Assembly: GCA_027490225.1 (NCBI GenBank)
Contig: JAIXYK010000003.1
Coordinates: 1 to 37,107, forward strand
Direction of reading: 5' to 3'
DNA length: 37,107 bases
Origin: Bacteroidota bacterium
GTDB lineage: Bacteria; Bacteroidota; Bacteroidia; M30B66
Positions 1-37,107 of this stretch are shown piece by piece. Below the pieces are notes generated by a model. It did no database searches, was not told the origin of the DNA, and worked only from the letters and a program-made list of their open reading frames with translations. Every line of letters begins with the position of its first letter. The first letter of the stretch is position 1. The translations under genes and the position numbers were made by a program.

Positions 1-1
1 T

Positions 2-655
2 GATGTAGTTGACGAAAAACCATTGGTAAGAAATACAGAAGCTGGTCAATTAATGGTTCCAGTTGAGAGCTATGGAATTAAACTTTTATCTATTGGTTTT
101 TTTGCTGATCCTTCACAAGCAGTAGTTTGGCGAGGCCCAATGGCTTCTAAGGCTCTTACACAACTTTTTAGAGATGCAGATTGGGGCGAATTAGATTACC
201 TAATCATAGATTTACCGCCCGGAACTGGAGACATTCACCTTACATTGGTAAGCGGAATTCCTTTAACTGGCGCCATCATAGTTACCACACCTCAACTGGT
301 AGCTTTAGCAGATGCTGAAAAAGCAGTGAGCATGTTTCAAATTCCTTCTATAAATGTTCCGGTTTTGGGCATAGTAGAAAACATGTCATATTTTACTCCT
401 GCAGAATTGCCTGATAATAAATATTATCTTTTCGGAAAAGACGGAGGAAAACAAATGGCAGAAAAGCTAAATGTTCCATTACTGGCGCAATTGCCGTTGG
501 TTCAAAGTATCAGAGAAGCAGGCGATAGCGGCCGTCCTGCAGGTTTACAAGACAACACACCTGTTAGTAAGGCCTTTCTTCAGTTGGCAATGAATGTGGC
601 TCAGCAGGTTGCTTTAAAGAATGCAGGTGTTAAACCAAAGGAAGTTACCGCTTAG
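2..655 (+). CDS. mrp: Mrp/ApbC-type Fe-S carrier P-loop ATPase, 3' part
   Basis: The reading frame is open from the left edge, so this is the C-terminal 217 residues of a Mrp/NBP35-family ATPase that in other bacteria carries Fe-S clusters to apoproteins in the cytoplasm. The Walker A end is outside the window. The family motif IIDLPPGTGD, the stretch TTPQLVALADAEKAV and VENMSYF are present. A TTG at 23 could be mistaken for a start, but the frame continues upstream of it (DVVDEKP), so it is internal. There is no cysteine at all in the visible part, so the CxxC pair that follows VENMS in E. coli Mrp is missing. A NifU-type scaffold gene follows after 26 bases on the same strand, which supports a role in Fe-S assembly. 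The family call is secure; the Fe-S role is inferred. Confidence 0.93.
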   Translation, partial: DVVDEKPLVRNTEAGQLMVPVESYGIKLLSIGFFADPSQAVVWRGPMASKALTQLFRDADWGELDYLIIDLPPGTGDIHLTLVSGIPLTGAIIVTTPQLVALADAEKAVSMFQIPSINVPVLGIVENMSYFTPAELPDNKYYLFGKDGGKQMAEKLNVPLLAQLPLVQSIREAGDSGRPAGLQDNTPVSKAFLQLAMNVAQQVALKNAGVKPKEVTA

Positions 656-666
656 ATAAATTATAA

Positions 667-674
667 TATCTTCG
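667..674 (+). promoter_or_regulatory. Possible -7 promoter element close to the NifU-like start
   Basis: TATCTTCG lies 7 bases upstream of the ATG at 682 and differs by one base from the Bacteroidota -7 consensus TAnnTTTG. If used, the mRNA would have almost no leader. I see no clear -33 TTG. The gene may equally be read through from mrp. Confidence 0.25.
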
Positions 675-681
675 CAAAACC

Positions 682-942
682 ATGCAAGTAGAAGAAAAAT
701 CTAATTTAATAAGAAGAATAGAGGAAGCGATAGATACCATTCGTCCTTATTTAGAGGCAGATGGAGGAGATATTACCGTAACTGATATCACTGAAGATTT
801 TCAAGCCATGGTTCAATTACACGGAGCTTGCAGTTCTTGTTCTATGAGTAGTATGACATTGAGGGCTGGTGTTGCAGAAGCTATAAAGCATGCTGTGCCA
901 GAAATAACCAATGTAGTGGCTATAAATATGCCTGAATTTTAA
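682..942 (+). CDS. NifU C-terminal-domain Fe-S cluster scaffold
   Basis: An 86-residue protein consisting of just the NifU C-terminal (Nfu) domain. The diagnostic features are IRPYLEADGGDI near residues 20-31 and the cluster-binding CSSC motif in GACSSCSMS around residues 49-57. Nfu proteins bind a transient 4Fe-4S cluster, often at a dimer interface, and pass it to target enzymes. It starts at ATG 682 immediately after mrp on the same strand, so scaffold and carrier ATPase are probably made together. No A-type domain is fused to it, unlike E. coli NfuA. Family assignment is secure; the target proteins are unknown. Confidence 0.93.
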   Translation: MQVEEKSNLIRRIEEAIDTIRPYLEADGGDITVTDITEDFQAMVQLHGACSSCSMSSMTLRAGVAEAIKHAVPEITNVVAINMPEF

Positions 943-978
943 GCTTGTAAACCTAAATTTAGTTTATTCAAAAACTGT

Positions 979-2055
979 TTATTTCGTTTTAGCAGAAGTT
1001 ACCTGGTCTGTATAAAACTCTAAAATCGTTTTCGATTTAATCAACTTTTCTGGTTCTGCTGTTTTTACAACATACGTTTCGGTTTTATTTCCAAAATCAT
1101 CGTATTTGTAAGTAGTAGATTGGACAATTGCAGCGGTAGCATTTAATTCTGATTCTCTTATCTTTTCTCCGAAGGCATTAAATACCATTTGTGTTCCATT
1201 TACTTTTTCTAATGTTTTTGCAGGGCAAGTAGCACACATTTTTGAAACCATGCTTGTAATTGAACTATCGGTGTAAGTCAATTCGTTGCGGTAAATCTCT
1301 TTTTGTTCTTCATCGTAACCTGATTGCTTAATGATTCTGTAATCGTTGTCGAGTTGATATTTGTAATACACCCAACTTAACATTTTGCGCTTTTCCTTAT
1401 TATTATAAACTGTTTCCTGCAAAATCATTCCTTGGTTATCGTATTCGTAAACAATTAATTGAGCTTGTGGGCCTACTCTGTTTCCTGCACTATCTAGTTC
1501 ATAATGACAAGTCTGAAGTAGTTTTCCTTTATCATTCCAAATATCATCGTACATTTTTTTATTTACAATTTTACCCGCTACTAAGTTTTGCTCTTCTTTC
1601 AAATAACCTTTCTCGTCGTAAATAAATAACTTCTGCTTTAGTAAAGTATCACCCTTTGTTAAGGTCTCAATTTTGGCAATTTTTTGGTCAGGTAAAAAAG
1701 TAGTTACTTCTTTTTCGTTTTTTCCAATAAATTTTAATTCTTGTTTTTGCAATTTACCCGTTGCGTCGTATGTGTATTTTATGTCGCCTGCTTTGTTTCC
1801 ATTGTCAGCAAAAACCCCTGAAGATTTGTATTTACCTTTTGCATCTAATAGGTCTTGTTGCTTTAAATATTCTCTTCCTGTTGAAGGAGAAACATCAAAA
1901 GAATAGCGTGTTTTTAAAACTGGGGCAGGTCTTCTCTCCTGTTTTTTGAACATTTTACCTGGATTTTCCAGAATAAATTGTTGTGCTTGAATGCTATAAA
2001 AGCCCACTGTGAGCAATAACATCAACAAAAATCTTAGTATATGTGTGTGATTCAT
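979..2055 (-). CDS. Secreted protein with YD-like repeats, function unknown
   Basis: I choose ATG 2055, which gives 358 residues and opens with a clean signal peptide (MNHTHILRFLLMLLLTVGF, cleavage near SIQAQQ). An AAAAGGA-like stretch lies just upstream. The frame stays open to 2154, but that extension has no export signal at its start. The mature part has repeated Y-D-x-x-G-x-L type strands (YDATGKLQ, YDEKGYLK, WNDKGKLL, YDNQGMIL, YDDFGNKT), like the YD/RHS-type repeats often found in Bacteroidota surface proteins. A CATC motif occurs late in the chain. There is no T9SS sorting domain and no lipobox. It converges on the NifU-like gene with a 36-base gap. The localisation (periplasm or surface) is inferred and the function is unknown. 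Confidence 0.75.
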   Translation of the reverse strand: MNHTHILRFLLMLLLTVGFYSIQAQQFILENPGKMFKKQERRPAPVLKTRYSFDVSPSTGREYLKQQDLLDAKGKYKSSGVFADNGNKAGDIKYTYDATGKLQKQELKFIGKNEKEVTTFLPDQKIAKIETLTKGDTLLKQKLFIYDEKGYLKEEQNLVAGKIVNKKMYDDIWNDKGKLLQTCHYELDSAGNRVGPQAQLIVYEYDNQGMILQETVYNNKEKRKMLSWVYYKYQLDNDYRIIKQSGYDEEQKEIYRNELTYTDSSITSMVSKMCATCPAKTLEKVNGTQMVFNAFGEKIRESELNATAAIVQSTTYKYDDFGNKTETYVVKTAEPEKLIKSKTILEFYTDQVTSAKTK

Positions 2056-2184
2056 ATTTTTCCTTTTGTTACTGTGGATAAAAGTATGTTCTATTTTAGT
2101 GAAAAACAAGTAATTAACAAAGTTTTCAACAATCCGTACGGATAAAATCATCAAAAGGTTACGATTTATAGTGCTCCAATCTGC

Positions 2185-2192
2185 TATTTTTG
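2185..2192 (+). promoter_or_regulatory. Possible -7 promoter element for the 2208 gene
   Basis: TATTTTTG matches the Bacteroidota -7 consensus TAnnTTTG and ends 15 bases before the ATG at 2208, in the divergent gap between the YD-repeat gene and this one. No convincing -33 TTG is visible at the usual spacing. Confidence 0.3.
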
Positions 2193-2207
2193 AATCAATT
2201 AAAGAAA

Positions 2208-2612
2208 ATGAAAAAAGATATTGTGTATCCTGAAGTTACAGACGTAGCTGTATGTATTGTAAAAGAAAGTAATGATTCAGGAGAAGAAATCTGGAATGTT
2301 TATTTGGTAAATTTAAAGGGAGAAGACATTGAAAATGTTTTCGTAAGTTCTAAGGGGTATGGAACTTTAAATGGGGAAGAAGTAAAAACTTCACTTCTGA
2401 GGCATTTTATTGGAAACATGCCAGCCTTAACATTCAATAAAGTGGAGCCAATAATGGAAGATGTTTTCGCGCTGACGAATGAATTTTGGGTAAGCTTTTA
2501 TGAAAACAATGTACTTTACGATAAGAAGTTTATCTTTTTACCAGAAACAGTTAAAGAAGAATATTTGACTCAAATTCCTGTTCTATTTAAAAAGGGCGTT
2601 ATGATAAAGTAA
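2208..2612 (+). CDS. Small conserved hypothetical protein (134 aa)
   Basis: A 134-residue soluble protein starting at ATG 2208 (MKKDIVYPEV), preceded by an A-rich stretch and a TAnnTTTG box. An in-frame TTG at 2190 lies inside that promoter-like box and is unlikely to be the start. There is no signal peptide, membrane segment or cysteine cluster. The sequence is acidic and strand-rich (WNVYLVNLKGEDIENVFVSS, FWVSFYENNVLYDKKFIF). I do not recognise the family by function. I have the impression that similar proteins exist in other Bacteroidota but cannot check it. The exonuclease gene follows 107 bases later on the same strand; a separate transcript is possible. Confidence 0.75.
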   Translation: MKKDIVYPEVTDVAVCIVKESNDSGEEIWNVYLVNLKGEDIENVFVSSKGYGTLNGEEVKTSLLRHFIGNMPALTFNKVEPIMEDVFALTNEFWVSFYENNVLYDKKFIFLPETVKEEYLTQIPVLFKKGVMIK

Positions 2613-2719
2613 AACTTGGCAAATCTTAAGTTGTTGATTATATTATTATTAAGCATTAAATAAAGTAGCATTACATATGAATTTTAAACATATCCATTTA
2701 TTAAATTATAAAAATTATT

Positions 2720-3421
2720 ATGCATTCATTATTAGAAAAGGTGTTGTTTTTAGATATAGAAACAGTGCCACAAAAACCCAATTTCGATTCGCTTGATGAA
2801 ATAGAACAACAGTTCTGGACAAAAAAAACCAATCAACTTTCAAAAAAAGAAGAAAGCCCAGCTGAGCTTTATCAAAGAGCGGGCATTTATGCAGAATTTG
2901 GAAAGATTGTTTGTATTTCTATTGGAAAGATTTCAGGAAAAAACAGCCCAATTTTCCAATTACAGAGTTTTATGGAAGAAGATGAAAAGCTCTTGCTTCA
3001 GAAGTTTAGAAAATTCCTCGAAACCCAACAAAACAAATTGCTGTGTGCCCACAATGGCAAGGAATTCGACTTTCCTTATATTGCAAGGCGCATGTTGGTA
3101 TATGGTATTGAATTACCAAAAATATTACAGCTCGCAGGTAAAAAACCTTGGGAAATTCCACACTTAGATACATTGGAACTTTGGAAATTCGGAGATTATA
3201 AGCATTACACCTCATTAGACTTGTTGGCGCATATTTTCAAAATTCCATCGCCCAAAAAAGAAACCAGCGGTGAAATGGTGTTTGATTTATGGTGGAATAA
3301 AAAAGACAAAAAACGGATAAGAGATTACTGTGAGCAAGACACATTAACTGTTGCACAGCTATTTTGCGCTTTTAATGGAATAGATAGATTTAGTCAGGAA
3401 CAAATTGAACGCATAAGGTAA
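2720..3421 (+). CDS. PolB-like DEDDy 3'-5' exonuclease
   Basis: A 233-residue stand-alone exonuclease of the family related to the proofreading domain of B-family DNA polymerases. The ExoI motif is FLDIETVP (Asp12, Glu14). The ExoII motif is AHNGKEFDFPYI (Asp117). The ExoIII motif is YCEQDTLTV (Tyr203, Asp207), which places it in the DEDDy class. All four metal-binding acids and the tyrosine are present, so it should be active on DNA or RNA 3' ends. No polymerase domain is attached. It is cytoplasmic and is flanked by a hypothetical protein and a convergent DUF2461 gene, which say nothing about its repair pathway. Confidence 0.88.
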   Translation: MHSLLEKVLFLDIETVPQKPNFDSLDEIEQQFWTKKTNQLSKKEESPAELYQRAGIYAEFGKIVCISIGKISGKNSPIFQLQSFMEEDEKLLLQKFRKFLETQQNKLLCAHNGKEFDFPYIARRMLVYGIELPKILQLAGKKPWEIPHLDTLELWKFGDYKHYTSLDLLAHIFKIPSPKKETSGEMVFDLWWNKKDKKRIRDYCEQDTLTVAQLFCAFNGIDRFSQEQIERIR

Positions 3422-3453
3422 ATGAAGATTGGTATTTTTTTATAGAATCCATC

Positions 3454-4116
3454 TTAAATTAAAGATTCTCCATTTAAATCTGTAGTTAACACCTCACTCA
3501 TATAATCGAAAAAAGGCCTCATTGCAAGGAAAGTTGCCATTACTTCTTTTCCAAAATCAGGAGATAAGATTTCTGTATCTTTAAATTTTCGCATTACAAC
3601 AAATTGCTTTTTCTTAATTAAATCGATGGCAGGATGATTTTTATCAAAACCCTTGGGTGCCGTTTTCACACCTTCGTCTCCTTGAAGTTCCCCAAAATAT
3701 TTTTTGAAAGTCTTGTTAGCAGTTATCTTTTCTAAAGTTGTAGTGTCCATTTCGAATTCTTTGCGAATGCGCAGTAAATCATTACTATTGGGCGACCAGA
3801 AACCTCCACCTACAAAGCTCTCATTAGGTTCTAAGTGAATGTAATATCCTCCGCGTAACATGGGTTTGGTGCGCGAAAAGCCACATCCAAAATTATTTTT
3901 ATAGGGCGATTTATCTTTTGAAAAACGTACATCCTTATAAATTCTAAAAATGTGAATGCCTTGTAAACTGTCGTGTTTTTGGAGTTGAGTATAAACCTGG
4001 TTGAAAAAGCTTTTATTTTCTTGCATAACATCATCGTGTATGTGTTTATGTTGCAAAAACCACTCACGGTTGTTATTTTCTTTCAATTGTTGTAGAAATT
4101 CAAATGCATTTTTCAT
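3454..4116 (-). CDS. DUF2461 (TIGR02453) family protein
   Basis: A 220-residue soluble protein. It shows the family's features in order: an N-terminal FLQQLKENNNREWF segment (residues 8-21), a central VRFSKDKSPYKNNFG motif, GGYYIHLEPNESFVGGGFW, and a C-terminal AMRPFFDYMSEVL helix. I choose ATG 4116 (MKNAFEFL), where family members normally begin; the frame stays open upstream to 4176. DUF2461 proteins are widespread in bacteria and fungi and have no established function. It converges on the exonuclease gene with a gap of about 32 bases. Confidence 0.88.
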   Translation of the reverse strand: MKNAFEFLQQLKENNNREWFLQHKHIHDDVMQENKSFFNQVYTQLQKHDSLQGIHIFRIYKDVRFSKDKSPYKNNFGCGFSRTKPMLRGGYYIHLEPNESFVGGGFWSPNSNDLLRIRKEFEMDTTTLEKITANKTFKKYFGELQGDEGVKTAPKGFDKNHPAIDLIKKKQFVVMRKFKDTEILSPDFGKEVMATFLAMRPFFDYMSEVLTTDLNGESLI

Positions 4117-4220
4117 AATGCGAAACAAGTAAAAATTTAGACGATGTTGGATTTTTGTTTCAAAAAAAGCATTCAAAATAATGGCGACTGCCGCTTCGTA
4201 CCTTGCTTCACCGCGTTTTT

Positions 4221-4248
4221 CTAGCCTCAGGCTAAAACCTGCGGCTAG
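4221..4248. repeat. REP-like palindromic hairpin
   Basis: CTAGCC-T-CAGG (4221-4231) and CCTG-C-GGCTAG (4238-4248) can pair in an 11-position stem with one mismatch and a six-base loop (CTAAAA). It sits between the DUF2461 start and the 3' end of the T9SS cargo gene, in DNA that is more GC-rich than its surroundings. There is no T-run after the stem on either strand, so a classical terminator is less likely than a palindromic intergenic repeat. Confidence 0.6.
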
Positions 4249-4257
4249 AGAAGAGGA

Positions 4258-5505
4258 TTACTCTTTCACAATCTTTTTTGTAATTGTTCCATTTATGGTT
4301 TCAAATTTAACCAAGTAAATACCAGGGCTCAATTTTTCAAGGTTTATAGCAGATTGAAATCTTTCTGAATAGATTGTCTGTCCTGTTATAGAAACAATTT
4401 GAATGATTGCGTTTTGGGAAGTTAAGGGTTCCCAATTTTTGAACTGCAATTCTGAAGACACCGGATTAGGATAACATTGAATTTTATTTTCCAAGTTTAT
4501 CAATTCATTCATTCCTACAGAAGAAAATTCTTGATTTACAATTATATATCCATTGTCGCCAACACCAAATACAACTGAGTCGCTGTGAGAAGAAAAATCA
4601 TTAATGGTTGTATCTACAGAGGTGTAATTCCAATTTACACCATCACCTATATTTTCGTAAACAAGTCCGCCAGATGAAGATGAGGGCTTTCCTCCAACAT
4701 ATATTTTATCATTGCCAGATTTATGTAGGGCAAAAAAATTGGGGTAGAAGAAAGTGGCTGAATTAATATCTTCTTGCCAAGAAAGTCCTCCATCTGTTGA
4801 AATGTACAGCCCGAAACCGGTATTTTCAGTTTCATAACTGGCATAACAGAGATTAGCATTTACAATTAATACATCCGTTAAAGGATTGGCACTAGCTGAA
4901 GTGGAAATTGTATCCCAATTTTCGCCTTGGTCTGTTGTGCGCAAGATATAACCACTTGTACTGGCAGCTAATCCAAAAATGTTAGGCAAAAAATCAAATC
5001 CAACAATTCTATTGCTAGAGTTCAAATTAGAAGCGTTTATTGTGGCTGTGCTCCATTGGTTAGCGTTTAACTTATTTATTATTTCACCACTAAAACAACC
5101 CGAGCCGCCAATAAATCCATTGTTCTCATCGGTAAAATACATGCCTTCATTGAAACAAGAAGATAAATCTTGTAAAGATGTCCAACTTGTTCCTCCGTCT
5201 GTTGTTTTGTAAACGTTAAATGTGCTTAGCGTAATAAATCCTACATTTTCTGTTACAAATTCTAAGGAAGTAATATCACCAATAGATGTGATACCTTGAG
5301 GAGTAATTGGGTTCCAGGTTTGTCCGCCATTGGTAGTTTTCAAAAGCGTGTTTTGATTTCCACCTATATAACCTATAGTTGGAGATGGAAAATCAATAGC
5401 ATTTAATTTGTTAGTGGTTCCAGACGTAACTGTAAACCAATTTTGCGCCATAGTTGTTGAGCCAATCAAAAATAAGGCAGCTGCAAGAATATCTTTCGTT
5501 TTCAT
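4258..5505 (-). CDS. Secreted Asp-box (BNR-like) repeat protein with T9SS type A sorting domain
   Basis: A 415-residue T9SS substrate. A signal peptide (MKTKDILAAALFLIGSTTMAQ) is followed by a beta-propeller-like region. The propeller region has repeated Asp-box motifs of the form T-x-D/N-x-G-x-x-W: TTNGGQTWNPI, TTDGGTSWTSL, TTDQGENWDTI and STDGGLSWQED. This pattern resembles the Ycf48/photosystem-stability-like propellers common in Bacteroidota exoproteins. The last 75 or so residues are a type A sorting domain with CYPNPVSSELQF, a GQTIYSE strand, LSPGIYLVKF and the ending TKKIVKE. It is predicted to be exported by Sec, then T9SS, and to be surface-anchored or released. Its ligand is unknown. 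The AraC-type regulator lies 67 bases upstream on the same strand. Confidence 0.87.
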   Translation of the reverse strand: MKTKDILAAALFLIGSTTMAQNWFTVTSGTTNKLNAIDFPSPTIGYIGGNQNTLLKTTNGGQTWNPITPQGITSIGDITSLEFVTENVGFITLSTFNVYKTTDGGTSWTSLQDLSSCFNEGMYFTDENNGFIGGSGCFSGEIINKLNANQWSTATINASNLNSSNRIVGFDFLPNIFGLAASTSGYILRTTDQGENWDTISTSASANPLTDVLIVNANLCYASYETENTGFGLYISTDGGLSWQEDINSATFFYPNFFALHKSGNDKIYVGGKPSSSSGGLVYENIGDGVNWNYTSVDTTINDFSSHSDSVVFGVGDNGYIIVNQEFSSVGMNELINLENKIQCYPNPVSSELQFKNWEPLTSQNAIIQIVSITGQTIYSERFQSAINLEKLSPGIYLVKFETINGTITKKIVKE

Positions 5506-5572
5506 TTTTTGTGATTTTAATTTTACACAATATTATCGCTAACAAGTGGCTGAAAGAATATACAATTGCTCC

Positions 5573-6412
5573 TTATGCTTGTACATTTTTGAATTCGGAA
5601 GGTGAAAGTCCTGTTTGTGTTTTGAAGAATTTACTAAAGTGGGCAGGATCAATAAAATTAAGTTCGTAAGCTACTTCCTTGGCAGGAATGCCAGTATTTA
5701 AGAGTCGCTTGGCTTCCAAAATCAATTGTTTGTGTATCAAAGAACTAACTGTTTCTCCGGTTCTTTGATGCAATATATCATTTAGCTGTTTTTCTGAAAC
5801 GCTTAATACAGTTGCGTAGTCTTTTACTTTTTTAAGCGTTTTGTATTCTTTGTTTAGCATTCTTCGGAAGTTCACATAAACATCATTGTTTCTTAATTCT
5901 ACATTTAAATTCCCATAATTTTTTTGTCTTAGGCAGTTCATGAATAAAAGCTGTAAGTGATTCTGAACGACTAGACTTTTGAAAGGCTCATTAGAAGAAT
6001 ATTCCTTCCAAGCTTTTTCTACATTCCATATTAATTCTTCGGTAAACGATTGTTCAAATTTATAATTAGGCGCAAATTCGGTTACTTCAAAACAGATATG
6101 ATTCATGAGCAGGTTTTCAATTTCTTTTGTTTGTTCTAAAAGATTTAATTCGAAAATAAACACATATCCAATGGAGTCGAGCGCTCTTTTTACCTGATGC
6201 ACCTGCCCTGGTGCTACAATGTGTATTGAATAATCTTGTATTGGAAATTCAACAAAATCAATAATATGCGTTCCTCCACCTTTTAAGAAAACCATGAATT
6301 CAAAATAGTTATGCCTATGAGGTTCCGTAGAATCATAATGCGTTAATGTTCCTAACATATCCATTCTAAGTTCTTTTTTATGAACTTCTGACAAATCGTG
6401 AATTGGAATCAT
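5573..6412 (-). CDS. AraC-family transcriptional regulator (cupin sensor + HTH)
   Basis: A 279-residue regulator. Residues 1 to about 150 form a cupin-type sensor (HYDSTEPHRHNYFEFMVFLKG, HIVAPGQVHQV). The C-terminal 90 or so residues form the double helix-turn-helix DNA-binding domain. The first helix-turn-helix is VKDYATVLSVSEKQLNDILHQRTG, continuing into LIHKQLILEAKRLLN; the second is PAKEVAYELNFIDPAHFSKFFKTQTGLSPSEFK, close to the AraC signature. The ATG at 6412 fits the family's length. It is read away from the lipoprotein gene at 6586 across a 173-base gap, and towards the T9SS cargo gene. Either could be a target, but no operator was identified. The effector is unknown; the sensor histidines (HRHNYFEF) resemble those of sugar- or small-metabolite-sensing members. 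Confidence 0.93.
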   Translation of the reverse strand: MIPIHDLSEVHKKELRMDMLGTLTHYDSTEPHRHNYFEFMVFLKGGGTHIIDFVEFPIQDYSIHIVAPGQVHQVKRALDSIGYVFIFELNLLEQTKEIENLLMNHICFEVTEFAPNYKFEQSFTEELIWNVEKAWKEYSSNEPFKSLVVQNHLQLLFMNCLRQKNYGNLNVELRNNDVYVNFRRMLNKEYKTLKKVKDYATVLSVSEKQLNDILHQRTGETVSSLIHKQLILEAKRLLNTGIPAKEVAYELNFIDPAHFSKFFKTQTGLSPSEFKNVQA

Positions 6413-6585
6413 TTATTGCGATTTTAAATATTGAATTAAGTTATGAATAAAATTTATTAGTCATTTGCAAAATAAGTAACAAATCTCTTTTATTATTCAC
6501 TTCTAAAGAAGTCACAAATTTCGAATTAATAATTTTGATTCCATCTTTTCCTCATTTTGATGTAAATTGCAGCGATTTTTAAGAT

Positions 6586-7131
6586 ATGTCTTTACACGTT
6601 AAAATTGTTTTGCTTTTTGTAATTGTTTCTATTTCCTCTTGTAAAGGGCGATTAGAAAAGCACGGAGAAGCATTTGCTGAATTAATTAAAAACGATGAAG
6701 GCGTTTTTCGTGGTTTAAACATTGGCGATTCACAAGATGTGGTGCAGGAAGCAGAGGGAATTGCACCTTCAGAATCTGGCGATAATCTATTGTCTTATGA
6801 AGGCAAAACAGGTGAAACAGGAAACTACAACATTAAATATGGCTTTGAATCTGATAAACTCTATGAAATTTTAGTAGAAGCAGAATTCGATAAATTAGAA
6901 GAAGGACAAAAAATGCTGGTTGGTTTCAGAGAATATTTTAACGAGAAATATGGCCCTTACGAAAAAGAAGGAGGCTATCTTGTTTGGAATATTGCCAATG
7001 GCTCAAATAACCAGCCCGTAACTATAGAAATGGTAGATGAAAGTGAATTTGCAGATTTTAAACAATGGTCGCTTTCTATCTACTTGCACAAACCTGTAAG
7101 TGAAAATCCTGTTAGTCAACCGGCATTGTGA
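6586..7131 (+). CDS. Predicted lipoprotein, function unknown
   Basis: A 181-residue protein with a lipoprotein signal peptide: MSLHVKIVLLFVIVSISSC, lipobox I-S-S-C with Cys19 as the lipidated residue. The mature part is acidic and includes RGLNIGDSQDVVQEAEG, a pattern seen in small envelope proteins of the SmpA/BamE-like kind, but I cannot confirm homology. Its TGA stop (7129-7131) overlaps the GTG start (7128) of the ABC ATPase, so the two are probably translated in a coupled way. A TAATTTTG at 6530-6537 matches the phylum's -7 element and could serve this operon. It is predicted to be membrane-anchored; its role is unknown. Confidence 0.8.
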   Translation: MSLHVKIVLLFVIVSISSCKGRLEKHGEAFAELIKNDEGVFRGLNIGDSQDVVQEAEGIAPSESGDNLLSYEGKTGETGNYNIKYGFESDKLYEILVEAEFDKLEEGQKMLVGFREYFNEKYGPYEKEGGYLVWNIANGSNNQPVTIEMVDESEFADFKQWSLSIYLHKPVSENPVSQPAL

Positions 7132-8879
7132 ATGAAAAACTACTCAATGTAAAAAACCTCTGTGTTACTTTTGAGAAAAACTCAAAGCAATTTAGCGCAG
7201 TAAACAATGTAAATTTTGACATTCAAAAAGGCGAATGCCTTGGAATTATTGGAGAATCTGGTTCCGGCAAATCTATAACAGCCTTGTCTATCATGCGGCT
7301 TGTCGCGTTAAATAGAAACACTTCTATTTCAGGTGAAATAAATTTTATCAAAAAGGGCGTAACTACCAACTTAATGGAGAAGCCCTTGAAGAGCATGCAC
7401 AACTGGCGGGGAAGCAATATTGGAATGGTTTTTCAAGAACCCATGTCTTCTTTAAATCCAGTTTTGAATTGTGGATATCAGATTCAGGAAGCTGTGAAGC
7501 TACACCTACAACTTACTGATGCGCAAGCCAAAAGCCGCACGCTGGAACTTTTAAATGAGGTGCAAATCAAAAATGGGGTTTCCGTTTATACTGCTTATCC
7601 ACATGAATTATCGGGAGGACAAAAGCAAAGAATAATGATTGCTATGGCGCTTGCAGGAAATCCAGAATTACTAATTGCTGATGAGCCTACTACTTCTTTG
7701 GATGTAACAGTGCAAAGAGAAATTTTAGACTTGCTGCTGCAAATGCAAATGAAGCAAAACATGAGCATGCTATTTATAACCCACGATTTTGGTGTACTCA
7801 CTAAAATTGCTGATAGGGCATTGGTGATGAAAAGCGGAAGTATTGTGGAGGAAAATAGCATTGTAAACCTGCTGAATGCTCCAACACATGCTTATACAAA
7901 AGCATTGATTAATTGCAGAATTCCGTTGAGTAATCGGTTTAAAAAACTACCTACTTTACAAGAAAATGCGCCGGTAAGTATTGTTGATAATGGCATAAGA
8001 ACAGCGCGTTTAGAACAATTATATGCGCAGGAGCCAATTTTGAGTATAAAAAATTTGAGTGCGCAATATGCAAGAAGGAATTCCTTGTTTAGCATTCAAA
8101 AAGAACAAATTGGTGCGCTTAAAAATATTCATATCGATATTTACCCAGGTGAAACCTTTGGAATTGTGGGAGAATCGGGAAGTGGAAAATCAACTTTAGG
8201 AAAATGTATCGTTGGATTGATTCAAGATATTTCAGGAAACATTCATTTTGAAGGCAAAACGCTGGCTAACCTTTCGCCGGCTGAACTTAGAAACTGGAGA
8301 AAAAATATTCAATATGTGTATCAAGACCCGTTTGCAGCATTGAATCCCAAAATGAGCATTGGTGCCGCTATTATGGAACCACTCGAGGCACATGCTATTT
8401 TAAAAACATTCACCGAAAGAAAAGAAAAGGCACTTGAGTTATTAGCTAAAGTGGGGCTTCAAAGTGACTGCTTTTTAAAGCTACCTCATGAGTTTTCGGG
8501 TGGAGAACGCCAGCGCATTTGCATTGCAAGAGCTTTGGCTTTAAATCCTAAAATATTGATTTGCGACGAGTCTGTTTCGGCCTTAGATGTTTCTATACAA
8601 GCTCAGATCATTAACTTGTTAAACGATTTGAAAAGTGAATGTGGATTTAGTTTGATTTTTATTTCGCACGATATACAGATTGTTCGTTATGTTTCAGACA
8701 GAATATTAGTGCTTCATAATGGTGAAGCTGAAGAATTGAATGAGGCTGATGCTTTGTGTAATCATCCTCAAAAACAATACACACAAGAACTATTAGCTGC
8801 GGTTCCCAAAGGTACAGTGGAAGAATACTTTGAAACCCAGCAAAAGAAAAAATCAATACTTACCACTTATGATAATTAG
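7128..8879 (+). CDS. Double-domain ABC transporter ATPase (oligopeptide/dipeptide type)
   Basis: A 583-residue protein with two complete ATPase domains of the DppD/DppF (OppD/OppF) type fused in one chain, like E. coli GsiA and YejF. Domain 1 has Walker A GESGSGKS (42-49), signature LSGGQKQR (161-168) and Walker B LLIADEPT. Domain 2 has Walker A GESGSGKS (348-355), signature FSGGERQR (456-463) and Walker B ILICDESVSALD. Each domain has its H-loop (FITHDFG, FISHDIQ), so both sites look active. The start is a GTG overlapping the lipoprotein stop; no in-frame ATG is close. The 3' end overlaps the engB start by 11 bases. No permease or binding-protein gene is next to it, so the transported substrate cannot be named. 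Confidence 0.92.
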   Translation: MNEKLLNVKNLCVTFEKNSKQFSAVNNVNFDIQKGECLGIIGESGSGKSITALSIMRLVALNRNTSISGEINFIKKGVTTNLMEKPLKSMHNWRGSNIGMVFQEPMSSLNPVLNCGYQIQEAVKLHLQLTDAQAKSRTLELLNEVQIKNGVSVYTAYPHELSGGQKQRIMIAMALAGNPELLIADEPTTSLDVTVQREILDLLLQMQMKQNMSMLFITHDFGVLTKIADRALVMKSGSIVEENSIVNLLNAPTHAYTKALINCRIPLSNRFKKLPTLQENAPVSIVDNGIRTARLEQLYAQEPILSIKNLSAQYARRNSLFSIQKEQIGALKNIHIDIYPGETFGIVGESGSGKSTLGKCIVGLIQDISGNIHFEGKTLANLSPAELRNWRKNIQYVYQDPFAALNPKMSIGAAIMEPLEAHAILKTFTERKEKALELLAKVGLQSDCFLKLPHEFSGGERQRICIARALALNPKILICDESVSALDVSIQAQIINLLNDLKSECGFSLIFISHDIQIVRYVSDRILVLHNGEAEELNEADALCNHPQKQYTQELLAAVPKGTVEEYFETQQKKKSILTTYDN

Positions 8880-9504
8880 AACTGCAACATTTGTTATAAG
8901 TAATTCTGATGTGAGTCGCTGCCCTGCGCCCAACTTACCTGAATATGCTTTTATTGGACGCTCTAATGTGGGAAAAAGTTCTTTGATTAATATGCTTACC
9001 AACAGAGCAAAATTGGCCAAAACATCGGGCAAACCCGGTAAAACCCAACTTATTAATCATTTTTTAATCAACGACAATTGGTATTTAGTTGATTTACCTG
9101 GTTATGGATATGCCAGAACCAGCAAAGAATTGATTGCTGGTTTTAGCAAAATAAACCACGATTATATTGCAAACAGGCCTAATCTATTGAATTTGTTTGT
9201 GCTGATTGACATTCGATTGGAGCCGCAAGAAATTGACCTTAAATTTTTAAGGTGGCTAGGCACCAATGGTGTTCCGTTTACCATGCTCTTTACAAAAGCA
9301 GATAAATTAACACATAATAAAATTCAATCTCATTTGGCAGCTTATAAAAAAATTGTGCTTTTAGAATGGGAAGAAATGCCTGCATACATTGTTACTTCAG
9401 CAGAATCGGGAGCAGGTAAAGAAGAGGTGTTGAAATTGATTGATGAAACAAATGGAACTTTTGGGTTTCAAGCATTAACAAAAACAGATAAAGGAGATTT
9501 CTGA
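8869..9504 (+). CDS. engB: Ribosome biogenesis GTPase EngB (YihA/YsxC)
   Basis: A 211-residue GTPase needed for large ribosomal subunit assembly. It has the G1 motif GRSNVGKSS (30-38), a G2-region TSGKPGKTQ, G3 DLPGYGYA, G4 TKAD and a G5-like TSAESG. I choose ATG 8869 (MIIRTATF), which overlaps the end of the ABC ATPase by 11 bases; an in-frame TTG at 8830 would overlap more and adds residues not typical of the family. Its position suggests co-transcription with the transporter ATPase, although the functions look unrelated. The length is normal for EngB, with a short tail after the G domain. Confidence 0.96.
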   Translation: MIIRTATFVISNSDVSRCPAPNLPEYAFIGRSNVGKSSLINMLTNRAKLAKTSGKPGKTQLINHFLINDNWYLVDLPGYGYARTSKELIAGFSKINHDYIANRPNLLNLFVLIDIRLEPQEIDLKFLRWLGTNGVPFTMLFTKADKLTHNKIQSHLAAYKKIVLLEWEEMPAYIVTSAESGAGKEEVLKLIDETNGTFGFQALTKTDKGDF

Positions 9505-9505
9505 A

Positions 9506-9557
9506 AGCTCACTTCGACAAGCTCAGTGGCCGCAGTGACCGCTATTGCTGCAGTGAC
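9506..9557. repeat. Short direct repeats in a convergent intergenic gap
   Basis: AGCTCA occurs at 9506 and 9520, and GCAGTGAC at 9532-9539 and 9550-9557, an 18-base period. The segment also holds CTTCGACAAGCTCAG, a string I recall as frequent in intergenic DNA of several bacteria. It is more GC-rich than the flanking genes and sits between the engB and T9SS cargo 3' ends. It may be a remnant of a dispersed intergenic repeat. Confidence 0.4.
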
Positions 9558-9596
9558 TTTCTTGTACACCATGCTTAAAAGCGCTAAGAATTTCAA

Positions 9597-11294
9597 TTAG
9601 TAAAAAAGGCTAATCGCACCTCTTTTTTCGTACTTATTTTCACCCGAAGAAGCTTTTAGTAAATAAAAATAAGTTCCTGCGGGAAGCAATTTCCCGGCAA
9701 CATCACGTCCGTTCCAACTAAGTTTCGAAAACGTTGTTTCAAAAACAATTGTTCCCCAGCGGTCAAAAATTACTAATGAAAAATTCTGCAAACCGCTATT
9801 GGTAAAAGACAATTCATCATTTATTCCATCATCATTTGGCGAAAACGAATTGGGAAATAACAGACCTTCCACAATGGTTATTTTTTTTTGAGCTGTATCT
9901 GTGCAGCCAAAGTTATTGGTTGCAAATAGCGTTACTAGATAATCGCCCGGCTCATCAAATGTCCAATTTAACACAGAATCAATAATAGGTCCTTGATTAT
10001 TGATAGTCCAGCTGAAAAAAGGAGCATCAACAGTACTATTAACAAAAGTAAATACCTGATCTTCAAAGGGCAATTCAGCTAAATTTGATACAAATTGCGC
10101 TGAAGGATTTGGTAAGATACTTACAGTGAAATTTGTTGGCAAAGAGGAGCATCCTGAAAAATCTGTAGTTGTAAGACTTACTATACCAAATTGAGCTGTA
10201 GTCCAATTTACATTTGCAGTTTGCGCAAAAGTACTTCCTTGAATGTTTCCTCCAGCTGCAGACCAAATCAAAGTGTTGTTTCCGAAATTTCCTGCTTGAT
10301 AAATATTACTATTATCGTTTTCACAAACTGCAGAATCTCCAGAAATAGAAGGTTGTTGAGGTCTTTTTCGGCAAAGTAAAAAAGCCCTGTCAGTTGCTCC
10401 CGCCACGTTGCCAGTGAATGTAACGATACTGTTTGTAGAAGAGGCATTTAAATTATTGTTTAATTGCCAAATTGCAGCTCCACTTGTTGCTCTCGAACAC
10501 AAATGTGTAAAAGGAAGCGTTAACAACGAATCAATTTTAATTGAAATAGAAAAACCTGTATTCTCATTTCCTTTTATTAAGTGATAGAAATTTGCGTTGG
10601 TAGAACAAATGCTGCTGTCTACAAAAGTGCGAGGCAATCCTTCTGCACTTGCATCTGCAAAAGCGAAACGGGCTTCCATATCAGCACTGTCGGCTGGTAT
10701 TGACAACGTTATTGGACTATAGATTGTATCCCATCCCAAAGGAAATAAATAAGTACTATTTGCCAATAACTTCCTTTTTAATGCACCCTGAAAAGCAGCA
10801 CTAACAAATCCGGTAGTTCTTGTTATTGCATTCAAATTACCAGAACTAACAAAAAGCACATTATTGTTTAGACTGAATTCTTTATCATTAAGAGCAAGGG
10901 TTGCTGTTTGCACATTTCTGAGCAGCTCTTTTTTTCCAATTCCAAGTGCAGCAATATGATTCAAATGAATAGCTGAATCTCCTTTAAGTACTTGCGTATT
11001 TCCAATTAGATTAAGCGCTCCGGCGGCATTTGCGTTTAAAATCCCATTATTTATAAAGTCAGCTTGTAATTCAATAATTCCTGAGTTGGTGAAAGAAGCA
11101 TTATTTAAAAAATCGCCTTTAATATGCAATGAATCTTCTTGTTGGAAAGTTCCATTATTTGCATTTTCAAACGAACCATTAATTTTAAGAATGGTAGAAT
11201 TTACTATTGTTGCGCCGTTTGAATAGAATAAGGCTTGTGCAAAAGCATCAAACCTAACTAGCAACAGCATAAACAGCAAAACTCTGGTTATCAT
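9597..11294 (-). CDS. Secreted PKD-domain protein with T9SS type B (gliding-associated) C-terminal domain
   Basis: A 565-residue exoprotein. It opens with a signal peptide ending near DAFAQA, followed by a repeat-rich N-terminal half (NGSFENANNGTF, GDFLNNASFTNSG, ADFINNGILNA). An Ig-like domain and a PKD-like domain follow at about residues 390-475 (FTFDEPGDYLVTLFATN-type strand). The C-terminal 85 or so residues are the CHU_C/gliding-motility-associated domain: PNSFSPNDDGINDELSF, LVIFDRWGTIVFE, WNGRD, LPAGTYFYLL. This is the T9SS type B signal. Its ATG overlaps the gldC stop as ATGA (11291-11294), so it is translated with gldC. It is probably surface-exposed and adhesin-like. The substrate status is well supported; the binding partner is unknown. 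Confidence 0.87.
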   Translation of the reverse strand: MITRVLLFMLLLVRFDAFAQALFYSNGATIVNSTILKINGSFENANNGTFQQEDSLHIKGDFLNNASFTNSGIIELQADFINNGILNANAAGALNLIGNTQVLKGDSAIHLNHIAALGIGKKELLRNVQTATLALNDKEFSLNNNVLFVSSGNLNAITRTTGFVSAAFQGALKRKLLANSTYLFPLGWDTIYSPITLSIPADSADMEARFAFADASAEGLPRTFVDSSICSTNANFYHLIKGNENTGFSISIKIDSLLTLPFTHLCSRATSGAAIWQLNNNLNASSTNSIVTFTGNVAGATDRAFLLCRKRPQQPSISGDSAVCENDNSNIYQAGNFGNNTLIWSAAGGNIQGSTFAQTANVNWTTAQFGIVSLTTTDFSGCSSLPTNFTVSILPNPSAQFVSNLAELPFEDQVFTFVNSTVDAPFFSWTINNQGPIIDSVLNWTFDEPGDYLVTLFATNNFGCTDTAQKKITIVEGLLFPNSFSPNDDGINDELSFTNSGLQNFSLVIFDRWGTIVFETTFSKLSWNGRDVAGKLLPAGTYFYLLKASSGENKYEKRGAISLFY

Positions 11295-11635
11295 GCTTTT
11301 TCGGGTGCAATCAAATTTAATTTCTCGGCATAGTAAGCTCCGAAGTCGCGCATTGTTTCTGCCATCTTATCTTCTCCTGTAGCTCTTTCTAAAGTATCGG
11401 CCATCAATAGTAAACTCTGGTGAATGAACTTTTTCATTTCATCAACACTTAAATCTTTTGTCCAAAGGTCTACTCTTAATGTATTTTCTTCGGAAGGGTC
11501 CCAAACGCTGAGCATCACTGCTGTTGCATTTTGATCTTTTACGCTACCATCTGTTGCGTCCCAAGTGATTTTCTCAGGTACCTTATTTATGTCTAATTCT
11601 ACGTGAAATGTGATGTCTGATTTAGTGGTACTCAT
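11291..11635 (-). CDS. gldC: Gliding motility protein GldC
   Basis: A 114-residue cytoplasmic protein recognised as GldC, with IxxxVxLDxNKVPEKITWDATDG near its N-terminus (FHVELDINKVPEKITWDA) and LWTKDLSVDEMKKFIHQ later. In Flavobacterium johnsoniae gldB and gldC are adjacent, and GldC is an accessory component whose loss impairs gliding. Here the ATG overlaps the gldB stop (ATGA at 11632-11635) and its own TGA overlaps the start of the T9SS cargo gene in the same way. The product therefore sits in the middle of a tightly coupled three-gene operon. The biochemical function of GldC is not known. Confidence 0.92.
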   Translation of the reverse strand: MSTTKSDITFHVELDINKVPEKITWDATDGSVKDQNATAVMLSVWDPSEENTLRVDLWTKDLSVDEMKKFIHQSLLLMADTLERATGEDKMAETMRDFGAYYAEKLNLIAPEKA

Positions 11636-12675
11636 TTTTTATTTGGTTTATAACCTGATTGATTAAAGATTTGATGTAAATTCTGATTATTCATTAATTG
11701 TGGCAAAGTTACATCAGGATGTTTAAACATGTAACTGTTTACGATTTCAAATCCTAACCAAACACCAATTCGAGCTGGCGATTCTTTAGGAAACCCGTTT
11801 GTAAATGGTCCGTCATTAATATAAGCTGTCCTTAATTTAAAATCGGAATTGAAAAATATCTTTTGGTCTATGAAATGCGCCCAAATTTCAGCTGCGTGTT
11901 CTTCACACCATTTTAAATGTGCTGGATTATAGGATAGTATGTTTTCTTTTGTTTCTTCGGGAATGAGTTGTTGGGTGAGATATAGAATTTTTCCATGGTA
12001 AATCATCCAAGAAATAAGGTCTTGTTGCATGGCTTTCATTTCGAAAGTCGCTAAACAGAAACCGCGCAGCATGTCACTCATTATTAAGTCTTTGCGCATT
12101 TTTTCTATTTTGTATTTTTCAAACTGTCTCCATTTGTAAAATTTGAAACTTTCACCAAGGTACATATCTAAACCAATGGCCAAGCTTGAATCTGAAATAG
12201 CAATATTGTAATTAAGCGCAGACATCATTGTATAGATTTTGGGAATGCTGCTATCCGGAAAAGCTGCATGATAACGGCCAAATGCAATTCCAGCTTTTTC
12301 TTGGAGCTCATTAACATTTGGAAACTGCTTTTTTACTTCCTTGTACAATTCATCTACATCTGGATCTTCCAAAAAATGTATAATATTTTGCTTGAAAATT
12401 GGTTCATTTCTATTACCTAAACGAATAATTTGGGAGCTAAATAAATCGAAGAAGTTGCCATATTTTTTGACTAACCTCATAGTATCATTGGTAAATGTTT
12501 CAGATTTTATGGCAAATAAGTCATTTTCAAATCGCTCAATATCAACTTTTAATGGCGTAATCTTCTTTTCTGAAATAGTTGCTTCAATGCGGTCTTCTAC
12601 TTTGTTTTCTGTTCCTCCACATCCACAAAGTAGTGTTGAAAAAATCAGCCAAATAAACAGTTTAAGTAGTTTCAT
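11632..12675 (-). CDS. gldB: Gliding motility lipoprotein GldB
   Basis: A 347-residue lipoprotein. The signal peptide MKLLKLFIWLIFSTLLCGC puts the lipid-modified residue at Cys19. Family features include PLKVDIERFENDLF (about 42-55), AIGLDMYLGESFKFYKW and the C-terminal PARIGVWLGFEIVNSYM. GldB is required for gliding in F. johnsoniae and is conserved in many Bacteroidota, including non-gliders. It is likely anchored in the inner or outer membrane facing the periplasm. It is the first gene of the gldB-gldC-cargo operon, divergent from the beta-barrel gene at 12774. The start is ATG 12675, matching the signal peptide. Confidence 0.93.
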   Translation of the reverse strand: MKLLKLFIWLIFSTLLCGCGGTENKVEDRIEATISEKKITPLKVDIERFENDLFAIKSETFTNDTMRLVKKYGNFFDLFSSQIIRLGNRNEPIFKQNIIHFLEDPDVDELYKEVKKQFPNVNELQEKAGIAFGRYHAAFPDSSIPKIYTMMSALNYNIAISDSSLAIGLDMYLGESFKFYKWRQFEKYKIEKMRKDLIMSDMLRGFCLATFEMKAMQQDLISWMIYHGKILYLTQQLIPEETKENILSYNPAHLKWCEEHAAEIWAHFIDQKIFFNSDFKLRTAYINDGPFTNGFPKESPARIGVWLGFEIVNSYMFKHPDVTLPQLMNNQNLHQIFNQSGYKPNKK

Positions 12676-12690
12676 AAAATAGAATCACAT

Positions 12691-12698
12691 TATCTTTG
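12691..12698 (+). promoter_or_regulatory. Bacteroidota-type -7 promoter element
   Basis: TATCTTTG matches TAnnTTTG exactly and is followed by CAAAAAGG. It lies in the gldB/beta-barrel divergent gap, 75 bases before the barrel gene's ATG at 12774, a leader of usual length. The -33 TTG is not obvious. Confidence 0.45.
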
Positions 12699-12773
12699 CA
12701 AAAAGGTCAAAATTAATAAAACAAATGCCTTGTGTTGAATCTCCTTTCAACAAACCTTAAAATACTTAGAAAC

Positions 12774-13490
12774 ATGAAAAATATTAAATTAATTATTTGC
12801 AGTATAGCCTTATTAAGCTTACAATTAAATGCCCAAGAAAGTAAACGAAAATTTAGATTCGGGCTAAGAGTTGCTCCTCAAATAACTTGGATTAAAGCGG
12901 ATTATAAAAATATTCCACCAAATGAATCTTATGAAAATGGTGGAGTAAATGTTGGATTTTCATGGGGGCCACAAGCCGAAATTCAAATGAATGATCAATT
13001 TGCTATTCAAACTGGTGTGGATGTTAATTATAGTACAGGTAAAGTTAAAGGTACAATTACAACATTAAACACAGTGCAAACCTTGGATCAGGTTTATAAA
13101 ATGAGGTTTATTGAAATTCCATTTGGTATTAAAGCCAGAACAAAAGAAATTGGATACATGCGTTATTTTTTCAATATAGGATTGAGTGCTGGTTTCAGGT
13201 ACCGTGCTAATACAGAGTTTTCTACATCTGTAAACAATACCTCAAAAATTACAGTTTTAAGTTCTAATAGTAACGATTTTGTAAATCTATTCAGAGGTGC
13301 TTATTTCTTAGGTGGAGGAGTTGAATATTCAATAAGTGGAAATACAGCACTAGTTGGAGGAATTGTTTTTAATAACGGAATTACCAATTTATTGAAATCA
13401 CAAAATTCTACAAATGTTAGCAATCCTAATTTTGCTGATGAAAGAGCAATTTTAAATTATCTTCAGTTGAACATCGGCGTTTTGTTTTAA
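12774..13490 (+). CDS. Outer-membrane beta-barrel protein (PorT-like fold family)
   Basis: A 238-residue protein with a signal peptide (MKNIKLIICSIALLSLQLNAQ) followed by alternating amphipathic strands typical of a small eight-stranded outer-membrane barrel (FRFGLRVAPQITW, FAIQTGVDVNYSTGKVKG, GAYFLGGGVEYSISG), ending NYLQLNIGVLF with the terminal aromatic residue expected of a BamA substrate. It fits the outer-membrane beta-barrel family that includes PorT, but nothing specific identifies it as PorT itself. I use ATG 12774; a GTG at 12732 would put residues in front of the signal peptide. A terminator follows at 13510. The function is unknown beyond outer-membrane location. Confidence 0.82.
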   Translation: MKNIKLIICSIALLSLQLNAQESKRKFRFGLRVAPQITWIKADYKNIPPNESYENGGVNVGFSWGPQAEIQMNDQFAIQTGVDVNYSTGKVKGTITTLNTVQTLDQVYKMRFIEIPFGIKARTKEIGYMRYFFNIGLSAGFRYRANTEFSTSVNNTSKITVLSSNSNDFVNLFRGAYFLGGGVEYSISGNTALVGGIVFNNGITNLLKSQNSTNVSNPNFADERAILNYLQLNIGVLF

Positions 13491-13509
13491 AAATTAATTT
13501 TACGAAGTA

Positions 13510-13540
13510 AGCCCGCAATTAAACAGGCGGGCTTTTTTTA
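13510..13540 (+). terminator. Intrinsic terminator after the beta-barrel gene
   Basis: AGCCCGC (13510-13516) pairs with GCGGGCT (13527-13533), a perfect seven-base-pair stem with a ten-base loop, followed at once by a run of T residues to 13539. It separates the barrel gene from nadE, which starts 12 bases later, so nadE must have its own start signal or rely on read-through. Confidence 0.88.
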
Positions 13541-13551
13541 TTTTTACAATT

Positions 13552-15207
13552 ATGAAAATTGCACTTGCTCAAATTAATACACATATTGGAAACTTTGAAG
13601 CGAACAAATCAAAGATTATTTCTGCCATAAAAAGAGCAGAAAAAGATGGCGCTGACATCATTGTATTTCCTGAATTGAGCATTTGTGGTTATCCACCGCT
13701 CGACTTTTTAGAGTTTAATGATTTTATAAAAAGGTGCTTAATTGCAATCGATGAGATAGCACTTGAATGCAAAAATATTGCTGCAATAGTTGGAGGACCT
13801 AGTATAAATCCAAAAGTTGAAGGAAAAAACCTTTTTAATTCTGCATTTTTCATTTATGGCGGCGAAGTTAAAAGAGTTGTGCATAAAACACTTTTACCAA
13901 ATTATGATGTATTTGATGAATACCGCTATTTCGAGTCAAATGAAGATTTCCATTGCATCGAGTACAAAGGAGAAACCATCGCATTAACCATTTGTGAGGA
14001 CCTTTGGGACATTGATGATGATAAGATGTATGTAAAATGGCCCATGGATGAGCTGATAAAACAGCAGCCAACTGTTATGATAAATATTGCAGCTTCTCCT
14101 TTTTCTTACGCGCATGCAGAAAATCGCAAGCGGGTCTTACATCAAACAGCCAATAAATTTAATTTACCCATTTTTTACGTGAATCACGTTGGGGCACAAA
14201 CTGAATTGGTTTTCGATGGAGGTTCACTGGTAATGAATGCCAAAGGAAATGTGGTATGCGAATTAGCATATTTCGAAGAAGATTTTCGCGTTTTTGAATT
14301 AGATTGGGTAAAAACTGCTAAGAGCATTCCTTTTGAAATGAGTAATAACTTTGTGGGTGAAGACCTCTATATTTCAAGGATTCATTCAGCATTAATTTTA
14401 GGCATTAGAGATTATTTTGGAAAAATGGGGTTCACCAAAGCAATTTTGGGCTTAAGCGGAGGAATTGATTCTGCTGTTGTATTTGCGCTGGCGGCTGAGG
14501 CGCTGGGGAATGAAAATGTGTTGGGTATTTTAATGCCATCTCCTTATTCCAGTGAACATTCTATTGCTGATGCATTACAATTAGCCAAGCATCTAAATGC
14601 TGCCACTTCAACCATTCCTATTTCTCCTGCTTTTGAAGCGATAAAACATTCACTTTCGCCTGAGTTTGAAGGACTGGCTGAAGACTTAACCGAAGAAAAC
14701 ATGCAAGCCAGGATTCGCGGTGTTTTGTTAATGGCGATGAGCAATAAAAAAGGGTATATACTTTTAAATACTTCTAATAAAAGTGAAGCTGCCGTTGGTT
14801 ATGGAACTTTGTACGGTGATATGTGCGGTGGACTTTCTGTAATTGGAGATGTGTATAAAACACAAGTATATGCACTGGCAAATTATATAAACCGAGCAAA
14901 AGAAATTATACCTATTAATAGCATTATAAAACCACCAAGTGCGGAATTGAGGCCAGACCAGAAAGACAGCGATTCTCTGCCTGATTATGAAATTTTAGAT
15001 AAGGTGCTTTACAATTATATTGAACTAAAGAAAGGTCCTGAAGAAATAATAAACCAAGGTTTTGATAAAGCTTTGGTGAATCGTGTATTGAAAATGGTAA
15101 ATACTAATGAGTACAAGCGTTTTCAAACACCTCCAATGATTCGTGTTTCTACCAAAGCATTTGGCCTTGGGCGCAGAATGCCTTTGGTGGGGAAATATTT
15201 GTCTTAA
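13552..15207 (+). CDS. nadE: Glutamine-dependent NAD+ synthetase
   Basis: A 551-residue two-domain enzyme that makes NAD+ from deamido-NAD, ATP and glutamine in the cytoplasm. The N-terminal nitrilase-like amidase has the catalytic Glu41 (FPELSICGYPPLDF), Lys112 (HKTLLPNYDVFDEYRYF) and Cys148 (ICEDLW). The C-terminal synthetase has the ATP pyrophosphatase loop SGGIDS at 302-307 and SNKSEAAVGYGTLYGDMCGG. The length is normal for the fused bacterial form. The ATG at 13552 comes directly after the preceding terminator. nadE is near gldBC in some Flavobacterium genomes, and this window shows the same neighbourhood with the barrel gene in between. Confidence 0.97.
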   Translation: MKIALAQINTHIGNFEANKSKIISAIKRAEKDGADIIVFPELSICGYPPLDFLEFNDFIKRCLIAIDEIALECKNIAAIVGGPSINPKVEGKNLFNSAFFIYGGEVKRVVHKTLLPNYDVFDEYRYFESNEDFHCIEYKGETIALTICEDLWDIDDDKMYVKWPMDELIKQQPTVMINIAASPFSYAHAENRKRVLHQTANKFNLPIFYVNHVGAQTELVFDGGSLVMNAKGNVVCELAYFEEDFRVFELDWVKTAKSIPFEMSNNFVGEDLYISRIHSALILGIRDYFGKMGFTKAILGLSGGIDSAVVFALAAEALGNENVLGILMPSPYSSEHSIADALQLAKHLNAATSTIPISPAFEAIKHSLSPEFEGLAEDLTEENMQARIRGVLLMAMSNKKGYILLNTSNKSEAAVGYGTLYGDMCGGLSVIGDVYKTQVYALANYINRAKEIIPINSIIKPPSAELRPDQKDSDSLPDYEILDKVLYNYIELKKGPEEIINQGFDKALVNRVLKMVNTNEYKRFQTPPMIRVSTKAFGLGRRMPLVGKYLS

Positions 15208-15572
15208 AGCTTGCCTTTGGGCGTGTCCCTTCGGGCCGGTCTATTCGCTGCAAGTCCTCGCTCGTGCCTCGCTGTGGGCTTTTCGCTGCTATACCTCACG
15301 CGGGCATTCAAGAAAAAGTAGAAAGTTGGAGAGGGAAAAGTAGAAAGGAAAAAGGAAAAAGTTTTTTTAAAGTTTTGAGTTGTGAGTTGTGAGTCGGTTT
15401 GTTTTAATCTAAAAGCACGCAAAAAAGGTGATAAACCAACATAAATGAACTTTCACAAATTGTTTATAGAGCATCAATGCTACATGATGAAACCGAAGTG
15501 TTGCTGAACATGATGAAATAGCCGATAACACCATAGAGTGATTATCTATCCTATATGGAAAAAATAACTAGT
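15208..15572. other. 365-base gene-free stretch with repeat, simple repeats and a possible gene remnant
   Basis: Between nadE and the cargo gene. It holds the GC-rich repeat copy A (15215-15307), a purine-rich tract with AAAAGTAGAAAG at 15314 and 15336 (22-base period), a short GAGTTGT duplication near 15378, and a 26-codon open stretch at 15441-15521 that translates to coding-looking sequence but has no proper start. I see no RNA gene. Confidence 0.6.
15215..15307 (+). repeat. GC-rich dispersed intergenic repeat, copy A
   Basis: A GC-rich block in AT-rich surroundings. Its core (15253-15292) matches the reverse complement of 17293-17331 at about 31 of 40 positions: AGTCCTCGCTC, TCGCT, GGGCT and CTGCTAT are shared in the same order, and both copies have TTTGGGCG further out. 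The arrangement resembles intergenic repeats of other Bacteroidota genomes, as far as I recall. Confidence 0.65.
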
Positions 15573-17141
15573 TTACTTTTCATATAGGACACGGGCTTGG
15601 AATGCATTATTATTTGTGTCTATAATTTTGACTTGCAATATACCAGAAGGTAGGTTTTCTGATTTTAACGATAAATTAATTTCATGACTACTGCTAGACG
15701 CTTCATAAATTAGTTGCCCCATCATGTTAAAAATCTCTATTTTCCTCATGGGTTGGTATTCGAGGCTATTAGATAAATTAATGGTTAACCTGTCGCTGGT
15801 AGGATTAGGGTATGTATTGAGAGTTAGAGGAGAGCTTAGTTTTTCTATGCTGATTGTACCACATGAGTCAACCTGAATAAAATATGAAAACGTTAACAAA
15901 TCGCATAAGTTGCTACTTATACTTAATCTCACATCTTTTAAACCTTCTTGACTATATGTTAATTCATGCGGACCTAAACCTGAACCTGGAAAGGCTACAC
16001 CTCCATCGAAATCCCAATTGATTTCAAATGTATTTGTTGAATCGATAAAGCCAGTGAATGTTACTAAATTAGTTTCATCAACACAAACAGTTTCGTTAAC
16101 ACTAAATGCGGGGTTAAATGATTTGCGCTTAATGGTAACTGTATCTCTTAGCAAATAGTTTCTAAAACAAGGTATATCATAATTTACAGTTAGCACATAT
16201 TGTCTTTGTTGTTGGTTTTGTGAAGGTAGTGAAGCATTAATATTAGTTCCTGAAGAATTTATTACACCATTAATTGACCAATAATGTGAACTGTAGGTTG
16301 CATTTAAGTTAGGACCAATTAATTGAGGAGTATACCTCCATGCAACATTGTTCATCTCGACATTTGTTCCACTGTAACCATAAAAACTGCAAATGGGGCT
16401 TGTTTCGGAACACGGATTAGGTATAGGGCCACATACACCAGTTCTAAATGAATTGGCCCATTGATCACACGCTGGCTTATTTGCAATATGTACCTCAATT
16501 ATATTCGAAGTTTCTGATAATTGTATTTGAAAAGTTGCGTAGGAAGTGCAGCTAGCGTTAAAAAAAGGGATAGAATTATAAGACACAATTAACTTACGGT
16601 TGGGCGCATTACCAATGGTTTGATACCGAATTCTATTTCCAATATTTCCAGGATTAAAATCATTTAACACTCCCAGAATACCTGTATTGGGATACATATT
16701 CGAACATTTATTCGCATCCATTGTCTCAAGATCCATATTAAAGTAACCTGTAAGCGGCGCAATAAAGCCAATCCAACCATTTGCACTTATTCTAAACTCG
16801 GTGTAATTGGTTCCATAAAAATTGAAACTAAAACCAATGGGCAAAAAATCGCTATTTTGATCATCAGAAAGTATAACCGGTGTTCCTAAACCATCTTCTG
16901 TTCCAAAAGGTATATCGCTAATGTCATACCCAAAAAATCCATCCGAAAATTCTGTTAAAACTAAAACCGAATCAGCAAAATTTGCTGTTAATAAAACAGT
17001 TTCATTTACACAAAGCGCAGTATCATTACTTGGAGAAATATATACTGTTTGGGCATCATAAGAATCGAAAAGTCCTAAAAACAGGTAAAATACAATACAA
17101 TTACGTTTTATTAATGGTATATGAAATAGAAATTTATTCAT
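15573..17141 (-). CDS. Large secreted protein with T9SS type A sorting domain
   Basis: A 522-residue exported protein. Its signal peptide runs to about LFDSYDAQ. The middle region (about 75-280) carries FSFNFYGTNYTEFRISANGWIGF and FQIQLSETSNIIEVHIANK, the pattern of nidogen-like/GEVED-type modules in Bacteroidota exoproteins, with several cysteines that may form disulphides. A PKD-like segment follows (INWDFDGGVAFPGSGLG, about 375-430). The C-terminus is a type A sorting domain (YPNPTSDRLTINL, IFNMMGQLIYEASS, LPSGILQVKI, ending ARVLYEK). The gene stands alone, with repeat copies A and B on either side in opposite orientation. It is predicted to be a surface or secreted protein of unknown ligand. 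Confidence 0.84.
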   Translation of the reverse strand: MNKFLFHIPLIKRNCIVFYLFLGLFDSYDAQTVYISPSNDTALCVNETVLLTANFADSVLVLTEFSDGFFGYDISDIPFGTEDGLGTPVILSDDQNSDFLPIGFSFNFYGTNYTEFRISANGWIGFIAPLTGYFNMDLETMDANKCSNMYPNTGILGVLNDFNPGNIGNRIRYQTIGNAPNRKLIVSYNSIPFFNASCTSYATFQIQLSETSNIIEVHIANKPACDQWANSFRTGVCGPIPNPCSETSPICSFYGYSGTNVEMNNVAWRYTPQLIGPNLNATYSSHYWSINGVINSSGTNINASLPSQNQQQRQYVLTVNYDIPCFRNYLLRDTVTIKRKSFNPAFSVNETVCVDETNLVTFTGFIDSTNTFEINWDFDGGVAFPGSGLGPHELTYSQEGLKDVRLSISSNLCDLLTFSYFIQVDSCGTISIEKLSSPLTLNTYPNPTSDRLTINLSNSLEYQPMRKIEIFNMMGQLIYEASSSSHEINLSLKSENLPSGILQVKIIDTNNNAFQARVLYEK

Positions 17142-17424
17142 AAGTTGTTTTGATTTATGATATCACCTTAAACAAATATAGAAAAAAGATGCATTTTTCA
17201 CCCTGATGGGGTTATTAATTTTGCGCGGTCTAGCAACACCTGCAGCTAAATATATTTGCTTAGTAGAAAAATAAGATAATGCCGCGGCCCCGATAGCAGT
17301 GGCAGCCCGGAGCGACGCAGGAGCGAGGACTAAAACGGATAGCGGGCAAAGCCGCCCAAACCTTTTTAGGCTTCTTTATAATTTAATAAAAACTTAAATT
17401 CTATTAAGACTTTATGCAATCCGC
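17142..17424. other. Gene-free stretch containing repeat copy B
   Basis: 283 bases between the start of the cargo gene and the 3' end of the thioesterase gene. Apart from copy B (about 17281-17362) I see no gene, RNA or clear terminator. The part at 17142-17280 is AT-rich and may hold the cargo gene's promoter, but no -7 box is obvious. Confidence 0.5.
17281..17362 (-). repeat. GC-rich dispersed intergenic repeat, copy B
   Basis: An inverted-orientation relative of copy A. It contains GAGCGAGGACT at 17321-17331 and ATAGCAG at 17293-17299, the reverse complements of the copy A core ends, plus CGCCCAAA near 17353. It is strongly GC-rich compared with the genes around it. It has no coding potential that I can see. 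Confidence 0.65.
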
Positions 17425-17937
17425 TTAAATAAAAAGCGCCTTTAACTCAGTAGCGTCATTCGGATTCATTTTTCCGCCTAAAATAAGGCTCAATTGTTTC
17501 CTTCTTAATGCTCCTTCGAACCTAGATTTTTCAAGGTCTGTTTCGGGAATCAATTCAGGTACTGAAATAGGATTTCCCAATTGGTCAACTGCAACGAAAG
17601 TGTAAATGGCTTCGTTGTGTTTGGTTCTTACGCCTGTAGAATGATTTTCCACCCAAACATCAATAAACACTTCCATTGATGATGTAAAAGCCCTCGAAAC
17701 TTGGGCTTCTAAGGTTACAATATCACCTAATTTAATTGGCCTGTCGAAAGATACATTGTTAACAGAAGCAGTAACAACAATGCGTTTGCAATGTCTATGT
17801 GCTGAAATTGCTGCAGTAATATCCATCCAATGCAAAAGACGACCTCCCATTAAATTTCCAAGTGTATTGGTATCGTTGGGCAATACTATTTCCGATGACT
17901 CACAATGAGATTCCCGGGCAAATTTTTGAGTTTTCAT
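17425..17937 (-). CDS. Acyl-CoA thioesterase (hotdog fold)
   Basis: A 170-residue single hotdog-domain enzyme of the YciA/BACH type that hydrolyses acyl-CoA to free acid and CoA in the cytoplasm. It has the hallmark LPNDTNTLGNLMGGRLLHWMD (residues 19-39), with Asn24 and Asp39 in the usual catalytic positions, then RPIKLGDIVTLEA and WVENHSTGVRTKHNEAIYTFVAVD. The C-terminal tail (about 130-170) extends beyond the core fold. It starts 10 bases downstream of the gldH stop on the same strand, so it is probably the last gene of the holB-ricT-gldH series. The substrate chain length cannot be told from the sequence. Confidence 0.93.
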   Translation of the reverse strand: MKTQKFARESHCESSEIVLPNDTNTLGNLMGGRLLHWMDITAAISAHRHCKRIVVTASVNNVSFDRPIKLGDIVTLEAQVSRAFTSSMEVFIDVWVENHSTGVRTKHNEAIYTFVAVDQLGNPISVPELIPETDLEKSRFEGALRRKQLSLILGGKMNPNDATELKALFI

Positions 17938-17947
17938 TTTTAAATTA

Positions 17948-18418
17948 TTATTTCGACTTTTCTATGCGCATTCCAATTTCAATGATATTGGGTAATTCTG
18001 CCATGCGCATGGCTTGTTCGATGCTAAAAGTATATTTTCCTTTTAATGGGAAACGCAGTCCTTTTTTAAACATTATTTGATTGTCGCAAATATCGCCTAA
18101 ACCTTTACCTGTCCATTTTCCTTCAGGGGTTTGAAGCAGCAATTCAACCGTGTCTTTCGCCATTTTCCCATTTGGAAATTGTGTTTTTAGAAAAATGAAG
18201 AGATTACTGAAATCATAAGCTCCATCGTGCCTTACGTTGAGGTAAAAATTGCAAGGCGAAACAGTGTCTGAAATATCTACCGAATAAGTAACTGGCTTAT
18301 TAACTTTCCAAACGTTGTTTTCGATTGGCGTATTGTCTTCAAATATTCTGTTGTTATCGCAAGAGATTAATCCAACAAGAAGTAAAAACAGCAGAGTAAG
18401 TTTAAGCAGTTGGTTCAT
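17948..18418 (-). CDS. gldH: Gliding motility lipoprotein GldH
   Basis: A 156-residue lipoprotein with signal MNQLLKLTLLFLLLVGLISC, so the lipidated residue is Cys20. Family features: NNVWKVNKPVTYSVDISDT, FYLNVRHDGAYDFSNLFIF and ELLLQTPEGKWTGKGLGDI, ending with the RFPLKGKYTFSIEQAMR strand. GldH is needed for gliding in F. johnsoniae. The frame is open upstream to 18757, but that part runs antisense-in-frame through the low-complexity tail of ricT and lacks a signal peptide, so I take ATG 18418. The start overlaps the ricT stop by 17 bases, so translation is probably coupled. The stop comes just before the thioesterase gene. Confidence 0.9.
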   Translation of the reverse strand: MNQLLKLTLLFLLLVGLISCDNNRIFEDNTPIENNVWKVNKPVTYSVDISDTVSPCNFYLNVRHDGAYDFSNLFIFLKTQFPNGKMAKDTVELLLQTPEGKWTGKGLGDICDNQIMFKKGLRFPLKGKYTFSIEQAMRMAELPNIIEIGMRIEKSK

Positions 18419-19835
18419 TTGGTTTTTGGGGTGGTCTGTTTTGTTGCGGTCTTTGTTTATTGCGGTTTTGCTGATTCCTCTGCTCCTGTTTATTATTCGC
18501 TTGTTGTGGAGGCCTTTGTTGATTGTTATTAGGCTGCGCAGGTTTTGGTTGTTGATTGTTTTGTTGCTGAGCTGGCCTTTGTTGTTGATTGTTTTGTTGC
18601 TGAACTGGTCTTTGTTGCTGGTTTTGATAGGCCTGCTGAGGAGGTCTAGGAGAATTATTCTGCGGTTGATTGTTATTTGCATTTGCAGCTTCAGGTCCTC
18701 TTTGTGCTCCTTGGTTGTTTTTTTTCTTTTTCTTGTTTTTATTTTTGCTGGCATCAAACCTGGTTAAGCTATCTTGACCTACAACATTTTCATAATCAGG
18801 AGTTTTTACAACTTTAGGGATTTCCTTTTCACTCAACAAAGCTTCTGGCTTTTCACCTTTTTTATTCATCTCCAAAATAAACTTAACGCGGTCTACAGGA
18901 ACCGCTATAAAATTACTTGGATCATCTGTGTAAGAGTAAAAAAGTATTCTTCTAAAAATATCGGTCTTTTGGTGAAATGCCCAACCACGTCTTGTTTCCA
19001 GCTTTACATTGGTTTCTGGAAAATCTTTGATAGCATCTAGATATGAATCCAATTCATAATTCAAACAACACTTTAGTTTTCCACATTGACCTGCCAGTTT
19101 CTGAGGATTTAATGAAAGTTGCTGGTAACGTGCAGCACTTGTATTTACCGACCTAAAATCGCGCAGCCAAGTTGAGCAGCACAATTCTCGGCCACAAGAA
19201 CCAATTCCACCTAGGCGGGCACTTTCCTGACGAGAACCAATTTGACGCATTTCAACACGTACCTTAAATTCATCGGCCAGCACTTTTATCATTTCACGAA
19301 AATCAACACGGTCGTCGGCAGTGTAGTAGAAAATAGCTTTGTTGCCATCTCCCTGGTATTCTACATCACTAATTTTCATGTTTAATTTTAGTTCCACCGC
19401 AATGGCTCTTGCGCGCATCATGGTAGTTTTTTCTTTATCAACCGCCAATTGCCATTTTTCAATGTCAACAGGTTTTGCTTTGCGGTAAACAGATTTTAAT
19501 TGAAAGTCGTTGGCAACGCCCAGTTTTTTCATTTGCAGCCTTACCAATTCGCCTGTCATTGAAACCATTCCCAAGTCGTGACCTGGAGCTGCATCTACAG
19601 CAACTGCATCGCCAACTACAAGGCCTTTGTTATCACCAATTCGGTAAAATTCTTTCCGGCTTGCTTTGAATCGCACTTCTACCACGTCGAAAGCCTGCTT
19701 TCCGTTTGGTAATTCCATGTTTGTTAACCAGTCAAAAACTGGCAAGGTTGTGCATCCACTCGTGCCACAAGCACCATTATTTTTACATCCGGCAGGCAAA
19801 CCGCCTCTACCAGAAGAACAACTATCGCATCCCAT
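18402..19835 (-). CDS. ricT: RicT/YaaT-type PSP1-domain protein with Q/N/P-rich tail
   Basis: A 477-residue cytoplasmic protein. The PSP1-type core (about 45-330) carries two cysteine motifs, GSCGRELCCS (Cys214, 219, 220) and GQCGKLKCCL (Cys251, 256, 257), which match the Fe-S ligand motifs of RicT. In Bacillus subtilis RicT forms the Fe-S Y-complex that steers RNase Y. The first 28 residues hold five more cysteines (3, 6, 17, 23, 28). From about residue 364 the chain is a disordered K-, Q-, N- and P-rich tail with imperfect repeats of QQQNNQQQRPA. The gene lies after holB, the same order as holB-yaaT in Bacillus, and overlaps gldH. The function in Bacteroidota is not established. Confidence 0.9.
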   Translation of the reverse strand: MGCDSCSSGRGGLPAGCKNNGACGTSGCTTLPVFDWLTNMELPNGKQAFDVVEVRFKASRKEFYRIGDNKGLVVGDAVAVDAAPGHDLGMVSMTGELVRLQMKKLGVANDFQLKSVYRKAKPVDIEKWQLAVDKEKTTMMRARAIAVELKLNMKISDVEYQGDGNKAIFYYTADDRVDFREMIKVLADEFKVRVEMRQIGSRQESARLGGIGSCGRELCCSTWLRDFRSVNTSAARYQQLSLNPQKLAGQCGKLKCCLNYELDSYLDAIKDFPETNVKLETRRGWAFHQKTDIFRRILFYSYTDDPSNFIAVPVDRVKFILEMNKKGEKPEALLSEKEIPKVVKTPDYENVVGQDSLTRFDASKNKNKKKKKNNQGAQRGPEAANANNNQPQNNSPRPPQQAYQNQQQRPVQQQNNQQQRPAQQQNNQQPKPAQPNNNQQRPPQQANNKQEQRNQQNRNKQRPQQNRPPQKPNEPTA

Positions 19836-19948
19836 TAGAACAATATTATATATAGGCGGGTTTTATTTGCTTAATTATCAACACATTGCCAAAAAAGCCA
19901 AACAGCCCCGATTCCACAAAATTAAGCGAATTTTAATTGAAATCGCAT

Positions 19949-21097
19949 TTAAGATGTAATTGTTGCTCTTTCTCTTTCTTTTCTAAATACTTCTGAAATT
20001 AACAAGGAAGTATCGAAGAACAATAGTTTTCCATAAGCATTTCTTGCCACATGGTGACTTGCATCATTTAAGAAGCCTGAAATTGTTGCGTAATTTCCAG
20101 GATTAAAGAATTTTGAGAACTTTTCGAGGAACGATTTTTCAGAATCTGTTACCCGATTAATTGTCGCAGCATGATTTAGCAAAATAGTTTGCCGAACCAT
20201 GTATAATGCGTAAGCGAAAAAGCCTTTTTGCCATTCGCGCATTTGTTTAGCAAAATTTTCAGAAATACGCGCTTGTTCTACAATGTTGTAGGAATAACAG
20301 GCGCGCATCCATTCCTTAAACAAATTGAGTTGCAATTCTGCTTCTTCGCCATTCTCCAATAACCATTTGGCTTGTGTAATGTTTCCTTCGGCAACACCTG
20401 CTGCCAAGTCGCATTTTTCCTTGCTTTGTTGTGTTATTAAGTGAATAACCTGGCTTGCTTCATCAATAGAATAAGGAGGAATTTTAATGAGCTGTGTCCT
20501 CGAAAGTATGGTTTTTAGAATTCTATCGTAATCTTGTGAAACCAAAATGATGAGTGTTTTATCAGGCGGCTCTTCCAGTGTTTTTAAAAGGCTGTTGGCA
20601 CCTTCGGTGCGCATGTATTCGGGCAGCCACATCAACAAAAACTTATATTCGCTTTCGTATGATGTAACGTTTAAGGAAACAATCTGCTCATGAACCTCAT
20701 AATTAGAAATAAATGGCTGCTTGTTTCCAATGTCTATTTTTTCTACCCATTCATCTAAACCCACATACGGATTTTGCGAAAGCAATTGTCTCCATTGGGG
20801 AAGAAACGATTTGGTGTTGAGCTTATCAGTTGGGCCTTCCCAGTTTACAGGCAAGGAAAAATGCAAATCTGGGTGAATAAATTTCTGCATTTTAGTGCAG
20901 GAAGCACATTTCCCACAACTATCGTTTTCGTTTTTATCAACGCAAGAAACATACTGCATGTAAGCAATTGCCAATGGTAATGCAGCGGAACCTTCTGCAC
21001 CAAAAAATAATTGAGCATGTGCGGTACGTTGCTCTGTAACACTTTTTATTAAGCGTTTTTTAATTGCATCGTGACCTAAAATTGCTGAAAACTGCAT
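19949..21097 (-). CDS. holB: DNA polymerase III delta-prime subunit
   Basis: A 382-residue clamp-loader subunit. The N-terminal AAA+ domain starts with ILGHDAIKKRLIKSV and AHAQLFFGAEGSAALPLA. The Walker A site is degenerate (GAEGSAAL at 33-40, no GKT), as usual for delta-prime, which does not hydrolyse ATP. A zinc module follows with four cysteines (52, 61, 64, 67; CGKCASC). The sensor region LLKTLEEPPDKTLIILVSQ is conserved, and the arginine-finger SRC motif reads SRT here. The C-terminal helical domain is intact. It heads the holB-ricT-gldH run, separated from ricT by 113 bases. Confidence 0.92.
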   Translation of the reverse strand: MQFSAILGHDAIKKRLIKSVTEQRTAHAQLFFGAEGSAALPLAIAYMQYVSCVDKNENDSCGKCASCTKMQKFIHPDLHFSLPVNWEGPTDKLNTKSFLPQWRQLLSQNPYVGLDEWVEKIDIGNKQPFISNYEVHEQIVSLNVTSYESEYKFLLMWLPEYMRTEGANSLLKTLEEPPDKTLIILVSQDYDRILKTILSRTQLIKIPPYSIDEASQVIHLITQQSKEKCDLAAGVAEGNITQAKWLLENGEEAELQLNLFKEWMRACYSYNIVEQARISENFAKQMREWQKGFFAYALYMVRQTILLNHAATINRVTDSEKSFLEKFSKFFNPGNYATISGFLNDASHHVARNAYGKLLFFDTSLLISEVFRKERERATITS

Positions 21098-21130
21098 GCC
21101 GCTAAGGTAATTGATTCGTGGGTAAAACAG

Positions 21131-21478
21131 TTAAATTACCAAGGATAAATTCGGGTCCCAATAATGTTGTTGAAAATTCTGAATGGCATCGTTTACCACC
21201 ACCACACCTTCTGAAGCCAGTAATTTCTCCATGGTTTCTGGTGTTTCAAAATGGTGCTTTCCGGTAAGTAAGCCATTTCTGTTTACTACGCGATGTGCCG
21301 GAACAGCATCTTCAAGCGAATGTGCCATGTTCATAGCCCAGCCAACAGTGCGGGCAGAACTTCCTGAGCCTAAGTATCTTGCAATAGCGCCGTAGCTGGT
21401 AACTTTGCCATAAGGAATCAAACTCACTACGGCAAAAACTTTCTCAAAAAAGTCTCTATTGTCGCGTTTGTCTTTCAT
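21131..21478 (-). CDS. Alkyltransferase-like (ATL) protein of the MGMT fold
   Basis: A 115-residue protein with the DNA-binding domain of O6-alkylguanine-DNA alkyltransferase. It has VVSLIPYGKVTSYGAIARYLG (Tyr29 as base-flipping tyrosine), the recognition helix SARTVGWAM (Arg43 as arginine finger) and the active-site loop PAHRVV at 60-65. The catalytic Cys of PCHRVV is Ala61, so it cannot transfer methyl groups and belongs to the ATL (Atl1-like) class, which marks alkylated bases for nucleotide excision repair. Its ATG overlaps the trmB stop (ATGA at 21475-21478). The N-terminal MGMT domain is absent, which is normal for ATL proteins. Family is secure; the repair partner is inferred. Confidence 0.92.
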   Translation of the reverse strand: MKDKRDNRDFFEKVFAVVSLIPYGKVTSYGAIARYLGSGSSARTVGWAMNMAHSLEDAVPAHRVVNRNGLLTGKHHFETPETMEKLLASEGVVVVNDAIQNFQQHYWDPNLSLVI

Positions 21479-22137
21479 ACTTCAAATTTGATGTAATGAA
21501 TTGGAATTCCTTGTTTTCGGAATTTCATTTCATAATAGGTGCGCACTTGTAACAGTTCATCACCAGGAAAATCGCGGTCAATATCATCGCTTATGCGCAG
21601 CGTTTTGTAATTGTTATTGGCAACTACTTCTTTGGTAAAGTTGAAAATAAAATCACTGTCGGTTTTTAAGTTTACAGTTGGATTTTCGCCCATCATCACC
21701 TTATATTTTGCACAATTTTCGGAAGATGTTAATCTTTTGCGGGCATCACCGGGCTTTGGTTTCGGGTCGGGAAATGTTACCCAAACTTCGCTGAGTTCTC
21801 CTTCACCAAAAATATATTCAATGTCGTTGATTTGGGTTCTTAAGAATCCCACATTTTTTAAACCTAATTCGAGGGCCGTTTTGGCTCCGCGCCACATTCT
21901 GTTACCTTTTATATCTACACCAATAAAGTTTCTTTCGGGATGTTTTTCGGCCAGCGCAACAGTGTATTCACCTTTTCCACAGCCGAATTCCACGGTTATT
22001 GGTTTATCGTTTTTAAAAAATTCCTTGCCCCATTTTCCTTTTAATGGAAGGTCGTATTTCTCTTCTCCAAACACATGCTGAATGACGTTATCGAAGGTTA
22101 ACAATTCAGCGAAATTTTTCAATTTTCTTTTGGCCAT
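21475..22137 (-). CDS. trmB: tRNA (guanine-N7)-methyltransferase
   Basis: A 220-residue SAM-dependent enzyme that makes m7G46 in the tRNA variable loop. Motif I is VEFGCGKGEYTVALAEKHPE, motif II is FIGVDIKGNRMWRGAKTA, and the family signature VWVTFPDPKPK is intact, with the C-terminal YYEMKFRKQGIPIHYIKFE. The stop overlaps the ATL gene start, and the start lies one base before the SDR gene's stop region (22139). The three genes are thus nearly continuous. The length is normal. Confidence 0.96.
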   Translation of the reverse strand: MAKRKLKNFAELLTFDNVIQHVFGEEKYDLPLKGKWGKEFFKNDKPITVEFGCGKGEYTVALAEKHPERNFIGVDIKGNRMWRGAKTALELGLKNVGFLRTQINDIEYIFGEGELSEVWVTFPDPKPKPGDARKRLTSSENCAKYKVMMGENPTVNLKTDSDFIFNFTKEVVANNNYKTLRISDDIDRDFPGDELLQVRTYYEMKFRKQGIPIHYIKFEV

Positions 22138-22138
22138 T

Positions 22139-22837
22139 TTACCAATTTCTATCTTTAGTTCTTATAATAATTTCTTCCACCCAGGTTCCTGGTTTCATGC
22201 GGATAATTTGCTCTACGGCTAAGGCAATGTCTTCGCTTTGCACAAATGAACTTTTGGGCACATCCATATCGCCCCAGCTGGGCGTATTTACTGAGCCAGG
22301 AACAATGCGCGTTACGCCAACATTGGCATCGCGCATTTCTTCGGCAACCAATTTTGCATAAAATTCCAAAAGGCCTTTTGCCATGGTGTAAGCGGCAGCT
22401 CCTGTGCGCAATTCTTTGGTTACTTGTGAGCCAATAAAAATGATGGTTCCTTTTTTTACGTCTTTCAAATACGGTATCCAATATTGTGATATGCGGTAAG
22501 CATGTCGGAAGTTTTGGTCCAGCATTGTTTCTAATTGTTCTTCCGAACTTTCGAGCACCGTTCCAAAATCGTAAATACCAGCGTTGTTGATAATTACATC
22601 AGGTATTCCATGGTTTTTCTGAACGTAATCGTTGAATGCCTTTAAGGTAATTTCTTCGGTTACATCGCACATTCTCCAGTCGTGAGTAGTGTCATTTATC
22701 TGGGCCAATTGGGCAATTAATGCTTTTGCTTTTTCGGAATTTCTTGCCGGAAAAATTATCTTGCAGCCCAAGTTTGCAAGGTGCAGTGCTATTGCCTTCC
22801 CGATTCCGCTCGTAGCACCCGTAATTAATACTTTCAT
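22139..22837 (-). CDS. Short-chain dehydrogenase/reductase
   Basis: A 232-residue NAD(P)-dependent SDR. The cofactor motif TGATSGIG is at 6-13, NNAG at 84-87, and the catalytic Ser137 (FIGSQ), Tyr150 and Lys154 (YTMAK) are all present. The usual PGSVNTP follows. I use ATG 22837 (MKVLITG), where a -7-like TACTTTTG lies only four bases upstream; the frame remains open to 22885 but the extension does not fit the fold. Substrate unknown: closest in type to 3-oxoacyl-ACP reductase or sepiapterin-reductase-like members. It heads the SDR-trmB-ATL operon and is divergent from the glycosyltransferase gene 46 bases away. Confidence 0.93.
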   Translation of the reverse strand: MKVLITGATSGIGKAIALHLANLGCKIIFPARNSEKAKALIAQLAQINDTTHDWRMCDVTEEITLKAFNDYVQKNHGIPDVIINNAGIYDFGTVLESSEEQLETMLDQNFRHAYRISQYWIPYLKDVKKGTIIFIGSQVTKELRTGAAAYTMAKGLLEFYAKLVAEEMRDANVGVTRIVPGSVNTPSWGDMDVPKSSFVQSEDIALAVEQIIRMKPGTWVEEIIIRTKDRNW

Positions 22838-22841
22838 TTTG

Positions 22842-22849
22842 CAAAAGTA
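22842..22849 (-). promoter_or_regulatory. -7 promoter element directly in front of the SDR start
   Basis: On the minus strand TACTTTTG matches TAnnTTTG and is followed by CAAA and then ATG. Initiation here would give a near-leaderless mRNA. It supports the 22837 start and suggests the SDR-trmB-ATL operon has its own promoter in the 46-base divergent gap. Confidence 0.45.
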
Positions 22850-22883
22850 AACGTTTGATTGTTTTCTACACTTAATTTGTAGC

Positions 22884-23975
22884 ATGATTCACAACGAATT
22901 TAAACGCGTGCTGGTGGCTCCGCTTGATTGGGGCGCAGGACATGCTACCCGTTGTATTCCTGTGATAAAAGCATTGCTGGCACAAAATGCAATTCCGGTT
23001 TTAGCAGGAAGCAAAAGCGTTTTAGCAAGGTTAAAAGCTGATTTTCCAGAACTGGAGCAAGTTCATTTACCCGATGTAGAAATTAAATACAGTAAAAATT
23101 TACCGGCATGGTTAGCTGTTTTGCTGCAGGCTGCGCAAATAAAAAAGGTGATAACCAGGGAAAATGAGTTGTTGAAAGGCATTGTTCTTCAACATAAAAT
23201 TGATGCGGTAATTTCTGATAACCGTTATGGTTTGAGCGGTTCGGGAATTCCTTCTGTAATTATAACGCACCAGTTGAATCTTCCAATTCCTAGGGCACTT
23301 AGGATTTTCGGTTTTGTGGCTCAGCACTATGTAAATAAAATGTTGAGTAAATTCGATGAGATTTGGGTTCCTGATGTTGCGCAAACAAACAATTTAAGCG
23401 GAAAACTTTCGGAAATAAAGACGCGTAAAAACGTACATTTTATTGGTCCGCTAAGCAGGTTCGAAAATGAACACACCCAAACGCAATGTAAATATGATGT
23501 AGCAATTATCCTTTCTGGTCCTGCGCCACAGCCTGAAATTATGTTGCAAAGCATCTTGCAAAATTTACCTGCTAATGTGAAGCAAGTCATAATTCTTTCT
23601 GGAAATAAATATCCAATAGTAAAAATTAGAGAAGATGTAAATATTCATTGGAAGATAAATGCGAATGATGATGAATTCTCCAACAGTTTGGCAGCATCGG
23701 CCTGTATCATTGCCCGTTCGGGTTATTCCACTTTAATGGACTTGCTGCAATTAAACAGAAACGCAATACTCATTCCCACACCCGGACAAACGGAACAAAT
23801 TTATTTGGCAAGGCATTTTGAGGAGCATTTTGGGTTTGTTGCCATGCAACAAAATGAAATTTCTGTAGAAGCAATGGAAAGGAAAATGCGGGAATTGAAT
23901 TTAAAAAATGGGTTCGGTTTTAAGAAAGAAGGAAATAGTTTGAATAAGGTTGTTGCTGATTTTATGAATGACTGA
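22884..23975 (+). CDS. MurG-like (GT28-type) glycosyltransferase
   Basis: A 363-residue enzyme with the two Rossmann-like halves of the GT-B fold. The N-terminal half has VLVAPLDWGAGHATRCIPV (9-27), the glycine/histidine loop of MurG-type enzymes. The C-terminal half has the donor-binding VIILSGNKYPIV, ACIIARSGYSTLMDLLQL and LIPTPGQTEQIYLARHF, matching the Glyco_tran_28_C pattern. There is no signal peptide, so it likely acts on the cytoplasmic face of the inner membrane. It is too divergent from MurG to be MurG itself, and the acceptor lipid or sugar is unknown. It is alone on its strand, starting 46 bases from the SDR gene. Confidence 0.85.
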   Translation: MIHNEFKRVLVAPLDWGAGHATRCIPVIKALLAQNAIPVLAGSKSVLARLKADFPELEQVHLPDVEIKYSKNLPAWLAVLLQAAQIKKVITRENELLKGIVLQHKIDAVISDNRYGLSGSGIPSVIITHQLNLPIPRALRIFGFVAQHYVNKMLSKFDEIWVPDVAQTNNLSGKLSEIKTRKNVHFIGPLSRFENEHTQTQCKYDVAIILSGPAPQPEIMLQSILQNLPANVKQVIILSGNKYPIVKIREDVNIHWKINANDDEFSNSLAASACIIARSGYSTLMDLLQLNRNAILIPTPGQTEQIYLARHFEEHFGFVAMQQNEISVEAMERKMRELNLKNGFGFKKEGNSLNKVVADFMND

Positions 23976-24095
23976 GTATTTATTTGTTTAAGTAATTTGA
24001 ATTTAACACTCTAAAAATTGAGTTTGATTCCTCCTCTAAGAAGTTAAAGTTCCAACACCAAGTTGAGATATTGTCTTTACAAGAACATTCGGTTT

Positions 24096-25340
24096 CTACT
24101 CAATGAACTTCAAGTAACTTCCTTCGTTTAAACTAAATCGTCCGCCAATGCCGAGGTAGAAAGTACCTGTCAAAGGATGGTTTTGTTGTGTTGGAAACAA
24201 TCTGGCAAAATCTAGACGAAAGCCATAAACTCCAACACCAAGGCCTGCTGTAATAAATTTGCGGTTTCCTTTTAAAGCATGTTCGTTGAAATAACCAGCT
24301 CTAAATGCAATTAAAACCTTGTTTTCAGCCAAACTAAACCTGGCCTCTGAGCCAAACTGGTGAATAATTTCTCTGAGTTCTTCACGTAATCCATCTGGAG
24401 CATCATAAAAACTTTGTACTAATCCTCGAAATGGGTTTACATTAGGGTCAAGTCCTTCCGCAATTACAGGAGTTCCATTAGTTCCTATTGTATAAATTGG
24501 TGGGGTTGGTACTAACAGTTTATTGGCTTGGTAAGAAAAATCGAGTGCGATGTTATCGTTGTCGGCCTTTTTCCAATATAATGTGATTAAACTTCCTAGT
24601 TTTAAGGTTTGTGGAAGGAAGAATCCATTGGAAGTTTCGGTGTATCGCAATTTGCTGCCAATGTTCAATATGGAAAGACCTGCATTCCATTTCAAAGAGA
24701 ATTTGTCGCTCTCTTTAAAGATTTTTCGATAGCTTAAACCAAAATCTCCTGCAAAGACGGTGGGAATATTGGATGGTGTTCCTTGTATTGTTGTAGCATT
24801 AGTTAGATTAGAGCGAATATATTTTACTCCTGCACCTAGAGAAAAATTCTCTGATATTTCATAAGCATAATTTACATTAATAAAAAATTCATTTGGAATA
24901 AAAGTGCTTACAGTGTTTCCGACAATGTCTGTGAACAGAACTTCAGGAAGAATCAAATAGCGTGAAGAACTCCCAAAAGCGTGTCTTTTAAAAGAACGGT
25001 AAAAACTCGATTCCAGCAATCGAGGATGTGTCGTGATGCTTCTTAAATATGATGTATAATTTAAAAGCTGAAAACCTACAATATTTTCTTTAGAGGAAAG
25101 TAATGCAGGATTCTGATCAAGGCCATTTTGCAAATTTAATTCTGATGCCACAACACCTACCCCACCGGAGCCCATAGACTGGGGATTTGTATTAATTGAT
25201 AAAACCGGCGCTCCTGTGATAACTGTATTTATAACATTCGATGGATTGGGGCCAATAGAAATAAATTGTGCCTGCGCTGTATTAAATAATGTGATTAGTA
25301 AAACCCAAAATGCAATTCTTCTAGTGGCATTTTTTTTCAT
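24096..25340 (-). CDS. porV: Type IX secretion system outer-membrane protein PorV
   Basis: A 414-residue outer-membrane protein with a signal peptide (to about LFNTAQA) and a FadL-like beta-barrel. It shows PorV features: INTNPQSMGSGGVGVVAS near the N-terminus, VSTFIPNEFFINVNYAYEISENFSLGAGVKYIRSN in the middle, SYQANKLLVPTPP, and GNRKFITAGLGVGVYGFRLDFA before the end. PorV is the shuttle that brings T9SS substrates from the SprA translocon to the PorU sortase. It lies on the minus strand 2.4 kb from the PorV/Q-type gene and the sortase on the plus strand. The assignment rests on remembered family motifs. Confidence 0.83.
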   Translation of the reverse strand: MKKNATRRIAFWVLLITLFNTAQAQFISIGPNPSNVINTVITGAPVLSINTNPQSMGSGGVGVVASELNLQNGLDQNPALLSSKENIVGFQLLNYTSYLRSITTHPRLLESSFYRSFKRHAFGSSSRYLILPEVLFTDIVGNTVSTFIPNEFFINVNYAYEISENFSLGAGVKYIRSNLTNATTIQGTPSNIPTVFAGDFGLSYRKIFKESDKFSLKWNAGLSILNIGSKLRYTETSNGFFLPQTLKLGSLITLYWKKADNDNIALDFSYQANKLLVPTPPIYTIGTNGTPVIAEGLDPNVNPFRGLVQSFYDAPDGLREELREIIHQFGSEARFSLAENKVLIAFRAGYFNEHALKGNRKFITAGLGVGVYGFRLDFARLFPTQQNHPLTGTFYLGIGGRFSLNEGSYLKFIE

Positions 25341-25647
25341 AGAGAGACAGCATTTATATTGTTAGAAAAAATTTGAAGTTAAATGCAATAATACTGCGTT
25401 AAATTTAATTGGCAAGCCTAAATGGATTGTTATATGCTGTTTTATACTGGTTAAGTAGAATTTTTACAATGCCCGGCTTAAGGACTGAGCCAAATACCGC
25501 CCGACTTTAGGAGGGCAGTATGGGCGAAGGCCTGACCACAGCGGCTTTCGAAATTTAAAAATGTTTTCTAAATGTAGAATTGCCGCTGGGGGAAGCCCCA
25601 AAATGGACTGCCTTTTGAGACACCTTTAAATTTAATTGCTAACTGAT
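25341..25647. other. Gene-free stretch with a structured palindromic element
   Basis: 307 bases between the pssA 3' end and the porV start. About 25471-25612 is GC-richer than its flanks and full of inverted repeats; the rest is AT-rich. No ORF, tRNA or terminator of normal form was seen. Any porV promoter must lie here, but I cannot point to one. Confidence 0.55.
25495..25612. repeat. Nested palindromic intergenic element
   Basis: A small hairpin (TACCGCCC at 25495-25502 with GGGCAGTA at 25513-25520, one mismatch) is followed by a larger imperfect inverted repeat from GGCAGT (25514-25519) to ACTGCC (25607-25612). The inner arms are AGCGGC (25540-25545) and GCCGCT (25582-25587). The two hairpins share bases, so they are alternative folds. 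There is no T-run, so it is not a simple terminator. It could be a MITE-like repeat or a structured transcript. Confidence 0.6.
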
Positions 25648-26382
25648 TTAAGGAGTTTTAACACCGAATCCTTTGTTGTTGATAATAGATACCACCACAA
25701 ACAACAAAACCACAGGAGCCAATGCGGCTAATTTCAACATGATAAAAAGAGGAATGCATAAGCCAATAAATATGTAACGCAGCTCATTTCCTTTCCAGCC
25801 AAGGTGTTTCATTTTAAACGAAAACATAGGTATTTCGGCAATGAGCAGGTAACATGTAAGGGCTACTAAAAACAAATATATCCAAATTTCATAGCTTGTT
25901 GTTGCCAAATAACCATCTGCTTGCAACCACATCATGCCAGACCAGAACAAGGCATTGGCTGGTGTTGGCATACCAATGAAAGATTCGGTTTGCCTGGTAT
26001 CGTGGTTAAATTTAGCCAAGCGAAATGCTGAAAAGGATGGAATTAATAAAGCAAACGCTGCAGGAAACATCAATCCTGCACTAATCATTACTTCTTTATC
26101 GCTTACACATGAAATTGCAGGTCTTGCCATGAGCCAATACGCCATAAAACCAGGAAGCACGCCAAAACTTACTACATCTGCCAAAGAGTCTAAATCTTTT
26201 CCTATTGGTGAACTTACTTTTAAAGCGCGGGCTGCCATTCCATCAAAAAAATCTAAGACTGCTGCAGCCAAAACAAAAACAGAAGCCAATATTGGATTTC
26301 CGGCAAACAATTGTTGAATGCCAATGCAACCGCAAATTAAATTACCTAAAGTTATATAATTTGGAATATTACGCTTTAGCAT
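25648..26382 (-). CDS. pssA: CDP-diacylglycerol-serine O-phosphatidyltransferase
   Basis: A 244-residue inner-membrane enzyme that makes phosphatidylserine from CDP-diacylglycerol and serine. The complete CDP-alcohol phosphatidyltransferase signature is present: Asp44-x2-Asp47-Gly48-x2-Ala51-Arg52-x8-Gly61-x3-Asp65-x3-Asp69. It has about seven hydrophobic segments. I choose ATG 26382 (MLKRNIPNYITLGN), where family members begin; ATG 26403 and GTG 26409 are also possible. The start overlaps the acyltransferase stop by 14 bases, so the two membrane-lipid or envelope enzymes are coupled. Confidence 0.93.
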   Translation of the reverse strand: MLKRNIPNYITLGNLICGCIGIQQLFAGNPILASVFVLAAAVLDFFDGMAARALKVSSPIGKDLDSLADVVSFGVLPGFMAYWLMARPAISCVSDKEVMISAGLMFPAAFALLIPSFSAFRLAKFNHDTRQTESFIGMPTPANALFWSGMMWLQADGYLATTSYEIWIYLFLVALTCYLLIAEIPMFSFKMKHLGWKGNELRYIFIGLCIPLFIMLKLAALAPVVLLFVVVSIINNKGFGVKTP

Positions 26383-27586
26383 CGTTCGCAATATTTGGGG
26401 CATAATCACGCGTTGGCTGGTACTCTTTTTTCATCTTAACGAAAGATTTCTCTATGAATTCATAAGATAAAACGGCGAGTACAATGGTTATAATAAAACC
26501 AAGTAAGGGTTCTGCTAAAAGCACCAGTGTTAAGGTTTCTTCACTTTTAAAGAAACTAATTAATTTATAACCATAATAAGCTCCAAAAGGAATCATAACA
26601 TACATGCCGTACATGTATTTCTCTGTTGCAGAAAGGAACTTAATTTTTGCAAGTTTAAAAACCGAATTGGAGCAAAAATTTTGTTCGAAGAGGAAAAAGC
26701 CCGCAAAAACGGAAACTAAAATTTTATCTGCCAAGAATAACAAAAACGGAGAAACTTCTTTTCCGAAATCGAACAACAAACGAATTCTAAAAATTAAATA
26801 CGCCATAAAACCTAAATACAAAAATCCTATGGTACGCTTGGAAACTTTTTTTAGAAAGCCATAAGTTTTGTACTTAAAGAAGCTGAAATAAGCAATGTAA
26901 CTGCCAATCATAAAATCGAACATTACATTTATTGTATTGAATACAAAAGGATGGTATTCTGCCATTCCCTCTTTATTGATAGCAACAGGAAGCGCTTTTA
27001 AATACCAGGCCATTGCTATAAAGGTTATTCCCAATAAAATAAACATAATGCCTTCGTTTCTCCTGAAAATTTTCATCAGAATGGGCCAAACAACAAGAAT
27101 TTGAATTAAAGCTGCAACAGACCACATGTTTCCTAAAATTGCTGCACTGCTGTCCCATGTTTCTTTGTAATTAAAATTGAAAGAAAAAGTAAGGTACCTC
27201 AAAACAGAAATTTCGTGGTCGGAACCCGAATTTGGGTGGAAGCCTATGTATTGAACGATGTAATTTCCTATAAAAAAAAGAACAAAATAGAGTGGTAATA
27301 AGGTAAGAAAACGACGCATATAGAAGCGTAATAAGTTCATTGTCTTATAGATAAACCTTTCTTCGAAGATACTCCAAGTGTTTAAAAACCCTGTTAGTAT
27401 AAACAGAAAACTGTATGCAGCAGTGTTAAGATTGGAGCTAACTTGCCTCAGGTCAAGAAACAAAGAAGCAACTTTAATTTGTTGATTATTAGTTATGAAA
27501 CAATGCGCAAAAAATATGGTAAATAATGCGAAGAAACGCATGGCGTTAACATTATCGAAGTGCGTTTTTTTAATTAATCGTTTCAT
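26369..27586 (-). CDS. Membrane acyltransferase (acyltransferase-3 family)
   Basis: A 405-residue integral membrane protein with about ten hydrophobic segments. The N-terminal NVNAMRFFALFTIFFAHCF (about 13-31) has the conserved R-x10-H of acyltransferase-3 enzymes, followed by SYLFILTGFL-like and RFYMRRFLTLLPLYFV segments (family motif RR-x-x-R-x-x-P). These enzymes O-acylate exported glycans or lipids such as O-antigen or peptidoglycan. There is no fused SGNH domain. It overlaps pssA by 14 bases and is divergent from the PorV/Q-type gene at 27766. The acceptor is unknown. Confidence 0.9.
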   Translation of the reverse strand: MKRLIKKTHFDNVNAMRFFALFTIFFAHCFITNNQQIKVASLFLDLRQVSSNLNTAAYSFLFILTGFLNTWSIFEERFIYKTMNLLRFYMRRFLTLLPLYFVLFFIGNYIVQYIGFHPNSGSDHEISVLRYLTFSFNFNYKETWDSSAAILGNMWSVAALIQILVVWPILMKIFRRNEGIMFILLGITFIAMAWYLKALPVAINKEGMAEYHPFVFNTINVMFDFMIGSYIAYFSFFKYKTYGFLKKVSKRTIGFLYLGFMAYLIFRIRLLFDFGKEVSPFLLFLADKILVSVFAGFFLFEQNFCSNSVFKLAKIKFLSATEKYMYGMYVMIPFGAYYGYKLISFFKSEETLTLVLLAEPLLGFIITIVLAVLSYEFIEKSFVKMKKEYQPTRDYAPNIANDAKA

Positions 27587-27765
27587 TCAAAAAATAAACA
27601 ATCAGCGCAACATAGCAGCCAATTATACTGCAAAGGAAAAAAACTTTCGTGGTCTGCAAAATAAATCAACCTTCCTTACGCTTTATGTGTTCTCTAATTT
27701 ACACATACATTTCTATGCAAAGCTTTCACACACAAATATATCCATTACAAAAAAATATTTTACTT

Positions 27766-28875
27766 ATGGTTAAAATTAGACACTTAACTATTTTTGTCTT
27801 CACTCTTTTTTCTTTGCAGCTTTCGGCACAAACAGCAAGAAAGTACAGCAATGAATTCTTAGCCATTGGAGTTGGTGCCCGTGCATTGGGAATGTCAGGA
27901 GCTTTTGTTTCTGCTGCATCTGATGTTACTTCAGGCTATTGGAATCCTGCAGGCCTTACTGGTATAAATGCAAAGTTCCAGGGAGCCTTGATGCATGCCG
28001 AGTATTTTGCAGGTATTGCCAAATATGACTACGGCGCATTGGCTACTCGTATAGATAAGAAAAGCGTTATTGGTTTATCTGTTGTTCGTTTTGGTGTAGA
28101 TGACATTCCTGATACTTCAGAATTGATAGATGCAAATGGAGTGATAAACTACGATAGAATTTTAACATTCTCGGCAGCCGATTATGCATTTATGCTTTCT
28201 TATGCAAGAGAATTAAAAGAAGGATTGAGTGTTGGAGGAACTGCCAAAGTGGTGCACCGCAAAGTGGGAGATTTTGCAAAATCCTGGGGATTCGGCATTG
28301 ATGCAGGAATACAATACACCAAAAAATCGTGGAAATTTGCTGCAATGGCCAGAGATGTATCTTCGACTTTCAATGCCTGGAGTTTTAATTTAACAGATGC
28401 TCAACGAGCAACTTTTGCTGCAACTAACAACACAATTCCCGAAAACTCATTAGAAATAACACTTCCAACATTAACTTTAGGTTCGGCAAAAAGCTTTGAG
28501 TTTGGTAAAAAATTTACTTTACTCACAGAATTAAACCTACAAACTACTTTCGACGGAATGCGCAATACGCTTATCCGCGACAAGACTTTTTCTTCAAGTC
28601 CTGTTTTTGGGTTCGAGGCTGGATTTAAAAACATCGTTTTCTTAAGAGGTGGTGTAGGTAATTTTCAAACCATTGTAAATGATGCAGGAGATGGCCGCCA
28701 AATGACTTTCCAACCTAACTTAGGGCTTGGTCTTAAAATTAAAGGAGTTACAATTGATTATGCACTTACGGACATTGGTGACCAAAGCACGGCTTTGTTT
28801 TCTAATGTTTTCTCTTTGAGATTCGACATTAACGCTGCCAAATCTTCATCAACAAAAACACAAGAAACTAAGTAA
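27766..28875 (+). CDS. PorV/PorQ-family outer-membrane protein
   Basis: A 369-residue outer-membrane barrel with a signal peptide (MVKIRHLTIFVFTLFSLQLSAQ). It has the UPF0164/PorV-PorQ N-terminal motif: LAIGVGARALGMSGAFVSAASDVTSGYWNPAGL (FadL-like). It ends in a barrel strand VFSLRFDI followed by a short polar tail. The reading frame is open upstream to 27649; I take ATG 27766 because the signal peptide begins there. Seven bases separate it from the C25-type sortase gene, so they form one operon. It is distinct from the PorV at 24096, and may act as a partner or anchor for that sortase. Confidence 0.83.
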   Translation: MVKIRHLTIFVFTLFSLQLSAQTARKYSNEFLAIGVGARALGMSGAFVSAASDVTSGYWNPAGLTGINAKFQGALMHAEYFAGIAKYDYGALATRIDKKSVIGLSVVRFGVDDIPDTSELIDANGVINYDRILTFSAADYAFMLSYARELKEGLSVGGTAKVVHRKVGDFAKSWGFGIDAGIQYTKKSWKFAAMARDVSSTFNAWSFNLTDAQRATFAATNNTIPENSLEITLPTLTLGSAKSFEFGKKFTLLTELNLQTTFDGMRNTLIRDKTFSSSPVFGFEAGFKNIVFLRGGVGNFQTIVNDAGDGRQMTFQPNLGLGLKIKGVTIDYALTDIGDQSTALFSNVFSLRFDINAAKSSSTKTQETK

Positions 28876-28882
28876 GCATTTT

Positions 28883-31800
28883 ATGACAAAACGATTACTA
28901 CTTATTATAATTTCCATCTGTATTTTCCAATCATTTTCAAATGCGCAAACATTTGGAAACGAATGGATTTCATACGAACAGCAATACCACCGTATAAAAG
29001 TGTGGAACGATGGAATTTACCGAATTTCATGGTCAACACTCTTGGCAGCAGTGCCTGCAATCGCAACTGCTGACCCAAGAAATGTACAAATCTTCGGAAG
29101 AGGTGAAGAATTACCCATTCACCTAGAAGGCGAGGCTGATGGACAATGGAATGATGGAGATTATATAGAATTCTACGGAAGAAAAAACGATGGTTGGTTT
29201 GATAGGCAATTCTATGAAAGCAACAATGCACAAAGCAATCCTTACTATTCGTTGTTTACCGATACTGCTGTTTATTTTCTAACATGGAATAACTCAATTA
29301 CAAACAGGAGAGTAACAATTGAGACGGATCAAAATTTTACTGCTTATACAGCCGCTCCATATTTTATTCGTCAGGTTGTAAATCAAGTAACTTCTGATTA
29401 TTACTTCGGTAAAACAGATGCCAACAATTCAACAGAACCGGAATATACTTCTGGCGAAGGTTGGTCTGGACCAGTTTTCTCTGCTCCTTTACTCAATCAA
29501 ATTACTAGCTTGCCTTCTGGTAATTTTGTTGGAACAGGTCCTGCAGCAGAATTAAAAGTAGTGTATAAATCTATCTCTAATGCTGCCTGGTTTAACGACC
29601 ATCGCTACCAAGTGCAACTGGGCAATGGCGCAATTCTAGATTCTACTTTTGAAGGTCATGGCAGCCGCGTTTTCAATTTATCGTTGGCTTCATCTGCTTT
29701 AGGGGCAGCTACAACACCATTTAAATTCTCATATTTAGGGATTAACAATTCACTTAATCAGTTAGTTACGTCGAACAGTGTTTACAGTAATTACACTTGG
29801 AAATATCCTCATAATTTCAATCTTGAGAATCAAGGAACTTACAAAATGTTGCTTCCTGATAATGCTGCAAATACAAAGTACTTATTGAACATCACTAATT
29901 TTAACGCCGCAGCAAGTAATGTTTGGTTCTATGATTTAACGAATGGAAAAAGAATTCAAGCTACAAATCAGGCAGGTGTTTTTAAAGTGATTGTACCAAA
30001 TGGAAATGGTGCATTAAAAGAGTGCTTTATTGCTAATGAAACACAAATTACTTCTATTGGAGCAGCTAACATTCAACAAATAAATTATTTAGCTGGACAG
30101 CCCGGAAAATTCACCCCTATTCGTGATTTAAATAACATTAAATTTTTAATTGTAAGTCATCGTTCTCTTGCAACTGAAGCCGAAGCCTATAGAAATTACA
30201 GAAGTGGGAAATTTAGCACGGGTATTTTTTATATCGATGAACTTTACGACCAATTTGCACATGGTATAGCACAACACCCAATGGCAGTGCGCAATTTGGC
30301 ATATACTGCTTTATCATACTGGACAGAGAAACCAGAATATTTGTTGTTATTAGGAAAGTCTATCTCAGCACATTTCAACAGACAAGATGCTGAGCACTGG
30401 AACCAAAATTTAGTACCTACTTTTGGATTTCCTTCATCAGATGTAATGCTAACTGCTGGACTAAACGGCACATTTCCAGTAGAACCTGCCTTAGCAACGG
30501 GTAGAATTGCAGCAAAAAATGGCGCCGATGTAACTGCTTACCTCAACAAATTACAGGAATATGAAACGGCACCTCCGGCAATGTGGATGAAACAAGTGCT
30601 GCATTTTGGTGGAGGTCAAAGCCAGGGCGAACAACAAACGTATCTCAATTATCTCAACACTTATAAACAAACCATTGACAGTACACATTTCGGTGGTTCT
30701 GTTTACACGTATCAAAAAACTACATCTACGCCCATTGAGCAAACACAAAGTGCGTTAATTGCTGATTATATCAACAATGGTGTTTCCTTAATGACTTTTT
30801 TCGGTCACGCTACAGGTAGCGGTTTTGATGTGAGCATTGATAATCCTTCAGCTTATAACAATCAGGGGAAATATCCATTTTTAATTGGTAATTCCTGTTA
30901 TGCTGGCGATATTCACCAGCCACCTGGATTTGGATTTAGTCAAAGTGAAGAATTTATGCTCATTCCAAACAAGGGAACCATTGGTTATATTTCTTCTGTT
31001 TCTTTAGGAATACCAAGTCAATTGCATACGTATACCGATTCATTGTACAAGTTTTTTGGTCGTAAATACTATGGCGATCCAATGGGAATGAATATGAAAA
31101 GGGTTACGCGCGCTATTTATCAAAACGATCCACTTCGCAGGGCTGTAATTACAGAAACTACCTTGCATGGCGATCCTGGTGTAGTTATTAATAGTCAACC
31201 TAGTCCTGATTATAGTATTACTCAACAAAGTGTTTTTTACAACCCAACTGATGTAACTACCGAGGTAGATTCATTTGCTATGAATATTGTGATTGAAAAT
31301 ATTGGAATGGCTATAAATACTCCAGTAATTGTAGAAGTTACAAGAACATTTCCTGGTACAGGTTTAACCACAGTTTACTCTAAAGCCGTTCAAGGTTTAT
31401 TTTACAGAGATACATTAACTATTAAAATGCCTGTTTCCGACATCATTAAAGGTGGCGTAGGCATCAATTCATTTGTTGTAAAAGTGGATCCATTGAATTC
31501 AATTTCAGAGTTTAATGAGAATAACAATATTATTAATAGCACATTGCTGATTCGCTCTGCAGATGTATTACCTGTTTGGCCGTATGAATTTGCTTTAGTT
31601 CCTTCAAATACAATTACTTTAAAAGCTACTACTGGAGATCCTTTTGCTCCTGCTCGAAATTATATTTTCGAACTCGATACTACAGACTTGTTTAATAGTC
31701 CTTTCAAATTAACAACAACAATTAATCAGGCTGGAGGAGTTTTAAATTGGACACCGGCTATTGCACTTCAAGATAGCGGTGTGTATTTTTGGAGAGTTTC

Positions 31801-33892
31801 GCCTGACAGTATTGCTGGTGGAGGTTATAGCTGGAAAGAAAGCTCTTTTCAACACATTCAAGGCAAAAGAGGATGGTCTCAAGACCATTTTTTCCAGTAC
31901 AAAAAGAACAGATTCAACCAGTTAATTTACGACAGAACCACAAGGAAATTTGATTTTGTGCCAACAGCAAAAGAACTTTCTTGCTACGCTTATGGCTTTC
32001 CATGGGAGATAGATGAATTGTGGGGAACGTCTTATAAAATTGATGCAGAAGTTTGGGCAGATGCAGGCTGCAGCCTAGATCCTGCAGTGTATATTGCTGT
32101 AATTGATTCGGTTACATTGTTACCTTGGTTATCTCCTCAAAACTGCTGGGACCAAGGCAATCAGTTTGGACAATTCAACAGCAACTGTGCATGTAAAAGC
32201 GGAAACAGAATGGCGAATTTCGTTTTTCGTTCAGAAGGATATCCTGCTGAATTGGCTTCAATGCGCGATATGATTAACAATGTTCCTAATGGACATTACA
32301 TTTTAGCTTATACATGGATTTATGGAAACTATCAAAATTGGGATCCAAGTGTAATACAAGCTTTCCAAGATTTAGGTGCTGATAGTATTCAAACTTTACC
32401 AAATGAAGCGCCTTACGTGTTTTTTGTGAAAAAAGGTCATCCCGAAACTAAAGTTGAATTGATTGCAGATTCTGCAAATGCGAATCTTGTTTTGTCAGCA
32501 CCAATGTTCAATAGCTGGGTAAGTGGTGATATTACTTCAACGCTTATTGGGCCAGGTTCTGGTTGGGATACTTTGAGTTACAAGGTAAAAGGAGTAGACA
32601 ATGTTCACGACAGTATTCGTGTTCAGGTTATTGGTGTAAGAGCAAATGGTGTGGAAGATGTAATTGTTGATGCATTATCGCCTGCGGTTGGTGAAATGGA
32701 TTTGAATCCAGCTATAGGAACCACACAATACACTTATTTGAAGCTGAATGCATTTATGCGAGATGATTCATTGCGTTCGCCTGTGCAATTAGACCGTTGG
32801 CAAGTTACTTACGACCCAGTACCTGAATGTGCTTTAAATCCTTTGGCTGGATTGTATTTCTTTAAAGATACTTTACAACAAGGCGAAGAGTTGAAATTAG
32901 CAATTGCCATTCAAAATGTGAGCGAATTACCGATGGACAGTATGTTGGTATCATATTGGATTCAAGATGCGCAACGCAACATTTTTCCAATAACTTATTC
33001 AAGACAAAAGCCATTGGCTGCCGGAGAAATTTTATTTGATACCGTTTCGGTTTCTACATTACCATATTTAGGGTTGAATTCCATTTGGGTAGAAGCAAAT
33101 CCTAATTTCGATCAACCAGAACAGTATCGTTTTAACAATTTGGGAAGTCTTTCATTTTTTGTAACAAGCGATAATGTAAATCCTTTGTTAGATGTTACTT
33201 TCGACAATGTGCATATTTTGAATGGCGATATCATTTCTCCTAAACCAGAAATTGTAATTCAACTGGCCGATGAAAACCCTTATTTGGCTTTAGATGATAC
33301 AGCTTCTTTCCAACTTTATTTGAGAATGCCAGGAGAAACAAACGCTACACAGGTTTATTTTGATGGGAATGCTGCACTTCAGTTTATACCAGGTTCTACC
33401 TCAGCAAACAAAGCAAAGATTGAATATCGTCCAACATTTACCATAGACGGGAAGTATGATTTTATTGTGAAAGCAAAAGATAGGTCGAATAATAAAAGTG
33501 GTTCTGTTGAATACAAAATCTCCTTCGAAGTGGTAAATAAATCGACCATTACAAATATTTTAAATTATCCAAATCCATTTAGTACACGTACGCATTTTGT
33601 GTTCACCTTAACAGGTTCTGTTATTCCAGAAGAGTTCCGAATTCAAATTATGACCATTACGGGTAAAGTAGTAAAAGACATAAGAAGAGATGAATTGGGC
33701 CCAATAAGAATAGGAAGAAATGTTACAGAGTATTATTGGGATGGTACAGATGAATTTGGCGACCCACTTGGAAACGGAATTTATTTGTACCGTGTAATGA
33801 CTACTATTGATAAACAAGATATAGAACGCCGTGAAACTTCCGCCGACACTTATTTTGAAAGAGGTTTTGGGAAGATGTATTTGATGAGATAA
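28883..33892 (+). CDS. porU2: Type IX secretion system C25-family sortase, PorU2 type
   Basis: A 1669-residue surface cysteine protease with a signal peptide (MTKRLLLIIISICIFQSFSNAQ), an N-terminal beta-rich region, a gingipain/C25 peptidase domain (about 420-760), a CARDB/Ig-type middle and a FlgD-like C-terminal domain (about 1555-1650, YPNPF...YYWDGTDEFGDPLGNGIYLYRV). The catalytic dyad is His642 (FFGHATGSG) and Cys672 (GNSCYAGD). Classical PorU is nearer 1100-1300 residues, so this is the longer form often annotated as PorU2. It would cleave the C-terminal signals of T9SS cargo at the cell surface. It is directly downstream of the PorV/Q-family gene and ends at a hairpin terminator. Confidence 0.88.
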   Translation: MTKRLLLIIISICIFQSFSNAQTFGNEWISYEQQYHRIKVWNDGIYRISWSTLLAAVPAIATADPRNVQIFGRGEELPIHLEGEADGQWNDGDYIEFYGRKNDGWFDRQFYESNNAQSNPYYSLFTDTAVYFLTWNNSITNRRVTIETDQNFTAYTAAPYFIRQVVNQVTSDYYFGKTDANNSTEPEYTSGEGWSGPVFSAPLLNQITSLPSGNFVGTGPAAELKVVYKSISNAAWFNDHRYQVQLGNGAILDSTFEGHGSRVFNLSLASSALGAATTPFKFSYLGINNSLNQLVTSNSVYSNYTWKYPHNFNLENQGTYKMLLPDNAANTKYLLNITNFNAAASNVWFYDLTNGKRIQATNQAGVFKVIVPNGNGALKECFIANETQITSIGAANIQQINYLAGQPGKFTPIRDLNNIKFLIVSHRSLATEAEAYRNYRSGKFSTGIFYIDELYDQFAHGIAQHPMAVRNLAYTALSYWTEKPEYLLLLGKSISAHFNRQDAEHWNQNLVPTFGFPSSDVMLTAGLNGTFPVEPALATGRIAAKNGADVTAYLNKLQEYETAPPAMWMKQVLHFGGGQSQGEQQTYLNYLNTYKQTIDSTHFGGSVYTYQKTTSTPIEQTQSALIADYINNGVSLMTFFGHATGSGFDVSIDNPSAYNNQGKYPFLIGNSCYAGDIHQPPGFGFSQSEEFMLIPNKGTIGYISSVSLGIPSQLHTYTDSLYKFFGRKYYGDPMGMNMKRVTRAIYQNDPLRRAVITETTLHGDPGVVINSQPSPDYSITQQSVFYNPTDVTTEVDSFAMNIVIENIGMAINTPVIVEVTRTFPGTGLTTVYSKAVQGLFYRDTLTIKMPVSDIIKGGVGINSFVVKVDPLNSISEFNENNNIINSTLLIRSADVLPVWPYEFALVPSNTITLKATTGDPFAPARNYIFELDTTDLFNSPFKLTTTINQAGGVLNWTPAIALQDSGVYFWRVSPDSIAGGGYSWKESSFQHIQGKRGWSQDHFFQYKKNRFNQLIYDRTTRKFDFVPTAKELSCYAYGFPWEIDELWGTSYKIDAEVWADAGCSLDPAVYIAVIDSVTLLPWLSPQNCWDQGNQFGQFNSNCACKSGNRMANFVFRSEGYPAELASMRDMINNVPNGHYILAYTWIYGNYQNWDPSVIQAFQDLGADSIQTLPNEAPYVFFVKKGHPETKVELIADSANANLVLSAPMFNSWVSGDITSTLIGPGSGWDTLSYKVKGVDNVHDSIRVQVIGVRANGVEDVIVDALSPAVGEMDLNPAIGTTQYTYLKLNAFMRDDSLRSPVQLDRWQVTYDPVPECALNPLAGLYFFKDTLQQGEELKLAIAIQNVSELPMDSMLVSYWIQDAQRNIFPITYSRQKPLAAGEILFDTVSVSTLPYLGLNSIWVEANPNFDQPEQYRFNNLGSLSFFVTSDNVNPLLDVTFDNVHILNGDIISPKPEIVIQLADENPYLALDDTASFQLYLRMPGETNATQVYFDGNAALQFIPGSTSANKAKIEYRPTFTIDGKYDFIVKAKDRSNNKSGSVEYKISFEVVNKSTITNILNYPNPFSTRTHFVFTLTGSVIPEEFRIQIMTITGKVVKDIRRDELGPIRIGRNVTEYYWDGTDEFGDPLGNGIYLYRVMTTIDKQDIERRETSADTYFERGFGKMYLMR

Positions 33893-33930
33893 AAAAAACA
33901 GGGCTGAATAACACGAAATTATTCAGCCCT
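33893..33930 (-). terminator. Strong hairpin terminator between convergent operons
   Basis: AGGGCTGAATAA (33900-33911) and TTATTCAGCCCT (33919-33930) form a perfect 12-base-pair stem with a seven-base loop. On the minus strand the stem is followed by TG and then eight Ts, a good intrinsic terminator for the operon ending at 33952. On the plus strand the stem directly follows the sortase stop but lacks a T-run, so it probably also stops or processes that transcript. Confidence 0.88.
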
Positions 33931-33951
33931 AAAATCAAAACTAATCCAATT

Positions 33952-34482
33952 TTAATTTACTATTACTTCTATATTGATAGTGGCGTAATCGGAAAGAATC
34001 AAACTCGATTCACCCACACCAAAATCTAAGCGATTTATTATAAAACTCCCTTTTATTGTTGCTTTCCCATCTTTCTCTATAAAAGTAAATGGCACTGCAA
34101 TTTCTTTGGTTTTATTTTTAATGGTCAACTTAAAATAGCCTCTCCAATTACCGTCTTTTTCTTTTCCAAAAAGCGTGGCAGCCATCGTTAATTTTGGAAA
34201 AGTTGCCACATCAAAATATTCTTCCTTTTTTAAATGCCCATCTCTTGAGCCATTATTTGTATTGATGGATGCCGCATTTAAACTTGCCTCTATAGAATTT
34301 CCAATAATCTTATTTTTATCGAAAATTACTTTTGCGTCCAGCCCCGAAAAGGAACCTTCTACATTAAATCCTGCATTTTTAATTTTAAATTTAATGGAAG
34401 ACGAAACAACTTTCCACTCTTTATTTTGTGCATTCGTAAATAAACAAACAAATGTGAATGCGATTAAAAAAAACTTTTTCAT
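33952..34482 (-). CDS. YceI-family periplasmic protein
   Basis: A 176-residue protein with a signal peptide (MKKFFLIAFTFVCLFTNAQ) and a single YceI lipocalin-like domain that in other members binds isoprenoid or other long lipids. It shows FKIKNAGFNVEGSFSGLDAKVIFD, RDGHLKKEEYFDVATFPKLTM and a final VGVGESSLILSDYATINI-like strand (FGVGESSLILSDYATINIEV). Its ATG overlaps the stop of the upstream barrel gene (ATGA, 34479-34482). It is the last gene of a three-gene envelope operon and is followed by a terminator. Its ligand here is unknown. Confidence 0.93.
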   Translation of the reverse strand: MKKFFLIAFTFVCLFTNAQNKEWKVVSSSIKFKIKNAGFNVEGSFSGLDAKVIFDKNKIIGNSIEASLNAASINTNNGSRDGHLKKEEYFDVATFPKLTMAATLFGKEKDGNWRGYFKLTIKNKTKEIAVPFTFIEKDGKATIKGSFIINRLDFGVGESSLILSDYATINIEVIVN

Positions 34483-35231
34483 TCATTAAACGGATTAAAT
34501 GTCACACCAATCATTCCCATCAGGCTTTTATTCCTCCAACGATCATTCTCTAAACGCAATTTATTAGTTGTAGTATATTCCGTAAAATAAAATGATGCAC
34601 CCGCTTTGATCGCCAATTTTTTATTGAACCAATATCTCACATATAATTCAGAATTCAAAGAACCAATATCATTATCGCTCACTAATAAAGCATTGAGAGC
34701 TGTTGGTTTTGCCATTTGTTGCGAGCCATTCAATAAAACTGAAGATTGATTGTCTATGTAAGTTCCTGATATTTCCTTTCCGAATGAAAACCCAACAGCA
34801 TCAATATTAAAACCTATATCCAATTTATTTTTAAAAGTGTATTGCAAATTAATACTGGCGTTTAATGAGTTTACCTGACTTTTGGAAACAAATAAAGTAT
34901 CTACATTTTCATTAAATGTCTCAGAAAACAAAACTTGCGGACCTTCTTGTTTAGAAGTGATAATGGCAGGAGCGGTTACAAAATTTAGCTGACTTCCAAA
35001 TTGAGAATTAAATCTCAGCCCATAACCGATTTTAAATTTCTGCTTTTTACCAGTTGGAATAAAATGTACCCACGAAAGCGCACCAACAAATTGGTCCGAA
35101 TTTGCGGCCAAAGACAAATCAAAATTGTTATTGTATTTAAATCCTTTTTTAAATTCAGGATTTTCTTGTGCTTTTATATTTCCTAAAGCTATTATAAACG
35201 CCGCAAGTAATAGCATTCTATTAAAATCCAT
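34479..35231 (-). CDS. Predicted outer-membrane beta-barrel protein, function unknown
   Basis: A 250-residue protein with a signal peptide (MDFNRMLLLAAFIIALGNIKAQ) and repeated amphipathic strands: FDLSLAANSDQFVGALSWVHF, FKIGYGLRFNSQFG, LNASINLQYTFKNKLDIGFNIDAVGFSFG, ELYVRYWFNKKLAIKAGASFYF. The end, MIGVTFNPFNE, has an aromatic residue close to the terminus, as in small barrels. No known family motif was recognised. Its gene sits between the Omp28-like cargo gene (8 bases upstream) and the YceI gene (overlapping), so a shared role in the envelope is likely, perhaps lipid or small-molecule handling. Confidence 0.75.
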   Translation of the reverse strand: MDFNRMLLLAAFIIALGNIKAQENPEFKKGFKYNNNFDLSLAANSDQFVGALSWVHFIPTGKKQKFKIGYGLRFNSQFGSQLNFVTAPAIITSKQEGPQVLFSETFNENVDTLFVSKSQVNSLNASINLQYTFKNKLDIGFNIDAVGFSFGKEISGTYIDNQSSVLLNGSQQMAKPTALNALLVSDNDIGSLNSELYVRYWFNKKLAIKAGASFYFTEYTTTNKLRLENDRWRNKSLMGMIGVTFNPFNE

Positions 35232-35239
35232 ATTTTAAA

Positions 35240-36268
35240 TTAAATAACCGTTATTTTCTTAACTAACTCTTTTCCTTGTGTTTTCAACTTCACAAAATAA
35301 ATTCCCTTTTCTAATTGAAATGAATTAGGAATGTTTACAGCTGTTGAATTTATAGCTTGTCTGTTTATAACCTGCCCCAATTGATTAATAATTGTTATAC
35401 TTTCAATGAATTGGCTGTTGTTTAAAAGTAAGGTAAATGCACCATTATTAGGATTTGGGAAAATTTGCATTTCATTTTGGTTTGTTATAGATTTTTCTAA
35501 ACCAACAGTTCCATTTCCAATTTCAAACAATTGGCTTTGGAACACCTCTTTCGTATCTAGATTCTGGACAAATGCAACAATTCGAATTTCACTCTCATCC
35601 TTAATGTTTTCTAAGGCCCAACTGAAATTTACTACATCGGTGCCATTCAAATCTTTGTTAATAAGGACCGTTCCTGCAGCATTTGGGAGCATTTTCCTCA
35701 TCACATAACCATATTCAGTTTCACTGTTGTTTCCTGGTGATGAGAGATAAGAACTTTTTAGAACGTTTTTCTCAATAACTACAATGTGTGCGATTAAATT
35801 TTCGTTCGCATTTTCCGCCAAAAGCGAGCTAAACTGAAATGTTCCTGTTAAAGTATTGTTGCTCAATAAAATTCCTGTTGAATTAATGTCATATTGAGGA
35901 TTTACAGCTTTTCTATTGTTTACATTTGAACTTATATTGGAAACAAAACTACTGCTGCTTCCCCTAAAAACATTTCCATCCATGATAGTATATGGAACGC
36001 CTACAATAGAATAAAAACTCACACGTTGGTTGGCATCTGCTGGGTTTTCCAAGTGCATCGAATCATTTGTATACGGAAATCCAGTGTGGTAAGAAATTAC
36101 GATGGCATTTTCTGGATTATTGTCAGCATACGAATAAACTGGTGGGCTGCTTTGTGCACATGGCGGGCAGCTTGAGTTTGAAAACTGTTCGAGTAAAACT
36201 ACTCTTTCCTGAGCATCTACAACCATTTGGAGTAACAACAGGGCCAATAATAAGTGTATATTTTTCAT
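35240..36268 (-). CDS. Omp28-like thioredoxin-fold protein with T9SS type A sorting domain
   Basis: A 342-residue exported protein. The signal peptide (MKNIHLLLALLLLQMVVDAQ) is followed by a thioredoxin-like domain with a CPPC redox motif in LLEQFSNSSCPPCAQSSP (about 25-43) and the later VGVPYTIMDGNVF, whose Pro before Tyr fits the cis-proline loop. The C-terminal 80 or so residues are a type A sorting domain: IFPNPNNGAFTLLL, IINQLGQVINRQ, LEKGIYFVKLKTQGKELVKKITVI. This combination matches Omp28-related proteins. I choose ATG 36268; the frame is open to 36331 without a signal. Predicted to reach the surface via T9SS; its redox partners are unknown. Confidence 0.84.
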   Translation of the reverse strand: MKNIHLLLALLLLQMVVDAQERVVLLEQFSNSSCPPCAQSSPPVYSYADNNPENAIVISYHTGFPYTNDSMHLENPADANQRVSFYSIVGVPYTIMDGNVFRGSSSSFVSNISSNVNNRKAVNPQYDINSTGILLSNNTLTGTFQFSSLLAENANENLIAHIVVIEKNVLKSSYLSSPGNNSETEYGYVMRKMLPNAAGTVLINKDLNGTDVVNFSWALENIKDESEIRIVAFVQNLDTKEVFQSQLFEIGNGTVGLEKSITNQNEMQIFPNPNNGAFTLLLNNSQFIESITIINQLGQVINRQAINSTAVNIPNSFQLEKGIYFVKLKTQGKELVKKITVI

Positions 36269-36349
36269 TGCTTTAATTATTTGAGCGAATTTAATTTCTT
36301 CACAAAAATTGAATTGTCGTTCATGCGACATTTAACGCTTAATTCTCAA

Positions 36350-37107
36350 TTAAAATGATTTTCCATGCGTAAGCGAAATTAGCCTGTTCAACAAGCGTGG
36401 AAAGGTGTTTAGAAATTTTAAGCTCAAAAAAGTAAGAAAATTCTTTCCCAATAATTTTTGTAAATAAAAACCAGTATTAATGCGCAGTGAAAAATTAGCA
36501 TTCCACTGTTTTTCATATGAATCCAACAATTCTTGCTTTGAAATTTTTCCCTCAAGAAATTTAGTTACATATTGAGAAAGGAAATGAGAAACGCGCATGG
36601 CCATACTCATTCCGTTGCCGCAAAGAGGAGCAATTGCTCCAGCTGCATCACCTAGAAGAATCAAATTGTTTGAATATGTTTTCTTCTTTCTAAAACTTAT
36701 TTGACTTATGGCGAATGGCTTTTCAAATAAAAATGCTGATTCTGTAAATATCTTTTTCAAATGAGGATTTTTCATCAAAACATTTTTCTCCATTTCGGGA
36801 ATACTATTGTTATTTTCCTTTAGATTTTTTACAGTTGTTAAGTAGCATAAACAATAGGTTTCGTTATCAATTTTCGAAATGCCGCAATATCCATCTTTAA
36901 AATTGTGCAGGGCAATTAAATCGTTCGGGAAATTTGTTTTTATATGATATTTCACACCAATATACTCACCTTTTTTTGTGGCATTTTCTGTTGTGATGAA
37001 TGATGGATTTATTTTACCAAAACTACCGAATGCCAATTTGCTTTTGAATTGCAATGAATTAGTGGAAATGGTATAAATCTCGTTTTCCAGAGAAACGTCC
37101 TTTGCAA
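36350..37107 (-). CDS. FAD-dependent oxidoreductase (geranylgeranyl-reductase-like), 3' part
   Basis: The frame is open to the right edge, so the N-terminal FAD-binding Rossmann motif is missing. The visible 252 residues include LQFKSKLAFGSFGK near the cut, a substrate region around KYHIKTNFPND, and the second FAD motif LILLGDAAGAIAPLCGNGMSMAM. They end with a helical tail. This pattern belongs to the geranylgeranyl-reductase/halogenase-like FAD monooxygenase group. In many Bacteroidota such a gene lies near a type III polyketide synthase and a methyltransferase, but that neighbour would be outside this window. TTG at 37054 is only an internal codon. The reaction is unknown. Confidence 0.82.
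   Translation of the reverse strand, partial: AKDVSLENEIYTISTNSLQFKSKLAFGSFGKINPSFITTENATKKGEYIGVKYHIKTNFPNDLIALHNFKDGYCGISKIDNETYCLCYLTTVKNLKENNNSIPEMEKNVLMKNPHLKKIFTESAFLFEKPFAISQISFRKKKTYSNNLILLGDAAGAIAPLCGNGMSMAMRVSHFLSQYVTKFLEGKISKQELLDSYEKQWNANFSLRINTGFYLQKLLGKNFLTFLSLKFLNTFPRLLNRLISLTHGKSF

Follow-up and report, generated by a model that had tools for sequence, protein, structure and literature searches.

A gene for a surface protein in the 37,107-nt window (the whole stretch of DNA that was analysed) is bracketed by two inverted copies of an intergenic repeat, and this bracket is very probably a coincidence: two separately placed copies of the common Flavo-1 repeat would flank a gene that is independent of both. 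One copy (A) would have been placed at the 3′ end of nadE and the other (B) at the 3′ end of a thioesterase gene, and the gene between them would neither move nor flip with them. The initial annotation had offered chance placement of a common intergenic repeat beside inversion and acquisition as a cassette. Of these, chance placement is upheld by the number of copies in the genome, the low identity between A and B and the filled and empty sites found at nadE junctions, and a tempting phase-variation lead is closed. The filled and empty junctions also provide a concrete case for treating Flavo-1 as an inserting DNA repeat, which bears on the annotation of Flavo-1 matches across Bacteroidota.

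Two copies of a dispersed repeat family

A repeat search of the window paired 15253-15280 with 17304-17331 as inverted arms of 28 nt, 86% complementary and with 2023 nt between them, in agreement with the positions first given for the inverted copies (Table 1). The repeat is real and inverted as the initial annotation had it, but it spans about 110 nt rather than 40 nt, as judged from full-length matches to R1, a covariance model built from 31 of the copies in this genome, A and B included. The claim that a single gene, encoding a surface protein of the type IX secretion cargo type, lies between the copies holds as well. Past copy B the gene order is the 4HBT thioesterase gene and then GldH.

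Table 1. Features in and around the bracket, with positions in the window.
Feature	Position	Strand	Description	Evidence
nadE	13552..15207	+	NAD synthase with carbon-nitrogen hydrolase domain	PF02540, E 4e-73; PF00795
Copy A	15205..15321	+	Flavo-1-type dispersed element directly 3′ of nadE	R1 covariance model, 89.1 bits
Surface-protein gene	15573..17141	-	522 aa, surface or secreted, C-terminal type IX sorting domain	Por_Secre_tail, PF18962, E 5.4e-11
TATATTTG	17173..17180	-	Fits -7 motif TAnnTTTG; begins 39 nt upstream of start codon	Pattern match
Copy B	17264..17371	-	Flavo-1-type element between thioesterase 3′ end and surface-protein gene 5′ end	R1 covariance model, 72.7 bits
4HBT thioesterase gene	17425..17937	-		PF03061, E 3e-18

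On sequence and model score, copies A and B are members of Flavo-1, a dispersed, imperfectly palindromic family of about 110 nt that occupies intergenic gaps. The similarity between them is not a matter of chance, because both belong to a family of many copies. With R1, at least about 64 places were found at E≤1e-5 in the 3.77-Mb genome, a rough count that rests on 150 of 538 candidates scored. Rfam catalogues Flavo-1 RNA as RF01705 (Weinberg 2010, PMC2864571) and gives it the type sRNA, with unknown function. Copy B matches the Rfam model directly at 17282-17353 (+) with 30.7 bits, short of the gathering score of 42 (E 7e-4 for the stretch searched). Copy A gave no match to RF01705 at E≤1; the strand of copy A that would match the model is the - strand. 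Elsewhere in the genome eight other copies reach the gathering cut-off. At E≤1 RF01705 gives 31 matches here, the weakest of which are uncertain, as the model at this threshold also matches five control genomes, none above the cut-off.

In the 31-copy alignment, 96.3% of the cells in the stem are paired and all seven pairs (7/7) carry double changes. There are 65 double-change cells as against a mean of 21 in shuffled alignments, with no shuffle as high, although the consensus structure was derived from the same alignment used for testing and therefore leans toward pairing. Folded singly under DNA parameters, copies A and B do not outperform shuffles. The elements thus resemble Flavo-1 of Rfam in sequence and stem pattern; they differ in that A and B lie below the cut-off, and in that the family here is dispersed, occurs in either orientation and has empty as well as filled sites.

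A and B are not closely alike. Their identity of 62% ranks 147th of 435 pairs among the 30 best copies, where the median is 59%, and their longest exact run, AGTCCTCGCTC, is 11 nt long, whereas the most alike copies in the genome share 53 nt. The closest relatives of copy B are C64:5961 (82%), C64:92250 and C62:88661 (both 79%), and those of copy A are C52:68224 and C23:83884 (both 74%). On these comparisons, A and B are no matched pair and belong to different subfamilies. The number of close neighbours in the genome is also about that of random placement (2.2 pairs expected within 2.06 kb for 64 copies).

Filled and empty sites at the nadE junction

Copy A's slot was compared in seven relatives from the same family, none of them of the same genus. 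In all seven, nadE and the same TonB-receptor gene are convergent, and the receptors are 64-97% identical among them. The junction is empty in G001, G002 and G005, where the stop-to-stop gap is 3, 0 and 0 bp, respectively. In G007, G006, G008 and G003 the gap is 118, 114, 90 and 84 bp, and the entire gap is a Flavo-1-type element in the orientation of copy A. These elements score 29.9 (G007), 39.5 (G006), 19.5 (G008) and 24.3 bits (G003) with R1, and those of G003 and G008 are degenerate and weakly scored. The comparison of presence and absence in relatives that had been proposed for the surface-protein gene gave no homologue of it beside nadE in the stretches fetched, nor was the thioesterase gene found there. 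The latter sits elsewhere in the relatives, with no Flavo-1-type element beside it in the bases read. Because four relatives carry an element of A's kind after nadE where there is no such gene, the element 3′ of nadE is independent of the surface-protein gene. Copies A and B would have separate insertion histories.

Between close relatives the junction elements differ in a patterned way. In G006 and G007, whose receptor proteins are 97% identical, the elements have different central parts but conserved outer arms, between conserved neighbouring genes. In G003 and G008 (receptors 95% identical) the central hairpin is replaced, again between conserved outer arms and neighbouring genes. It is as if the central hairpin were exchanged whole.

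The copy number of Flavo-1 varies between relatives. Given this variation, the filled and empty sites, the presence of alike copies at different places and the occurrence of both orientations, we infer that Flavo-1 acts here in the manner of a palindromic, inserting DNA repeat. Its most likely mode of spread would be in trans, a DNA-processing enzyme copying the element, which forms hairpins. A comparable case is that of the REP/BIME elements with TnpA-REP (RAYT), reviewed in PMC6006769. Like these, Flavo-1 is dispersed, intergenic and palindromic, has many divergent copies per genome and often lies near gene 3′ ends. It differs in being about three times longer and in having two hairpin regions, and a resident partner transposase is at most a candidate.

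A Y1 transposase is a doubtful candidate for the partner of Flavo-1. The sole Y1 transposase gene detected in this genome, at C62:89062 (positions 3780-4500 of locus L082, equal to C62:88780-89500), has a copy of the B subfamily about 310 bp away, which made it look promising. This gene, however, is flanked by ACCCCGAAGGGGT-type palindromes of its own, and its motifs resemble subclass 1.2 of PMC6006769. Across genomes a Flavo-1 copy lies within about 350 bp of 4 of 24 Y1 loci, of which about three are independent, G003 and G008 representing one shared locus. Moreover, no Y1 matches were found in the Flavo-1-bearing genomes G006, G007, G017 and G023.

Placement relative to genes and a possible RNA role

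Of the best copies in this genome, 29 have called genes to either side. In 23 of them the closest gene end is a 3′ end, and 19 of the 23 share the strand of that gene. As nadE and the thioesterase gene converge, and copies near 3′ ends are mostly on the strand of the gene, the inverted arrangement of A and B would follow from their neighbours. This rule was noticed post hoc. It is weaker among the next 20 copies (3′ end in 9 of 20, same strand in 6 of 9) and fails in other genomes; in G050, 8 of 8 copies in co-directional gaps lie the opposite way. A general 3′-end and same-strand rule was dropped, since only this genome's best copies follow it. In Flavobacterium psychrophilum, Flavo-1 matches were reported in sense or antisense without distinction (PMC9723704), and the mixed orientation seen across genomes agrees with that report.

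Preference for 3′ ends could also arise if the Flavo-1 copies served nadE and the thioesterase gene as functional 3′-untranslated RNA elements or as terminators. The strongly covarying stem (96% paired, 65 double-change cells vs 21 in shuffles) speaks for such a role, as does the 3′-end preference among the best copies. Nevertheless, it is unlikely: orientation to genes is mixed across genomes, F. psychrophilum included (PMC9723704), empty sites are tolerated at the nadE junction, A and B as single copies fold like shuffles with DNA parameters, and no T-run regularly follows the element in the sequences inspected.

Inward-facing pairs and the surface-protein gene

By the initial annotation, many evenly spread copies at ordinary gene ends, together with a lack of inverted reads, would make the flanking a coincidence. 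This is borne out in part: many copies do lie at gene ends (a 3′ end is nearest for 23 of the 29 best), but close pairs in this genome share an inward bias. By our tally, 9 of 10 pairs of neighbours no more than 10 kb apart at E≤1e-5 (on C3, C10, C18, C26, C27, C29, C47, C52 and C64) are turned inward, against an expected quarter, and so are 12 of 13 within 5 kb when weak matches are included. Several of the other close pairs face inward though every gene there runs one way, so the 3′-end and strand rule cannot cover every pair. No such bias shows in G029 and G017, where a second model gave 4 of 13, and in our own reading of the matches inward pairs number 3 of 4 in G006 and 0 of 3 in G008. 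The bias was noticed post hoc.

The inward brackets contain ParE-type toxin genes (C18, C30), type IX cargo (C42, C64) and an ABC transporter pair (C29), and three hold no gene. At L434 7347-7824 (C18) and L427 3078-3547 (C30), a ParE-type toxin gene and a small upstream neighbour lie between two Flavo-1-type matches, the ParE-type match at C18 being just below the Pfam cut-off. These may possibly be toxin-antitoxin pairs. Such contents could be taken to mean that, in this lineage, inward Flavo-1 pairs are boundaries for the gain of accessory genes (surface proteins, toxin-antitoxin pairs, transporters), and that the element is itself a mobile palindrome that swaps its central hairpin as a unit; we consider this very unlikely.

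Equally doubtful is the more specific proposal of the initial annotation that the gene and both flanking elements arrived as one unit, an acquired cassette with the elements as its ends. It would account for the lack of the gene beside nadE in the relatives' stretches examined and for the toxin, type IX cargo and transporter genes that other close pairs bracket, all facing inward. The ends of this supposed cassette, however, come from different subfamilies, and A's slot is filled by an element of its kind in four relatives without the gene. In addition, three brackets are empty, the number of close pairs is about that of chance, and the inward bias is missing in G029 and G017 (4 of 13).

In known invertible surface-gene loci of Bacteroidota, precise repeats are acted on by a dedicated recombinase and a promoter is switched. 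The bracket likewise has a surface-protein gene within inverted repeats, but neither precise repeats nor a switched promoter is seen here, nor a recombinase among the 16 window ORFs scanned. The consensus of the Bacteroidota -7 element is TAnnTTTG, and TATATTTG, which fits it, lies inside the bracket between copy B and the gene start; it is probably the promoter of the surface-protein gene. In that position it would travel with the gene in any A-B inversion. The suggestion that the gene is inverted by A-B recombination and thereby turned on and off (phase variation) is therefore almost certainly wrong, despite the inverted arms around a surface-protein gene: the arms are 62% identical with a longest exact run of 11 nt, far from long near-identical repeats, no site-specific recombinase family was found among the 16 window ORFs scanned with Pfam, and the probable promoter is inside the bracket. 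A search of the literature on Bacteroidota repeats and on phase variation of type IX cargo found nothing usable.

A single-protein scan of named genomes confirmed no relatives of the surface-protein gene, and the closest homologue found is a 1469-aa reading frame in the same genome (C52:77728-78969, 49% over residues 15-424). Its GC content (34% vs 36% for the window) is uninformative. A second inverted pair, at 13162-13185 and 15545-15568 of the window (24 nt, 92% complementary), has its first arm within coding sequence and is probably due to chance. Type IX secretion genes are also found near the cargo gene: 24096-25340 and 28883-33892 of the window encode PorV and a 1669-aa C25 peptidase, which we read as being of the PorU type. 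With PorV and a C25-peptidase protein of this type present, a gene for type IX cargo is in keeping with its surroundings in the window.
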